Assembly (NCBI RefSeq): GCF_000430525.1 | Contig: NZ_AUME01000001.1 | Coordinates: 1-64,000, forward strand | Source of the DNA: Prevotella corporis DSM 18810 = JCM 8529 | GTDB lineage: Bacteria; Bacteroidota; Bacteroidia; Bacteroidales; Bacteroidaceae | Length of the DNA stretch: 64,000 nt | Direction of reading: 5' to 3' | In this document: in pieces, positions 1 to 64,000 of the stretch | How positions within the stretch are numbered: the stretch's first letter is position 1 | Layout: every line of letters starts with the position of its first letter | Notes under the pieces: model-generated | What the model was told of the DNA's origin: nothing | The model's input: only the letters and a program-made list of their open reading frames with translations | The model's database searches: none | Made by a program: the position numbers and the translations under genes

Positions 1-369
1 TACAAGGCCGAACGCAACAGTGCCTACTTCACGTATATGGACTTCCCGGCTCAAGTGCAGAGGTGCATATATACGACCAACTGGATTGAAAGGCTCAACA
101 GGAAGTACAGGAGAACCATCCAAATGAGAACATCCATGCCATCAGAGAAGTCTGTCATCTTCCTCCTGGCAGCCGTGGCGATGGAGGAAACAAAGAAAAC
201 ATATGAAAGGAGAATATATCAATTCAAAAACTGGAAAGAAAAGAATAAAATAACAGCAGAGAAAGGAAAGTTGAATTACACACTTTTAAGGACACTACCT
301 TCAGTTAATGACGTGTATATGATTGGCGACTACCGCTGCTTCGGGTGTGTAGCGCAGCCCTTCGAGTAG
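1..369 (+). CDS. IS256-family (mutator-type) transposase, C-terminal fragment
   Basis: The frame is open from base 1, so the 5' part lies outside the window; the ATG at 37 is internal. The motif YTTNWIERLNRKYRR is the conserved block of IS256-type transposases that contains the catalytic Glu of the DDE triad, followed by the basic RR segment and the usual FKNWKEK region near the end of the family. The last ~35 residues do not look like the family's ordinary tail, so the end may be extended or altered. No downstream terminal repeat that I can name as an IS256 end is visible, although a strong inverted repeat follows at 400-487. It marks the left edge as a mobile-element junction. Whether the element is intact cannot be judged. 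Confidence 0.85.
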   Translation, partial: YKAERNSAYFTYMDFPAQVQRCIYTTNWIERLNRKYRRTIQMRTSMPSEKSVIFLLAAVAMEETKKTYERRIYQFKNWKEKNKITAEKGKLNYTLLRTLPSVNDVYMIGDYRCFGCVAQPFE

Positions 370-399
370 TCTCCCCCGATAGTTTTATTTAGAGAGGGC

Positions 400-487
400 C
401 CTTTAACCTAAATCGGTCATTAGTAGATTTCGTTTTCTTTTTGCACGAAAAAATCTCTAATGACCGATTTGCTTTTGGGTTAAGGGG
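400..487. repeat. Long imperfect inverted repeat with AATCGGTCAT arms
   Basis: Left arm AATCGGTCATTAG-T-AGATTT (411-430) is answered by AAATCT-CTAATGACCGATT (451-469), perfect except for one extra T. The outer flanks CCTTTAACC and GGGTTAAGG extend the pairing. The loop is about 20 nt. It lies just after the transposase tail and could be an IS end, a MITE-like element or a hairpin terminator. The 10-mer AATCGGTCAT recurs at 3386-3395 and, inverted, at 26853-26862. Confidence 0.6.
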
Positions 488-499
488 ACTTGCTTTTTG

Positions 500-539
500 A
501 AAAAGAAAGCTCGAAGTCCTATTATAAAGGGCTTCGAGC
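500..539 (-). terminator. Rho-independent terminator of the 626-3111 operon
   Basis: Stem GCTCGAAGTCC (509-519) pairs with GGGCTTCGAGC (529-539): 11 bp with one G-U pair and a 9-nt loop. On the minus strand the 3' arm is followed by TTTCTTTTTC, a U-rich tail. It sits about 85 bp past the stop of the small gene 626-802. Confidence 0.65.
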
Positions 540-625
540 AAGATTAATATGTGATTTTGAGTTTTACCGGGCAGCAATAATATTTTCTTTTCTTCATCTT
601 GCTGCCTTACCAACATTTGTTGTTT

Positions 626-802
626 TTATTTAAAATCATCTTCAGACCACGCATACTTGTCGTCATCCTCGACGCTATCATCAAAGTCAAATTGTTTGGC
701 GCCTGCAGCATCGTCTTCTCCAGATGCGTTCACTGTCTTCAAGAGATCTTTGGGATTTATGATCAATATATCGATGAGGGGCTGTTGATATTTCTTCTTC
801 AT
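626..802 (-). CDS. Small acidic peptide, 58 aa, downstream of an exported protein
   Basis: Begins MKKKYQQPLIDILIINPK and ends in an Asp/Glu-rich tail (FDFDDSVEDDDKYAWSEDDFK region). The ORF is short, but its start lies only 8 bp after the stop of 811-3111 on the same strand, and a terminator follows at 500-539, so it is the last gene of that operon. The opening, K-rich followed by Q-(K/Q)-P-hydrophobic, resembles the many small MKK-Y-x-x-P proteins that Prevotella and Bacteroides carry beside surface-protein genes (family resemblance, not verified). No signal peptide or membrane segment is visible. Function unknown. Confidence 0.6.
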   Translation of the reverse strand: MKKKYQQPLIDILIINPKDLLKTVNASGEDDAAGAKQFDFDDSVEDDDKYAWSEDDFK

Positions 803-810
803 TTGTTTGC

Positions 811-3111
811 TTATTTAATGATTTTCTTTCCGTTCTGAATGTAGATGCCTTTTGGTAAGTCTTGGAGATTTCCCGTTGGGCTAACCATGCGTCCGTCGAT
901 GGTGTAGATGGGTGCATGTGATGGTGTGTTATCTTTAACATCGATTTGCTCAATACCCGCTACCGATCCATCCCAAATCTTGAATTCGATACTCTTCGCC
1001 CTGCTGCCAGCAGATTGCTTGGAACGCAGGTAGGCGCGGAAAGGCTTAAACGAAGCACCTGTAGACTTCACGTAATTGAATTTCTGTGTATTGAAACCAA
1101 AGATGTAGTTCGTGTATTCTCCGTCTTTGGCGTTCAAATTACGATATTGGTAGGTTCCGATGAAGTCACCTGTAGCAATGTTGCTGGCAGGGATTTGCTT
1201 GTTGACAAACTCGATAGGCTTTTCATTGGCTGTGGTGATAGCTTCGCTCGGTTCTATCAGATAAGGTGTGTCTGCTATGGTAGAGGTCACCTCCTCGAAT
1301 GTAGCCGTGTTGTCATTGGCGTTCACGAACTTGTAAGCCTTTGATATGTTGAACTTGGACAGCTCTGTTGCGTTCATTGCGAAAGGTAGGCAGATGGTAG
1401 ACATGCTATGATAATTGCCGTTAGCATCTTTTCTACGGTCAAAGTTGCGGTCAAACCAAACCTTATCAGCCGTAAAGCCTTCCTTTACACCAAAGGTATA
1501 GCCGCTCTTCATGTATTTTTCCTTGTTTTTGTCTATCCATACGCCGGTGTTTGCTTTGAATGAGCCATTGTCGTGTGTCAGCACGCCACGGTCTGTAAGA
1601 TAAAGCAGCGGCATATTTTTCCCTTCTACTAAGACGTTGCATGGGTGTTCGTGCCCTTTAAGTGCAAAGGTAGTGTTTGCATTAACCTTTACCACACGAT
1701 TGAGATTGTCTCCTCGGTCAAAGAGGCTGAACTTTTTTTCTGCTGTCAGGTCAATGTAGGATGTATTCATATCGTAATCAACCATTTTATTGGGGTTGTA
1801 ATTCGCAGATGTTTGGTAGTATCCAGGCTGGTTGGGACGCCACAGCATAAAAATGTCGCTCACTTCAAATTCCTGGTCAGAAGTGAGAATCATGTAGCCT
1901 CTCGATTCCATTTCTTGTCCTGGTTTGTTTTCAACCTGTTTCAGTCTAACTGGAAATTCCAATTTCAACCAACCACCATTAGCCTCACGTTTTAGATAGT
2001 CTACGCGACCATGTTTATTAACCGTGCCGTATGCAGTATTTTTTGTAAGATCGGGATTGTCGTCAATACCAACACCTGCTACAACAGCACCATCTGTTTC
2101 AGCGGATTTGTACACTCGATCTACATAGTCCCAAGCCTTGACACTCATTCTGACCTTAGCACCTTTTGGTGCACGTACAATGGCTTGGAACAGTGAATAG
2201 GCTAAACCGTCCTTTTGTTCTTCTACTGTAGCAATAGGTATGAGTGCATTTATGGTAAGACGATATTTTCCATCTGCGCCTTTGGGAGCTACTACAACCT
2301 TGTCGCTACCAACTTGTCCTGTCCACCCTAAAGCGTTTTGTTTGTATGTGTTTCTCGCATATTGATTTTTGTTTGCATCAGTGGCTTTGAATTCTTCCCA
2401 TACAGGATCGAAAAGATATGTACCGTCGCCATTGTTCTTCACATACATCACGCCTTTGTTCATGTGCTGATTAAAACTATTATAGCGATTCAAAAGGTTG
2501 GTGCGATAGTGACGCACTAATAGTTTTTGATCAGTGAGCAGTGAGCCTTCGGTGGTACTGTAGCATTTAACTGTATTATCGATGGGGCGAGGGATGCGAA
2601 CCGTTTCGAGAACTTTACCAGTGTAGTCTTGGAAGAATAATTTAATACTGCTTTGCACATCCATATCCCACCAGCCACCGCCTTGAACTACAAAATCATT
2701 AAATTCTACCAAGTCATTCTTATCTTCATTAATATTTGAGTTGTAATAATGAAAGTGACAATAATTTGATAAATTATACCGATTTCCATTGGCATCAGTT
2801 CCTACAACTTTAACATATCCAGACGTTTGATATGTTTTGCCATTCTCTTCAACGGTTCCTATGCGCATGTGAAAATCTTTCCAGTTGTCGTTAGCTTCAC
2901 GATTCACACGCTCGTTGACAAATGAAAATGTAATTTCACCGTAGACGGTATAATTACCATAGGTATAATTTTTTGTCCTGTACGTGTACAACAATTCTTT
3001 CGAATTGTTCGGATTTACTGTCCATTCCCTGTTACCAGCCTTGGCTGTGACGGAGGCCAGCAGTGCGATGCACGTAATTAATAATGTGTAAAAATGTTTT
3101 CTTGGCATCAT
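811..3111 (-). CDS. Large exported protein with Prevotella-type C-terminal sorting-like tail
   Basis: 766 aa. The N-terminus has a Sec signal peptide (MMPRKHFYTLLITCIALLASVTAKAG, cleavage near residue 25). No named domain is recognised in the Asn-, Tyr- and aromatic-rich body, which looks like extracellular beta-sandwich material. The C-terminus reads IYTIDGRMV...LPKGIYIQNGKKIIK, the pattern typical of Prevotella secreted proteins and similar to type IX secretion (Por) C-terminal domains; two other proteins here share it (14856-16766 and 62942-64000). First gene of an operon with the 58-aa peptide. A promoter box lies at 3268-3275, giving a leader of about 150 nt. Likely surface-exposed or secreted; role unknown. 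Confidence 0.8.
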   Translation of the reverse strand: MMPRKHFYTLLITCIALLASVTAKAGNREWTVNPNNSKELLYTYRTKNYTYGNYTVYGEITFSFVNERVNREANDNWKDFHMRIGTVEENGKTYQTSGYVKVVGTDANGNRYNLSNYCHFHYYNSNINEDKNDLVEFNDFVVQGGGWWDMDVQSSIKLFFQDYTGKVLETVRIPRPIDNTVKCYSTTEGSLLTDQKLLVRHYRTNLLNRYNSFNQHMNKGVMYVKNNGDGTYLFDPVWEEFKATDANKNQYARNTYKQNALGWTGQVGSDKVVVAPKGADGKYRLTINALIPIATVEEQKDGLAYSLFQAIVRAPKGAKVRMSVKAWDYVDRVYKSAETDGAVVAGVGIDDNPDLTKNTAYGTVNKHGRVDYLKREANGGWLKLEFPVRLKQVENKPGQEMESRGYMILTSDQEFEVSDIFMLWRPNQPGYYQTSANYNPNKMVDYDMNTSYIDLTAEKKFSLFDRGDNLNRVVKVNANTTFALKGHEHPCNVLVEGKNMPLLYLTDRGVLTHDNGSFKANTGVWIDKNKEKYMKSGYTFGVKEGFTADKVWFDRNFDRRKDANGNYHSMSTICLPFAMNATELSKFNISKAYKFVNANDNTATFEEVTSTIADTPYLIEPSEAITTANEKPIEFVNKQIPASNIATGDFIGTYQYRNLNAKDGEYTNYIFGFNTQKFNYVKSTGASFKPFRAYLRSKQSAGSRAKSIEFKIWDGSVAGIEQIDVKDNTPSHAPIYTIDGRMVSPTGNLQDLPKGIYIQNGKKIIK

Positions 3112-3267
3112 TGTTTGTTTGATATAATTTTTGTTTGATATAATTAATGCTGCGTTATGGGAGAAATGGCTGTGTTATGTGGCAATGCAGAGTGCATAGG
3201 TGCACCCTTGCTCGGATTGGAAAAGCAATCTGTCAGTATAGTCGTTCCCTCTTTCCTTAATTTAGTG

Positions 3268-3275
3268 CAAAGGTA
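3268..3275 (-). promoter_or_regulatory. Bacteroidota -7 box for 811-3111
   Basis: Minus-strand TACCTTTG fits TAnnTTTG. No convincing -33 TTG lies at 19-21 bp. The 441-bp gap 3112-3552 otherwise holds a C-tract (3301-3307) and the remnant frame at 3367-3516. Confidence 0.45.
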
Positions 3276-3366
3276 TGTATAAATCTTTTATAATAATTCA
3301 CCCCCCCACAATTAACTAATATTAACACTACATAAAAATACCATCTTTGGATATAATAATAGGTTA

Positions 3367-3516
3367 GTGTCAGAGATTCTGTCTAAATCGGTCATCCGAC
3401 CGCTCGTGCATAATTTAGATGATGTAAGCTATGCAATGCTGATAGAGAAGGAGCGTTTCGATGCGCTGTGGGACGTTGACGACCGTCGGAATTGGCAGCC
3501 TGTTTATCATGAATGA
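3367..3516 (+). pseudogene. Short remnant frame in phase with the kinase gene
   Basis: A frame open from well upstream, with no ATG but a possible GTG at 3367, encodes a protein-like stretch (VIRPLVHNLDDVSYAML, then EKERFDALWDVDDRRNWQP, ending VYHE). It stops at TGA 3514-3516. The kinase at 3553 is in the same phase, with only this stop between. It could be a decayed C-terminal end of a deleted gene or a small upstream gene. The AATCGGTCAT 10-mer (3386-3395) lies inside it. I do not recognise the sequence. Confidence 0.3.
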
Positions 3517-3552
3517 GCAATATTAAGCCCCTCGGAGCGTTATTATGACGTT

Positions 3553-4722
3553 ATGCAATGGACTGATAGAATACGGCAGGTAAAGATTTTCCTCGTAGTG
3601 GCAGCAATATTGATTGCTGTTGCCTCCTTGGTGGCATCAAATATCCTCACGAAAGATTTGGCTCAACAGGAGCGCACTCGCATGGAAGTCTGGGCCGAGG
3701 CCATGCGGGTGCTAAGTCAGGCTGATGACAACACAGACTTGGCGTTAGTGCTGAAGGTGCTGAACGGGAATAATACGATTCCCGTGGTCGTCATTGACAG
3801 CAGCAACTCTGTGACGGATTTCCGCAATGTACGCATCAGAGGCAAGAACTATGAAGACAGCATCCGTCAGGTGACAGCTATGGCCAAGCGGCTGCAAGCC
3901 AGTGGACAGAGCATTCGTATTCCGTTGTCAGCCAATGGAAACGATTACATTGATGTCTGTTATGACGACTCGCTGATGCTTCGGCGTCTGGCACTCTATC
4001 CTTATGTTCAGTTGGGTGTGGTCATGCTGTTTGTCGTGGTAGCCATTTTTGCTCTGTTGACCTCCAAACGTGCCGAGCAGAATAAAGTCTGGGTGGGGCT
4101 GTCGAAGGAAACGGCCCACCAGTTGGGTACGCCCATCTCCTCGTTGATGGCCTGGACGACAATATTGAAAGAGTCGTATCCTGACGACAAGTTGCTGCCA
4201 GAGATGGACAAGGACGTCAGGCGTTTGCAACTCATCGCCGACCGTTTTTCCAAAATAGGCTCACTTCCAGAGCCTGTCCCAGCCAGCTTGAACGAGGTGC
4301 TCGACCATGTGATTGACTACATGGACCGGCGCACGTCGAAAAAGGTGGTGATGCAGAAGGAATTTCCCGACAACGACGTCATTGTGAAAATGAATGCGTC
4401 GCTCTTCGAGTGGGTAATTGAGAACCTTTGCAAGAATGCTGTCGATGCAATGGGCGGCGAGTCGGGACAAATCACTCTTCATGTGGAGGAGACCGACAAC
4501 AAGGCTATTATAGAGGTGAGCGATACGGGTAAGGGAATCAAGAAGAAAGACATCGGAAACGTGTTCCGTCCCGGCTTCACCACCAAGAAACGCGGTTGGG
4601 GGTTGGGGCTAAGCCTCGCCAAACGCATAGTGGAGGAGTATCATCGTGGACGCATATTCGTGAAGTCGTCAGCGATAGGAAAGGGGACGACCTTCAGGAT
4701 AGAACTTTCGAAACAGCAATAA
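3553..4722 (+). CDS. Orphan membrane sensor histidine kinase
   Basis: 389 aa. Two transmembrane helices (about residues 11-30 and 151-170) bracket a ~120-residue periplasmic sensor region. The cytoplasmic kinase core has H-box KETAHQLGTPISSL (phospho-acceptor His189), N-box ENLCKNAVDAM (291-300), G1 DTGKGI (324-329), F-box FRPGFTT and G2 GWGLGLSLAKR (348-358). The AHQLGTPISSL H-box variant is common in Bacteroidota kinases. No response regulator is adjacent, so the partner must be elsewhere. Start chosen at the ATG at 3553; the frame is closed upstream at 3514. A 22-bp-period repeat array follows the gene. Confidence 0.85.
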   Translation: MQWTDRIRQVKIFLVVAAILIAVASLVASNILTKDLAQQERTRMEVWAEAMRVLSQADDNTDLALVLKVLNGNNTIPVVVIDSSNSVTDFRNVRIRGKNYEDSIRQVTAMAKRLQASGQSIRIPLSANGNDYIDVCYDDSLMLRRLALYPYVQLGVVMLFVVVAIFALLTSKRAEQNKVWVGLSKETAHQLGTPISSLMAWTTILKESYPDDKLLPEMDKDVRRLQLIADRFSKIGSLPEPVPASLNEVLDHVIDYMDRRTSKKVVMQKEFPDNDVIVKMNASLFEWVIENLCKNAVDAMGGESGQITLHVEETDNKAIIEVSDTGKGIKKKDIGNVFRPGFTTKKRGWGLGLSLAKRIVEEYHRGRIFVKSSAIGKGTTFRIELSKQQ

Positions 4723-4794
4723 TCTCCGTCGAATTAGGCTTCGGAAATCGGGCGGTTTCCAATTTGTAAACGGGCAATCATCCTCGATAATTCA

Positions 4795-4873
4795 AAAGCT
4801 AAGCTTTCACCAAACGAAAGGTCAGCTTTTGCTCCCCGATAGGTGAGCTTCCGCATTGCGAAAGCTCACCTAT
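4795..4873. repeat. 22-bp-period palindromic array A (4 units)
   Basis: Units AAAGCTAAGCTTT, AAAGGTCAGCTTT, ATAGGTGAGCTTC and AAAGCTCACCTAT are centred at 4801, 4823, 4845 and 4867, exactly 22 bp apart with 9-bp spacers. Units 3 and 4 are mutual inverted repeats and can form a hairpin. It lies in the 423-bp gap between the kinase and yceD. The rest of that gap (4876-5100) shows no gene. Confidence 0.85.
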
Positions 4874-5102
4874 TGTTTTTAGGTTTATAATTCGTTGATT
4901 GTCATTCGGTTATAGCTCTTGCTATGGCTCGCTACCGCCGAGTCTTCGCTCATGCGTTTTCCTCATCCCACTGACTATAATTCATGCCTTGGAACGTCCC
5001 GTATGATGCAATGAACAGTCGTGTACAAACAGTTGGTTTCCATGTCTCCCAAAGAAAATGAAATAGCAAGAATCATCCTTTTTTTCTATTTTCTATCTAT
5101 AA

Positions 5103-5135
5103 TTTGCTAATTATCAGAAAATATTCGTAACTTTG
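5103..5135 (+). promoter_or_regulatory. Promoter of yceD-rpmF-fabH
   Basis: TTTG (5103-5106), 21-bp spacer, TAACTTTG (5128-5135): a full match to the Bacteroidota consensus. The yceD ATG begins 10 bp after the box, so the mRNA would be almost or fully leaderless. Confidence 0.7.
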
Positions 5136-5145
5136 CAACCCGATT

Positions 5146-5664
5146 ATGGACTTGGAAACCCTTAAAATCGATTTGAAAGGTCTGAATGAAGGCTTGAATA
5201 GCTTTGAGTTTGACCTGGATGATGCTTACTTTAAGGCTGTTGATGCTCCTGAGGTAAGTGAAGGTGCTGTGCATGTATCGCTTGATATCGTCCGCACCAG
5301 CGACGACTTCTTCACGTTGGAGTTCAGAGAGAAAGGAACGGTTGTCGTGCCGTGCAATCTCTGTCTCGACCCTATGGAGCAACCCATCGAGACCACTGAG
5401 CATCTTGGGGCTAAGTTCGGAAATGAATACTCAGAAGATGACGACTGTGTGACTGTGGCCGAGAACGAAGGAATACTCGATGTCTCATGGCTCATCTACG
5501 AATTTATAGCACTCGCAATCCCTATCAGGCATGTGCATGCACCTGGAAAATGCAACTCTGCTATGACACGGGCTCTCGAAGAGCACTCTGCCGCCCGAAG
5601 CGGTGAGGGAGAGGAGAAACCTATAGATCCGCGCTGGGCAGCTCTATTAAAATTAAAAGAATAA
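5146..5664 (+). CDS. yceD: DUF177/YceD-family protein
   Basis: 172 aa. Position directly before rpmF and fabH is the classic yceD-rpmF-fab neighbourhood. The motif VVPCNLCLDPM (Cys70, Cys73) and a third Cys in HAPGKC (Cys136) are the conserved Cys positions of DUF177. The family is linked to 23S rRNA accumulation and ribosome biogenesis in bacteria and plants; the biochemical function is not settled. The ending DPRWAALLKLKE is also typical. The gene appears to be transcribed from the promoter at 5103-5135 with almost no 5' UTR. It is 23 bp from rpmF. Confidence 0.85.
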   Translation: MDLETLKIDLKGLNEGLNSFEFDLDDAYFKAVDAPEVSEGAVHVSLDIVRTSDDFFTLEFREKGTVVVPCNLCLDPMEQPIETTEHLGAKFGNEYSEDDDCVTVAENEGILDVSWLIYEFIALAIPIRHVHAPGKCNSAMTRALEEHSAARSGEGEEKPIDPRWAALLKLKE

Positions 5665-5687
5665 AATATTAAAAGTTTAAAAGAATT

Positions 5688-5873
5688 ATGGCACATCCTA
5701 AAAGAAGACAGTCAAAGACTCGTACACTCAAGAGAAGAACTCACGATAAGGCAGTAGCTCCCACACTTGCAGTATGTCCTAACTGCGGTGCTTACTACGT
5801 TTATCACACAGTTTGTCCAACTTGTGGATACTATCGTGGCAAGGTTGCTATTGTTAAGGAGACTGTAGAGTAA
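5688..5873 (+). CDS. rpmF: Ribosomal protein bL32
   Basis: 61 aa. Begins MAHPKRRQSKTRTLKRR, the basic N-terminus of bL32. It carries a zinc-ribbon with Cys30, Cys33, Cys43 and Cys46 (CPNCG...CPTCG), so this is the zinc-binding (C+) form of L32. Structural protein of the 50S subunit. It sits between yceD and fabH; the fabH start is only 5 bp after its stop, so translation of the two is probably linked. Confidence 0.97.
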   Translation: MAHPKRRQSKTRTLKRRTHDKAVAPTLAVCPNCGAYYVYHTVCPTCGYYRGKVAIVKETVE

Positions 5874-5878
5874 TAATA

Positions 5879-6898
5879 ATGGAGAAGATAAACGCAATTA
5901 TCACTGGTATAGGTGGCTATGTGCCCGACTATGTTCTTGGTAACGAGGAATTGTCACGCATAGTTGATACCAGCGATGAATGGATTATGGCCCGTGTGGG
6001 CATCAAAGAGCGACGCATTCTGACCGAAGAGGGACTCGGAACGAGCTATATGGCCCGCAAGGCTGCCAAGCAACTTCTGCAGAAAACAGGCGTTGATCCC
6101 ACCAGTATCGATGCGCTTATCGTCACTACGACTACTCCTGACTACAAATTTCCTTCTACCGCTTCAATCGTTATCGGTAAGTTGGGACTGCAAAATGCGT
6201 TCGGATTCGACTTCTCCGCTGCATGTTGTGGCTTCCTTTACACACTCGATGTGGCTTCGACGATGATTCAGAGCGGGCGTTATAAGAAGATTATTGTCAT
6301 AGCAGCCGACAAAATGTCGTCGGTGGTTGACTATACCGACCGTCAGACATGCGTGCTCTTCGGCGATGGTGCTGCCGCAGTGCTGGTAGAGGCTACCACA
6401 GAGCAGAACATTGGAGTGCAGAACTCCTTCCTCCGCACTGACGGTGACGGCCTTCCGTTCCTCCACATGAAAGCCGGCGGTTCAGTCTGCCCTCCCTCTC
6501 ACTTCACAGTTGATCATCATTTGCACTATCTCTATCAGGAGGGACGCACCGTTTTCCGCTATGCGGTTACGAATATGAGTAGCGATGTGGCGCAAATCAT
6601 GAAGATAAACAACTTGTCGGCAGCCGATGTCAATTGGGTCGTGCCCCACGAAGCCAACCTTCGCATCATCGAGGCTGTGGCAAAACGTGCCAATCTGCCG
6701 CTTGAGAAGGTGCTCATCAACATCGAACATTATGGCAACACCAGTGCGGCGACGATACCTCTTGCCCTTTGGGACTTCGAATCAAAGTTGAAGAAAGGTG
6801 ATAATATGATCTTTACCGCATTCGGAGCTGGATTCGTACACGGCGCATCATACATCAAATGGGCATACGACGGAGCTTCTGCAGTGGCAAAGAAATAA
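5879..6898 (+). CDS. fabH: 3-oxoacyl-ACP synthase III (FabH)
   Basis: 339 aa, usual length. Catalyses the first condensation of type II fatty-acid synthesis (acyl-CoA plus malonyl-ACP). The catalytic triad is visible: Cys116 in FSAACCGF, His257 in VVPHEANLR, Asn287 in HYGNTSAATIP. Thiolase-fold motifs such as FGDGAAAVLVE are present. A second Cys follows the catalytic one. Third gene of the yceD operon; plsX, often found between rpmF and fabH elsewhere, is absent. A terminator follows at 6922-6961. Confidence 0.95.
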   Translation: MEKINAIITGIGGYVPDYVLGNEELSRIVDTSDEWIMARVGIKERRILTEEGLGTSYMARKAAKQLLQKTGVDPTSIDALIVTTTTPDYKFPSTASIVIGKLGLQNAFGFDFSAACCGFLYTLDVASTMIQSGRYKKIIVIAADKMSSVVDYTDRQTCVLFGDGAAAVLVEATTEQNIGVQNSFLRTDGDGLPFLHMKAGGSVCPPSHFTVDHHLHYLYQEGRTVFRYAVTNMSSDVAQIMKINNLSAADVNWVVPHEANLRIIEAVAKRANLPLEKVLINIEHYGNTSAATIPLALWDFESKLKKGDNMIFTAFGAGFVHGASYIKWAYDGASAVAKK

Positions 6899-6921
6899 AC
6901 TCTAAGTAGTATAAACTTATC

Positions 6922-6961
6922 AACGCATCTTTCTTTTCGAATAAAGACAGGTGCGTTTTTT
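6922..6961 (+). terminator. Terminator after fabH
   Basis: AACGCATCT (6922-6930) pairs with AGGTGCGTT (6949-6957), 9 bp with one G-U, followed by a run of T. It separates fabH from era, which starts 28 bp later. Confidence 0.65.
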
Positions 6962-6988
6962 AGATTAAGGAACTTTTATTCTGAAGAA

Positions 6989-7870
6989 ATGCATAAAGCT
7001 GGATTTGTAAACATTGTGGGAAATCCGAACGTCGGAAAAAGTACGCTGATGAACCAACTCGTCGGCGAGAAAATAAGTATCGCCACTTTCAAGGCGCAGA
7101 CCACCCGACACCGCATCATGGGCATAGTCAATACCGATGACATGCAGATTGTCTTTTCAGACACGCCTGGTGTGTTGAAGCCTAACTACAAGATGCAGGA
7201 GATGATGTTGCATTTCTCTGAGTCAGCATTGGCCGACGCCGATATACTACTCTATGTGACGGATGTGGTCGAGAATCCAGAGAAGAACGTCGATTTCTTG
7301 GAGAAAGTGGGCAAAATGGACATCCCTGTCATACTGCTTATCAATAAAATTGACGAGAGCGACCAAAAAAAGCTGGTCGAACTCGTGGAGCGGTGGCACT
7401 CTCTACTACCCAAAGCTGAGATTCTGCCAATATCGGCTAAGAACAAGTTTGGCACCGATGTGCTCATGAAGCGCATTCAGGAACTATTGCCCGAAAGTCC
7501 GGCCTATTTCGATAAGAATCAGCTGACCGACAAGCCTGCGAAATTTTTCGTAACGGAGATAATTCGTGAGAAAATCTTGCGTTATTACGATAAGGAAATC
7601 CCCTATTCCGTTGAGGTGGTCGTGGAGCGTTTCAAAGAAGAGACAAAACAAATCAACATCAATGCCGTCATATACGTGGAGCGCGACAGTCAGAAAGGCA
7701 TTATCATCGGCCATCAGGGAATGGCCCTGAAGAAGGTTTCCACCGAGGCACGCAAAAGCCTTGAGCGCTTCTTTGACAAGAAAATCTACCTTGAGACCTT
7801 TGTAAAGGTCGATAAAGACTGGCGCAACTCTCAGAAAGAATTGAATAATTTCGGATATAATCCAGAGTGA
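6989..7870 (+). CDS. era: GTPase Era
   Basis: 293 aa. Ribosome-assembly GTPase that binds the 3' end of 16S rRNA. G1 GNPNVGKS (11-18), G3 DTPG (58-61), G4 NKID (119-122). A C-terminal KH domain contains the GHQG loop (241-244) and the ending ETFVKVDKDWRNS typical of Era. Followed after a 241-bp gap by der, another ribosome-assembly GTPase; that gap contains a 7-bp hairpin (TGCCCTA/TAGGGCA, 7973-7995) of unknown role. Confidence 0.95.
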   Translation: MHKAGFVNIVGNPNVGKSTLMNQLVGEKISIATFKAQTTRHRIMGIVNTDDMQIVFSDTPGVLKPNYKMQEMMLHFSESALADADILLYVTDVVENPEKNVDFLEKVGKMDIPVILLINKIDESDQKKLVELVERWHSLLPKAEILPISAKNKFGTDVLMKRIQELLPESPAYFDKNQLTDKPAKFFVTEIIREKILRYYDKEIPYSVEVVVERFKEETKQININAVIYVERDSQKGIIIGHQGMALKKVSTEARKSLERFFDKKIYLETFVKVDKDWRNSQKELNNFGYNPE

Positions 7871-8111
7871 AATCATCTCTGCGGACCATCCGAAAGTAAG
7901 GGGTGAGTTGTCAGAACCACGACTCTATGGGGCTCGTGACAGACTGATGCCCATTCGAACAAACAAACAACCTGCCCTAACTGTTTAGTAGGGCACACTC
8001 TCGCACAAAGCGAGGGCTGGGAGATGGTCATTCCCGGCAATATGAAAGAAGGTGCGTGACCTCACCTTACCCCTCTTCTGTGAAGGAAATGAGGGAAAGA
8101 CCTTTATAAAA

Positions 8112-9425
8112 ATGGCAAATTTAGTAGCAATTGTTGGTCGTCCGAATGTGGGCAAATCAACACTTTTCAACCGATTAACCCAGAGCCGCCGCGCCATCGT
8201 GAGTGATACCGCAGGCACCACTCGTGACCGTCAGTATGGCAAATGTCAATGGAACGGACGCGAATTTTCAATCGTTGATACAGGAGGATGGGTCGTCAAT
8301 TCCGATGATATCTTTGAGGATGCCATCCGCAAGCAAGTAATCGTGGCAACAGAAGAAGCCGACTTCGTGCTGTTCCTCGTTGACAACGAGACGGGAGTTA
8401 CGGATTGGGATCAGGATGTTGCCCAAATACTCCGTCGTACCAAACTTCCCGTCATCCTTGTCGCAAACAAGGTTGACAATAGCGGAGAATATTACATGTC
8501 GGCGGAGTTCTATAGCCTCGGCTTGGGTGACCCAGTCTGCATCAGCGCACAGACAGGAAGTGGTACTGGCGAACTGCTCGACCTTATTTTATCGAAACTT
8601 CAGGATCTGCCTGAAGAGAATATTGAGGACGAAATACCCCGTTTCGCTGTTGTTGGCCGTCCTAATGCTGGCAAGTCGAGTCTCATCAATGCCTTTATAG
8701 GTGAGGACAGGAACATCGTCACAGAGATTGCGGGCACCACTCGTGACAGTATCTATACCCGTTATTCAAAGTTCGGCTTCGACTTCTATCTGGTTGATAC
8801 TGCCGGTATTCGTCGAAAAAACAAGGTAACGGAAGATTTGGAGTTCTATTCTGTAATGCGTTCCATCCGCAGCATTGAGAACTCGGACGTGTGTATTTTG
8901 ATGATTGATGCTACACGTGGCATCGAGGCGCAGGACATGAATATCTTCCAGCTCGTTCAACGCAACAACAAGAGTCTGGTAGTTGTGGTCAACAAGTGGG
9001 ATCTCGTAAAGGATAAAGACCAGAAAGTTATCTCAACTTTCGAGGAAGCGATAAGAAAGCGTATGGCACCATTCGTCGATTTCCCCATCATCTTTGCATC
9101 TGCACTCACCAAACAGCGCATTTTCAAGGTGCTTGAGGTGGCCAAACAGGTGTACTTGAACCGTAAAATACACATAGGAACTACCAAACTCAACGAGGTG
9201 ATGCTCCCAATTATTGAGGCCACACCTCCCCAGTCGGTGAAAGGAAAGTACATCAAGATAAAGTATTGCTCGCAATTGCCGAACACACAGATACCTTCTT
9301 TCGTGTTCTATGCTAATCTTCCGCAGTACGTGAAGGAGCAATACCGTCGTTTTCTTGAGAATAAGATTCGCGAGAACTGGGCTTTGACAGGCTGTCCCAT
9401 CAATGTATTTATCCGTCAGAAGTAA
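8112..9425 (+). CDS. der: GTPase Der (EngA), double G domain
   Basis: 437 aa from the ATG at 8112 ([16 protein letters not shown]). An in-frame ATG 60 bp upstream (8052) would add 20 residues unlike the family, so 8112 is preferred. Two tandem GTPase domains: first GRPNVGKS (9-16), DTGG (56-59), NKVD (119-122); second GRPNAGKS (182-189), DTAG (229-232), NKWD (294-297). A KH-like domain closes the protein. Essential for 50S maturation. The lipoprotein gene at 9438 begins 12 bp after the stop and is probably co-transcribed. Confidence 0.95.
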
Positions 9426-9437
9426 GAACGTACAGGA

Positions 9438-9845
9438 ATGACGGTAAGAAAAATCTCTCATCGCTTGTTGCTCGGCATCATTCTGATGGCTGCTTCGTGT
9501 GGGAAGTCTGAGAAAACCGACGACGGAATGATAGCAGCGCATGCTGCAAAGCTCTATTATGAGAACCTGATAAGGGGAAAGGGCGACCAGTTCCTTGACG
9601 GAACGGATATGCCCGATACGATTCCAGACGATTATCGCAGACAGTTGTTGAAGAATTTTGAGCAATTTTGTGTGCGACAGAAGGAAGAACACAAGGGCAT
9701 AGACTCTGTATCCATCAACCATGCCGAGTTTTTTGAGAAGGATAGTACGGCAAGCGTGTTTCTGCTGCTACACTTTGGCGACAGCACGACAGAGCAAATC
9801 GTTGTCCCTATGCTCAAGAAAAAGGGCTTATGGATAATGAGATAG
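9438..9845 (+). CDS. Small putative lipoprotein
   Basis: 135 aa. An N-terminal hydrophobic segment ends in AASC-GK (Cys21), an acceptable lipobox, so it is probably a lipid-anchored periplasmic or outer-membrane protein. The remainder is a soluble alpha/beta domain of about 100 residues with a late beta-rich stretch (STASVFLLLHFGDSTT, ending LWIMR); its size and pattern resemble NTF2-like DUF4878-type lipoproteins, but I cannot assign a family firmly. 12 bp after der; terminator at 9856-9887. Confidence 0.7.
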   Translation: MTVRKISHRLLLGIILMAASCGKSEKTDDGMIAAHAAKLYYENLIRGKGDQFLDGTDMPDTIPDDYRRQLLKNFEQFCVRQKEEHKGIDSVSINHAEFFEKDSTASVFLLLHFGDSTTEQIVVPMLKKKGLWIMR

Positions 9846-9855
9846 TAATAATAAG

Positions 9856-9887
9856 GCCGCCCATTTGATATAAATGAGCGGCTTTTT
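9856..9887 (+). terminator. Terminator between convergent genes
   Basis: GCCGC-c-CATTT / AAATG-a-GCGGC stem (9856-9882) with one mismatch, followed by TTTTT on the plus strand. It ends the der-lipoprotein unit. The minus-strand mlaF ends 70 bp further on. Confidence 0.7.
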
Positions 9888-9955
9888 CGTATCTATTGAC
9901 CAGTCTTTTTCCCTTGGTGGTTTTGCCGTTGCTGGGGCTTTGTTGGCTATGATGT

Positions 9956-10720
9956 CTATTTGTCTTCCATTTCGACTTCCTTTACCTTCTTGAACAAGTC
10001 GGAAGCAAACACAAGGTCGTTGAGTTTCTTATTGTGCGATGAGATGATGGTGTCCTTATTGCCCTGCCATTCCTTTCGTCCGTCGGCGATAAAGAGAATG
10101 TTCTCGCCTATTCCCATCACAGAGTTCATGTCGTGCGTATTGATGATTGTCGTGATGTTGAAATCCTTTGTAATGCCTGAAAGCAGCTCATCGATGATGA
10201 GTGAGGTCTTGGGATCGAGTCCGGAGTTGGGCTCATCGCAAAAGAGGTACTTTGGATTCATCACCACCGCCCTTGCTATGGCCACGCGTTTCTGCATACC
10301 TCCAGAAATCTCTCCTGGATACTTGTGCTCCGCTCCGTTAAGATTCACGCGCTCAATGCACTCCATAGCCTTCCGTTGCCTGTCGCGCAGCGTCATATTA
10401 GAGAACATATCAAGAGGAAACTGTACGTTTTCAAGTACGGTGAGTGAGTCGAAGAGTGCCGATCCCTGAAAAATCATTCCCATCTCACGACGCATCAGAA
10501 TTTTATCTTTCTTCGACATGTTGACAAAGTTGCGGCTATCGTAGAGCACTTCGCCACTTGTCGGTTCGAGGAGTCCCACGAGATTTTGCATGAGCACTGT
10601 CTTTCCAGCACCACTTTGTCCGATGATGAAATTGATTTTCCCATCTTCGAAAACGGTGTTGATGTCGCGGAGCACTTCTTTTTCTCCGAATGATTTATAG
10701 AGATGTTTAACTGTAATCAT
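9956..10720 (-). CDS. mlaF: ABC transporter ATPase, MlaF type
   Basis: 254 aa from the ATG at 10720, which has GGAGG about 8 bp upstream. A longer in-frame start at 10768 would add 16 non-conserved residues. Walker A GQSGAGKT (34-41), signature ISGGMQKR (138-145), Walker B YLFCDEP (158-164). ISGGMQKRVAIARA is diagnostic of the MlaF/Mkl/TTG2A group, which powers phospholipid exchange between inner and outer membrane. Its permease partner mlaE lies upstream on the same strand. No MCE (MlaD) gene is in this cluster. Confidence 0.88.
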   Translation of the reverse strand: MITVKHLYKSFGEKEVLRDINTVFEDGKINFIIGQSGAGKTVLMQNLVGLLEPTSGEVLYDSRNFVNMSKKDKILMRREMGMIFQGSALFDSLTVLENVQFPLDMFSNMTLRDRQRKAMECIERVNLNGAEHKYPGEISGGMQKRVAIARAVVMNPKYLFCDEPNSGLDPKTSLIIDELLSGITKDFNITTIINTHDMNSVMGIGENILFIADGRKEWQGNKDTIISSHNKKLNDLVFASDLFKKVKEVEMEDK

Positions 10721-10866
10721 TGTTATCTTCCTCCATTCCTCCCGAAGGAGAAGTGTCCCAGTCGTCAACGGTGGGATGTGTTGTGTTGTTGTTTTGAAAT
10801 TCTGTTCCCGTTCCTGTCTTCTTCATGTGCTTTTGTTTTCCATTCAGCTGTTGCTGAACATCGTTT

Positions 10867-11613
10867 TTAGCTCAGCAACTGTGTCAGGAATACGTCGCTG
10901 AAGAGAATCAGAACGCTTGAGCTCACCACGGCATCGGTCGATGCTACACCCACGGCGACCGATCCGCCTTTCACCGAATAGCCAAAGTATGACGACACGC
11001 TGGCAATGATGAAGGCAAAGAAGACTCCTTTGATGATACTCATGTACATGAACCACGGGTTGAACGAGTGCTGAATGCCCGATGTGAGGTCGCCTGGAGT
11101 GATAATATGTCCTAAATAGGCTGTGGCGTAGGCTCCCGTCACACCCGTCGCCGCCGAGAAAATAACCAAAAAAGGCATGATGGTAATGAGACCGGCAATC
11201 TTCGGCAATATAAGATAACTCGCCGAGTTGATACCCATTATCTCCAGTGCGTCAATCTGTTGTGTGACACGCATTGTTCCCAGTTCGGAAGCAATGTTCG
11301 ACCCGACCTTTCCGGCAAGAATCAGACACATGATACTCGATGAGAACTCAAGCAACATGATTTCTCTCGTTACATATCCCGACACCCAGTGTGGCATCCA
11401 CGGGCTTTGCACGTTGAGTTTGATTTGGATGCAGATAACAGCTCCGATGAAAAACGATATAAGGAGGACAATGCCAATGGAATCGACACCGAGCTGAGAC
11501 ATCTCTTTGACATATTGTTTGAAGAACATGCGCATGCGTTCGGGTCTGCTGAATGTACGTTTCATGAGCAGCAGATACTTGCCGAAGGTGGTCAGCCAAT
11601 TAATTATAAGCAT
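10867..11613 (-). CDS. mlaE: ABC permease, MlaE/YrbE family
   Basis: 248 aa with about five or six transmembrane helices. The central block LAGKVGSNIASELGTMRVTQ (about 100-120), followed by QIDALEIMGINS, is the signature of MlaE permeases. It forms the inner-membrane part of a lipid transporter with the MlaF ATPase encoded 146 bp downstream. A consensus promoter is at 11639-11670. The substrate-binding MCE subunit is not in the window. Confidence 0.88.
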   Translation of the reverse strand: MLIINWLTTFGKYLLLMKRTFSRPERMRMFFKQYVKEMSQLGVDSIGIVLLISFFIGAVICIQIKLNVQSPWMPHWVSGYVTREIMLLEFSSSIMCLILAGKVGSNIASELGTMRVTQQIDALEIMGINSASYLILPKIAGLITIMPFLVIFSAATGVTGAYATAYLGHIITPGDLTSGIQHSFNPWFMYMSIIKGVFFAFIIASVSSYFGYSVKGGSVAVGVASTDAVVSSSVLILFSDVFLTQLLS

Positions 11614-11638
11614 GTTTGTTTCTTTATATTTTCAGATG

Positions 11639-11670
11639 CAAAAGTAACCAAAATCCACTAAAAACTGCAA
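11639..11670 (-). promoter_or_regulatory. Promoter of mlaE-mlaF
   Basis: Minus strand: TTG (11668-11670), 21-bp spacer, TACTTTTG (11639-11646). It drives mlaE, whose ATG is 26 bp away. Confidence 0.7.
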
Positions 11671-11720
11671 TATCTTCAATAAGTTTTAGCTTATATCAAT
11701 GTAATTAGGGTTTATTTTAC

Positions 11721-11728
11721 TACTTTTG
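11721..11728 (+). promoter_or_regulatory. -7 box upstream of lptB
   Basis: TACTTTTG fits TAnnTTTG; no clear -33 TTG. It is divergent from the mlaE promoter and gives a leader of roughly 105 nt before the lptB ATG at 11838. Confidence 0.45.
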
Positions 11729-11837
11729 CAGCATTGAAGTTCATTAGTTTGATAATTGGATAGAAGGAGAATGAACAACAGCAGCGTTCGTCGCCTGATT
11801 CCCATCTCTTTCTTTTGATATATTAACTCCTCAGAAA

Positions 11838-12674
11838 ATGATGTCCGAAACAGAGAATATTATGGTCAGTCCTTCGGAAGAAAAGAACAGCATGCTGCGT
11901 ACCGAAGGCCTTGTGAAGAGATACGGAAAGCGTACTGTTGCCAATGGTGTGAGCATCAACGTGCGACAGGGTGAGATTGTGGGCCTGCTCGGACCGAATG
12001 GAGCTGGAAAGACCACCTCTTTCTACATGACCACGGGGCTTATCGTGCCTAACGACGGCCATGTGTTCATCGACGATGAAGAAATCACCAAGTATCCTGT
12101 TTACAAGCGTGCCCAGGCAGGTATCGGTTATTTGCCACAGGAAGCCAGTGTCTTCAGGAAGATGAGTGTAGAGGACAACATCATGAGTGTGTTGGAGATG
12201 ACAAAACAGACGAAAGAGCAACGGATAGAGAAGATGGAAGCCCTCATTCGTGAGTTTCGCCTTGAGAAAGTGCGCAAGAATCTCGGCGACCGTCTCTCTG
12301 GAGGTGAGCGTCGCCGCTGTGAGATAGCGCGTTGTCTGGCTATCGACCCGAAGTTCATCATGCTCGACGAACCGTTTGCCGGTGTCGATCCGATTGCCGT
12401 TGAGGACATCCAGCACATTGTATGGCGATTGAAGTTCCGCAACATCGGCATTCTCATTACCGACCATAACGTACATGAGACCCTCAACATCACCGACCGT
12501 GCCTATCTGCTCTTCGAGGGGCAAATCCTCTTCAAGGGAACACCAGAGGAACTGGCTGCCAACAAGGTGGTGAAGGAAAAGTATCTCGGTACTGATTTCG
12601 TGCTACAGAAGAAAGATTTCCAGCTGATTGACGAGCGTAAGCGGGAACAGGAAGCAAACGCTACGATCGAATGA
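11838..12674 (+). CDS. lptB: LPS export ABC ATPase LptB
   Basis: 278 aa. Walker A GPNGAGKT (52-59), Q-loop [13 protein letters not shown], signature LSGGERRR (153-160), Walker B FIMLDEP (173-179), switch region DHNVHETL. The pair [13 protein letters not shown] and [13 protein letters not shown] is diagnostic of LptB, the ATPase of the LptB2FGC complex that extracts LPS from the inner membrane. Several possible ATGs lie in the first 20 residues (11838 used); homologues typically begin close to residue 20. It faces away from mlaE. LptF/G are not adjacent. Confidence 0.92.
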
Positions 12675-12740
12675 CAAGCCCATTGCGGCGATTTTTCATC
12701 TCAACGGGTGAGTTATGATCACGGAATATAAACGGAATTC

Positions 12741-13790
12741 CTAATTTCTACTGCCAAGTCGTTTGCAGATTGATGGCGAGATGCTGTAGGTAATTTTGTA
12801 AACGACAATACAAATCATCACACTTATGGTGGCATTGGTCAAATGAGCCAGGCCCAACCATCCATCTTGCGAATCGGTAATCCACACGGCAGTGACCTTT
12901 GTCAGTAGTCGGGCGATGATTCCGTGCAAGGCAAAGATGAAGAATAAGGACTTGTTCAGTAGGTTGTCGGCTTTGTATTGCCTTTTCTTGACGTATTTGC
13001 TCGCCAAGGCTATCATGACCACAAAGCCTGCGCAATGTTTGATAAACGCTGAAAGAAACTCAAGACTTGAAGGAATTTCAACCAACCGTTCCACTATGAT
13101 GATGGTGACAAAAACCAACAATCCTTCATAAAGTTTATCGCAAAACCGGAGTATGTCAATCTTCCAAATTCCCAGATAGCAGCCTAATCCAAAGAATATT
13201 ACCGAGGTGTAAACTGCGGTTGGTAGTGGGATAAGGCAGGCTAAGGCCAACAGTACGACACTATATTTATGGCTGCGGAGGACGAAATAGTAGATGGGGG
13301 TGCAGAATACAAGAACAATCAGATTGCGCAGGAACCACAATGGCCCATCTATAGGAGTTGACGACAGTCCTTCTCCGTAGGTTGAAAAGTAGATGTTGAA
13401 AACATCAGCAAGCCCCGTCTCGCCGATTGGCTTTATCTCGTTGTTCGAGAGTGAGGGAACGAAATAGCTCCCAGCCACATATAGAAACCAGACAAGGGTG
13501 TTCCACAGAAAGTAGGGTATTATAAGACTGTTGACTCTCCGCCCAATCTTGCTCCTGTAGCTTTCGTATGTGAAGTCGGTATTGGCGAAAAACAAGTAGC
13601 CCGATATGGCAAAGAACAGCGAATTGGAGAGCCATAATATTTCGGAGAGATAGGCATAGATGCGGCCGTATAAGGAATTCTCACAGTGCAGGTCAGCGAC
13701 CAGATTCGTATGAATGAGAACTATGAATAATATCAGCACGCAGCGCAACAACTCTATTGTGTTTCTTTCTATTGCTCGGTTGATTGACAT
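12741..13790 (-). CDS. Membrane acyltransferase (acyltransferase family 3)
   Basis: 349 aa, about ten transmembrane helices. The start region NTIELLRCVLILFIVLIHT contains the arginine and the catalytic-type histidine of acyltransferase-3 (OafA/WecH-like) proteins. Such proteins O-acetylate or succinylate surface polysaccharides; the actual acceptor is unknown. It stands alone, convergent with lptB. A -7 box lies at 13915-13922. Confidence 0.82.
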   Translation of the reverse strand: MSINRAIERNTIELLRCVLILFIVLIHTNLVADLHCENSLYGRIYAYLSEILWLSNSLFFAISGYLFFANTDFTYESYRSKIGRRVNSLIIPYFLWNTLVWFLYVAGSYFVPSLSNNEIKPIGETGLADVFNIYFSTYGEGLSSTPIDGPLWFLRNLIVLVFCTPIYYFVLRSHKYSVVLLALACLIPLPTAVYTSVIFFGLGCYLGIWKIDILRFCDKLYEGLLVFVTIIIVERLVEIPSSLEFLSAFIKHCAGFVVMIALASKYVKKRQYKADNLLNKSLFFIFALHGIIARLLTKVTAVWITDSQDGWLGLAHLTNATISVMICIVVYKITYSISPSICKRLGSRN

Positions 13791-13914
13791 AGCACTTTCT
13801 GATAGTAGTGATTAAACCTTGATTCCTCGACTTTTCGTTGTTGAATGCGCAGTGGTGTGAAATTCACATGCCTTTGTGTTGCGATTAAAATAGCGAACTC
13901 AGCGGGCAGTGTGG

Positions 13915-13922
13915 CAAAAGTA
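13915..13922 (-). promoter_or_regulatory. -7 box for the acyltransferase
   Basis: Minus-strand TACTTTTG fits TAnnTTTG; no -33 at proper spacing. The leader would be about 120 nt. Confidence 0.45.
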
Positions 13923-14040
13923 CGAAAAAAATCCAACAAACTCACTCCTTTGCGTGCGATATTCGTAATCGTTGGTAGATTTAATCCCAATCAATCATAG
14001 GCTGCACTTTCACTATTGGCTGATGAGGATATGTCTTCCT

Positions 14041-14451
14041 GACTGCTTTCATTCGCTTGTCAGCATCTTTTCTGCGGTCTGTCCATGCTGTAATCCACGA
14101 TATTCCTAAAAGGACGGCACCCCTCCTTACAGACAACCAGTCAAAATTCGTACAGCTCCCATGGGTGAATGGTATCTGAGCATACATTCCGATACATGTT
14201 TTTGTTGAGCCGTTTTTAACTGTTTGATTTTCAGTAAGATAAGCTTTAATATTCAAAAGCTGACCTTTTGCTGGCCGATAGGTGACCTTTCGCAAGGTAA
14301 TTGATGACCTTTTGAATTGCGATTGGTGGCATTGCATCGCTATTTCGTCTTTCTTACCCCAATCATCTATCAGACCGCGCGTTCGCTATCAGATGATGAG
14401 ATGATAGCTTTTTGATTGTTCTCATTGGCTTGTCGGCATCTTTTCTGCTGT
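14041..14451 (-). other. Diverged duplicate segments with coding-like minus-strand conservation
   Basis: Segments 14041-14078 and 14414-14451 match at 32 of 38 positions. Read on the minus strand in one frame they encode RKDADKRMKAVRK and RKDADKPMRTIKK, with mostly conservative changes. The first lies in an open frame ending at 13981, the second in a frame ending before 14381. They may be remnants of a duplicated small gene. The rest of the 1,065-bp gap 13791-14855 holds repeat array B and an AT-rich leader. Confidence 0.3.
14256..14312. repeat. 22-bp-period palindromic array B (3 units)
   Basis: AAAGCTGACCTTT, ATAGGTGACCTTT and ATTGATGACCTTT are centred at 14262, 14284 and 14306. A fourth position at 14328 is degenerate. 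It lies between divergent genes. Confidence 0.85.
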
Positions 14452-14661
14452 TTTTTTTCGTCGCAAGGTGATCGTCTTACATCCTATTTGTATTCCTTGT
14501 CATGCCATGATACGGTCGTATAGGAGGATTGGGACTGTTTAATTATATAAAAAAATGATTTAAAATGAAAATATCGTTATGTGGGCGGTATTGTTTTATT
14601 AAAAAAATAAAAAGAGGAGTGCTTTTGATATTTTTTCTTTCAGTAAACATTTGTTATAACT

Positions 14662-14669
14662 TAATTTTG
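14662..14669 (+). promoter_or_regulatory. Candidate -7 box for the BspA-like gene
   Basis: TAATTTTG fits TAnnTTTG but has no -33 at 19-21 bp. A leader of about 180 nt would result. A weaker box, TATCTTTA, lies close to the ATG. Confidence 0.3.
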
Positions 14670-14855
14670 TGGATGACAAACTGTTCTTAAATCCATTCTA
14701 AAGGTCGCAAATGTCAAAATAAACGTTTTGTTACATAATAAATATATTGAAATTGTTTGCAAATTATAAAATTGCATCATATTTGTTTTTGGATGGATTG
14801 AACAATTATTTGAGTTAACCGAATATTATCTTTATTTTTTTAAATATTCTATATT

Positions 14856-16766
14856 ATGAGGAAAATTCTACTTTTAGGATTCATGTTACTGTCGCTTTTT
14901 GCAACGGCGCAGGAAACATTTGAAGTGAACCAAATCACCTATGCGGTGACGGGTGAAAGCACAGTTGAGACAAACAAGTACAGCGGTAAGGACGTGAATG
15001 TGACTGTGCCTGAACAAGTTCAGCACAATGGTAAGACCTATACGGTTACGGCCATTGGAGCAGAGTCTTTTTCGTGGACAAAGGTACAGTCGGTTGAGAT
15101 GCCATCCACTATCTTGGCCATTAAAGACAAAGCCTTTCAGTTTGCTGAAATCAATAAGGTGACATTGCCCGCCAATCTCAAAACGATTGGAAAGTCAGCT
15201 TACTCGTCAGCAAAGATGGAAGAGCTGGAGATACCGGCGTCTGTTACGGAAATCGGCGAGAATGCCTTTCTTAGTTGCTCGAAACTCAAGACCATCAAAT
15301 TCAATGAAGGTTTGAAGACTATTGGAAAAGGTGCTTTCTACCATGATGCCTTGGTGACGGAACTCGTTCTGCCGAATACATTGGAGGAGATAGGAGGTGC
15401 GGCTTTCAGCAGATGTACGGCATTGACTAATTTGACTTTGCCAAAGAGTCTCGTTTCCATTGGTGAGGCAGCTTTTCTTGAATGTGCCAATATCAAGAGT
15501 CTGACTCTTCCCGACAAACTCAAGAGTATTGGCGCAGAGGCTTTTCTTAGGTGTACAGGCATCACCTCTTTGAATATACCAGCCAGTGTCGAGAAACTCG
15601 GTGATAGCTTTGTTTCTATGACATCGATAAATTCTATCACGGTCGATCCTAATTCAGAGTTTTTCTATGTGAAAGATAACAATGCGCTCTATGGCAAGAA
15701 ACAGAATGTACTCTATCTTGTCTTGATGAAAGGTCTCACCAATCTTGTGGTTCAAGACGGAACCATTGGTATTAGTGGAGGTGCTTGTTGGGGTAGCGAG
15801 GTGCAGGATGTCACACTTCCAAGCTCGTTAATCGCCATCAACGACTTTGCTTTCTTCGGTACGGCGATTTCGAAAATCAACCTTCCCACATCGCTTACCT
15901 TTATCGGCGAGCAGGCATTTGCAGAAACAAAACTTACGGATATTGTCATTCCTGAGAATGTAACCATGCTTTCAAAGGGAGTTTTCGCAAAGTGTAGCGA
16001 ACTTGTTTCTGCCACTTTGCCCTCTTCTGTGACCATCATTGATAATCTTGCCTTTGGTTTTGACAGCAAATTGGCAAAGGTTGTTTATCTCGGCTCAAAG
16101 GTTCCGGAAATCGTTGATTACAGTGAGGATTATTATAGCCCGTTCTATCAGATTGCAGATGGTGCGAAACTCTATGTACCTAAGGGCTGTGTGCAGGCAT
16201 TCAAGGACGAGCATTGGAACGACTTCTTTACAATCGTAGAGAGCGACCATAGCATTCTGCAGCCTGTCAGCTTCGATCCAGCCGACGGAACCAAAGTGAG
16301 CGGCTATAAGCCCATGACTTTCAAGATTGAGTTCAACGAACCTGTGACTGTTGTTAATGAAAATCCCGATGTCGCTCTAAGAAAGAAAGCGTTGTTCTAC
16401 CCGAACAGCTTGCCTACTGATGGCAGTTGGGTGGTAACGCTGAACTCAGATAAAAAATCGGTAAATGTTTGGAATAATGATGGTGATGGTGGTGTGAACT
16501 ATTACAATTTCAATGAAAAGATTGAATACTTTGTTGTTATCCCATCAGGAATTGTGCGAAATGCACAAGGCGATATGAACGAGCGGCTTGTAATTAAGCT
16601 CGTCAATACAGAGTCAGATGGAATTGACGCCTCTAAGTTAAATAAAGGTAATGCGCCTGTTGTTGGGTATTATAATCTCAACGGACAACGAAATAATGGA
16701 CTTGTCAAGGGTATCAATATAGTCAAATATGCCGATGGAACAGCAAAGAAGATTATCGTGAAATGA
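14856..16766 (+). CDS. BspA-like leucine-rich-repeat surface protein
   Basis: 636 aa. Signal peptide MRKILLLGFMLLSLFATAQ. From about residue 60 to 430 there are repeated LRR_5 (BspA/TpLRR) units of the form IGxxAF-x-x-C-x-x-L-x-x-L-x-LP-x-x-L. A beta-sandwich (Ig-like) region follows at about 450-590, starting PADGTKVSGYKPMTFK. The C-terminal tail VGYYNLNGQRNNG...KKIIVK resembles the Prevotella/T9SS-type sorting tail. Proteins of this class are exported to the surface and often bind host matrix proteins or mucus components; the ligand here is unknown. Single gene with its own terminator. Confidence 0.9.
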   Translation: MRKILLLGFMLLSLFATAQETFEVNQITYAVTGESTVETNKYSGKDVNVTVPEQVQHNGKTYTVTAIGAESFSWTKVQSVEMPSTILAIKDKAFQFAEINKVTLPANLKTIGKSAYSSAKMEELEIPASVTEIGENAFLSCSKLKTIKFNEGLKTIGKGAFYHDALVTELVLPNTLEEIGGAAFSRCTALTNLTLPKSLVSIGEAAFLECANIKSLTLPDKLKSIGAEAFLRCTGITSLNIPASVEKLGDSFVSMTSINSITVDPNSEFFYVKDNNALYGKKQNVLYLVLMKGLTNLVVQDGTIGISGGACWGSEVQDVTLPSSLIAINDFAFFGTAISKINLPTSLTFIGEQAFAETKLTDIVIPENVTMLSKGVFAKCSELVSATLPSSVTIIDNLAFGFDSKLAKVVYLGSKVPEIVDYSEDYYSPFYQIADGAKLYVPKGCVQAFKDEHWNDFFTIVESDHSILQPVSFDPADGTKVSGYKPMTFKIEFNEPVTVVNENPDVALRKKALFYPNSLPTDGSWVVTLNSDKKSVNVWNNDGDGGVNYYNFNEKIEYFVVIPSGIVRNAQGDMNERLVIKLVNTESDGIDASKLNKGNAPVVGYYNLNGQRNNGLVKGINIVKYADGTAKKIIVK

Positions 16767-16823
16767 TAGCAATCATGCCTTTTGCTTGACAGGAAAGTGA
16801 TGTGAGCAATAGGTGCTTGAATT

Positions 16824-16877
16824 GGGTAGGCGGTAAATGCCTTTTATGAATAACATTTACCTCCTACCCATTTTTCT
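16824..16877 (+). terminator. Terminator of the BspA-like gene
   Basis: GGGTAGG-c-GGTAAATG (16824-16839) pairs with CATTTACC-t-CCTACCC (16854-16869), 15 bp with one mismatch, then ATTTTTCTTCTT. The remainder of the gap to 17120 shows nothing I recognise. Confidence 0.75.
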
Positions 16878-17120
16878 TCTTGTCTGTGATATCTCTATGA
16901 GCGATGTGGAATCGGAACATGACAACCCTAAAAATTAATAACCTTGTCTTTTGTAACCTCAAGTAAACCATAAGAACTTAGCGAGAAGACTTGATTTTTT
17001 AAGATTTTCTTACCTCGAATTCGTATATGGATTATCCACTAAATTGAATCTGTTCAAATACGTGTTATTAGCTTGTCGCTTTCTCCCTCACGTTGCTATT
17101 TTGTGCCCATATCAACAGCT

Positions 17121-18569
17121 TTATCTCCCTCCGGAGAGACAGAGAAGAATATCGCCCTTCTCCATTTTAAGTTTTCCATTGGGTACGATGATTGACTTGC
17201 CACGCTTCACCATCATTACGAGCGTATTTTTAGGAATATTCATCTCTGAAAGCAAGTTGCCATTTTCAAGCATCTCATTCGTAAGGATGACTTCCTTTAG
17301 CTGAGAACCTAATTCTTCCGGTATTTCCACACCAAACTCATTGCCGGTTTTCTCCTCTGGCAAATCCAAATTGAGCTTGCGTGCAATAAAGGAAATGGTT
17401 GTTCCCTGTAAGAGAAGTGAGATGAGAGTGATGAAGAACACTATATTAAAGATGATGTCGGCACCTTCTATGTTGTTGATAAGAGGATAAGTGGCAAAAA
17501 TAATCGGTACGGCACCACGAAGCCCAACCCAAGACAGAAAGGTTTTGGCACGCCAAGGAATCTTAGGATAAGGTAAAAGACAAATTATCACGCTTATAGG
17601 GCGGGAAACGAACATAATAAACAAACCAATTGCGAGTGCCATTAAGCTCACCCCAGCCATTTCCGATGGATTGACGAGCAGTCCAAGTGTCAGAAAGAGT
17701 ACAATCTGAAGTAGCCATGTGAGTCCGTCAAGAAAAGTTGCCATTTCGCGACGGTAGGATAAACGACTGTTTCCCACTACGAGTCCCGCAATGTAAACAG
17801 CGAGATAGCCGTTGCCGTGCACGACATCCGTAAGCGTGAACGTAATAAAAACCATACACAGGAGAAGCACAGGGTAGAGAGCTGTATTGGGCAAATTAAT
17901 ATGATTAATTAACCAAACAGTTATGCGTCCTGCACAATAACCGATTGCTCCCCCTAACAGAAATTGTTCAAGTAGGTTGACGGCAAGCCCTTGGATAGAA
18001 AAATGCGTTCCGGAAAGTACCACGTCCATCAAAACTAAGGTGAGCATATAAGCCATGGGGTCATTACTTCCACTCTCCAGTTCCAAAATGGGTCGTAGCC
18101 TATGCTTGAGTCCCATTCGTTGGGAGCGTAAGAGGTTAAAGACAGAGGCTGAGTCCGTGGATGACATAGTTGCAGCCAACAGCATGGAAACCATGAGCGA
18201 AAGCTTTACATCTATTCCTCCCCATTGTGATAAACCAAAAATAAAAGAACCAGTAAGGACAGTTGTCAGCACCACACCAAGAGTTGAAAGGATTATGCCG
18301 GGGCCAATAATCGGTTTTATTTCTTTGTATTTTGTGTCCATTCCGCCTGAAAACAGAATGATGCTCAGGGCTATCATGCCTATAAACTGTGCATCTTTCG
18401 GACTGTCAAAGTGAAGTCCCAATCCTTCACTGCCGAATGCCATACCCGTGAAAAGAAAGAGTAGCAGCGTCGGAATGCCAAACCGATAACCTGTTTTGCT
18501 AATTAGGATGCTGATTAAAACAAGCAACGAACCAAGAAGGAATATATTTTCAGTAGTAAATGTCAGCAT
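17121..18569 (-). CDS. K+/H+ antiporter, NhaP2/CvrA type (CPA1)
   Basis: 482 aa. About twelve transmembrane helices form the Na+/H+ exchanger fold; ELESGSNDPMAYMLT is the conserved ND-containing ion-binding motif of CPA1 antiporters, and TDSASVFNLLRS precedes it. After about residue 400 a soluble TrkA_C-like domain (EIPEELGSQLKEVIL through the GDILLCLSGG end) replaces further helices, the NhaP2/YcgO layout. Probable role: potassium or sodium extrusion coupled to protons. Single gene; -7 box at 18636-18643. Confidence 0.85.
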   Translation of the reverse strand: MLTFTTENIFLLGSLLVLISILISKTGYRFGIPTLLLFLFTGMAFGSEGLGLHFDSPKDAQFIGMIALSIILFSGGMDTKYKEIKPIIGPGIILSTLGVVLTTVLTGSFIFGLSQWGGIDVKLSLMVSMLLAATMSSTDSASVFNLLRSQRMGLKHRLRPILELESGSNDPMAYMLTLVLMDVVLSGTHFSIQGLAVNLLEQFLLGGAIGYCAGRITVWLINHINLPNTALYPVLLLCMVFITFTLTDVVHGNGYLAVYIAGLVVGNSRLSYRREMATFLDGLTWLLQIVLFLTLGLLVNPSEMAGVSLMALAIGLFIMFVSRPISVIICLLPYPKIPWRAKTFLSWVGLRGAVPIIFATYPLINNIEGADIIFNIVFFITLISLLLQGTTISFIARKLNLDLPEEKTGNEFGVEIPEELGSQLKEVILTNEMLENGNLLSEMNIPKNTLVMMVKRGKSIIVPNGKLKMEKGDILLCLSGGR

Positions 18570-18635
18570 TCAAAATGTTGATTAAAAAACAATAAGTTCG
18601 CTCTCGTAAAATAATGTCAATATCATATAATGCTA

Positions 18636-18643
18636 CAAAGATA
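18636..18643 (-). promoter_or_regulatory. -7 box for the antiporter
   Basis: Minus-strand TATCTTTG, a full consensus -7 without a visible -33. The leader is about 65 nt. The gap 18570-19049 holds this and the pflB promoter. Confidence 0.5.
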
Positions 18644-18936
18644 GTAATAAAATTGGACTAGTTGGGCAGAATAGTGCATAAATCCTTAAAAATGAAACAT
18701 GGGAAAGGGGAGTGTGAGAACGTTTGGTCGACATTGGGTAAATACGCACGATACAAAAGATACTAAAAAATAGGTATGTATATGCGGTTTTGTTATGCGT
18801 TTTGCTAACTGTGGATTGCATTCTTTGTTGTATTGTATATGCTTAATACCTAAATATAAGTATTGCGCTTTTTGGATTTGTCTGTTTCTGCACACATAAA
18901 AAGAGGTGTGCATCGAAAAATACCAAACTTTAAGTA

Positions 18937-18967
18937 TTGTGGCAATTCCGCAAACATACTAATTTTG
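18937..18967 (+). promoter_or_regulatory. Promoter of pflB
   Basis: TTG (18937-18939), 20-bp spacer, TAATTTTG (18960-18967). It gives a leader of about 78 nt. Confidence 0.65.
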
Positions 18968-19049
18968 CACTGTCAAAAGTTAGAAACAATTCGCTAAATA
19001 ATCAATGCTGCCCATGCGACAGTAATTTACTTAAACCAACAAATATAGT

Positions 19050-21296
19050 ATGAGAAAAGAATGGAGAAGCTTCACCGGCACTAAATGGGTTGATGAGGTG
19101 AACATGCGAGAGTTTATTCAGAATAACTATACCTCCTACGAGGGCAATGAGGATTTCCTTGCAGGTCCAACTAAGGCTACCAAGCAACTCTGGGACAAAC
19201 TGAAAGAACTTCAGAAAGAAGAGCGTGCTAAGGGTGGTGTCCTTGATATGGAAACCGAAGTGGTTTCAAGTATGACAGCATACGGTGCTGGTTACATCGA
19301 TGAGAGCATCAAGGACTTGGAGAAAGTTGTAGGGCTGCAGACCGACAAGCCTCTCAAGCGTGCTTTCATGCCTTACGGTGGCATCAAGATGGCTGAGCAG
19401 GCATGCACCACTTATGGCTACCAGCCATCAGAGAAGTTGCACGAAATCTTTACGAAATATTGCAAGACACACAACGACGGTGTGTTCGATGCTTACACAG
19501 ATGAGATGAAGCTCGTACGCCACAACCACATTCTCACTGGTTTGCCTGACACATACGGCCGTGGTCGTATCGTGGGCGACTATCGTCGTGTGGCTCTTTA
19601 TGGTATCGACTTCCTTATTGAGGAAAAAAAGAAAGACCTTAAGAACTGCGGTGACGGGACAATGACCGATTACACCATCCGTCTGCGTGAGGAGATTTCA
19701 ATGCAGATCAAGGCATTGAACGAAATGAAGGAGATGGCCAAGATATACGGTTATGACATCTCGCAGCCAGCAAATAACGCTCGTGAGGCCGTACAATGGC
19801 TCTACTTCGGCTATCTTTCAGCCATCAAGACTCAAAACGGCGCAGCCATGTCAGTGGGTCGAGTATCCACTTTCCTTGATATCTACATCACACGTGATAT
19901 GCAAGAAGGTACATTGACCGAGGAAGAGGCACAGGAATTGATCGACCATTTGGTTATGAAATTCCGCATGGTGAAGTTCGCTCGTATTCCTTCTTACAAC
20001 CAACTCTTCTCTGGCGACCCAGTTTGGGCAACTTTGGAGATGGCAGGTCTGGGCATGGACGGGCGATCGATGGTCACAAAGAACGACTTCCGTTTCCTCC
20101 ACACCTTGGAAAACATGGGTCCATCGCCAGAACCTAACCTGACGGTGCTCTATTCGCCAGCCCTTCCTGAGGGATTCAAGAAATATGCTGCCAAGATTTC
20201 GGTTAAGACAAGTTCCATTCAGTATGAGAACGACGAGGTGATGCGTCCAGTATGGGGCGACGATTACTCCATCTGCTGTTGTGTTTCGGCAACACAGACA
20301 GGTAAGGAGATGCAGTTCTTCGGTGCGCGTGCCAACCTCGCAAAGTGTTTGACCTATGCTATCAGCGGCGGTGTCGATGCCAAGACTCGCGAACAGTGCG
20401 GTCCGGCTCTCCGTCCTATTGAGGGCGACGTTGTGACATACGAGGAATTCATGCCGAAGTTTATGGATATGATGGAGTGGCTTGCAGGAATTTACGTTAA
20501 CACCCTGAACCTCATCCACTACATGCACGACAAATATTTCTACGAAGCTGCAGAATTGGCCCTCATTGATACCAATGTCCGCCGTACTTTCGCAACTGGT
20601 ATTGCTGGCTTCAGCCATGTGGTTGACTCCATTTCGGCCATCAAGTATGCGAAGGTGAACATCATTCGCGATGAGACGGGTTTCCCACTTGAGTTCAAGA
20701 CCGAAGGCGAGTTCCCACGTTATGGTAACGACGACGATCGTGCGGACAACATCGCTGTATGGTTGCTCAAGACATTTGTGGGCATGATTAAGAAACACCA
20801 CACCTACCGTGATTCAGAGCCGACCACAAGTATCCTGACCATTACGTCGAATGTGGTTTACGGTAAATATACCAGTAGCATGCCTGACGGTCGTCCGGCA
20901 GGTGCTCCGCTTGCTCCAGGTGCCAATCCTTCATACGGAGCTGAGAAGAACGGACTTCTGGCCTCACTCAACTCTGTTGCGAAGTTGCCTTACGAGTATG
21001 CGCTTGATGGCATTTCCAATACCCAGACGATTGCTCCGAGCACATTAGGGCACAACGAGGAGGAACAGGCCAACACGCTTGTTGGTGTCATGGACGGCTA
21101 CTTCGGTCGTGGGGCTCACCATCTGAACGTTAATGTGTTCGGTGTCGAGAAGCTCATCGACTGCATGGAGCATCCAGAGAAGGAAGAATATGCCAACTTT
21201 ACCATCCGCGTGAGTGGATATGCGGTTAAGTTCATCGACCTGACCCGTGAGCAACAGGAGGACGTTATCGCACGTCAGTCGCACAACAGAATGTAA
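19050..21296 (+). CDS. pflB: Formate C-acetyltransferase (pyruvate formate-lyase)
   Basis: 748 aa. Converts pyruvate plus CoA to acetyl-CoA and formate in anaerobic fermentation. The catalytic pair is in SICCCVSAT (Cys410-Cys411, preceded by a third Cys409). The glycyl-radical site is RVSGYAVKF near the C-terminus (Gly723). The activating enzyme follows at 21394, 97 bp downstream, and formate-using fhs lies 3 kb further on, consistent with formate feeding one-carbon metabolism. As a glycyl-radical enzyme it is inactivated by oxygen. The start has its own promoter. Confidence 0.97.
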
Positions 21297-21309
21297 TATC
21301 CTCTCCCAA

Positions 21310-21328
21310 CCCCTCCAAATAGGAGGGG
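21310..21328 (+). other. Hairpin in the pflB-pflA gap
   Basis: CCCCTCC (21310-21316) pairs with GGAGGGG (21322-21328) around a 5-nt loop; CTCCC/GGGAG extends it outward. No U-tract follows, so it may stabilise or punctuate the pflB mRNA rather than end it. Confidence 0.45.
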
Positions 21329-21393
21329 ATGAGGGAGATTGTCTTTATTGTCGAAGCGAGGCTATCGACCATTGATGTCATCATGACCGTCGA

Positions 21394-22275
21394 TTGCTGC
21401 TGACGATTGTGGTCCCTCACAATGAAGATAGCAAGGACAAACTTACACCGAAACAATATATGATGATATCGAACGATAACGAGACGAATCAGTCAGAGCC
21501 CAAGGTTTTCTATCAGACTGGCGAACTGGAAAGGGTGGATGCTGATACGAGGGCGCGCGTTCATTCTACAGAGTCCTTTGGTTCTGTCGATGGACCGGGC
21601 ATCCGTTTCATTGTCTTTCTGAAGGGTTGCGCCATGCGTTGTCGCTATTGTCATAATCCAGACACATGGAATCCAGAGACCGATAAACTCATGACGCCCG
21701 ACGAACTCCTTGCGCAGGCGGTGCGATACCGCAGCTACTGGGGAAAGAACGGCGGCATTACGGTCAGTGGCGGTGAGGCTTTGCTGCAGATTGATTTCCT
21801 CATCGATTTCTTTCGCAAAGCCAAAGCACAGGGCATTCACACCTGTCTCGACACATCGGCACAGCCATTCCGCCGTACTGGTTCATTCTTTGTCAAGTTT
21901 CAGGAACTCATGCGCTACACCGACTTGCTCCTGTTCGACATCAAGCATATTGATTCAGCCGAGCATAAGAAATTGACCGGATATTCCAATGAGAACATTC
22001 TCGACTGCATCCGTTATCTTTCGGAAATCAAAAAGCCCGTCTGGATTCGCCATGTGCTGGTTCCCACCATCACCGATAAGGAAGAGTATCTCTACCAGTT
22101 GCGCGATTTTATCGCAACACTCACGAACGTTGAGCGGATAGAGGTGTTGCCTTATCACACATTAGGGGTTTATAAATGGGAAAATCTCAATATGTCTTAC
22201 GAACTGAAAGATATTCCAGAGCCGACACAAGAGAGTGTAGAGCATGCGCAGAAGCTCCTAAGTGGAGACCTGTGA
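21394..22275 (+). CDS. pflA: Pyruvate formate-lyase activating enzyme (radical SAM)
   Basis: 293 aa as drawn; the ATG pair at 21460/21463 is also plausible and gives about 270 aa, nearer to the family's ~250. Radical-SAM cluster Cys motif GCAMRCRYCHNP (CxxxCxxC), the glycine-rich GGITVSGGEALLQ and the FGSVDGPGIRF opening are diagnostic of PFL-AE, which installs the glycyl radical on PflB using SAM. It follows pflB on the same strand. Terminator at 22325-22363. Confidence 0.93.
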   Translation: MLLTIVVPHNEDSKDKLTPKQYMMISNDNETNQSEPKVFYQTGELERVDADTRARVHSTESFGSVDGPGIRFIVFLKGCAMRCRYCHNPDTWNPETDKLMTPDELLAQAVRYRSYWGKNGGITVSGGEALLQIDFLIDFFRKAKAQGIHTCLDTSAQPFRRTGSFFVKFQELMRYTDLLLFDIKHIDSAEHKKLTGYSNENILDCIRYLSEIKKPVWIRHVLVPTITDKEEYLYQLRDFIATLTNVERIEVLPYHTLGVYKWENLNMSYELKDIPEPTQESVEHAQKLLSGDL

Positions 22276-22300
22276 ATAGTATAGCTTATGTTAGATTGAA

Positions 22301-22990
22301 TTATTTTTTTTGCAAATAACTTATGCCTGCCAATAGATTGCGAAACCTATGGCAGGCTTTTTTCTGTTGTTTATATTCGTGTTCTTGGTGAAATTTCGTG
22401 ACGCCCGTATCGAAAATGGTATTGGCTGTTGAGATGCCGCCAAACGGTTCTACGTCGAGGAAGGCACAGTTGACACCTTCTTTGAAAGTGGTGGTGTGCC
22501 TTTTCTCGCCAGCGAATATTTTTGGTTTGTCCGTCAGTATGATATGCTTGGCCTTTACGTTAATCTTGATGGCTCTTCCGCCGGCCATCAAATCTGCTCC
22601 GATACCTCCTTTCACCTTAGCCACAGGGCTTTCCATGGCAGCTAATCTGTCGTTGGGCGCGATGGCAGCGCTGGCTCTTCTGATTACAGTGTTTCCGATT
22701 TGCATTTCGGGTATCTTGCAGAATGAGACTTTTCCCAGATTGCCGTTGTAATCTAATGCCTCTCCCCATCCGTCAGGAACGATGCCGGGCTCCTGTGCAT
22801 CGAAAAGTATCGTGTTGGAACAACCTGTGTCGAATAGAAAAGTGGCAGTCTTGTTGCCAATGCACACATCAAGCAAGATACGGTGTCCCTCAAATCTGAT
22901 GGGAATCGTATCGACGAAGTTCTTTCTGGTTATCTGCATGGATTCGTTGCGACGTGCGGCGCAGATGGTCGTCGCCCTGAGAAGAACCAT
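22301..22990 (-). pseudogene. Retropepsin-like aspartyl protease, probably 3'-truncated
   Basis: 229 codons. FLFDTGCSNTILFD is an Asp-Thr-Gly active-site motif of clan AA aspartic proteases, and a second DTG appears late (NTIFDTGVTKF) exactly where a second lobe should begin. After it the sequence degrades to a K/Q-rich tail that runs through the pflA terminator (22325-22363), so the second lobe seems lost. The N-terminus also lacks a clear signal peptide, unusual for Bacteroidota members, which are normally exported. It could be a decayed gene or a functional single-lobe protein that dimerises like retroviral proteases. No promoter recognised. Confidence 0.55.
22325..22363 (+). terminator. 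Terminator of pflA
   Basis: GCCTGCC (22325-22331) pairs with GGCAGGC (22351-22357), extended by ATAG/CTAT with a bulged A, then six T. It lies inside the 3' end of the minus-strand protease frame. Confidence 0.8.
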
Positions 22991-23202
22991 TAATACTGAT
23001 ATGTTGAAAAATTATCTTGCCATTTGCGATTAACGGAAATCCGTCCGAAATGTTGTATCTGTCCGACGGAGATGGCAGAAGGGTGAATTATAGTCCTCCT
23101 TCTACACCAAATCCTATTGCCCGGCATTGATAACGTGGCCTCGCACATGAGTCAGTCGCTTAACTCAGCACATCCGCTCATGACTGGTAGGGGATGAAAT
23201 GT

Positions 23203-23405
23203 AAAAGGTGCACAACTGCAAATTTCTTCGCTTGTTGTGCACCTCTTGGCTATCCTCAGACAGCCTTCGGTGTCTCTCCTGAAAATAATCAATCTATTTA
23301 CCTTTAAACCAAAACCTAATCTCTAAAAACAATCTCTATTTACCTATTCAACCAAGACCTACTGTCTTATACTAACTTAAACAATTCTATTAATCCGCTT
23401 TATCT
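23203..23405 (-). ncRNA. Probable stand-alone ~200-nt small RNA
   Basis: A consensus promoter (23410-23440) and a perfect 11-bp terminator hairpin (AGGTGCACAAC / GTTGTGCACCT, 23206-23216 and 23234-23244, then UUU) bound a noncoding minus-strand transcript of about 200 nt. It contains an AU-rich direct repeat (plus-strand 23290-23318 and 23330-23361, TAGGTYTTGGTT...GGTAAATAGA) and a 7-bp hairpin GGCTGTC/GATAGCC. No ORF of note. The architecture (phylum promoter at one end, terminator at the other) is like that described for the Bacteroidales-1 RNA class, which has been discussed as a 6S-like RNA; I could not verify membership. It might instead be an attenuated leader of the protease gene. Confidence 0.5.
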
Positions 23406-23409
23406 TTTG

Positions 23410-23440
23410 CAAAGATATATACAAGTCATCGATTACACAA
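23410..23440 (-). promoter_or_regulatory. Promoter of the small RNA
   Basis: Minus strand: TTG (23438-23440), 20-bp spacer, TATCTTTG (23410-23417); a full consensus. The gap 22991-23697 contains no other gene I can support. Confidence 0.7.
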
Positions 23441-23617
23441 GAAAAATGAACGTAAAGAATTGAAAATCACTCCTTTTTTTGATTTATATCAACAAAAAGT
23501 GCCTTTGAGGGGTCAAAATGGGCTTTCTGGGTGTGATTTTTAGACAAACTATCATCCTTTTTTTTGTCTCTGACAAGTCATCCACACCCGCCGAATCTCA
23601 TTTCTCTCGGATTTAGC

Positions 23618-23648
23618 TTGTTGTTATTCTGAAAAATCATTACTTTTG
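23618..23648 (+). promoter_or_regulatory. Promoter of the lipoprotein gene 23698
   Basis: TTG (23618-23620), 20-bp spacer, TACTTTTG (23641-23648). It is 49 bp before the chosen ATG and supports the ORF as a real gene. Confidence 0.65.
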
Positions 23649-23697
23649 CCGTGCGGGAGACAAACAATACTCGCTAAAGGAAAGGACGGTGGGCAGC

Positions 23698-24123
23698 ATG
23701 AATAAATTGTTTTATTGTTTTTTGTTGACAACACTTCTTTGCGGTTGCAAGGAGCGGAAAGAGCTACAGGCACCCGTTCGGCAACCTGTCACGACCGAAT
23801 ATGTGGAGAAAGGCAACCAGCGTGTCAGATCTTTGAACCAGCGGAATGCTGGTTTCGTATCGACTGCCATGCAGACGGTCGAGGTCAGTGAGCAATGCTT
23901 CGGTGTCAAAGAACCATCGCTGTTGGACAGGCTGCCGAGGGTCGATGAGGCATCGCGAAAAGACTCTGCGCTTATCAGCCAATTGAACGAAGGAGATGTG
24001 TTCTTGTTGCAGCCTGGCGAGAAGGGAGTGGTGCAGATGGAAGATGCGACCAAGATGCTCGTGCGCTTTCAGGTGGCCGAATTGTGGATTTGGAAATCGA
24101 ATGTCATCCAGCGGCAGCGTTGA
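23698..24123 (+). CDS. Putative lipoprotein, unknown function
   Basis: 141 aa from ATG 23698 (MNKLFYCFLLTTLLCGCKE); an in-frame ATG at 23689 is possible. The N-terminus is a lipoprotein signal with lipobox LLCG-C. The mature part is hydrophilic, about 120 residues, ending VAELWIWKSNVIQRQR, with no family I recognise. The perfect promoter upstream argues for expression. No neighbour suggests a role. Array C follows. Confidence 0.6.
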   Translation: MNKLFYCFLLTTLLCGCKERKELQAPVRQPVTTEYVEKGNQRVRSLNQRNAGFVSTAMQTVEVSEQCFGVKEPSLLDRLPRVDEASRKDSALISQLNEGDVFLLQPGEKGVVQMEDATKMLVRFQVAELWIWKSNVIQRQR

Positions 24124-24297
24124 GAGATTGGGAGACGTTACCACTTCCAGAGTGTTCTTTTTATCATTTTGTCAAAAAAGTTTACTCAAAAACAGTGTTG
24201 GCTATCCGTCGGTTCTGGAAAAACAGAACTTATTGTTTCAGTCATCGGCAAACGTTTTTTGAGTTTTCGAGCCACGATCAACGGTAACCCTCATGCG

Positions 24298-24376
24298 ATA
24301 GCTGACCTTTCATCAGCCAAAGGCACAGCGTTGGCGATAGGGTGGCAGACGTTTGGTCTCGCAAAAGGTCAGCTAT
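24298..24376. repeat. 22-bp-period palindromic array C (4 positions)
   Basis: The end units ATAGCTGACCTTT (centre 24304) and AAAGGTCAGCTAT (centre 24370) are exact inverted copies 66 bp (3 x 22) apart. The two middle positions (24326, 24348) are degenerate but recognisable (GCACAGC; GCAGACG). It lies in the 576-bp gap before fhs. Confidence 0.8.
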
Positions 24377-24627
24377 GGGCAACAAAAAGACGGACGAAAT
24401 TGTGTTTTTATCTTAGCGAATCATGTGTAAATTCTTAATTGTCTGATTATCATTTGTTTATATTCACGCTCATTTTTCGCTTATTTGCAACGAGGGGAGG
24501 AGTGGTTTTGAAATACGCAAGATATGGAAGGCTGTGTGTAAAGATTTTTGACAGTTCTGAAAGAGATTGCTCACAATTTTCAAAATGAGCATAAATATCC
24601 TTTTTATGACATTTTATCATTTAAAAG

Positions 24628-24658
24628 TTTGCGCATCTAAAATTTATGATTACATTTG
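24628..24658 (+). promoter_or_regulatory. Promoter of fhs
   Basis: TTTG (24628-24631), 19-bp spacer, TACATTTG (24651-24658). The leader is about 37 nt. Confidence 0.75.
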
Positions 24659-24699
24659 AGCCTATTATCAAATAACATTTTAAAATCAGTAAAATAAAT

Positions 24700-26367
24700 A
24701 TGAAATCGGATTTTGAGATCGCCCATGAGGCAACGTTGGAACCCATTGAGGACATAGCGAAAAAAGTAAATATTCCAGTTGGTGAATTAGATCTCTATGG
24801 CAAGTACATCGCCAAAGTTCCTTACAGACAGATTGATGAGGAGAAAGTGAAAAAGTCGAAACTGATTCTTATCACCGCCATCACACCGACAAAGGCCGGT
24901 ATCGGTAAGACTACTGTCAGCGTGGGACTTGCACTCGGTATGAACCGCATTGGCAAAAAAGCCATTACGGCGCTCCGTGAGCCGTCGCTCGGTCCATGCT
25001 TCGGCATGAAGGGCGGTGCAGCTGGAGGTGGTTATGCACAGGTGCTGCCAATGGAGAAAATCAATCTCCACTTCACTGGCGACTTTCATGCTATCACATC
25101 GGCCAACAACATGATTTCAGCTTTGCTTGATAACTACATCTACCAGCATCAGGACGAAGGATTTGGCATGCGAGAGGTGTGGTGGCGTAGAGTGCTCGAC
25201 GTCAATGACCGCAATTTGCGTACTGTTGTGACCGGCCTTGGCTCCCGTACGGATGGTGTGGTGATGGAGAACGGATTCAATATTACCCCTGCTTCTGAGA
25301 TTATGGCTATCCTTTGCCTGGCGCAGAACGAGGAGGATCTTTATCAACGCATAGATAACATCATTCTGGGAATCACTCTTGAGGGAAAACCACTGCGTGT
25401 AGGCGACTTGAAGATTACAGGCTCGATAGTGGCTTTGCTGAAAGATGCCTTCAACCCAAACCTCGTTCAGACAATTGAGAACACGCCAGCATTTATTCAT
25501 GGTGGTCCGTTCGCCAATATTGCACACGGTTGCAGCAGTATCATTGCCACCAAAATGGCAATGACTTACGGTGACTATTGCATCACAGAGGCTGGTTTCG
25601 GTGCTGACTTGGGTGCTGAGAAATTCCTCGATATCAAGTGTCGCAAGGCTGGAATCTCCCCAGTACTGACTGTACTTGTGGCCACAGCTCAGGCGTTGAA
25701 GATGCATGGAGGGGTTGATGAGAAGGAAATCAGCAAGCCCAACGTTAATGGAGTAAGAGCGGGATTGGCCAACATGGATAAGCATATTGCCAATCTGCAA
25801 GCTTTCGGACAGTCGGTGGTAGTCTGCCTGAACCGCTTTGCCTCCGATACCGACGAAGAACTGGAAATCGTTGAGCAGCATTGCAAGGAACTGGGCATAG
25901 GCTTCGCTCTGAATACGGCCTTCACCGATGGTGGGAAGGGTGCCGAGAATTTGGCCCGGCTGGTGGTTGAGACGATTGAAAAGAATCCTTCAAAACCACT
26001 GAAACTTGCCTACTATGAGACGGATAGCATTGAGACCAAGGTGAATAAAGTGGCGAAGAACATCTACGGCGCAAAGGAAGTCATTATCCTTTCGAGGGCA
26101 AAGAAACAGTTGGCGCTCATCAAGCAATTGGGATTCGACAAATATCCAGTCTGCATTGCCAAGACACAGTATTCCTTCTCTGAGGACCCCAAGGCTTACG
26201 GTATGCCCAAGGACTTTGAGATGACCATCCGTGAGTTCGTCATCAACTCAGGTGCAGAGATGATTGTTGCCATAGCTGGAAATATTATGCGTATGCCAGG
26301 ATTACCGAAGAGCCCGCAGGCAGAGCGCATAGAGGTCGTTAACGGTGTCATCGAGGGTCTGTCGTAA
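24700..26367 (+). CDS. fhs: Formate--tetrahydrofolate ligase
   Basis: 555 aa, family length. Makes 10-formyl-THF from formate, ATP and THF. Nucleotide-binding loop [16 protein letters not shown] (about 64-79), then [20 protein letters not shown], both diagnostic. It captures formate made by the pflB/pflA pair for purine and one-carbon metabolism. Single gene with its own promoter; two hairpins follow at 26484-26571. Confidence 0.96.
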
Positions 26368-26483
26368 AGCCAAGAGAGTTATATTTGCCTAATTTCTATA
26401 AAGATTACGCTCTTCATCGATGCTTTCGGTTGAGCAAATCCAATTTCATGAGGAAAGAACGGCAAATCAAAACTCAAATATAA

Positions 26484-26508
26484 AAGAAGGATTTAGACAG
26501 TCCTTCTT
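26484..26508 (+). terminator. Hairpin after fhs
   Basis: AAGAAGGA (26484-26491) pairs with TCCTTCTT (26501-26508). The U-tract is weak, so it may be an mRNA-stabilising hairpin ahead of the stronger terminator at 26521. Confidence 0.45.
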
Positions 26509-26520
26509 GCAAAGACAATA

Positions 26521-26571
26521 AAAGAGTCATATCATCTTTCACTATCAGAGACTGATATGACTCTTTTTGTT
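26521..26571 (+). terminator. Strong terminator after fhs
   Basis: AAAGAGTCATATCA (26521-26534) pairs perfectly with TGATATGACTCTTT (26553-26566), followed by T-rich TTGTTTT. The following 300 bp up to 26866 hold no gene I can support, only the inverted AATCGGTCAT copy at 26853-26862. Confidence 0.8.
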
Positions 26572-26866
26572 TTGTGATTGACTATCGGTAATTCCCTTGG
26601 GTGTTCATTTGGGAGGCTTGACCACTCAGATAAAGTTATAATGGAATTGCTTGAGCAGAACAGTTGTTTTTTACTCCAATCGCTCATTAGAGCCTGTGCT
26701 GATTTTATTTGATAGTCGGGCCGCTTGTTTGTCATTCTTTTGAAGACGTAGCGGACTACGGCGATAGAGAATGGCAGGAACGTTGGCGACACACGAATGC
26801 AATCGGTCAGGATGCCTCATCCTCGTCATCTCATGGTGAAACCACAGTCAAATGACCGATTCGGAT

Positions 26867-27277
26867 TTAATGTATCGTCATACAGAAAGCGATTTGGCAT
26901 CCGGCAGCTAATGCCACGGAAAGGCACCATACATACCATTTGTTTTTCAAATAGCAGATCAAACCACCCACAATGGCGACAAGGTCAATTAAATCGAGCC
27001 ATAGGATATTCCAACTACTTTTGAAGCCGAACAGCAACCAGTTGATATCTCCAATATACCGTGCTACTAAAATGCCGAGTAATATAGTGCTGCAAGCTAC
27101 CGTCTCTGATTGATACCGTTTTAGCAGATACCATGTAAGGAGTAACAGAAAAATGCTGTCAAGTATTTGCAGAATATGGGATGTTTCTACCAACTTCGCT
27201 GAAAAAAACATCAACAACAAATAGGAAAGCGTAATCGCAAAAGCTTTCAATGCGGCAAAAAGGTTCGTTTTATTCAT
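26867..27277 (-). CDS. Small integral membrane protein
   Basis: 136 aa, four or five predicted transmembrane helices (first from about residue 10, last ending near 130) with short loops. Starts MNKTNLFAALKAFAITLS. No named family recognised; it looks like the small four-helix DUF proteins found singly in Bacteroidota. A -7 box TATATTTG is at 27369-27376. It ends beside an AATCGGTCAT 10-mer. Confidence 0.6.
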   Translation of the reverse strand: MNKTNLFAALKAFAITLSYLLLMFFSAKLVETSHILQILDSIFLLLLTWYLLKRYQSETVACSTILLGILVARYIGDINWLLFGFKSSWNILWLDLIDLVAIVGGLICYLKNKWYVWCLSVALAAGCQIAFCMTIH

Positions 27278-27368
27278 AACAAGATAAAAAATATAGTGTG
27301 AGTTTGACGAAAAATTTAGTCCGGAAAGGGCTCATGATAAATTATTTATCTCTTTCTATTTATGAGCA

Positions 27369-27376
27369 CAAATATA
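27369..27376 (-). promoter_or_regulatory. -7 box for 26867-27277
   Basis: Minus-strand TATATTTG, no -33. The divergent gap 27278-27768 also holds the tig promoter and nothing else recognisable. Confidence 0.4.
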
Positions 27377-27672
27377 ATAAAAATAAATAGTTAAAAAAAA
27401 AAGACTTCTATAAATTAAGGATGTTTAACGCATATGCTTCTTGATGTTTTCCTTTGTTATCCTGTTTCTTATGGCATGATGAAATTTTGCCATTGGTTCT
27501 TAACAATATGGAAATCCAGAGTTTCTAAAGAGATATCACACTTGCTTTTCCATAGGAGAAATATGCATTTTACTCGGACTTTGCGTTTGCTCGTAAATAG
27601 TAGAAGCAGTGGAAGCTCTGTTTAAAAATATTTTTTTTCTCCTTATTATTATGTTGTTATGCAAAAAATGAG

Positions 27673-27680
27673 TACCTTTG
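27673..27680 (+). promoter_or_regulatory. -7 box for tig
   Basis: TACCTTTG fits the consensus; the nearest TTG (27654-27656) is 16 bp upstream, shorter than usual. The leader is about 85 nt. Confidence 0.5.
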
Positions 27681-27768
27681 CGCCTCAAAGTCGTTAAGGA
27701 GTTTCACTGAAAGTGGAAGCCGAACATTATGGACAAAATATAAAACAAACATACATAAAACTTCAGAG

Positions 27769-29145
27769 ATGAAAATTTCATTTGAAAATCCAGACAAAGT
27801 CAATGGCCTTATGACCTTGACAGTCGAAGAAGCAGACTATAAGGAAGATGTTGAGAAGACACTGAAAGACTATCGCAAACGTGCCAACATTCCAGGTTTC
27901 AGACCAGGTCAGGTGCCAATGGGAATGATTAAGCGTCAGGTTGGGCCACAGGTCAAGATGGATGCCATCAACAAACTCTTAGGCGAAAATCTTCAGAAAT
28001 ATATCACCGACAACAAGATACAGATGCTCGGTCAGCCAATGTCTGCTGAAGGGCAGGAAGCTGTTGACTTGGAGAAGCCCGCTCCTTACACTTTCAAGTT
28101 CGATATCGCTGTCGCACCAGAATTCAAGGTTGAATTGACAGAGAAGGATACAATTGAATATTACGAAATCAAGGTTGATGACAAACTCATCGACCAGCAG
28201 GTGGAGATGTTCGCAAGTCGCGCAGGCCACTACGACAAGGTGGAGGAATATGATGGCGACAAGCGTGATATGCTTAAGGGTGACCTTCGTGAGCTTGATG
28301 AAAACGGCAACACACTTGAGGGTGGCGTGACTGTTGAGGCTGCCGTTTTGATGCCACAGTACATCAAGGTGGAAGATCAGAAGAAGCTCTTCGATGGAGC
28401 AAAACTCGGCGATATTATCACATTCAACCCACGCAAGGCATACCCAGACAACGATGCGGAGGTAGCGTCTTTGCTGAAGATCGACAGTGCAGAGGTGGCA
28501 AACCACACTGGCGACTTCTCTTATCAGATAACAGAAATCTCGCGTTTCGTGAATGCAGAGAACAATAAAGAACTCTGGGACAATGTGTATGGTAAGGAGG
28601 CTGACATCAAAGATGAGAAACAATTCCGCGAAACCATAGCTACTGGCCTGAAAGGACAGCTTGAGGGCGACTCAGACTATAAGTTCGTTCAGGATGTCCG
28701 TGCTTACGCAGAGAAGAAAGTGGGAAAACTCCAGTTCCCAGATGCCATCTTGAAGCGAATCATGTTGGCCAATAATCAGGACAAGGGACAGGAGTTTGTT
28801 GACAAGAACTACGACATGAGCGTCAAGGAGCTGAAATGGCATCTTATCAAGGAGCAGCTGGCAGTGGCAAACGGTGTGAAAGTCGAGGATGCTGACGTAC
28901 GTGAGAGCGCCATTCAGATGGCTCGTGTACAGTTCGCCCAGTATGGTATGAACAATGTTCCTGACGAATACCTGAAGAATTACGCAGACGAGGTGTTGAA
29001 AAAGCGCGAGAATATCGACCAATTCGTTGAGGCTGCGCTTGACCGTAAGCTATCTGCTACCTTGAAGAAGGTCGTGAAGCTGAAGAAAAAGAAGGTGACT
29101 CTCGATGAGTTCAATAAGCTCGCAGCTCCGGCAGAAAATGCATAA
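27769..29145 (+). CDS. tig: Trigger factor chaperone
   Basis: 458 aa. Ribosome-associated chaperone for nascent chains. The N-terminal ribosome-binding domain has the loop RANIPGFRPGQVPMGMIKR (about 38-56), close to the GFRPGKVP signature. The central region (about 150-250) corresponds to the FKBP-like domain but is poorly conserved, as is usual in Bacteroidota. A long helical C-terminal arm region and a Lys-rich stretch (VVKLKKKKVT) close it. It precedes clpP-clpX, the classical tig-clpP-clpX order, but with its own terminator at 29174-29243. Confidence 0.93.
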   Translation: MKISFENPDKVNGLMTLTVEEADYKEDVEKTLKDYRKRANIPGFRPGQVPMGMIKRQVGPQVKMDAINKLLGENLQKYITDNKIQMLGQPMSAEGQEAVDLEKPAPYTFKFDIAVAPEFKVELTEKDTIEYYEIKVDDKLIDQQVEMFASRAGHYDKVEEYDGDKRDMLKGDLRELDENGNTLEGGVTVEAAVLMPQYIKVEDQKKLFDGAKLGDIITFNPRKAYPDNDAEVASLLKIDSAEVANHTGDFSYQITEISRFVNAENNKELWDNVYGKEADIKDEKQFRETIATGLKGQLEGDSDYKFVQDVRAYAEKKVGKLQFPDAILKRIMLANNQDKGQEFVDKNYDMSVKELKWHLIKEQLAVANGVKVEDADVRESAIQMARVQFAQYGMNNVPDEYLKNYADEVLKKRENIDQFVEAALDRKLSATLKKVVKLKKKKVTLDEFNKLAAPAENA

Positions 29146-29173
29146 GTAAAGATTTCTTTACTATTACATAAGG

Positions 29174-29243
29174 AAGAGGTTGGATTTTTACCCGCATTCT
29201 CTTGAGAAACGAAATGCGAAGGGTAAGAATTCAACCTCTTTTC
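29174..29243 (+). terminator. Terminator of tig
   Basis: AAGAGGTTG (29174-29182) and CAACCTCTT (29232-29240) form the base of a long hairpin that also pairs TTACCC with GGGTAA, followed by TTC. Confidence 0.65.
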
Positions 29244-29307
29244 AATGATGTACGGAGATGTAAATTATGAATTCTCATCATCGAAGAGAAAAAAAGTTTC
29301 CATTTTG

Positions 29308-29339
29308 TTGATAGTTTCTCTTTTTTTTGATTATCTTTG
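29308..29339 (+). promoter_or_regulatory. Promoter of clpP-clpX
   Basis: TTG (29308-29310), 21-bp spacer, TATCTTTG (29332-29339). The leader to ATG 29458 is about 113 nt. Confidence 0.7.
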
Positions 29340-29457
29340 TGTTATAATACATAGAAGCCTATTGTTCAGAACGGCATAATCTTTGTAAACAAGACAAATA
29401 TAATAAGGAGGCGAAGGCTTCTGTTTTATCTAATTTTTATTTAACGAAAGAAAACTA

Positions 29458-30138
29458 ATGAATGACTTTAGAAAGTTTGCTACCAAGCATTTGGGGATGA
29501 ATGGGATGGCGCTTGACGACGTGCTGAGCGTGCAGCAGCAATACTTGAACCCATATATTCTGGAGGAACGCCAGTTGAACGTGACGCAGATGGACGTGTT
29601 CTCGCGATTGATGATGGACCGTATCATCTTCCTTGGTACACAGATTGACGACTATACTGCCAACACTCTACAGGCGCAACTTTTGTATTTAGACTCCGTT
29701 GACCCAGGGAAGGACATTTCAATCTACATCAATTCCCCTGGCGGAAGTGTGACGGCAGGTCTTGGTATCTACGACACCATGCAGTTTATCTCCAGCGATG
29801 TGGCAACCATCTGTACGGGAATGGCCGCCTCTATGGCCGCTGTACTGTTGGTTTCAGGACAGGAGGGCAAACGTTCAGCGCTCCCACACAGCCGGGTGAT
29901 GATTCATCAGCCGTTAGGTGGCGTGCAGGGACAGGCTTCCGACATAGAAATCGAGGCAAAGGAAATCCTGAAATTCAAGAAAGAACTTTATACAATCATC
30001 AGCCATCATTCACACCAGACGTACGAAAAGGTTTACAAAGACAGTGACCGCAACTACTGGATGGATGCCGAAGAGGCGAAAGCATACGGAATGATCGATG
30101 CTGTATTAAAAAGAAAGCAAGACGATGCCTCAAAATAA
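29458..30138 (+). CDS. clpP: ATP-dependent Clp protease proteolytic subunit
   Basis: 226 aa. Self-compartmentalising serine protease. Catalytic Ser125 in [10 protein letters not shown] and His150 in HSRVMIHQP are visible; the Asp is likely in SDRNYW near 197. [20 protein letters not shown] is the conserved ClpP block. Slightly longer N-terminus than E. coli ClpP, with the usual propeptide-like segment. Overlaps clpX by 14 bp, so the two are translationally coupled. Confidence 0.96.
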
Positions 30139-31360
30139 ATGTAGCTTTTGTGGTAGGAGCGAAAAGGATGTAAATCTCCTGATAACAGGCTTGAATGGTT
30201 ATATCTGCGATGACTGCGCCCAACAGGCCTACAATATTGTGATGCAGGCGGGGATTCTGGCTGGTAAAAAGCCTGAGTCGAGCGGCAATTTCAAGTTGAA
30301 GAAGGTGCCGAAGCCCAAGGAAATCAAGGAGTATCTCGACGAATACATCATCGGACAGGACGAGGCGAAACGCTATCTCGCGGTATCGGTTTATAATCAC
30401 TACAAGAGGTTGCAGCAACCGAAGCAAGATGACGGAGTGGAAATTGAGAAAAGCAACATCATTATGGTAGGTTCCACAGGCACGGGAAAGACCCTTTTGG
30501 CCCGGACCATTGCCAAATTGCTGCAAGTTCCATTTACCATTGTTGACGCAACCGTATTCACGGAGGCCGGTTATGTAGGCGAAGACGTGGAAAGCATCCT
30601 CTCCCGTCTCCTGCAGGTGGCCGATTACGATGTGGAAGCTGCAGAACGCGGCATCGTCTTTATCGATGAGATAGACAAGATAGCCCGAAAGAGCGACAAT
30701 CCCAGCATAACGCGTGACGTTAGTGGAGAAGGCGTTCAACAAGGCTTGTTGAAGCTGCTCGAAGGCACAATGGTCAACGTGCCACCCAAGGGCGGCCGCA
30801 AACATCCGGACCAGGATTACATCCACGTTGATACCAAAAATATCTTGTTTATTTGTGGAGGGGCTTTCGATGGCATAGAGCGCAAGATCGCCCAGCGATT
30901 AAACACCCACGTTGTCGGGTATAACTCGGTGCAGAACGTGGCCAAAATAGACAAGAACGACCTGATGAAATACGTGCTTCCTCAAGATTTGAAGTCGTTT
31001 GGTCTGATACCAGAAATCATCGGTCGTCTTCCAGTGCTCACCTATCTGAATCCGTTGGACCGTGCGGCCTTGAGAAAGATACTTGTCGAACCTAAGAACT
31101 CCATTGTCAAGCAATATGTGAAGCTCTTTGAAATGGATGGAATCGCCCTTACCTTCACCGATGAGGCACTGGATTACATCGTTGATAAGGCAGTTGAATA
31201 CAAACTTGGTGCTCGCGGACTGCGTTCTATCGTCGAGGCGGTAATGATAGACACCATGTTTGACATGCCTTCACGCAGAATAAAGAAGTACGAGGTGACG
31301 GCTGATTATGCTCGGCAGCAGCTTGACAAAGCTCACCTTCAGAAACTCGATACTGCCTGA
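30125..31360 (+). CDS. clpX: Clp protease ATP-binding subunit ClpX
   Basis: 411 aa. AAA+ unfoldase that delivers substrates to ClpP. An N-terminal C4 zinc domain (Cys6, Cys9, Cys28, Cys31), Walker A GSTGTGKT (116-123) and the Walker B region [11 protein letters not shown] are present. The [19 protein letters not shown] region and the Arg-rich C-terminal small domain (ARGLRSIVE) follow. The ATG lies inside the clpP 3' end in another frame. Confidence 0.96.
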
Positions 31361-31459
31361 CTCTCAAACCACAAGCATCCGTAGGCTGAAAGGCCGACGG
31401 TTGCAGTGGATAAATCCTAAAAATACCATACAGAAGACTGGAATACACAAACTATTAAC

Positions 31460-33643
31460 ATGACGAAGACGGTTAATCTGACAGAAAAACTTAAGCATTA
31501 TTTCGGCTTTGACAAATTCAAGGGCGAACAGGAGGCCATTATCCGTAACGTGCTTGAAGGTAATGACACCTTTGTGTTGATGCCGACAGGTGGTGGAAAG
31601 AGTCTTTGTTACCAACTTCCATCGCTCATCATGGATGGGACAGCCATTGTTATCTCGCCTTTGATAGCACTGATGAAGAATCAAGTAGATGTCATCAATG
31701 GTATCAGCGAGAATGATGGAGTGGCTCATTACCTGAATTCCTCACTGAAAAGGGGGGAAATTGATAAAGTGAAGGCCGACATCACTTCAGGCAAGACCAA
31801 ACTCTTGTACGTTGCTCCCGAATCGTTGAACAAGGAGGAGAGTGTGGAATTCTTCAAATCTGTCAAGATTAGCTTCTATGCCATCGATGAGGCCCATTGT
31901 ATTTCGGAATGGGGACACGACTTCCGTCCCGAATACCGAAAGATACGAATAGCCATCGACCAGATAGGAAAAGCCCCCATCATCGCATTGACGGCTACTG
32001 CCACAGACAAGGTGCGTACGGACATCATCAAAAGCCTGGACATTGAGGATTGTACTGAATTCAAAAGCTCCTTTAACCGTCCAAATCTCTATTATGAGGT
32101 AAGGGCGAAAAAGAACGAGGACGACACGAACAAACAGATTATCAAGTTCATCAGGCAACATTCCGGCAAGAGTGGAATCATCTACTGTTTGTCGCGAAAG
32201 AAGGTCGAAGAACTTGCGGCTGTGCTGTTGGCCAACGACATTAAGGCAGCGCCTTACCATGCTGGACTCGACTCAGAGACACGCTCTAAGACGCAGGATG
32301 ATTTCCTCATGGAAGAAATCGATGTTATCGTGGCAACGATAGCCTTTGGAATGGGAATCGACAAGCCCGACGTGCGCTTCGTCATCCATTACGACATCCC
32401 TAAGAGTCTTGAGGGTTACTATCAGGAGACTGGTCGTGCGGGAAGAGACGGCGAGGAGGGTATCTGTATCGTATTCTACTCGAAGAACGACCTGTTGAAA
32501 CTTGAGAAATTCATGGAGGGAAAGCCCGTAGCCGAGCAGGACATAGGCCGTCAGCTTCTGCAGGAGACAGAGGCTTACGCCGAATCCTCCGTCTGCCGCC
32601 GCAAACTACTCCTGCATTATTTTGGTGAAGACTACCCGAAGGATAATTGCGAGATGTGCGACAACTGCTTGCATCCGAAGAAAAAGATTGAGGGCGAGAA
32701 ACCTCTGTTGATTGTCTTGCAAGCTGTGAAGGCGCTGAAGGAGAATTTCAGGCAGGAGTATGTCATCGATTTCGTGAAAGGACGCGGAACCGACGACCTC
32801 AAAGAACACAAGCACGACGAACTGGAAGAGTTCGGTTCGGGCGAAGACGAGGATCCGAAGATATGGAATCCGGTAGTGAGACAAGCTCTGCTGGAAGGCT
32901 TCCTGAAAAAGGACGTTGAAAACTACGGAATTCTGAAACTGACTTCAGCCGGAAAGCGGTTCATGAAAAAACCAACGTCATTCATGATTGTCATGGATGC
33001 GGAGTTCAAATCGGAGGAGGAAGAAGAGGATATCATAGGCGGAACGGCCGTTCTCGACCCTGAACTCTTTGCCATGCTGAAAGATTTGCGCAAGAACATG
33101 GCGCGCAAACAAGACATTCCGCCTTATGTAATTTTCCAAGACCCGTCGTTAGAGCAAATGTCGATGATGTACCCCATCACCGAACAGGAGTTGCTGAACA
33201 TCCAAGGTGTGGGCGCAGGCAAGGCAAAGCGCTACGGAGCTGAGTTTTGTAAACTCATTAAGAAGTATTGCGAGGAAAAAGGCATCGAGCGTCCGGAGGA
33301 GTTGAGGGTGCGAACGGTGGCCAAGAAGTCCATGAAGAAGGTGAAAATCATACAAGGCATTGACCGCAAGTTGCCACTTGACGATATTGCGATAGCAGAA
33401 GGCATGGAATTTGAGGAGTTGCTGTCTGCAATCGAGGAGATTGTCTATAGTGGCACAAAGTTGAACATCGACTATTTCCTCGAAGATGTCTATGACGAGG
33501 ATAAGATTGATGACATCTACGACTATTTCATGAACAGCAAGACCGATAGCCTCGACGAAGCCATCAGGGAACTGGAGGACGACTATACTGAAGAGGAGAT
33601 ACGGCTGGTGCGCATCAAATTCATTTCGGAGATGGCGAACTAA
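31460..33643 (+). CDS. recQ: ATP-dependent DNA helicase RecQ
   Basis: 727 aa. SF2 helicase: Walker A MPTGGGKS (41-48), DEAH box (143-146), motif VI region GYYQETGRAGRDG. A zinc-binding RecQ-Ct region holds CRRKLLLHYFGE...CEMCDNC. A winged-helix (RQC) region and a C-terminal HRDC-like segment (LLNIQGVGAGKAKRYGAEF) follow, then a further acidic helical extension of ~130 residues, usual for Bacteroidota RecQ. Probably read together with clpPX (99-bp gap) or separately. Terminator at 33667-33712. Confidence 0.94.
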   Translation: MTKTVNLTEKLKHYFGFDKFKGEQEAIIRNVLEGNDTFVLMPTGGGKSLCYQLPSLIMDGTAIVISPLIALMKNQVDVINGISENDGVAHYLNSSLKRGEIDKVKADITSGKTKLLYVAPESLNKEESVEFFKSVKISFYAIDEAHCISEWGHDFRPEYRKIRIAIDQIGKAPIIALTATATDKVRTDIIKSLDIEDCTEFKSSFNRPNLYYEVRAKKNEDDTNKQIIKFIRQHSGKSGIIYCLSRKKVEELAAVLLANDIKAAPYHAGLDSETRSKTQDDFLMEEIDVIVATIAFGMGIDKPDVRFVIHYDIPKSLEGYYQETGRAGRDGEEGICIVFYSKNDLLKLEKFMEGKPVAEQDIGRQLLQETEAYAESSVCRRKLLLHYFGEDYPKDNCEMCDNCLHPKKKIEGEKPLLIVLQAVKALKENFRQEYVIDFVKGRGTDDLKEHKHDELEEFGSGEDEDPKIWNPVVRQALLEGFLKKDVENYGILKLTSAGKRFMKKPTSFMIVMDAEFKSEEEEEDIIGGTAVLDPELFAMLKDLRKNMARKQDIPPYVIFQDPSLEQMSMMYPITEQELLNIQGVGAGKAKRYGAEFCKLIKKYCEEKGIERPEELRVRTVAKKSMKKVKIIQGIDRKLPLDDIAIAEGMEFEELLSAIEEIVYSGTKLNIDYFLEDVYDEDKIDDIYDYFMNSKTDSLDEAIRELEDDYTEEEIRLVRIKFISEMAN

Positions 33644-33666
33644 ATTGGAATGCCGTTAAATTGAAA

Positions 33667-33712
33667 TAAAAAACGGCTGATGCACGGCGATGTGGCAACA
33701 GTCGTTTTTTTT
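33667..33712 (+). terminator. Terminator of recQ
   Basis: AAAAAACGGCTG pairs with CAG-T-CGTTTTTT (33699-33710) around a long loop, followed by T-rich sequence. Confidence 0.55.
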
Positions 33713-33737
33713 GTGTCAAGTCAGCGAATGCAATCTC

Positions 33738-33794
33738 ATTGGTGACCTATTGAGAGACGAAAGGTCACCTTCCACACGGTAAAAGGTGATCTTT
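33738..33794. repeat. 22-bp-period palindromic array D (3 units)
   Basis: ATTGGTGACCTAT, AAAGGTCACCTTC and AAAGGTGATCTTT are centred at 33744, 33766 and 33788. It lies in the 402-bp gap between recQ and guaB, which otherwise holds only the recQ terminator and the guaB promoter. Confidence 0.85.
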
Positions 33795-34012
33795 TGAAAG
33801 GCGGTTGTTATAGTGTTGGTTTACAGGATGTTGCAAGACTGTTGCCGAACATTGGCTTTCCCCCCATTTTTTAGTTGTTCAGATCAATCATCACAAGTGA
33901 ACAGACGGTCAGTATTCGCTTGTTTCAGAGCAATACAGACCTACGGAGTTAAATACCTTTAATTAAGGTGTAGAAATTCAGTAAAATAGCGGCGGATGTG
34001 ATTTATTATTGT

Positions 34013-34020
34013 TAATTTTG
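34013..34020 (+). promoter_or_regulatory. -7 box for guaB
   Basis: TAATTTTG; no -33 at the right spacing. The leader is about 22 nt. Confidence 0.5.
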
Positions 34021-34030
34021 CACGCAATAA

Positions 34031-35530
<1,500 letters not shown>

Positions 35531-35623
35531 TCGGTGGAAGAGGTGTATCGGAAGAATGCGGAAAAATTCTATACGATTAATATTAAAATCCCTTATAGAA
35601 GGGAATAATAAAGAGAAATCTTA

Positions 35624-37051
35624 ATGATGAGACTAAAGGCACTATTTGCAGCTCTCATGCTGTTCAGTACATGGGGTTGGGCACAGAACGACCCGGCGAT
35701 AATGACCATCAACGGCCAGCCTGTCAGCCGTTCGGAATTTGAGTATTCCTATAATAAGAATAATGCTGATGGAGTGATTGACAAGAAGAGTGTCGAAGAA
35801 TACGTTGACTTGTTTGTCAACTATAAGTTGAAGGTTCAGGCGGCCTTGGATGCCAAGCTCGATACGTTGAAATCTTTCAAGCAGGAGTTTCTCACTTACC
35901 GCAATCAGCAAATCCGTCCAGCGATGATTGACGATTCGGACGTGGAGGCCGAGGCTCAAAAAATCTATAGAGAAACAAAGCTGCGCTTCGACAGTAACGG
36001 TGGCTTGTTTCGATGTGCGCATATTCTGCTCTCGTTGAACCAGCGGGCTGGGAGTGCCGAGCAGGAGACGATTAAGAACCGTGCCGACTCTGTTTACAAT
36101 GCGATCATGAAAGGGGCGAGCTTTTCCGAAATGGCAAGAAAATATTCCGGAGACAAAGCTTCGGCTGTCAATGGTGGCAATCTGCCATTGCTTTCCAAAG
36201 GACAGACGGTAGCAGAGTTTGAGAATGCCTTGCTGCAGTTGAAGCCTGGTGAGGTGAGCCGTCCGGTTCTCTCACCTTTCGGCTATCACATTATCAAATT
36301 GATAGGCAAGGAAAGTCTTCAGCCATACGATTCGTTGAAGGCTGACATCCATCAGTTTATTGAAGTTCGCAACCTTCGTGAACAGATTATAGACCAAAAG
36401 CTGCAAGAACTTTCCTCCAAGGCTGGAGAAGGAATTACGCCCGAACAGTTGTTGGATCAGAAACTTGCAGAGATGGAGGCCAAGGACCCTGACTTGAAGA
36501 ACTTGGTCCGCGAATATCACGACGGGTTGCTGTTGTTTGAGATTAGCAACCGCACTGTCTGGGCGAAAGCAGCCAAGGATGAGGCTGGTTTGCAAGCCTT
36601 TTTCAAAAAGAATAAGAAGAATTACAAATGGGATAAGCCCCGTTTCAAGGGCATTGCTTACCATGTGAAGGACAAAGCCGACGTGAATGCGGTGAAGAAA
36701 AGCGTCAAAGGCCTGCCGTTTGACCAGTGGGCTGACAAGTTGCGTACAACTTTCAACAACGACAGCATCATTCGTATCCGCGTGGAAAAAGGCATCTTCA
36801 AGGAAGGCGACAACTCGTTGGTTGACCGCGAGGTGTTCAAGAAAAATGTGGAAGTTAAGCCCACAAAGGATTATCCTATTGATGCCGTTTTCGGTACGAA
36901 GCTGAAAGCTCCGAAGGAAATGAGTGATGTTCGCGGACTGGTCACCTCCGACTATCAGGAAGCATTGGAGAAGGAATGGGTGGCTGAGCTGAGGAAGAAA
37001 TATAATGTAGTGATCAATCGTGATGTGTTGGCTACGGTCAACAAGCATTGA
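35624..37051 (+). CDS. Periplasmic peptidyl-prolyl isomerase (parvulin, PpiC/SurA-like)
   Basis: 475 aa. Signal peptide MRLKALFAALMLFSTWGWAQ. A SurA-N-like helical region (EYVDLFVNYKLKVQAAL) is followed by a parvulin domain at about 125-230 (RCAHILLSLNQRAGS...SGDKASAVNGGNLPLLSKGQ...FGYHIIKLIG). The C-terminal half is a second, poorly conserved helical domain. Chaperone/isomerase for outer-membrane proteins. It lies 15 bp before the SurA-like gene; the two plus the OstA-like gene form one envelope-biogenesis operon. Confidence 0.88.
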   Translation: MMRLKALFAALMLFSTWGWAQNDPAIMTINGQPVSRSEFEYSYNKNNADGVIDKKSVEEYVDLFVNYKLKVQAALDAKLDTLKSFKQEFLTYRNQQIRPAMIDDSDVEAEAQKIYRETKLRFDSNGGLFRCAHILLSLNQRAGSAEQETIKNRADSVYNAIMKGASFSEMARKYSGDKASAVNGGNLPLLSKGQTVAEFENALLQLKPGEVSRPVLSPFGYHIIKLIGKESLQPYDSLKADIHQFIEVRNLREQIIDQKLQELSSKAGEGITPEQLLDQKLAEMEAKDPDLKNLVREYHDGLLLFEISNRTVWAKAAKDEAGLQAFFKKNKKNYKWDKPRFKGIAYHVKDKADVNAVKKSVKGLPFDQWADKLRTTFNNDSIIRIRVEKGIFKEGDNSLVDREVFKKNVEVKPTKDYPIDAVFGTKLKAPKEMSDVRGLVTSDYQEALEKEWVAELRKKYNVVINRDVLATVNKH

Positions 37052-37066
37052 TAAAATAAGATTCTT

Positions 37067-38500
37067 ATGAGAATTAAAAAGTATAGCATAGCACTTTTTC
37101 TGGCGGCCGTGGCCCTGTCTGTGACGGCGCTGCCATCCAGAATGGTTTCAGCTCTGTCGCCGATGGCACAGCAAGACACGCTCTTGTCCGAGGCAATCAA
37201 TCCTGCCAGTGTCGTTGACGAGGTGGTTTGGGTGGTAGGCGATGAGCCTATTCTTAAGTCAGAAGTTGAAATGATGCGTCTTCAAGGTGAGGCTGAGGGT
37301 GTGAAATGGAAGGGCGATCCAGAGTGTAAGATTCTTGAGCAGATCGCTGTTCAAAAATTGTTTCTCCATCAGGCAGCCCTCGACAGTATCAAGGTGACTG
37401 AAGGCGAGATTGCGCAAGGTGTTGACCAGCAGATTAATTATTGGATATCTTTGCCGCAGATTGGTTCCAAGGAGAAGCTGGAACAATATCAGCGAAAGAG
37501 CATTACACAAATTCGGCAAGACCTGCACGACGATTTTAAGAATCGTCAGTTGGTTCAGAGAATGCAAGAACAGTTAGTGAGCAATGTCAAGGTATCGCCG
37601 GCAGAAGTGCGTGAGTATTTCAACAAAATGCCACAGGACAGTATCCCCATGATACCCACAACCGTAGAGGTGGAGATTCTGACACAGAAGCCGAAGGTGG
37701 AGCAGGAAGAAGTCAACAGAATCAAGAACCAACTCCGCGACTATACCGACCGAGTTACAAAGGGTGAGACTTCGTTTGAGACGCTCGCACGCTTGTATTC
37801 AGAGGACCCAGGGTCGGCTCGTCAGGGAGGTGAGTTGGGCTACATGGGACGTGGTATGCTTGATCCTGCATTTGCCTCTGCTGCTTTCAATCTGACCGAT
37901 CCTAAGAAACTCTCAAAGGTTGTTGAGAGCGAGTTTGGATACCACATTATCCAGTTGATTGACCGTCGGGGTGATAAAATCAATTGCCGTCACATTTTGC
38001 TCAAACCCCATGTTTCGATGGCATCTATCGATGCCGCAAAGCAACGTCTCGACTCCATTTCCACGGATATTAAGAATGGAAAGTTCACCTTTGAGAATGC
38101 AACGGCTTATATATCTGATGACAAGGACACTCGGAACAATCACGGTCTGATGGTCAACTCGTCAGCCAATGCCCGTACGTCGCGTTTCGCAATGAAGGAC
38201 CTTCCTACAGAAATAGCACGTGTGGTTGAGAACTTGAAAGTAGATGAGATGTCGAAACCATTTGAGATGGTGGATGCAAAGGGTAAGACTGTTTGCGCCA
38301 TTGTAAAGCTCAAGAGCCGCATTAACGAGCATAGGGCAACGATAACGGAGGACTTCCAGGCAATGAAGGATATTGTGACGGCCAAGCGCCGACAGGAAAT
38401 TATTCATGAATGGGTGGTCAAGAAAGTCAAGGACACATATGTGAAAATGAACCCTCGCTACAGGAATTGTAATTTTGAATATGAAGGTTGGAATCGATGA
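37067..38500 (+). CDS. surA: SurA-like periplasmic chaperone/isomerase
   Basis: 477 aa. Signal peptide at the N-terminus (cleavage near the AQQD region, about residue 37). The SurA-N motif VDEVVWVVGDEPILKSEVE is characteristic. A first parvulin domain at about 200-310 (YSEDPGSARQGGELGYMGRG, FGYHIIQLI) and a second, degenerate one (NCRHILLKPHV...) at about 310-420. Guides beta-barrel proteins through the periplasm. Its stop overlaps the start of the OstA-like gene (ATGA at 38497-38500). Confidence 0.87.
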   Translation: MRIKKYSIALFLAAVALSVTALPSRMVSALSPMAQQDTLLSEAINPASVVDEVVWVVGDEPILKSEVEMMRLQGEAEGVKWKGDPECKILEQIAVQKLFLHQAALDSIKVTEGEIAQGVDQQINYWISLPQIGSKEKLEQYQRKSITQIRQDLHDDFKNRQLVQRMQEQLVSNVKVSPAEVREYFNKMPQDSIPMIPTTVEVEILTQKPKVEQEEVNRIKNQLRDYTDRVTKGETSFETLARLYSEDPGSARQGGELGYMGRGMLDPAFASAAFNLTDPKKLSKVVESEFGYHIIQLIDRRGDKINCRHILLKPHVSMASIDAAKQRLDSISTDIKNGKFTFENATAYISDDKDTRNNHGLMVNSSANARTSRFAMKDLPTEIARVVENLKVDEMSKPFEMVDAKGKTVCAIVKLKSRINEHRATITEDFQAMKDIVTAKRRQEIIHEWVVKKVKDTYVKMNPRYRNCNFEYEGWNR

Positions 38501-40431
38501 TCCTGAATAACGGAAGAAAAAGAAATAACTGCGGGCATAGAATCACAACTTACTTGATTCTATGCCTGTTTGGACTATGTGTCTCACTTTCGACATCTGC
38601 CCAGACAAAGCAAAAAAAAGGCAACAAGGTGTATATCGACCAGGCTGACAATCTACGGCATAACCAGTTCGAATTGCCTGATGTTCAGATAGCAAAAGGG
38701 CACGTGAAGTTCAGATATAAAGGTATGACACTGCTTTGCGATAGTGCCTATCTGAATGAAACGCAAAACAGCTTTCAGGCTTTCGGACATGTGGATCTAA
38801 AGAGAAACGACGGAACACATCTGACTTGTTCTCGGGCAACCTACGATGGATTCTCGCAAATGATGAAAGCAAGGGGAAAGGTGCATGTCAGACAAGGCGG
38901 CCGTTCTTTGCGCTGCGATAGCCTTGATTATGATATGGTATCAAGCATAGGAAGTTTCTTTGGGGGAAGGGGAACAGTTGTTTATAATGGAAATACCGTG
39001 ATTGCTGATCGTGGGGATTACAATACGGATTCGCACGATGCCAACTTCTATGGCAATGTCGTAATCCATACACCCAAGTACAGAATAAACACTCCTACCG
39101 CTCACGGCAATACGGAGACTGGACTGATGCATGTCGTTGGAAAGTCCGTCATTCGCACGAGAAAGGGTGAGGTGGTACATACCAATGACGGGACTTATAA
39201 TAGTAAGACCGACAACATGGAACTAAGGGGATTCTCGACCATTAAATCGCCTGAACGGGATGTTGAGGGTGACAATATTACCTATAATAGTACTACGGGC
39301 GATGCTGAAGGACACGGCAATGTGAAGATTGTGGATAAAATCAACAAACGTATCATGACAGGCAACGAAGTCATCTATAATAGCAAGACAGGACATACTG
39401 AAGGCTATGGAAATGTGAAAATCATTGACAACAAGGAGCATCGTACGATTGTTGGTGAGAATGTTGTTTATAACTCGCAGACGGGTCATAGCGAAGGACA
39501 TGGAAATGTGAAGATTGTTGACGCAGTGAAGCAGAGAACCATCACTGGCGATAATCTGATTTACAACAGCAAGACGCACGAAGGAGAGGGAACGGGCAAT
39601 GTGCATTACATAGACCACAAGAGCAAGCATGCTTTTCTGGGTGACTTTGTGCATTACACCGACTCGGCAGCAATAGCCTATGGTGGTAATCCTGGGCCCG
39701 TGGCCAAGGAATTTTCAAAGGGTGACACGCTATTCGTTCATGCCGACACCATCAGCATGAAGGGATTTCACATGAATACTCCGGAAATGTATCGCGAATT
39801 GTATGGGGTGAATAATGTACGGGCTTATCGTACAGACATTCAGGCTATTTGCGGCTTTCTTGTTGCCAATTCAAAAGACTCATGCATGACCATGTACCAA
39901 AGTCCTATTGCTTGGAGTGGCAGTCGGCAGTTGTTGGGCGATTCTATCAAGGTTTTTATGAATGACTCTACGATTCGTGAAGCTTATGTGTTCGGGAATG
40001 CGTCCCTGATAGAAGAAATGAAAGACAAGATTCATTATAATCAAGTGTACTCCAAGCGGATGAATGCCTTTTTTGAGGGGGGAGAACTCCAATGGGGGGA
40101 GGCTATCGGCAGTGTCATGACGGTTTATTATCCGATTGATGAAAAGGATAGTACGCTGATGGCACTCAATTATCTGGAGACAGACACCATGCGCGTCTAT
40201 ATGATGCCTGAAAGACAACTTAGAAAAATATGGACTTGTAAGTTCAACGCTGTCGCCTATCCAATGACGCAATTGCCGGCAGATAAGATGAAACTTCGGA
40301 ATTTTAGGTGGTATATTGACATGCGACCACGTGATAAGTATGATATTTTTAGGCGAGTAGGCCGTCAGGATGATACGGAGATTGCTCCAAAGCCTGTTGC
40401 CGAACCACCTCATCAAACAATTCTAAAGTAA
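38497..40431 (+). CDS. OstA-like LPS-transport protein with internal tandem repeats
   Basis: 644 aa from the ATG at 38497 (ATGA overlap with the previous stop); a TTG nine bases earlier is less likely. Signal peptide with LCLFGLCVSLSTSAQ. The N-terminal half is LptA/OstA-like beta-jellyroll (VYIDQADNLRHNQFELPDVQ, DSAYLNETQNSFQAFGHVDL). At about residues 245-375 a unit of ~30 residues, core YNSKTGHTEGYGNVKIIDN, is repeated four or five times. In the family this part builds the periplasmic LPS bridge, so repeats could change its length. Co-transcribed with two OMP chaperones. Confidence 0.87.
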   Translation: MILNNGRKRNNCGHRITTYLILCLFGLCVSLSTSAQTKQKKGNKVYIDQADNLRHNQFELPDVQIAKGHVKFRYKGMTLLCDSAYLNETQNSFQAFGHVDLKRNDGTHLTCSRATYDGFSQMMKARGKVHVRQGGRSLRCDSLDYDMVSSIGSFFGGRGTVVYNGNTVIADRGDYNTDSHDANFYGNVVIHTPKYRINTPTAHGNTETGLMHVVGKSVIRTRKGEVVHTNDGTYNSKTDNMELRGFSTIKSPERDVEGDNITYNSTTGDAEGHGNVKIVDKINKRIMTGNEVIYNSKTGHTEGYGNVKIIDNKEHRTIVGENVVYNSQTGHSEGHGNVKIVDAVKQRTITGDNLIYNSKTHEGEGTGNVHYIDHKSKHAFLGDFVHYTDSAAIAYGGNPGPVAKEFSKGDTLFVHADTISMKGFHMNTPEMYRELYGVNNVRAYRTDIQAICGFLVANSKDSCMTMYQSPIAWSGSRQLLGDSIKVFMNDSTIREAYVFGNASLIEEMKDKIHYNQVYSKRMNAFFEGGELQWGEAIGSVMTVYYPIDEKDSTLMALNYLETDTMRVYMMPERQLRKIWTCKFNAVAYPMTQLPADKMKLRNFRWYIDMRPRDKYDIFRRVGRQDDTEIAPKPVAEPPHQTILK

Positions 40432-40444
40432 TATATAATAAGGT

Positions 40445-40735
40445 ATGAACTTTTTCAATCAACCAAAACCAAGGAAATTTCACCATGAGTTCATCTACGT
40501 GGATGAGAGAAGGGAGCGTTTGGAGCGATTGAAGGAAAATGCTGAATATGAGCTGGGTCGAATTGAGTCTGAGAAAATAGGTTCGAAGGTTGAAGGCGGA
40601 ACCCGTGGAAGGGTAGTCCGCTTCAGAAGGATTAAAAGAAGTGCCGGTAATGAACGAATGTTGATAAGCGTCGGAGCAAGTGTTTTCCTTATTGTCTTGT
40701 TGGTATTTCTCTTGTTGAGTTTAATGGAGGTATAA
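40445..40735 (+). CDS. Small single-pass membrane protein
   Basis: 96 aa. Charged N-terminus (FHHEFIYVDERRERLERLKE, then basic residues) and one transmembrane helix near the C-terminus (about residues 72-92, MLISVGASVFLIVLLVFLLL). It sits 13 bp after the OstA-like gene, with the mutL ATG 1 bp after its stop, so it is part of the operon and conserved in place rather than spurious. Function unknown; a cytoplasmic membrane scaffold is one possibility. Confidence 0.75.
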   Translation: MNFFNQPKPRKFHHEFIYVDERRERLERLKENAEYELGRIESEKIGSKVEGGTRGRVVRFRRIKRSAGNERMLISVGASVFLIVLLVFLLLSLMEV

Positions 40736-40736
40736 T

Positions 40737-42578
40737 ATGAATGATGTGATACAACTCTTGCCCGATAGCGTCGCCAACCAAATAGCTGCAGGCGAGGTGA
40801 TTCAGCGTCCAGCTTCCGTCGTGAAGGAGCTGATGGAAAATGCCGTTGATGCAGGTGCTACGACTGTCAATGTTTTGGTTGTTGACGCAGGCAGGACATC
40901 CATTCAGGTCGTTGATGATGGTAAGGGCATGTCTGAGACTGATGCCCGACTGGCTTTTGAGCGGCATGCCACTTCCAAGATTAAGAAGGCCGAGGACCTG
41001 TTCTCTTTGCACACAATGGGATTCCGTGGAGAAGCATTGGCTTCCATCGCTGCCGTTGCACAAATAGAGTTGAGAACCCGACAGCAAGGGGAGGAAATAG
41101 GAACGTTGCTAACGATGGCTGGAAGCCGGTTCACAGGACAAGAGGCTTGTTCATGTCCGGTAGGAAGTAATTTTAAAATAGAGAATCTCTTTTTCAACAT
41201 TCCAGCCCGCCGGAAGTTCCTGAAGTCAAATACGACGGAATTGAACAATATCATCACTGCTTTCGAACGTATTGTATTGGTCTATCCGCAATTATCGTTC
41301 ACCCTGCATAGCAACGGAGTTGAGATAATGTCATTGAAGGCAAGCAATTTTCGTCAGCGTATTGTGGATGTGTTTGGAAAACGGGTCAATCAGGATTTAC
41401 TATCTGTTGAGGTTGACACGACACTCTGCAAGATTCATGGATTTGTTGGGAAGCCGGAGTCTTCTAAGAAAAAAGGTGCTCTACAGTATTTCTTTGTAAA
41501 TGACAGGTATATGAAGCATCCTTATTTCAATAAGGCTGTTGCCAATGCGTTCGAACGACTATTGCCTGCCGGTGAGCAGATTCCTTATTTCCTTTATTTT
41601 AATGTTCCAGCAGAGAATATTGATGTCAATATACATCCAACGAAGACAGAGATAAAGTTTGAAAATGAGCAAGCCATTTGGCAGATACTCATGGCAGGAG
41701 TGAAAGAAGCCCTGGGGAAGTTCAATGATATTCCATCCATAGATTTTGACACAGAGGGCAAACCTGATATTCCTGTGTTCAATCCAACCGCTGGTGCATT
41801 AGCGCCCAAACTGAACTATAATCCACAGTATAATCCTTTTAAAGAGGCAAACAACTCTTCCCTAACAACCAATGAATGGGAAAAGCTCTATTCGGGGCTG
41901 ACTGAGGGCGGCATTTCGCCAGACATAGTGGACACTGTTCCAAAGGAGGAACAGATATTTTCCAGTAATGAAAGATTTGGAAACGTCACATCCACCATCA
42001 TTGAGGATAAATCCCCCGTGCATTATCAGTACAAAGGCTGTTATATAATGACTGCGGTTAAGTCAGGGTTGATGGTCATAGACCAGCACCGTGCGCATAT
42101 ACGGGTTCTCTACGAGGCATATCTCTGTCAGATAAAGGAGCATAAGGCGCATACTCAGAAACTTCTTTTCCCAGAGATGATAAATTTATCAGCTAACGAC
42201 TCTATATTATTGGAGGAAGTACTTCCTGAGATGCAGATGATGGGCTTCGACTTAAACGATATGGGTGGTGGCAGTTATGTTGTCAATGGCATTCCCTCCG
42301 GTATCGAGGGACTTGGTATCGAGAGTTTGATTACGGACATGTTGTCATCAGTGAAAGAGAACAATTTGCACGTTGGTGAAGATATGAATAAATCACTTGC
42401 TCTTAGTTTGGCGCGAAATGCAGCAATTCCGCAAGGACAAGTGTTGAATAACGAGGAAATGGAGAATTTGGTAAATGAACTATTTCTTTGTAGTAATGTC
42501 AATTACACACCAGATGGGAAACTTGTAATAGCTATAATTCAGCAGTCGGAAATCGAACATTTATTCAACAAAAACTGA
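40737..42578 (+). CDS. mutL: DNA mismatch repair protein MutL
   Basis: 613 aa. GHKL ATPase start LLPDSVANQIAAGEVIQRP then VKELMENAVDAG, DDGKGM and GFRGEALASIAAV, all diagnostic. The C-terminal dimerisation domain follows about residue 420 (YIMTAVKSGLMVIDQHRAH). I see no DQHA(x)2E(x)4E endonuclease motif: DQHRAHIRVLYE departs from it, so nicking activity is uncertain. Downstream of the envelope operon in the same orientation. Confidence 0.93.
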   Translation: MNDVIQLLPDSVANQIAAGEVIQRPASVVKELMENAVDAGATTVNVLVVDAGRTSIQVVDDGKGMSETDARLAFERHATSKIKKAEDLFSLHTMGFRGEALASIAAVAQIELRTRQQGEEIGTLLTMAGSRFTGQEACSCPVGSNFKIENLFFNIPARRKFLKSNTTELNNIITAFERIVLVYPQLSFTLHSNGVEIMSLKASNFRQRIVDVFGKRVNQDLLSVEVDTTLCKIHGFVGKPESSKKKGALQYFFVNDRYMKHPYFNKAVANAFERLLPAGEQIPYFLYFNVPAENIDVNIHPTKTEIKFENEQAIWQILMAGVKEALGKFNDIPSIDFDTEGKPDIPVFNPTAGALAPKLNYNPQYNPFKEANNSSLTTNEWEKLYSGLTEGGISPDIVDTVPKEEQIFSSNERFGNVTSTIIEDKSPVHYQYKGCYIMTAVKSGLMVIDQHRAHIRVLYEAYLCQIKEHKAHTQKLLFPEMINLSANDSILLEEVLPEMQMMGFDLNDMGGGSYVVNGIPSGIEGLGIESLITDMLSSVKENNLHVGEDMNKSLALSLARNAAIPQGQVLNNEEMENLVNELFLCSNVNYTPDGKLVIAIIQQSEIEHLFNKN

Positions 42579-42849
42579 TTTATGTCATTGTATTCCTAAT
42601 TTTTAGCAAACGTGTCATAAATATTTTTTCGGAAACTCACGAAACATCGTATAAATCATAAGACTTAACGTGTTTTCTTTCTAATCGTATATGGCAAATA
42701 CCTACCCAATTCGTATTCAGATGGGGGTAAACAGACGCTTGATAGTGAACATTCGACCTGACCGATACCATGGAATTACATTACAAAAACCGTGTTGGGA
42801 GAAAATATTGTAACTTGCTGATAGTCAAAGCTATATTAGTTGAGGCTTG

Positions 42850-42928
42850 AAAGCTTAGCTTTTGTGTTCCGTTACATGACCTTTTGCAGTGCAAAAGATA
42901 AGCTTTTAGAAAGTGAGAGCTAAGTTTT
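42850..42928. repeat. 22-bp-period palindromic array E (4 units)
   Basis: AAAGCTTAGCTTT, TTACATGACCTTT, AAAGATAAGCTTT and AGAGCTAAGTTTT are centred at 42856, 42878, 42900 and 42922. The most diverged copy, but the 22-bp spacing is exact. It lies in the 524-bp gap between mutL and ompA. Confidence 0.78.
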
Positions 42929-43026
42929 GGTGTGGATGAATGAAGACATATTTCGGACACTATTAAATTCGTCGCTAAAAAATGACTTTTTTTTTCTGAA
43001 ATTTTATGTCATTTAAAATTAATTAT

Positions 43027-43034
43027 TATCTTTG
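43027..43034 (+). promoter_or_regulatory. -7 box for the OmpA gene
   Basis: TATCTTTG, perfect -7; no -33 TTG. The leader is about 65 nt and AT-rich, common for abundant outer-membrane proteins in this phylum. Confidence 0.6.
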
Positions 43035-43102
43035 CCAATGATTTAAAGAATGAACTTACTAATTACTAGTATTTATTTTTGATTGTTTAATAAATAAAGG
43101 TT

Positions 43103-44257
43103 ATGAAAAAATTATTAATGGTTTTGGCATTTGCTGGCGCATCAGTGGCTGGCTTTGCACAGAACGACGTACCTACTGAGAAGTACAGTGTCGCTACAAA
43201 CTCATTCTGGAGCAATTGGTTTATTCAGGTTGGTGCTGAATGGAATGCTTGGTATTCCGGCCAGGAGCATGGTCTTGATTTGGACAGAAGTCCATTAAAG
43301 AGCTTCCGCGCAAAACCAGGTGTTGGTGTAGCTTTAGGAAAATGGTTTACTCCTGGAATCGGTCTTCGTACAAAATTCCAAGGTGTTTGGGGTAAACGTG
43401 TTGGCGATGTGAATACAAAAGCGTATGATATCGACAACAAGTATTGGTTGCTCCAAGAGCAGATTATGTTCAATCTCAGCAACATGATTTGTGGTTATAA
43501 CGAAAGCCGTGTTTGGAACATTATTCCTTTCATTGGTGGTGGCGTCGGCCGTTCCATGAGTCGTGATTTCTACGGTATGGGTCTTAGTGCGGGTGTTCAG
43601 TCTTCATGGCGTTTGAGCAAGGCACTCCGTGTATATCTTGAGGCTGGCTGGAACCGCTTTGAAGGCGATGTTGATGGCTATGATCAATATTTTGGTAACC
43701 GTGGTTGGGATTCTCACGACAACAACGTGTATGCTGAAATCGGTTTGAACTTCAACCTTGGCAAGGCTACATGGGATAAGGTGCCAGACATCGAGGCTAT
43801 CAATGCACAGCATCAGTCAGCTCTTGACGCTTTGAATGCACGTCTCCGTGATGCAGAAGCTGAAAATGCTCGCCTCCGTGATGAACTTGCAAATCAGAAG
43901 CCAGTTGAGACTATAAACGAGTCTGTGAAGGAATTGATCAACACTCCTATTTCTGTGTTCTTCAACCTCAACAAGACAAACATTGCTTCTCGGAAGGACC
44001 TCGTAAATGTGCAGGCTCTTGCTAAGTATGCTGTTGACAATAACAACAATCTTCTTGTAACTGGTTATGCAGATAGCGCAACTGGTAAGGCAGACCACAA
44101 CCAGTGGTTGTCTGAAGAGCGTGCTAAGACCGTAGCAGGTGAACTTGAAAAGATGGGTGTTCAGTCAAGCAAGATTACAACCGTTGGCAAGGGTGGTGTT
44201 GACATATTGTCACCAATCTCTTTCAACCGTCGTGCAACTGTTCAGATTACAGACTAA
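43103..44257 (+). CDS. OmpA-family outer-membrane protein
   Basis: 384 aa. Signal peptide MKKLLMVLAFAGASVAGFAQ. A beta-barrel of about residues 25-225 with many aromatic girdle residues is followed by a short helical linker repeat (ALDALNARLRDAEAENARLRDEL, about 235-260; likely coiled coil). The C-terminal OmpA/MotB peptidoglycan-binding domain (about 275-384) contains VTGYADSATGKADHNQWLSEERAKTV-type motifs. It anchors the outer membrane to the cell wall. Single gene with strong terminator; probably highly expressed. Confidence 0.92.
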   Translation: MKKLLMVLAFAGASVAGFAQNDVPTEKYSVATNSFWSNWFIQVGAEWNAWYSGQEHGLDLDRSPLKSFRAKPGVGVALGKWFTPGIGLRTKFQGVWGKRVGDVNTKAYDIDNKYWLLQEQIMFNLSNMICGYNESRVWNIIPFIGGGVGRSMSRDFYGMGLSAGVQSSWRLSKALRVYLEAGWNRFEGDVDGYDQYFGNRGWDSHDNNVYAEIGLNFNLGKATWDKVPDIEAINAQHQSALDALNARLRDAEAENARLRDELANQKPVETINESVKELINTPISVFFNLNKTNIASRKDLVNVQALAKYAVDNNNNLLVTGYADSATGKADHNQWLSEERAKTVAGELEKMGVQSSKITTVGKGGVDILSPISFNRRATVQITD

Positions 44258-44290
44258 TCTCAGAATTGTACAGAGTTAGTATATTCTCAG

Positions 44291-44325
44291 GGTGCTTATC
44301 CAAAAGGGTAAGCACCTCCTTTTTT
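44291..44325 (+). terminator. Terminator of ompA
   Basis: GGTGCTTA (44291-44298) pairs with TAAGCACC (44309-44316), followed by a T-run to 44325. Confidence 0.8.
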
Positions 44326-44347
44326 ATTTGAAAAAAGTAAAGGAAAA

Positions 44348-44379
44348 TTTGGAGGATAAATAAAATATATCTATCTTTG
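44348..44379 (+). promoter_or_regulatory. Promoter of the tRNA-Val pair
   Basis: TTTG (44348-44351), 20-bp spacer, TATCTTTG (44372-44379). The mature tRNA starts 20 bp after the box. Confidence 0.75.
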
Positions 44380-44399
44380 CACTCGCTTACTAAAAGTAA

Positions 44400-44477
44400 G
44401 GGCGTTTAGCTCAGCTGGTTTAGAGCATCTGCCTTACAAGCAGAGGGTCGGCGGTTCGAATCCGTCAACGCCCACCA
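44400..44477 (+). tRNA. tRNA-Val (TAC), first copy, with encoded CCA
   Basis: Acceptor GGGCGTT pairs with AACGCCC (44467-44473); the anticodon loop CTTACAA gives anticodon TAC; the T-arm has GGTTCGAATCC. The discriminator A at 44474 is followed by genomically encoded CCA (44475-44477). A terminator-like hairpin follows. Confidence 0.95.
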
Positions 44478-44486
44478 AGGGGTGTT

Positions 44487-44522
44487 TCCCTGTACTCTTT
44501 CGAGGGATGCAGGGATTTTTTT
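44487..44522 (+). terminator. Terminator between the two tRNA-Val genes
   Basis: TCCCTG (44487-44492) pairs with CAGGGA (44510-44515), followed by seven T. The second tRNA starts 4 bp later, so it depends on read-through or its own weak start. Confidence 0.6.
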
Positions 44523-44525
44523 AGA

Positions 44526-44600
44526 GGGCGTTTAGCTCAGCTGGTTTAGAGCATCTGCCTTACAAGCAGAGGGTCGGCGGTTCGAATCCGTCAACGCCCA
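44526..44600 (+). tRNA. tRNA-Val (TAC), second identical copy, no encoded CCA
   Basis: The 75 nt are identical to the first copy through the discriminator A. The next bases are CGG, so CCA must be added post-transcriptionally, unlike copy one. A recent tandem duplication is likely. Confidence 0.95.
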
Positions 44601-44618
44601 CGGCCTACAGATAGAGGA

Positions 44619-44647
44619 ACTTGCAACTAATTGTTGTGAGTTTTTTT
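44619..44647 (+). terminator. Terminator after tRNA-Val copy 2
   Basis: ACTTGCAAC (44619-44627) pairs with GTTGTGAGT (44633-44641), 9 bp with two G-U, loop TAATT, followed by a T-run. Confidence 0.7.
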
Positions 44648-44718
44648 ATTTGTAGTCTCTATTAGTTATATTTACGAAATATTATCTGAATAATTGCGAT
44701 GCTTTGGATATAAATTCT

Positions 44719-44726
44719 TAAATTTG
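44719..44726 (+). promoter_or_regulatory. -7 box for purB
   Basis: TAAATTTG; a TTG at 44694-44696 is 22 bp upstream. The leader is about 32 nt. Confidence 0.5.
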
Positions 44727-44760
44727 CAACCTTATATATTATTTATAATATGCTATTGTT

Positions 44761-46107
44761 ATGATTCTTGATGAATTGACAGCTGTGTCGCCAGTTGATG
44801 GCCGCTATAGAGGAAAAACTGAGAAGTTGGCAAGCTATTTTTCCGAATTTGCACTTATTCGTTATCGAGTACGTGTAGAGATTGAGTATTTTATTAGCCT
44901 TTGTGAATTACCTTTACCGCAATTAAAGGGGATTGATCCGTCTCTGTTCAACAAATTGCGTAAGATTTATGAGGACTTCTCTGAATCTCAAGCTCAGCGT
45001 GTCAAGGATATTGAGAAAGTGACCAACCACGATGTAAAAGCCGTTGAATATTTTATTAAGGAAGAATTGGATAAACTGGGCTCCTTCGATGCCTATAAGG
45101 AATTTATCCATTTTGGGCTGACCTCACAGGATATCAATAATACCAGTGTGCCATTGTCAGTCAAAGAAGCGCTTAGCGAGGTGTTCGTACCTCAGGTGGA
45201 AGAACTCATTGCTCAACTGGAAAAGTATGCTTCCGAATGGAAAGATGTCCCAATGTTGGCCAAAACACATGGACAGCCTGCATCTCCGACTCGTTTGGGC
45301 AAAGAAATAAAAGTTTTTGCTTATCGTTTGAGAGAGCAACTTCACTTGTTGAACAATTGTAAGCATACAGCGAAATTTGGCGGTGCCACAGGAAACTACA
45401 ATGCTCATCATGTAGCTTATCCTCAATACGATTGGAAGGCATTTGGCGATAAGTTCGTCAGCGAAAAGCTTGGATTGGAACGCGAGCAGTGGACAACACA
45501 AATCAGCAATTACGATCATTTAGGTTCCATTTTTGATGCTATCCGCCGTATCAACACGATTATCATTGATTTGGATCGCGACATTTGGATGTATATATCA
45601 ATGGACTATTTCAAGCAAAAAATCAAAGCTGGCGAGGTTGGATCGAGTGCCATGCCACATAAAGTCAATCCGATAGATTTCGAGAATAGCGAGGGCAACT
45701 TAGGCATCGCCAACGCTCTCTTGCAATTCCTCGCACAGAAACTTCCCGTCAGCCGTTTGCAACGCGATTTGACCGACTCTACTGTCTTGCGAAATGTGGG
45801 AATGCCGATAGGGCACAGCATCATCGCCATGCAGAGTACGTTGAAAGGACTGGGAAAATTGATATTGAATCCCAGTAAGTTGAACCAGGACTTGGAAAAC
45901 ATCTGGGCAGTTGTGGCCGAAGCCATACAGACCATTCTTCGTCGTGAGGCTTATCCAAACCCTTATGAGGCTCTGAAAGCACTGACGCGAACCAACGAGC
46001 GCATGACGGAGGAGAGCATTCATCAGTTCATTCAAGGTTTGAACGTGAATGAGGAGGTGAAGAAAGAACTCTTGGCCATCACACCGCAAAATTACACTGG
46101 ACTATAA
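44761..46107 (+). CDS. purB: Adenylosuccinate lyase
   Basis: 448 aa. Cleaves SAICAR and adenylosuccinate in purine synthesis. The fumarase/ASL signature GSSAMPHKVNP (about 294-304), the N-terminal block LTAVSPVDGRYRGKTEKLA and the active-site HFGLTSQDINNT are typical of the PurB subgroup with the E. coli-type N-terminus. Single gene. Confidence 0.95.
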   Translation: MILDELTAVSPVDGRYRGKTEKLASYFSEFALIRYRVRVEIEYFISLCELPLPQLKGIDPSLFNKLRKIYEDFSESQAQRVKDIEKVTNHDVKAVEYFIKEELDKLGSFDAYKEFIHFGLTSQDINNTSVPLSVKEALSEVFVPQVEELIAQLEKYASEWKDVPMLAKTHGQPASPTRLGKEIKVFAYRLREQLHLLNNCKHTAKFGGATGNYNAHHVAYPQYDWKAFGDKFVSEKLGLEREQWTTQISNYDHLGSIFDAIRRINTIIIDLDRDIWMYISMDYFKQKIKAGEVGSSAMPHKVNPIDFENSEGNLGIANALLQFLAQKLPVSRLQRDLTDSTVLRNVGMPIGHSIIAMQSTLKGLGKLILNPSKLNQDLENIWAVVAEAIQTILRREAYPNPYEALKALTRTNERMTEESIHQFIQGLNVNEEVKKELLAITPQNYTGL

Positions 46108-46240
46108 TTAAAAAATAGACACCAAAATATTGAATGTTGAGAAGAAAAACCATAAAGATAAAATTTAAAAACAAGATCAATTAAACAGATATTAAAGAAC
46201 AGCCGTGAGGCTAAGTGTAAAATTTAAAGAATTAACAACT

Positions 46241-47758
46241 ATGGCAGATTTATTAGAAAACAATGAGAGCCAGTCGAATCAAACTGAAGCAAACCGCGAA
46301 GGCTATTCATCTGAAGAACAGACAGGTTTCGAGAGAGAGTATCGGAGTGTAGGACATTCTCCGCGTCCTCGAATCCATACACAACGTGCTTATGGAAGCG
46401 AGCAAAACAACAATGAAGAAGGCGGTTTCCGTCCTGAGGGCTTTGGAGTTAACTTAGGAAGCAACGCTGGTGGCGAACGCCAAGGTGGATATCGTCCACG
46501 CACCAACAAAAACTATAATAGTGGTGGCTATCAGCCTCGTCAAGGTGGCTATCAGAGTCGTCCACAACAAGGTGGCTACCGCCCACGCTATAACAATAAC
46601 GGAGAAGGAGGCGGTTATCAGCCCCGTCAAGGTGGTTATCAGAACAATGCTTACCAAAACCGTTCGCAGCAAGGTGGTTATCGTCCACGCTATAATCAAA
46701 TGGGTGAGGGCGAAGAATACCAGTCAACAGGCTATCAGAATCGTGGCGGCTACGAAAACCGAGGAGGCTACAACTACAACCGTGGCGGTTATCAGGGCCG
46801 TGGCGGTTACAACAATAATCGCGGCGGTTACAACAACAATCGTGGTGGCTACAATAACAATCGAGGTGGCTACAACAATAACCGTGGCGGATATAACAAC
46901 AATCGTGGCGGTTACAATAATAACCGTGGTGGTTACGGACAGCCAGGTGGCTATCGTCAGCGCAGTGCTGATTACGATCCAAATGCAAAATATTCGTTCA
47001 AGAAACGTATTGAATACAAGGAAGAGAATATCGATCCTAACGAGCCATTGCGCTTGAACAAATATTTAGCAAATGCAGGTGTGTGTTCACGTCGCGAGGC
47101 CGATGAGTTCATCCAGGCTGGTGCAGTAACCGTCAATGGCGAAGTTGTGACAGAATTGGGATCCAAGGTTTTGCGCGCCGATGAGGTTAAGTTCAAGGGT
47201 GAAGTCGTGTCTTTGGAGAAGAAAGTCTATGTTCTTTTGAACAAACCAAAGGACTACGTGACGACAAGCGATGATCCTCAACAGCGCAAGACGGTCATGG
47301 ACCTCGTGAAGGGGGCTTGCCCTGAGCGCATCTATCCTGTAGGTCGTCTTGACCGCAATACGACGGGTGTACTTCTCTTTACTAACGATGGTGACCTTGC
47401 CAGCAAGCTCACTCACCCCAAGTTCTTGAAAAAGAAAGTCTATCATGTTTTCCTCGACAAGCCTGTTGCTCCTCAAACCCTTCAGCAGATTTCAGATGGT
47501 ATCGAGTTGGAGGATGGCGAAGTGAAAGCCGATGCTATCGAATATGCTGACGAGCGCGACCAAAGTCAGGTGGGAATCGAAATCCACAGCGGTAAGAATC
47601 GTATCGTTCGCCGTATTTTCGAGAGCTTAGGCTATCGTGTTGTCAAACTCGATCGAGTACAGTTTGCTGGTCTTACAAAGAAAAATCTCCGTCGTGGCGA
47701 TTGGCGTTTCCTCACCGAGCAGGAAGTCGAGATGCTTCGTATGGGAGCTTTCGAGTAA
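46241..47758 (+). CDS. rluB: 23S rRNA pseudouridine synthase (RluB/RsuA family) with Gly/Tyr/Asn/Arg-rich N-terminus
   Basis: 505 aa from the ATG at 46241 (MADLLENNESQS); an upstream in-frame ATG (46205) is unlikely. Residues ~70-245 are low complexity, with a perfect run of about seven RGGYNNN units and related QGGYQ/RPR units. An S4 RNA-binding domain follows (about 268-325, LNKYLANAGVCSRREADEFI), then the synthase domain with catalytic Asp about 371 in PVGRLDRNTTG. The N-terminal extension resembles RGG-type RNA-binding tails and occurs in other Bacteroidota homologues. RluB acts on 23S helix 89-type positions; exact target unproven. Confidence 0.88.
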   Translation: MADLLENNESQSNQTEANREGYSSEEQTGFEREYRSVGHSPRPRIHTQRAYGSEQNNNEEGGFRPEGFGVNLGSNAGGERQGGYRPRTNKNYNSGGYQPRQGGYQSRPQQGGYRPRYNNNGEGGGYQPRQGGYQNNAYQNRSQQGGYRPRYNQMGEGEEYQSTGYQNRGGYENRGGYNYNRGGYQGRGGYNNNRGGYNNNRGGYNNNRGGYNNNRGGYNNNRGGYNNNRGGYGQPGGYRQRSADYDPNAKYSFKKRIEYKEENIDPNEPLRLNKYLANAGVCSRREADEFIQAGAVTVNGEVVTELGSKVLRADEVKFKGEVVSLEKKVYVLLNKPKDYVTTSDDPQQRKTVMDLVKGACPERIYPVGRLDRNTTGVLLFTNDGDLASKLTHPKFLKKKVYHVFLDKPVAPQTLQQISDGIELEDGEVKADAIEYADERDQSQVGIEIHSGKNRIVRRIFESLGYRVVKLDRVQFAGLTKKNLRRGDWRFLTEQEVEMLRMGAFE

Positions 47759-47764
47759 GTTAGA

Positions 47765-47793
47765 TTTCCCCGCCTCTTAAACGAGTGGGGGAA
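47765..47793 (+). terminator. Weak hairpin after rluB
   Basis: TTCCCC...CTC pairs with GAG...GGGGAA with two central mismatches; no strong U-tract. Confidence 0.35.
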
Positions 47794-47874
47794 CACTCTT
47801 TAGACGTACAATTATAGCCCAACCTGATTTAGTCCCTTATCGAGGGGTGTGGTGGGTTCATTAAATATTTAAGA

Positions 47875-49266
47875 ATGAAAAGAACAAAAGTCGTCGATGC
47901 ATTGAGTTGCACCGACTATGGAAAAGATATCAATGTAAAAGGTTGGGTACGTTCCCACCGTAGTAGTAAGGCTGTCGATTTCATTGCTTTGAACGACGGT
48001 TCTACGATTAAAAATATTCAGGTGGTTGTCAATCCATCATCAATGGATGCCGAGCAGCTGAAGAGCATCACGACGGGTGCTTGTATTAGCGTGACGGGAG
48101 TTTTGGTAGAGAGTCAGGGCAAGGGTCAGACGTCTGAAGTTCAGTGCAAGGAAATAGTAATCTACGGACTGTGTCCGAGCGACTACCCTATGCAGAAGAA
48201 AGGCCAGAGCTTCGAGTATATGCGTAAGTACGGGCATATGCGTCTGCGCACCAATACTTTCGGTGCTGTGTTCCGCATTCGCCACAATATGGCAATAGCC
48301 ATCCATCGCTATTTCCACGAACACGGATTCTACTACTTCCACAGTCCGTTGATTACGGGTAGCGACTGTGAAGGTGCCGGCAACATGTTCCAGGTAACCA
48401 CTCTTGACTTGGATAGAGTAGCCAAATCGGGCGAGGTTGACTACAGCAGCGACTTCTTCGGTAAGAAGACCCATCTCACCGTCTCTGGTCAGTTGGAGGG
48501 CGAGTTGGGTGCTACTTCTCTTGGAGCGATTTACACATTTGGCCCTACTTTCCGTGCCGAGAACTCCAACACTCCCCGCCACTTGGCAGAGTTTTGGATG
48601 ATTGAACCTGAGGTGGCATTCATCGACCAGCAAGAGTTGATGGACTTGGAAGAAGATTTCATCAAATATTGTGTTCGCTGGGCTTTGGAGAATTGCAAGG
48701 ACGACCTTGAATTCCTCAATCAGATGATTGACAAGGAACTCATTTCACGTCTGGAGGGTGTGCTGAAGGAAACGTTCGTTCGTCTGACATACACCGAAGG
48801 TTTCGAGATTCTCAAGAAAGCGCAAGAAGATGGTGTCAAGTTCGAGTTCCCCGTGTCAGAATGGGGTATGGACCTCAGCAGCGAACACGAGCGTTATCTT
48901 GTTGAGCAACACTTCAAGCGTCCAGTCATCATGACCGACTATCCAAAGGAAATCAAGTCATTCTACATGAAGAAGAATGCCGACGACAAGACAATGCAGG
49001 GAACCGACGTGCTCTTCCCACGCATTGGTGAAATCATTGGCGGATCGGTTCGTGAGGAAAGCTATGAGAAACTGCTCGACGAGATTCATGCGCGTGGCAT
49101 GAAAGAGGAGGTTTATGATTGGTATCTAGATACCCGCAAGTATGGAACGTGTCCTCATGGCGGTTTCGGTCTTGGCTTCGAGCGTCTGATTCTCTTCGTT
49201 ACGGGTATGCAGAACATTCGCGATGTGATACCATTTGCGCGCACACCGAAGAACGCAGAGTTCTAA
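47875..49266 (+). CDS. asnS: Asparaginyl-tRNA synthetase
   Basis: 463 aa. Class II synthetase: OB-fold anticodon-binding domain at the N-terminus ([21 protein letters not shown]), motif 2 [21 protein letters not shown] and motif 3 [21 protein letters not shown]. The [15 protein letters not shown] stretch, ending in [14 protein letters not shown], marks AsnRS rather than AspRS. Terminator at 49301-49338. Confidence 0.95.
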
Positions 49267-49300
49267 CTGACGTGCAAACAATGCATCAAAACAAATATAA

Positions 49301-49338
49301 AAAGGCTGCAAATAATATAGATTTGCAGCCTTTTTCCG
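49301..49338. terminator. Bidirectional-type terminator after asnS
   Basis: AAAGGCTGCAAAT (49301-49313) pairs perfectly with ATTTGCAGCCTTT (49321-49333), flanked by A-rich sequence before and T-rich after. It lies between convergent asnS and the DUF262-HNH gene. Confidence 0.85.
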
Positions 49339-49451
49339 TATCTTTCTTTATAAAGGCAATGCGATATTCATCGGAAAATAATGTTTCCTGTAGAATCTAA
49401 TTGACAGATTTGTCTTCAAGCTGTGTTGATGCCATCTGCCCCACGTTAGTT

Positions 49452-50555
49452 TTACTTGCCCGACTTCGTACGATTGCATTTCATGCAAAGCATCTGACAA
49501 TTCTCCTTTTCGGTCTTTCCGCCTTTATGCCAGGGTATTATGTGGTCGGCTTCCATGTCTTTTATATCGAAATGTTTACCACAAATAGGACAAATTCCTT
49601 CTTGTTCTTCATATACTTCTCGGCTGATGCGGTTGTCGAAGGCTCGAATATTCAAATACTTTTCGTTGCGCGTCAGCACATATTCGTAAATGCCTTTTTT
49701 GTTTTGCACCTCATCGTCTGTCATGAGTTGAGCCACCTCTGCCTCCAGCTTTTTAGTGTCTAACGCTTGTTTTCCAAACTCGTTGTAAAGCAATCCCCAT
49801 GGCAATCCTTTCATCTCACGGCGATAGGTGGGAAAGATGGTTTCCACCCAGTTGATGACCTGTGTGAAATAGAGCCACAATTCGTTGGCGTTGCTATCGT
49901 GTTGGTGGTCTGCCATGTATTGACGTACCTTTTCATCGGTTGTTCCTTTGGCATCATTGTTTATCCACGATAGGGCCAGTTCCAGTATTTCTTGCCGTAT
50001 GGCGATACCCTTTACATACTTCTCGCCCAACCCCATTGCCGGGCAACCCGTTTTGGAGAAGTGGCGTTTGGCGTCGGTGAGCCATTCGCCTGTATAGACA
50101 GCATTGCGCAATTCCTGATCGAATAGCTTTTCGCCGGCAATATTAATGGTTTTAAACCACTCCAACTTTTCACTATCGCTGCCCTCACAGAAATAAACCA
50201 TCAGCTCGTAGTTCAGGATTTGTGCTTGCTGGTCGTCGGTTAGAGAGTGAAAATATTGTTCCTTTATGGAGAAATCGCCAATCAGGTATTGACAAATGCT
50301 GAGTGTTCGTTGCTGTCCGTCTAACACTTCAAAACCTCCATCGTCCTTTTTCACCCAATACATCACGTTTAATGGGAATCCTTTCCTCACCGTATCTATT
50401 ACGGCATTGCGCTGTTCGTCCTTGTAAACAAACTCTCGCTGATATTTGGGGCGCACGTCAAGTAGTCCTCCGTATGCCACTACACCCTCTTCGGCATCGT
50501 CTTTATATCCTTGAAAAAGGTCTTTCAGCTTGATAGGTTTTAATTCTATTTTCAT
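49452..50555 (-). CDS. DUF262 + HNH nuclease
   Basis: 367 aa. The N-terminal DUF262 (GmrSD/ParB-like) domain carries LDGQQR (79-83 core DGQQR), the nucleotide-binding motif of GmrS/SspE/BrxU-type proteins. The C-terminal ~46 residues are a Cys4 HNH: CPICG (322-326), ADHIIPWHKGG with Asp337-His338, Asn352, and CMKC (357-360). The HNH here replaces the DUF1524 found in GmrSD. It follows the EcoRI-type methyltransferase by 71 bp on the same strand, suggesting a restriction partner or modification-sensing nuclease. Role inferred, not shown. Confidence 0.82.
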   Translation of the reverse strand: MKIELKPIKLKDLFQGYKDDAEEGVVAYGGLLDVRPKYQREFVYKDEQRNAVIDTVRKGFPLNVMYWVKKDDGGFEVLDGQQRTLSICQYLIGDFSIKEQYFHSLTDDQQAQILNYELMVYFCEGSDSEKLEWFKTINIAGEKLFDQELRNAVYTGEWLTDAKRHFSKTGCPAMGLGEKYVKGIAIRQEILELALSWINNDAKGTTDEKVRQYMADHQHDSNANELWLYFTQVINWVETIFPTYRREMKGLPWGLLYNEFGKQALDTKKLEAEVAQLMTDDEVQNKKGIYEYVLTRNEKYLNIRAFDNRISREVYEEQEGICPICGKHFDIKDMEADHIIPWHKGGKTEKENCQMLCMKCNRTKSGK

Positions 50556-50626
50556 AATTACTTACTATATAAAGCTTTCTATATATACTCTAATATTTCA
50601 TATCCTTCGTTGGTCAACAACAATAG

Positions 50627-51598
50627 TTATAGAGTCTTCTTTTTAATTAATATTCTGAAGTATGGTTGTACTTTCTTCCCATCTAAATCAGTATAAACCA
50701 AATCTCTCTCATCGTTACCTTTCCTAAATTTAATTATTTCAAACTGCTTAGGGTTGTACTTATCCATAAAAGTTATTGGAACGCCCATTACTCCTTCATA
50801 ATCCACCGGAATTTCCTTTACCTTATCCACGTTGATGGCATCGTAATTATCATATTTCGGATAATCTTCGGGTGTATAACGCTTATACAAAATCAGTTCT
50901 TCATGACGCTTTTGAATATCAAGATTAGTAAACCAACAAACATTCCCAAGGCTTCTCCATTTCTGTCCTGTGTCATCAATCCAAAACCTCGTTGCTCTCG
51001 GTTCAAAATAGTCGGGTACTTTAAATCCCATATCTCCGAAACCATAGCCTATCCACATTTCATTGCACTTAAGATATGGAAAAATCTCTTTGTAGGTAAT
51101 GGCATTCTGGTTGCCAATGATAACAAACTTCTTTTCATATTCCATTAGCTGCGCCACATAGTCACGGAACAAAGAAAAGGGAGGATTGGTCACGACGATG
51201 TCGGCTTGTTTTAATAATTCAATGCACTCCTTGCTTCGGAAATCTCCGTCGCCTTTTAAGGGCATCACTTCTATTTCCATATCGTCAACAATGCGATTGC
51301 CGTTTTTATCGCCCTCGTAAATGATATATACTGCCTGTTCAGACTTGTTTTGTGAGAAAAGATTAGGTTCTTGATTCTTGTAACAAGTAGCTATCACACG
51401 TTTCAACTCCAATTGCTCGAAGTTCAGAGCAAAGTATTTAAAGAAGTTGCTCACTCGTGGGTCGTCGCAATTACAAAGCACGGTTTTTCCTTTGAAGTGT
51501 TCTTTGTAGTGTTTCAACTCCCGTTCTATGTCGCCTAATTGCGTGTAGAACTCATCGTTCTTAGCCTTTTTTGCTAAGGTTAAGGTTTTATTCGCCAT
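50627..51598 (-). CDS. EcoRI-type adenine-specific DNA methyltransferase
   Basis: 323 aa from ATG 51598 (MANKTLTLAKKAKNDEFYTQ); an upstream in-frame ATG at 51655 would add 19 residues that do not look conserved. NDEFYTQLGDIERELKHY is the signature opening of the M.EcoRI family; the catalytic motif IV is TNPPFSLF (138-141 NPPF). It should methylate an adenine in a short site, possibly a GAATTC-like one, but specificity cannot be read from sequence. No EcoRI-like endonuclease is present; a DUF262-HNH gene follows instead. A long structured leader precedes it. Confidence 0.85.
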   Translation of the reverse strand: MANKTLTLAKKAKNDEFYTQLGDIERELKHYKEHFKGKTVLCNCDDPRVSNFFKYFALNFEQLELKRVIATCYKNQEPNLFSQNKSEQAVYIIYEGDKNGNRIVDDMEIEVMPLKGDGDFRSKECIELLKQADIVVTNPPFSLFRDYVAQLMEYEKKFVIIGNQNAITYKEIFPYLKCNEMWIGYGFGDMGFKVPDYFEPRATRFWIDDTGQKWRSLGNVCWFTNLDIQKRHEELILYKRYTPEDYPKYDNYDAINVDKVKEIPVDYEGVMGVPITFMDKYNPKQFEIIKFRKGNDERDLVYTDLDGKKVQPYFRILIKKKTL

Positions 51599-51662
51599 AG
51601 TAAAAGTTACTTTGAACGAATACTGAATTATTACAACAAAACGAGGAACGACCAAATACGAA

Positions 51663-51795
51663 AGAACGTGGACGCTAACTCATCCACGTTCTGAGGTACT
51701 TGGCCGAACCCACAATCACAGATAAGTCAAACGCCCACGCATATTGCGCAGACATTTGCAACTTATTCTCGTGATTGTTCTTTCTACGGCCAAGT
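51663..51795 (-). ncRNA. Structured leader or small RNA upstream of the methyltransferase
   Basis: Minus-strand order: a 98-nt hairpin (51698-51795), then a 10-bp hairpin AGAACGTGGA / TCCACGTTCT (51663-51692) with a weak U-tail. The long hairpin pairs ACTTGGCCG/CGGCCAAGT (9 bp), ACAATCAC/GTGATTGT (8), ATAAGT/ACTTAT (6) and a 14-bp apical stem (51728-51741 with 51745-51758). In that apical stem four pairs are G-U on the minus strand and A-C mismatches on the plus strand, which fixes the RNA strand as minus. A further small hairpin lies at 51805-51819. It could be a 5' leader or a separate RNA; class unknown. Confidence 0.5.
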
Positions 51796-51903
51796 TTCCA
51801 GAACGTTTATAGAATAAACAGCAAACGCTTTTTATTTATTACCAACAAAAATCTGAGTATTGGCGAACGTTTGGATTACTCTTCGGTTGCTTCTACTCAT
51901 TTG

Positions 51904-51911
51904 CAAACTTA
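51904..51911 (-). promoter_or_regulatory. -7 box for the methyltransferase leader
   Basis: Minus-strand TAAGTTTG fits TAnnTTTG; no -33 at standard spacing. It would give a ~300-nt leader containing the hairpins. Confidence 0.4.
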
Positions 51912-52078
51912 CATATTTTATTTCAAATCGTAAAACGTTTTCCGAATAAAAACATCGTTGTTGCCGGCTAATGCCTACATTAGGCTAACTTACAACCTGT
52001 TTATCAACCGCAAAATCGCTCTTGGTTGATATCATGGAGAAATCGATTGCAGACAGTTTTCTTAGTTATCGCAACGTG

Positions 52079-52135
52079 ATAGCTGACCTTTCGGCGGGCG
52101 TTTGGTGACCTTTCGAGAGGTAAAAGCTGACCTTT
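52079..52135. repeat. 22-bp-period palindromic array F (3 units)
   Basis: ATAGCTGACCTTT, TTTGGTGACCTTT and AAAGCTGACCTTT are centred at 52085, 52107 and 52129. It lies between the methyltransferase leader and tRNA-Leu. Confidence 0.85.
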
Positions 52136-52206
52136 TGAAAGCCTATTAGTATTATGTTGATTATCAATAGCTTACAAAGCTATTAAACAATCCTGAAAAA
52201 AAGAAT

Positions 52207-52293
52207 ATACTTTTTCACCAAAACGATTATACTTTTTTACTAAAACGATTATACTTTTTTATCGAAACGGTTATTCGTTTTGCCGAAACGGTT
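52207..52293. repeat. Tandem repeat of a second 22-bp unit, 4 copies
   Basis: Units at 52207-52228, 52229-52250, 52251-52272 and 52273-52293 (last 21 bp) follow ATACTTTTTTAC followed by YRAAACGRTT. A fifth partial copy begins at 52294. The copies abut with no spacer. Iteron-like in form, but nothing else suggests an origin. Confidence 0.8.
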
Positions 52294-52434
52294 ATATGTT
52301 TATGGTGTGTTTTGCCATTATCTGGTTGTGAAAATGCAGTCTATTTGAAAGATTTGGAATCAAGACAGAATCCTGCAAAATGGCACATTAGGGCAGGGCT
52401 CTTGGTGTAGAACATCGATTTGGCTTAAAAAAAC

Positions 52435-52465
52435 TTGGTGTTTTGTAATAATTGCACTATCTTTG
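52435..52465 (+). promoter_or_regulatory. Promoter of tRNA-Leu
   Basis: TTG (52435-52437), 20-bp spacer, TATCTTTG (52458-52465). The tRNA starts 10 bp after the box. Confidence 0.75.
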
Positions 52466-52475
52466 CAGCCATAAA

Positions 52476-52556
52476 GCGCCTGTGGCGGAATTGGTAGACG
52501 CGCTAGACTTAGGATCTAGTGTTTATGACGTGCAGGTTCGATTCCTGTCAGGCGCA
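52476..52556 (+). tRNA. tRNA-Leu (TAG)
   Basis: Acceptor GCGCCTG pairs with CAGGCGC; the anticodon loop CTTAGGA gives anticodon TAG; a long variable arm is present as expected for a class II tRNA; T-arm CAGGTTCGATTCCTG. CCA is not encoded. It borders the accessory island. Confidence 0.93.
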
Positions 52557-52592
52557 CTTTTATTCCTGTGAAAGTACTCCACTTCTGATTAA

Positions 52593-52840
52593 CAAGAGCA
52601 AAACCAAGGATGGGCCATCAACCTTGGAATGACGGTCGAGTACAGGCCGAACGACCTGTTGTCAGCATTCTACAACCACAATATCTATCTGCCGGGATTC
52701 CTTAACCAGTCAGAGACGTTGCCCGAAACCAACATGTTTGGAAAGGTGACGACGCTCAATGCTATCAACTTCGGATTGATGAACCACTTTGATATTATCG
52801 CCAAGCACGAGTCATCTCAAAGCATTGGCAGCACCGTCGG
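52593..52840 (+). pseudogene. Fragment of an outer-membrane-type protein
   Basis: An open frame from a stop at 52590 gives QGWAINLGMTVEYRPNDLL, then AFYNHNIYLPGFLNQSE, METN-type and LNAINFGLMNHFDIIAKHES, alternating aromatic residues as in a beta-barrel. It lacks a start and is cut into by the 3' end of the minus-strand HU gene. Probably the tail of a gene lost when something inserted or left beside tRNA-Leu. Family not recognised. Confidence 0.35.
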
Positions 52841-52846
52841 GCAGCG

Positions 52847-53269
52847 TTATTCGTCGTCGTCAGGGTCAGCCCACACCACCTGTACACCCGACGCAAAGTC
52901 CTGTTTGCTCTTTCGTGTGGCGGGATCGCGACGACTCGCAGGAAGGAACTTGCATTTGATGCCCGTAATATTTTTTTTGATGTCGAAATCCTCCTTGTTC
53001 TCCACGGGCTCACTCTCGACAGTTAAGTGAAAGCGTCCCAAACCATCCAACACCACCGTGTTGCCCAAGCTAAGGCTGTAGCTGATCTCATCTACCAAGG
53101 CCATGATGATGCCTGTCACCTCGCCGCGCGTGAAGGTCGTGTTCTCCTGAATGGACTCTGCCAGATCGTTGGTCGATGTGACGCCGTTGCTAACCACCCG
53201 TGCGTGCCATTTTCCACCACGGTTTTTCTCTTTGAACTTGCTCTGTTGCAAGCGAATGCTGAGTGCCAT
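52847..53269 (-). CDS. HU-like DNA-binding protein
   Basis: 140 aa. The HU/IHF fold of the extended Bacteroidota type (HU-HIG): an N-terminal extension with RGGKWHARVVSNGVTSTNDL precedes the helical part (FTRGEVTGIIMALVDEISY) and the beta arm region (NTVVLDGLGRFHLTVES). The C-terminus is acidic (DDDE). Such proteins bind and bend DNA; copies are often encoded beside accessory genes. -7 box at 53308-53315. Single gene next to the island. Confidence 0.82.
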   Translation of the reverse strand: MALSIRLQQSKFKEKNRGGKWHARVVSNGVTSTNDLAESIQENTTFTRGEVTGIIMALVDEISYSLSLGNTVVLDGLGRFHLTVESEPVENKEDFDIKKNITGIKCKFLPASRRDPATRKSKQDFASGVQVVWADPDDDE

Positions 53270-53307
53270 ATTTTAAAATATTAATGTTCGACTTTCTTTT
53301 TCTATTG

Positions 53308-53315
53308 CAAATATA
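53308..53315 (-). promoter_or_regulatory. -7 box for the HU-like gene
   Basis: Minus-strand TATATTTG; no -33 seen. The surrounding 53280-53460 is very AT-rich. Confidence 0.45.
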
Positions 53316-53503
53316 CATATTTATATGATATTTTCAAACCATAATATAATTTATTTTATATTATTATTTAATCTATATCAAACAAAATCAACTCGAAATG
53401 CAAAATGTTCGGTCGTCAATATATAAAAATACAAAATAGTTTGACTCTGCTTTTCACCGACCGAGTCAGTCAAAATGTGGCGAACGGCACACGAGGGGGT
53501 TAC

Positions 53504-54046
53504 TCACCACTCGGTTTCGGCTGGGGAAAGCAGCTGCGTAGGGTAGGCACCTTCCAGCCTTAGCAATGCGATTTTCCTGTCGATGCCGCCAGCATAGCCC
53601 GTCAGACTTCCGTTGCTGCCCACGACCCGATGACAGGGAATTATCAGCGATATGGGATTGTGTCCCACTGCGCCCCCGATGGCCTGTGCCGACATGTGGT
53701 TCAGTCCGTGAGAGAGGGCATATTGCCTGCCGATGGCACGATAAGTGAGTGTGGTGCCATAAGGAATCTGCAAAAGAATGTTCCAGACCTCGCGACGGAA
53801 AGTCGTGCCGCAAGGGTTCAGTTTTGGTGTGAAGTCGGGCTTTCGGCCTTGAAAATAGATTTCCAACCATCGTTTCGCCTCATCGAAAATCGGCAGTCGC
53901 CGTTCCTGTAACTGTGTTCCCAATGTCGATGCAAAGTATTTCTGCCCGGCAAACCACAGTCCAGTCAGCGCTTCGCCGTCGCTGGCCATCGTAATGCTGC
54001 CCAAAGGAGAGTCAGTCTGTTGCGTGTATTGTATCTTTTCCATCAT
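53504..54046 (-). CDS. ogt: Methylated-DNA--protein-cysteine methyltransferase
   Basis: 180 aa. Suicide repair of O6-methylguanine. Active-site PCHRVVGSNGSLTGYAGG with acceptor Cys138, and the helix-turn-helix region IPYGTTLTYRAIGRQ that binds DNA. The N-terminal half is the poorly conserved ribonuclease-like lid. Start at the first of two adjacent Met codons. Single gene. Confidence 0.93.
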   Translation of the reverse strand: MMEKIQYTQQTDSPLGSITMASDGEALTGLWFAGQKYFASTLGTQLQERRLPIFDEAKRWLEIYFQGRKPDFTPKLNPCGTTFRREVWNILLQIPYGTTLTYRAIGRQYALSHGLNHMSAQAIGGAVGHNPISLIIPCHRVVGSNGSLTGYAGGIDRKIALLRLEGAYPTQLLSPAETEW

Positions 54047-54392
54047 TCTTTCTTCCTGTTATGGAAAGGTTCTATAAATTAGTCCTATCGGATTTTGACC
54101 TTGTTTTCAGATGACTGATTGTCAGTAGGTGAGGGTGCACGGCGGAATTTACAGCAGAACGCACTTGCATTTTGAAGCGGAGGGAAAATAACGGGTGATA
54201 AGGCGCAATCCGTTTCCGATGCGCTATCATTTCGGTGGTGATTTTTGAAACCCGCTCTCTTCTGTCTTCAGCCTATGGTCGCTGGTCAAGAATACCGTAA
54301 TCGCTGCAACAAATATATAGATTCTTCCATGAATAAGCGGTTATTACATATTAAAAAAATCAAAAACATCGGCTGTTTCGTTATTCTTTTGC

Positions 54393-54400
54393 TATCTTTG
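54393..54400 (+). promoter_or_regulatory. -7 box for the FMN-binding protein
   Basis: TATCTTTG, no -33. The 390-bp gap 54047-54436 otherwise holds a weak hairpin (54199-54230). Confidence 0.5.
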
Positions 54401-54436
54401 ACGACTAAAATTGTAACTTAGAAAGAACGAAAAACA

Positions 54437-54835
54437 ATGATGATGCGAAAGATAGCACTGTTGACATCTGTCGTTTTCATGGCTGCTGGCATGTGTTTTG
54501 CAGCTGTGGGAAAAGGAAAGGTGATGGTTAAGAAGTCCGACGGTACGTATGTGGTCAATACAACTACCCTTGCCCCGTCAGTTCGTGGGTTTAGGGGCGC
54601 CACTCCGCTGGAGGTGTCCATCAGAAACAATAAGGTCGTGGGTGTGAAGGCCTTGCCCAATAGCGAGACGCCCAAGTATTTCTCGTTGGTCAATACCAAG
54701 CTTATGCCCAAGTTCGTTGGCTTACGGTTGAACAAGGTGGCATCGGTCGATGGTGTTTCGGGGGCCACATTCTCCTCAAAGGCTGTCAAGGCCAATGTTG
54801 AGGCTGCCGTGAAATACTATAAGACCCACCGATAG
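54437..54835 (+). CDS. Exported FMN-binding domain protein
   Basis: 132 aa. Signal peptide MRKIALLTSVVFMAAGMCFAA. The remaining ~105 residues are one FMN_bind domain; VSGATFSSKAVKANVEAAV contains the S-G-A-T motif (Thr111) at which FMN is attached to Thr by ApbE in NqrC/RnfG-type domains. Here it stands alone in the periplasm or on the surface, with no Rnf, Nqr or ApbE gene nearby, so a stand-alone flavin electron carrier is likely. Confidence 0.8.
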   Translation: MMMRKIALLTSVVFMAAGMCFAAVGKGKVMVKKSDGTYVVNTTTLAPSVRGFRGATPLEVSIRNNKVVGVKALPNSETPKYFSLVNTKLMPKFVGLRLNKVASVDGVSGATFSSKAVKANVEAAVKYYKTHR

Positions 54836-54945
54836 GGCTGGAGAACGAAAAGGCAAATTGGAGTTGGCAGTGAGCGAATAGTAATCTCCCCTTGAGTATT
54901 CAGGGTGCGGCTTCTGCACTTCTGACGTGAAATCTGTCAGCCAAA

Positions 54946-54979
54946 CAAAAAAAACTCGCACCCCAAGGGATTGCGAGTT
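54946..54979 (-). terminator. Terminator of asd
   Basis: TGCGAGTT/AACTCGCA stem (54953-54960 with 54972-54979), 8 bp, followed on the minus strand by eight T (plus-strand A-run before 54955). It is 33 bp past the asd stop. Confidence 0.75.
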
Positions 54980-55012
54980 CTTCAGTTTAAGCCTTTCGGT
55001 ATTGAAAGACCG

Positions 55013-56020
55013 TTATTTCTTCACTTTGATAAGGTATTCCGCAATCTGAACAGCGTTCAGCGCAGCGCCCTTGCGAATCTGGTCGCCGGTGAGCCAGAGC
55101 GTGTTGCTGTTGTCGTCTGCCAAATCCTTGCGTACACGTCCGACGTAGATGTCGTCGTGTCCTGCGCTTTCAAGAGGCATCGGATAGACGTAATTTTGCG
55201 GGTCGTCAACGAGCGTTATGCCAGGCGCAGTCGCCAATGCCTTGCGGATGGCCTCGACAGAGATGGGCTCCTCGGTCTCGAACCACACCGACTCCGAATG
55301 ACTGCGGAGCGACGACACGCGGACGCATGTAGCACTGGTGCGTACATCTGAGTGCATGATCTTCTGAGTCTCATGAAACATCTTCATTTCCTCCTTCGTA
55401 TAGTCAGTCTCGGTCATCTTGTCGATTTGCGGAATGACATTGTAAGCCAGCTGATGGGGGAATTTCTCAATGGTCCTCACTTCGCCGTATTCCACCAATT
55501 CCTTGTATTGCTGTTGGAGTTCCATCATCGCTGCCGCACCCGCACCAGAGGCGCTCTGATAGCTGCTCACGTGTATTTTCTTGATGTGACTGAGCTTTTC
55601 AATCGGATTCAACACCACTACCATCATAATAGTCGTACAGTTGGGGTTGGCAATAATGCCCCGCGGATGGTTCAAAGCATCCTCAGGATTGATTTCTGGA
55701 ACAACCAACGGCACGTCCTTGTCCATGCGGAACTGGCTGGAATTGTCGATCATCACGCATCCATGCTTGGTAATCGTCTCTGCAAACTCGGCCGATGTGC
55801 CACCGCCAGCACTGGTAAAAGCGATATCTACGTCCTTGAAGTCGTCGTTGTGCTGGAGAAGTCGTACTTCGTATTCTTTTCCTTTGAATGTATATTTTCT
55901 GCCAGCCGAGCGGCTTGAACCAAAGAGTACAAGCTCGTCGAGTGGAAATTTTCTCTCTTCCAATATGCGGAGGAACTCTTGTCCCACAGCTCCGCTTGCT
56001 CCAACTATTGCTACTTTCAT
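55013..56020 (-). CDS. asd: Aspartate-semialdehyde dehydrogenase
   Basis: 335 aa. Reduces aspartyl phosphate to the semialdehyde on the route to lysine, diaminopimelate, methionine and threonine. NADP-binding [18 protein letters not shown] at the start; catalytic Cys128 in [18 protein letters not shown] in the dimer region. Family length. Divergent from the antiporter at 56137, with facing promoters between them. Confidence 0.94.
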
Positions 56021-56055
56021 TATCCTAATTCTTTTTTATTAAACCTTTTCTGGTG

Positions 56056-56084
56056 CAAATTTACAAAATTCTGTCAACTATCAA
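56056..56084 (-). promoter_or_regulatory. Promoter of asd
   Basis: Minus strand: TTG (56082-56084), 18-bp spacer, TAAATTTG (56056-56063). Spacer slightly short. Confidence 0.55.
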
Positions 56085-56106
56085 TCCTCAACCCACATCT
56101 TTTTGC

Positions 56107-56114
56107 TATCTTTG
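56107..56114 (+). promoter_or_regulatory. -7 box for the antiporter-lolD unit
   Basis: TATCTTTG; no -33. The leader is about 20 nt. Confidence 0.5.
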
Positions 56115-56136
56115 CAAATAATTATCATTAATAGAG

Positions 56137-58263
56137 ATGTTCAGCATAGCGCAGTATTTCCCCATCACCGATCCAACGCTCATCTTCTTTGTCGTACTTT
56201 TGGTGATACTTCTGTCGCCCATCATTATGGGACGGCTGCGCATTCCGCATATCATCGGCATGGTATTGGCAGGCGTCTTGGTGGGAGAGTATGGCCTCGA
56301 CATCCTGAAGCGTGATGCCTCATTTGAGCTTTTCGGAAGTGTGGGACTCTATTACATCATGTTCCTCGCCGGATTGGAGATGGATATGGAGGGATTGAAG
56401 AAGAACAAGGGGCGGGTTTCGATATTTGGGCTGCTCACATTCATCATTCCGTTCTTTCTGACCTATCTGATGGGGATTTATTTGCTGGGGTATTCTGAAA
56501 TGTCCTCATTGCTACTGGGGTGCATTATGTCGTCGAACACCCTTGTTGCCTATCCCATTGTCGGCCGTTACGGACTGACGCAGCACCAAAGCTCAACGCT
56601 CAGCGTCGGAGCCACAATGATCTCGCTTCTTTTGGCACTCATCGGGATGGCCACTATTGTCAATTCGTACAACGGTGGCAGCGGAGGGGCGTTCTGGATA
56701 TGGTTTATCCTGAAGTTTGCACTCTATATTTCCGGCCTGATATGGGGCATTCCAAGGATGGCTCGTTGGTTCTTGCGCCGTTATTCCGACAATGTCATGC
56801 AGTTTATCTTCGTGTTAGCCGTGATGTTTCTTTCGGCAGCGTTGTCCAATGCAATCGGTTTGGAAGGCATTTTCGGAGCATTCTTTTCCGGATTGATACT
56901 CAACCGCTTCATTCCGCGGTTCTCTCCGTTGATGAATCATATCGAATTTACGGGTAATGCGTTGTTTATTCCTTATTTTTTGATAGGCGTGGGTATGCTC
57001 ATCAACGTGAGATTGCTCTTCACAGGACCACATATCATCTGGGTAGTGCTCTGCTTTGTCGTGTTCGGAACTGTCGGAAAAGGACTGGCAGCTTATCTTT
57101 CGGGATTACTTTTCCGATTGCCGAAGGTGGTTTGCAACATGCTTTTTGGGCTCACCAGTGCCCATGCAGCCGGTGCTATCGCAATGGTGATGGTCGGTCG
57201 CAAATTGGAGATTGCCCCAGGGCTGTTCCTTTTCAATGACGAAGTGCTCAATGGCATCGTCATGATGATTCTCTTTACTTGCGTTTTTTCAACGATGATG
57301 ACCGAAAAGGCAGCTCAGCGCATCCGGTTGATGAAGAAAGAAGAGCCGGAAATGGTGCGAACGGACAACGATGAGCGGATTCTCATCCCTGTAAAGTATC
57401 CCGATTATGCCGACAACTTGCTGTCGCTGGCCATGATGATGCGCAATCCAAAGCATCGACGCGGACTTGTGGCATTGAATGTGGTGTACGATGATGTGAA
57501 TGCGGCCAAGAATCAAGAGGAGGGACGCCAGCTTCTGGATCATCTCCGACGAGAAGCCAGCGCCGTTAACGTTCCTCTTGAGACGCAAGTGCGCATCGCT
57601 GCCAACATAGCCAATGGCATTAAGCATGCGTTCAAAGAGTTTCAGGCTTCCGAAATCGTAATGGGCCTGCACGCCCGACAAGAAATCACCAAGGGATTCT
57701 GGGGACAATTCACGCAGAGTCTCTACAACGGCCTGAGTCGGCAGATCGTTATTTCGCGCATCATGCAGCCACTGAACACGATACGTCGCATACAGGTGGC
57801 AGTTCCCTCACGTGCAGAGTTCGAACCGGGTTTCTACCGTTGGCTGGAGCGCCTCTCCCGCATTGCGGCCAATACGGAATGCCGAATCGTTTTCCATGGT
57901 AGGCAAGACACATTGCAGCTCATCAGTGGCTACGTTCGTAACCGACACCCAAGTGTCAGGGGAGAATATGTTCAGATGGAGCACTGGAAAGAGTTGCCGA
58001 GACTGGCAGCCGAGGTGAAGGAAGACCATCTCTTCGTCATCGTTACTGCCCGTAAGGGCACCATCTCTTACAAAACGGCGATGGAGCGTTTGCCAGAGGA
58101 AATCAATCGCTTCTTTAAGGGAAAGACAATCATGATCATTTTCCCCGACCAGTACGGCGACCGCATGGACGGAATGACCTTTGCCCAGTCGCAACATACG
58201 GAAGAGCGGAGTGCTTACGATGTTTTCCGAGAGTGGATCATAAGTAAAATAAGAAAAATATGA
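56137..58263 (+). CDS. CPA2-type cation/proton antiporter with C-terminal USP-like domain
   Basis: 708 aa. About twelve transmembrane helices of the Na+/H+ exchanger fold ([20 protein letters not shown] opening, [37 protein letters not shown]). After about residue 420 a long cytoplasmic region resembles two universal-stress-like halves ([19 protein letters not shown]; second half from about 565). Long antiporters with this tail are frequent in Bacteroidota. Overlaps lolD by 4 bp (ATGA). Confidence 0.85.
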
Positions 58264-58937
58264 TAGATATTACAGGTATCACCAAAAGTTTTGGATCGCT
58301 ACAAGTGCTCAAAGGCATCGACTTGCACATCGAAAAGGGTGAGATAGTGAGCATTGTTGGCCCTTCAGGAGCAGGAAAGACGACGTTGCTTCAAATCATT
58401 GGCACGCTCGATCAGCCCGATGCGGGCTCCGTCAGTGTCGATGGGATTGAGACCAACCGCCTGTCGAGCAACAAGCTCAGCGATTTCCGTAACCGGCACC
58501 TTGGTTTTGTGTTTCAGTTTCATCAGCTCCTGCCAGAGTTTACAGCCATTGAGAACATCATGATTCCAGCATATATAGCAGGAGTCAAGCCCAAGGATGC
58601 CCGTGTGCGTGCCGAAGAGCTTCTGGAATTTATGGGATTGAGCGACAGGGCCACCCACAAGCCCAACGAACTGTCTGGAGGGGAGAAGCAACGAGTGGCC
58701 GTAGCCCGTGCGTTGGTCAACAATCCAGCTGTCGTCCTTGCCGATGAGCCGTCGGGAAGTCTCGATACGAAGAACAAGGAGGAACTTCACCGTCTGTTCT
58801 TTGAGCTTCGCGATAAGTTCGGACAGACTTTTGTCATCGTCACCCATGATGAGACGCTCGCCACTCTGACAGATAGGACCATACATCTCAAGGACGGACT
58901 GATTGTCAATGGCGACCAGCACCAAGGCGAAATATAA
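58260..58937 (+). CDS. lolD: ABC transporter ATPase, LolD/MacB type
   Basis: 225 aa. Walker A GPSGAGKT (34-41), signature LSGGEKQR (138-145), [18 protein letters not shown]-loop region typical of LolD/FtsE/MacB ATPases, Walker [13 protein letters not shown]. It probably powers lipoprotein release or a related MacB-type exporter; the permease is not adjacent. Start overlaps the preceding stop, so the genes are translationally coupled despite unrelated functions. Confidence 0.85.
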
Positions 58938-58967
58938 CCCGAAACAATTCCAAGCACTAATAGAAGC

Positions 58968-59831
58968 ATGAAGATGTCAAAATTAAACATAGGTGACTAC
59001 AACACCCTAACTGTAGTAAAGGTGGCATTGCGCGAGGGCAACGGCGATCCTTTCGGACTCTATCTGGATGGAGGGCGAGAGGGAGAAATACTGATGCCAG
59101 AAAAGTATGTGCCCGAAGGAACGGCCATAGGCGACGAGCTGCGTGTCTTCGTATATCTTGATCAAGAGGAACGCCCCATAGCCACGACCGAGAAGCCACT
59201 GGCGGTGGTGGGAGACTTCGCTTATCTCGAATGTGCGTGGGTCAATGAATACGGGGCATTTCTGAAATGGGGCGTGACGAAAGACCTTTTCTGTCCGTTC
59301 CGTGAGCAGAAGATGCGCATGCAGATAGGAAACTCCTACATTGTGCACATCCATCTCGATGAGGAAAGTTACCGACTTGTTGCCTCCGCTAAGGTGGAGC
59401 ATTACTTCGACGAGTCGTTCCCGCCCTACAAGCCAGGGCAAGAGGTTGATTTGCTCATCTGGCAGAAAACAGACCTTGGCTTCAAGGTCATCATCGACAA
59501 CCAATATCCCGGACTTATCTATGAGGGACAAGTTTTTCAGTATGTACACACGGGCGACCGCATGAAGGGTTACATCTCGTCGGTCCGCCCCGATGGGAAG
59601 ATAGACTGCACCCTGCAGCCGACAGGGCAGCGACATGCCACCGATTTCGCAGAGACGCTCCTCCAGTATCTCAAGGACAACGGCGGCCAGTGCAACCTTG
59701 GCGACAAGAGCGATGCCGAAGACATCAAGCGGCGCTTCCAAGTGTCGAAGAAAGTCTATAAGAAAGCCGTCGGCGACCTCTACAAGCGCCATCTCATCAT
59801 TGTGGAACCACTTTCCATCAAGTTGGTATAA
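58968..59831 (+). CDS. cvfB: S1-like RNA-binding protein, CvfB family
   Basis: 287 aa (a second Met two codons in is also possible). Tandem OB/S1-like domains: LGDYNTL-type opening, EGEILMPEKYVPEGTAIGDEL, then GAFLKWGVTKDLFCPFREQ and GLIYEGQVFQYVHTGDRMKGYI. A C-terminal winged helix (DAEDIKRRFQVSKKVYKKAV) completes the CvfB/YitL layout. CvfB influences virulence-gene expression in Staphylococcus; role here unknown. Confidence 0.85.
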   Translation: MKMSKLNIGDYNTLTVVKVALREGNGDPFGLYLDGGREGEILMPEKYVPEGTAIGDELRVFVYLDQEERPIATTEKPLAVVGDFAYLECAWVNEYGAFLKWGVTKDLFCPFREQKMRMQIGNSYIVHIHLDEESYRLVASAKVEHYFDESFPPYKPGQEVDLLIWQKTDLGFKVIIDNQYPGLIYEGQVFQYVHTGDRMKGYISSVRPDGKIDCTLQPTGQRHATDFAETLLQYLKDNGGQCNLGDKSDAEDIKRRFQVSKKVYKKAVGDLYKRHLIIVEPLSIKLV

Positions 59832-59850
59832 TCCTCTCAATACTTAGTTA

Positions 59851-60633
59851 ATGGAGAATCAATTTTCCAGAACCGAGCTTCTCATGGGTGCCTCCGCCCT
59901 GGCGACACTCCGCAACAGTCATGTGATTGTGTTTGGAGTGGGGGGAGTTGGTGGCTATGTGGTGGAAGTGCTTGCCCGCAGCGGTGTGGGGAACATTGAC
60001 GTTGTGGATGATGATTTCGTAACACTCTCAAACATCAACCGACAAATCATAGCCACCCATTCATCACTCGGAAAGCCGAAGGTAGATGTCGTCGAGGCTC
60101 GCATCAAGGATATAAACCCCGAATGCAAGGTTGGCAAGTTCCAAACTTTCTATCTGCCCGAAACAGCCGGTCAGTTCGACTTCTCAAACTATGACTATGT
60201 GGTGGATTGCATTGACACCGTGGTGGCCAAACTTGACATTATAACACGTTGCCATCAGCTCGGCGTGCCCGTCATCAGTTCGATGGGGGCGGCATTCAAG
60301 CTCGATGCCACGCAACTTTGCATCACTGACCTGTTCAAGACCATCAACGATCCACTGGCAAAGGTTCTCCGCAAGAAGCTTCGTAAAACCAACGTGCGTG
60401 GTATCAAAGTTGTTTATAGTCCCGAAGAGCCGCTGACCAGTATTGAGCCTCGGCAAGTGGATGGGGCGACGCCCGCCGAAGCGGAGGAGAAGACGGGAAT
60501 AGCGCATAAAAAGCGTTCAACTCCCGCCTCTAATGCCTGGGTTCCGGCTGCTGCAGGGTTAATCGCCGGTGGTGAGGTTGTGAAGGATATTTGTGTCAAG
60601 GCTGGAACAATGCGCAATGGTTCCCTGACATAG
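59851..60633 (+). CDS. tcdA: tRNA threonylcarbamoyladenosine dehydratase
   Basis: 260 aa. ThiF/E1-like fold: nucleotide loop GVGGVGGYVVEVLARSG (29-45), ATP-binding DDDFVTLSNINRQIIA, DYVVDCIDTVVAKL. The YSPEEPL segment and KKRSTPASNAWVPAAAGLIAGG end are typical of TcdA (CsdL), which cyclises t6A to ct6A at A37 of ANN-decoding tRNAs. Downstream of cvfB (19 bp). Array G ends the unit. Confidence 0.9.
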   Translation: MENQFSRTELLMGASALATLRNSHVIVFGVGGVGGYVVEVLARSGVGNIDVVDDDFVTLSNINRQIIATHSSLGKPKVDVVEARIKDINPECKVGKFQTFYLPETAGQFDFSNYDYVVDCIDTVVAKLDIITRCHQLGVPVISSMGAAFKLDATQLCITDLFKTINDPLAKVLRKKLRKTNVRGIKVVYSPEEPLTSIEPRQVDGATPAEAEEKTGIAHKKRSTPASNAWVPAAAGLIAGGEVVKDICVKAGTMRNGSLT

Positions 60634-60686
60634 TCGTATAAAGAAAAATTACTATTACCAAGCGGTGTCTTGCCTTTCGCACGACA

Positions 60687-60743
60687 AAAGCTAAGCTATC
60701 ACATTATAAAAGGTCAGCTTTCGTATGACGAAAGCTGACCTTT
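60687..60743. repeat. 22-bp-period palindromic array G (3 units)
   Basis: AAAGCTAAGCTAT, AAAGGTCAGCTTT and AAAGCTGACCTTT are centred at 60693, 60715 and 60737. Units 2 and 3 form a perfect 17-bp inverted repeat (60708-60724 and 60728-60744) with a 3-nt loop, between convergent tcdA and ettA; it could serve as a bidirectional terminator. The rest of 60745-60943 shows no supported gene. Confidence 0.88.
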
Positions 60744-60943
60744 TGTGTGTGGAAACTTATCATGTTGAAAATCAACTTGTTACGTAAGATGAAAAAGCCG
60801 TGATGTGTAACTCCAAATTGGGTATCAGATCGCACTTTCACCCTTGGATGATGAGAGGCCTTGAGGCCTATCAAAGGAATGGAAAAGTGTATGTCGAACC
60901 ATGCGGTTGCCATTCTGTCATGCACTCATCTGCCTGTGTTGGG

Positions 60944-62641
60944 TTAGTCTTCCATCAACTTGCGGTAGCGGCCTTTCTTGATTTCTTCGTTGCCTGTTCG
61001 CATGGCCTTGTTGATTTCGTATTCGGAGTAGGTGCCTTCGAAGAAGAACACCTCGCCGTTGCCCTCGAAAGCGAGGATGTGGGTACAAATTCGGTCGAGG
61101 AACCAGCGGTCGTGACTGATGACTACTGCACATCCGGCAAACGATTCCAGACCTTCTTCGAGTGCACGGAGCGTGTTCACGTCGATGTCGTTGGTCGGCT
61201 CGTCGAGCAACAGCACGTTTCCCTCCTGCTTCAGTGCGAGTGCGAGTTGCAAACGGTTTCGCTCACCGCCCGAAAGTACACCGCAGAGTTTGCTCTGGTC
61301 GGTTCCGGCGAAGTTGAAACGTGACAGGTAGGCGCGTGAGTTGATGTCTCGTCCGCCCATTCTGATGGTTTCATTGCCTTGTGCCACCACATCATAGACA
61401 GTCTTGTTGGGGTTGATGTCCTTGTGTTGCTGGTCAACGTAGGCGAGTTTGACAGTCTCTCCGACTTCGAATGTTCCAGCGTCGGGTTTTTCCAGCTCCA
61501 TGATGAGGCGAAACAGGGTGGTCTTGCCAGCACCGTTCGGACCTATCACGCCGACGATGCCGTTTGGCGGGAGCATGAAGTTGAGGTCGTCGAACAGCAG
61601 TTTCTCGCCAAATGCCTTCTTGACGTGCCGTGCCTCGATGACTTTGTTTCCCAGACGCGGTCCGTTAGGTATGAATATCTCAAGCTTCTCCTCTCGTTCC
61701 TTCTGTTCTTGGTTGAGCATCTGCTCGTATGAGTTCAGACGGGCCTTGCCCTTTGCTTGGCGGGCCTTGGGTGCCAGCCTTACCCACTCAAGCTCTCGCT
61801 CCAGTGTCTTGCGTCGTTTCGATTCGGTTTTTTCCTCCTGTGCCATGCGCTTTGTCTTTTGATCGAGCCATGAGGAGTAGTTGCCCTTCCATGGAATGCC
61901 TTCGCCACGGTCGAGTTCAAGAATCCATTCGCTCACGTCGTCAAGGAAATAGCGGTCGTGAGTCACGGCAATCACCGTGCCTTCGTACTGCTGCAGGTGC
62001 TGTTCGAGCCAGTCTATGCTTTCGGCATCCAGATGGTTGGTCGGCTCGTCAAGGAGTAACACGTCGGGCTTCTGCAGCAGCAGTCGGCAGAGGGCCACGC
62101 GACGGCGCTCGCCTCCTGACAGGTTGGTCACGGGTAAGTCGCCGGCCGGGCAGCGGAGGGCTGCCATGGCTCTGTCGAGCTTCGAGTCCATGTTCCATGC
62201 GTCGGTCGAATCAATGATATCCTGTACCTCAGCCTGCCTTTGCATGAGCTTGTCCATCTTGTCTGGATCGCTATAATATTCCTCTTGCCCGAACTTCACG
62301 TTGATTTCGTCGTATTCACGCAAAGCATCGTACACGTGTTGTACGCCTTCCATGACATTCTCCTTCACGGTTTTCTCTTCGTTGAGGGGCGGGTCCTGAG
62401 GCAAGTAGCCTACGGAGTAACCCGGACTGAAAACCACTTCGCCCTGAGTGGGCTGCTCTATGCCAGCGATGATTTTCATCAAAGTTGATTTTCCTGCTCC
62501 GTTGAGACCGATGATACCTATTTTCGCTCCATAGAAGAACGACAGGTATATGTTCTTTAGAATCTGTTTTTGGTTTTGTGGGATGATTTTCGATACGCCC
62601 ACCATTGAGAAGATAATCTTCTTGTCATCTACTGTTGCCAT
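60944..62641 (-). CDS. ettA: Energy-dependent translational throttle protein EttA
   Basis: 565 aa. ABC-F protein: two ATPase domains with Walker A GLNGAGKS (45-52) and GPNGAGKT, both signatures LSGGERRR and LSGGERNR. The arm region between the ATPase motifs and the LEWVRLAPKARQAKGKARL linker identify EttA rather than Uup or antibiotic-resistance ABC-F. It binds the ribosomal E-site and gates initiation by energy state. Promoter at 62762-62792. Confidence 0.94.
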   Translation of the reverse strand: MATVDDKKIIFSMVGVSKIIPQNQKQILKNIYLSFFYGAKIGIIGLNGAGKSTLMKIIAGIEQPTQGEVVFSPGYSVGYLPQDPPLNEEKTVKENVMEGVQHVYDALREYDEINVKFGQEEYYSDPDKMDKLMQRQAEVQDIIDSTDAWNMDSKLDRAMAALRCPAGDLPVTNLSGGERRRVALCRLLLQKPDVLLLDEPTNHLDAESIDWLEQHLQQYEGTVIAVTHDRYFLDDVSEWILELDRGEGIPWKGNYSSWLDQKTKRMAQEEKTESKRRKTLERELEWVRLAPKARQAKGKARLNSYEQMLNQEQKEREEKLEIFIPNGPRLGNKVIEARHVKKAFGEKLLFDDLNFMLPPNGIVGVIGPNGAGKTTLFRLIMELEKPDAGTFEVGETVKLAYVDQQHKDINPNKTVYDVVAQGNETIRMGGRDINSRAYLSRFNFAGTDQSKLCGVLSGGERNRLQLALALKQEGNVLLLDEPTNDIDVNTLRALEEGLESFAGCAVVISHDRWFLDRICTHILAFEGNGEVFFFEGTYSEYEINKAMRTGNEEIKKGRYRKLMED

Positions 62642-62761
62642 ATAATTGATTATAGTTGTTCACTTTTAAGGGGTTGTTCATCTCAGTGGATTGCCTTTGG
62701 TAATCGCTTTTCCCTATGTGCTTTCCCTATGTCGTCACACACTTGCAGCGATTTTCATCAC

Positions 62762-62792
62762 CAAAGATAGTAAATAAGTCTGCACTGTGCAA
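62762..62792 (-). promoter_or_regulatory. Promoter of ettA
   Basis: Minus strand: TTG (62790-62792), 20-bp spacer, TATCTTTG (62762-62769). The leader is about 115 nt. Confidence 0.75.
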
Positions 62793-62847
62793 GTAAAAGA
62801 ACGGAAATCAGCACGAAACAGGGATGGAAAGACCTAAAGAGGGATAC

Positions 62848-62916
62848 AAAAAGCAGACGCAGTATGCGACCCTTCGGTGTCCGTTGATGCGAACTGAGTC
62901 TGCAATACTGCGTCTG
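62848..62916 (-). terminator. Terminator of the right-hand BspA-like gene
   Basis: CAGACGCAGTAT (62854-62865) pairs perfectly with ATACTGCGTCTG (62905-62916); on the minus strand it is followed by CTTTTTG. Confidence 0.75.
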
Positions 62917-62941
62917 TTGTGAGAGTAATCCAGTTGGGGGA

Positions 62942-64000
62942 TTACTTGATGATTACCTTCTTACCCTTGTGGATGTAAATGCCACCCTTTGCAGGCTTCA
63001 TAACCTTCACGCCACCCAAGGTGTAGTAAGGTTCGTTGTCTGTTTCCTCGGAGTTCACTTCTTCGATGCCTGCTGCGTCTTTATAGACCATTACGTAGCC
63101 ACCCTCACAGTCAAACTCATAGTTTTTGGCTTCTGCGCCATCCACATAGACGTGGTAGAGGCCTTCTGTTGTGAATGAAGTGACAACGTTTCCGTCCTTG
63201 TCCTTAATGATGAAGGTTGGCTCCTTCGTGAAGGTGCAGGTGGTCTCGCCGTTCTTCAGTCCGCTGATTTTGTAAGTTGGCGTATAGGCGTCGCCGAGAT
63301 TGATGTGCTTGTCGTCAACCTTGAGTGTTGCCTTAGCCTTCGTGATGACAAGTGTGCCGTTGAAGAGCTGGAGCATGTCCGACTCGATGGTTCCGCGGGC
63401 AATCTTGATTTCGTAATCGCCAACCTCCGATGTCGGAGTTGCCACACATGATAATGCTGGTTCGCCCACGAAATCGTCACCATCGAACCGGTAGCCGAAC
63501 TCTGGATTCTCGTCGCCGTACATGCGTGTGGCCGTGCTTGCGTAGATGTCTGTTCCGAATGGGAGGATGTTGTCGTAGTCAACGAAGAATTCCTTCCACT
63601 GCTCCGTTGCCTTGTAGATGTCTTCTGTGTGCAGAGGCACATAGAGTTTAGTTATGGCTTTGTTGATGTCGGCAAATACCTTCTCGCCCAAGTTGCAAGG
63701 AGTCTTTCCATAAACACGAATGCTGTTGAAGGCATAGCTGCCCTCGAATGCGTTGTTGTCAATCTTCTCAACAGTGGCGGGAATGATAATGTCGGTCAGT
63801 CGCTGGCAGCCTGAGAACCCGTAAGGATGAATCTTCTTCACTGTCGCATCCACCGTGAACTTCTGTGTTGCTAATGGCAATACTTCGATGAGCTCTGTGG
63901 CGTCCTTGGAATAAAGAACATTGTTTTTCAGTTGATATTGCTTGTCAGCTCCTTCAGGGATGACAATCTCTTGGATGCTGTTGAGTTTTCCGAAAGCACC
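62942..64000 (-). CDS. BspA-like LRR protein with MBG domain, C-terminal part
   Basis: The frame is open to the window edge: 352 codons visible, 5' end outside. The first visible part has LRR_5 units (GAFGKLNSIQEIVIPEG, GFSGCQRLTDIIIPATVEKI, AFEGSYAFNSI). An MBG-type domain follows (ATRMYGDENPEFGYRFDGDD through GTLVITKAKATL), then another beta domain and the tail YYTLGGVKVMKPAKGGIYI-HKGKKVIIK, the same sorting-like ending as two other proteins here. Probably secreted and surface-attached. Terminator at 62848-62916. Confidence 0.88.
   Translation of the reverse strand, partial: GAFGKLNSIQEIVIPEGADKQYQLKNNVLYSKDATELIEVLPLATQKFTVDATVKKIHPYGFSGCQRLTDIIIPATVEKIDNNAFEGSYAFNSIRVYGKTPCNLGEKVFADINKAITKLYVPLHTEDIYKATEQWKEFFVDYDNILPFGTDIYASTATRMYGDENPEFGYRFDGDDFVGEPALSCVATPTSEVGDYEIKIARGTIESDMLQLFNGTLVITKAKATLKVDDKHINLGDAYTPTYKISGLKNGETTCTFTKEPTFIIKDKDGNVVTSFTTEGLYHVYVDGAEAKNYEFDCEGGYVMVYKDAAGIEEVNSEETDNEPYYTLGGVKVMKPAKGGIYIHKGKKVIIK

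Follow-up and report, generated by a model that had tools for sequence, protein, structure and literature searches.

The window analysed here is a stretch of 64,000 nt from Prevotella corporis DSM 18810 (contig NZ_AUME01000001.1), and it raises the question of what is done by a long hairpin at 51698–51795, located upstream of a DNA methyltransferase gene. That gene (50627–51598, minus strand) encodes an EcoRI-type adenine-specific enzyme (PF13651, E = 9.8e-143). On the same strand lies a gene for a GmrSD_N and HNH protein (49452–50555), assigned by PADLOC as the type II restriction enzyme that is the partner of the methyltransferase. Between the methyltransferase and a tRNA-Leu gene the window has no open reading frame of at least 80 amino acids. 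Elsewhere it contains an engA RNA (RF02972, a known cis-regulatory family of Rfam) at 7974–8074 on the plus strand, and a long open reading frame at 46205–47758 (plus) with a repetitive GGY/NNNRGGY first half and, as judged by eye, a C-terminal part like that of a pseudouridine synthase.

The hairpin is genuine and is a minus-strand structure. As minus-strand RNA 51698–51795 folds with −48.8 kcal/mol, compared with −23.3 ± 2.9 kcal/mol for shuffled sequences (z = −8.7; none of 200 shuffles was as stable), while the plus strand reaches only −33.4 kcal/mol (z = −6.7). The apical stem comprises 14 bp between 51758–51745 and 51741–51728 (minus), all paired and with exactly four G–U pairs; the plus-strand fold is weaker because these turn into A–C mismatches. 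The lower helices of the hairpin form as they were given in the preliminary description, as does the flanking 10-bp hairpin (51692–51663, minus), and the entire leader (51599–51910) is more stable than its shuffles (z = −6.7). What was observed there is thus confirmed. Its boundaries were set too narrowly, since the conserved element extends from 51830 to 51663 with an additional strand at 51659–51649. The small hairpin noted on the other flank (51819–51805) can form at this locus by pairing of GUUUAU with AUAAAC, but the 5′ hairpin that is conserved in the family lies at 51830–51820.

The element is an RNA of ~170 nt (51830–51663, minus) that lies downstream of a Bacteroidota-type promoter, has the long hairpin as its middle part, and ends 64 nt upstream of the start codon of the methyltransferase. 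All its features are on the minus strand. Starting at the 5′ side, the sequence contains a −7 promoter element TAAGTTTG (51904–51911; Bacteroidota consensus TAnnTTTG), from which transcription is predicted to start at about 51897. A 5′ hairpin (51881–51855) followed by a U-run is also present in the window leader, with look-alikes in several members of the family. The most conserved segment of the RNA is the small hairpin S1 (AAGCGUUUGCU, 51820–51830), which in the order of the RNA reads AGCGUUUGCU-UAUUC. In many members its AGCGU can pair instead with an ACGCU-like stretch at the element's 3′ end; in alignment A2 99% of the cells of the S1:S2 alternative pairing are paired, with S1 itself nearly invariant. 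The strand continues as A′ (ACGUUCUG, 51799–51806) and A (ACUUGGCCG, 51787–51795), the 5′ arms of P1a and P1b of the closing helix P1, and then forms the long P2/P3 hairpin (51712–51778) that includes the 14-bp apical stem. It returns as B (CGGCCAAGU, 51698–51706), which by covariation and transcript folding is the partner of A or, later, of C, and then as B′ (CAGAACGU, 51686–51693), which covariation and folding place both in P1a and in the 5′ arm of the next hairpin. The latter is the 10-bp GGA...UCC hairpin (AGAACGUGGA...UCCACGUUCU, 51663–51692); it resembles an intrinsic terminator, and is followed by UUUCG, a short U-run in this copy. After the U-rich tail comes the C strand (GUAUUUGGUCG, 51649–51659), an alternative partner of B that occurs mainly in Prevotella-type members, and finally the start codon.

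The helices are supported by covariation between members. In alignment A5 (80 sequences, fitted to a covariance model and so favouring the tested helices) 95.2% of the cells of A′:B′, A:B and P3 are paired, against 68.6% in shuffles, and 570 cells have changes on both sides, against 151. The covariation score is 0.773, falling to 0.27 when shuffled and to at most 0.14 when slid, and none of 500 shuffles reaches the observed covariation. In A2, made by MAFFT only, P1 is 94.6% paired and 14 of its 16 pairs have changes on both sides. The A′:B′ helix is about 96% paired, with changes on both sides; A:B is 95% paired, with such changes in all eight of its eight pairs. The arms of P2 are specific to each locus and yet complementary (mean longest helix 9.3, compared with 7.0 when the arms are swapped). 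The terminator hairpin covaries, as A′:B′ does. The B:C helix is 84.6% paired in A2, with changes on both sides in 9 of 11 pairs; C is not detectable in most members outside Prevotella. The preliminary description named a lack of covariation as what would refute its proposal, and the helices do covary. G–U cells outnumber A–C cells by 160 to 5 in P3 and by 24 to 3 in A′:B′, which fixes the strand of the RNA and agrees with the earlier choice of the methyltransferase strand. Few nucleotides are conserved outside S1 and P3. The predicted 5′ leader contains a covarying, aptamer-like domain.

The 3′ end of the RNA has the character of a terminator. Among 145 members the T content climbs to about 0.7–0.84 at this point, and 94 of the 145 have a terminator hairpin upstream of the start codon that passes the hairpin-plus-U test, compared with 3–17 of ~143 at six control offsets. 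The members that do not pass this simple test, about a third, include many from outside Prevotella. The lower 5′ arm of the terminator is B′, the strand with which A′ pairs in P1; the two folds therefore exclude each other. They are also closely balanced. In the window the calculated energies are −84.3 kcal/mol for the P1 fold and −86.4 kcal/mol for the terminator fold, and over 56 members the median difference is 1.3 kcal/mol, with 42 of the 56 within 5 kcal/mol. A helix that excludes the terminator is thus indicated by the overlap at B′, by the covariation of both helices and by their near-equal energies. In simulated growing transcripts of the window A:B and A′:B′ form first, the terminator forms once 51663 has been made, and B:C forms once 51649 has been made.

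The window copy is one member of a large, multi-copy family that is very common in Bacteroidota. BLASTN with the leader finds matches in 40 of 200 Prevotella genomes, some of which precede other genes (type III Mod, Res and Acyl_transf_3 proteins). The covariance model R1 (167 positions, from 19 members), with 7–9 candidates scored per genome, finds the RNA in 267 of 386 Prevotella genomes, in 84 of 295 Bacteroidales genomes (65 of 184 genera) and in 18 of 296 genomes sampled across the phylum, the P. corporis genome being counted. With 81 candidates scored in each of 35 nearly complete Prevotella genomes there are 0–8 copies per genome. A search of 80 loci that encode methyltransferase relatives reported 19 matches (E up to 0.1), and 17 of them are in the sense direction directly before the methyltransferase start. 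The RNA was not found in 18 genomes from outside Bacteroidota that have related methyltransferases. The P. corporis genome has a second copy associated with restriction–modification, L163 (contig C11, 23131–23295, minus), located before a type III Mod gene, where a strand complementary to B covers the start codon. A weak third copy (L162, contig C30, 476–638, minus; 35.8 bits) lies near a contig end and precedes a small open reading frame with a secreted-protein-like start. A small RNA of the FopS family (RF04319; L024:6608–6688, minus) was seen a few kb away from leader RNA copies and does not overlap them.

The position of the RNA with respect to promoter and gene is general. TAnnTTTG occurs upstream in 127 of 145 members (19.6 expected), clustered 60–120 nt before S1. 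Downstream, 136 of 140 cases have their longest open frame on the strand of the RNA; upstream the split is 41 to 24. The downstream gene mostly starts 55–90 nt past the RNA. For 40 further Prevotella copies the first downstream gene belongs to restriction–modification in 38; summed from member counts, and assuming no overlap beyond the families named, these 40 comprise EcoRI_methylase (20), N6_N4_Mtase (7), ResIII (5), N6/MmeI/HsdM type (4), and one each of C5 methylase, PLD-type endonuclease/helicase, Acyl_transf_3 and unassigned. PADLOC agrees with this bias. For 40 copies in other Bacteroidales we estimate from member counts that roughly a third precede restriction–modification or defence types (type III and IIG methylases, C5 methylases, DrmMII and helicases); the remainder precede BspA-type LRR proteins, T9SS-sorted proteins, lipoproteins, MBOAT and Acyl_transf_3 acyltransferases, and others. 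The protein at L153 looks like a MotA/ExbB protein of ZorA type, a name given by inference. Acyl_transf_3 membrane acyltransferases follow many of the top-scoring copies that are not linked to restriction–modification (L086, L087, L090, L093 and L107–L120), a hint that surface modification comes under the same leader. The interpretation in the preliminary description is thus partly supported. A leader controlling the methyltransferase fits the evidence, but the RNA is tied neither to this methyltransferase nor to a defence island, since its family precedes many unrelated genes.

We consider it probable that the element acts in cis, attenuating transcription in the 5′ leader ahead of the methyltransferase and endonuclease genes, and that it is one of a large Bacteroidota family. 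This model is supported by the covariation, the strand-specific G–U pairs, the terminator, the balanced folds, the promoter and the same-strand bias of the genes. In the nascent RNA the P2/P3 hairpin would form, followed by the closing helix P1, in which A′ and A pair with B and B′. The 3′ arm of the terminator would then compete for B′ as it emerges. A win for the terminator would end transcription some 64 nt short of the gene; a P1 that persists would let the polymerase read through, and the gene would be expressed. In Prevotella leaders the later C strand would capture B, and may lock the outcome. Termination in vivo, the assignment of P1 as the ON state (made because P1 overlaps the terminator), the role of C and that of any ligand are all things that we infer. 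This likely mechanism, P1 against terminator, depends upon sequence beyond 51698–51795. Some features count against an attenuator: the U-run in the window (UUUCG) is short, about a third of members fail the terminator test, the unrelated downstream genes point to no clear common ligand, and a ligand-binding riboswitch usually has more conserved nucleotides than this RNA shows outside S1 and P3.

It is unlikely that the element is instead a free-standing small RNA gene acting in trans, with promoter, structured RNA and terminator, the next gene having its own promoter. It does have a promoter element and terminator of its own, and its fold is very stable; however, this reading fits poorly with the same-strand gene at narrow spacing, the strong bias towards restriction–modification, and helices that are variable with few conserved unpaired stretches, and a plain small RNA needs no two balanced folds. 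That the two folds act mainly on translation or mRNA stability rather than on transcription, by occlusion of the start site in B:C or as an RNase III site, is more doubtful still. The B:C helix lies near the start codon, and the coverage of the ATG at L163 is in keeping with such a role, but C is absent from most members outside Prevotella while the terminator is common. Very little probability attaches to an attenuator in which translation of a short upstream reading frame chooses the fold. Mutually exclusive helices with a terminator resemble leader-peptide attenuators, and 55 of 124 leaders could encode a peptide of at least 6 amino acids from an ATG; but 39 of the 124 have no ATG at all from the predicted start to S1+45, and a conserved leader peptide was rejected on this count. 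A mobile repeat (MITE- or REP-like) accompanying accessory genes is very improbable, for despite several copies in some genomes, an inverted-repeat architecture and adjacent accessory genes, the P. corporis genome has no second near-identical copy by BLAST, copies diverge with compensatory changes and strand-specific G–U pairs, the order of promoter, RNA and gene is fixed, and the window copy has no match in plasmid or phage collections.

The element corresponds to no known family of Rfam. A scan of that collection (4227 families) at gathering and at permissive scores gave no match over it. Bacteroidales-1 RNA (RF01693) is likewise a structured RNA of Bacteroidales, but its single copy in the P. 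corporis genome is on a different contig. A retron msr-msd RNA was also rejected; there is no reverse transcriptase among the Pfam families listed for the downstream proteins (25 of 44 in one set). The open-access literature searched, which took in the main texts of papers on non-coding RNA discovery, yielded no description of the element, and the main texts of reviews of restriction–modification regulation from 2013 and 2025 contain no riboswitch or attenuation. On these grounds the RNA is, as far as could be checked, an undescribed family of a known kind, attenuator or orphan riboswitch, in a comparison that extends to families other than the GUCCY-hairpin (a 2010 motif of Bacteroidetes and Proteobacteria with no Rfam entry). 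With transcriptional and orphan riboswitches it shares a structured 5′ domain, a closing helix with a strand in common with an intrinsic terminator, the cis position and covariation across many taxa. It differs in how few of its nucleotides are strictly conserved beyond S1 and P3, in the extra C strand of Prevotella, in being a candidate class with no known ligand, and in preceding restriction–modification, surface-protein and acyltransferase genes that have no obvious common metabolite. Type II restriction–modification systems are regulated by antisense RNA and controller proteins, including in an EcoRI-type methyltransferase context (PMC3874152); there an antisense RNA is made from a reverse promoter, whereas the element here is a structured leader with a terminator on the sense strand.

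Because one RNA is shared between unrelated genes, each gene is not likely to be controlled through the protein that it encodes, and either a signal or a buffering role common to all of them is favoured. What acts on the attenuator is thus likelier to be a small molecule, protein or physiological state shared by these genes than the product of the gene itself. It is possible, though on balance doubtful, that the family is a new class of Bacteroidota riboswitch or signal-sensing RNA, in which one shared cellular signal turns on DNA-defence and cell-surface genes, and in which several strands exchange, P1 giving way to the terminator before B, in Prevotella, passes from A to C.

The control of restriction–modification genes, by controller proteins, antisense RNA or autorepression, has long been a matter of inquiry. 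If the predicted mechanism is true, a whole phylum would place one kind of RNA switch ahead of widely differing types of restriction–modification system. The same switch would stand before surface-exposed and surface-modifying proteins, tying DNA defence and the state of the surface to one signal, and the family is large enough for searches for a ligand or partner.
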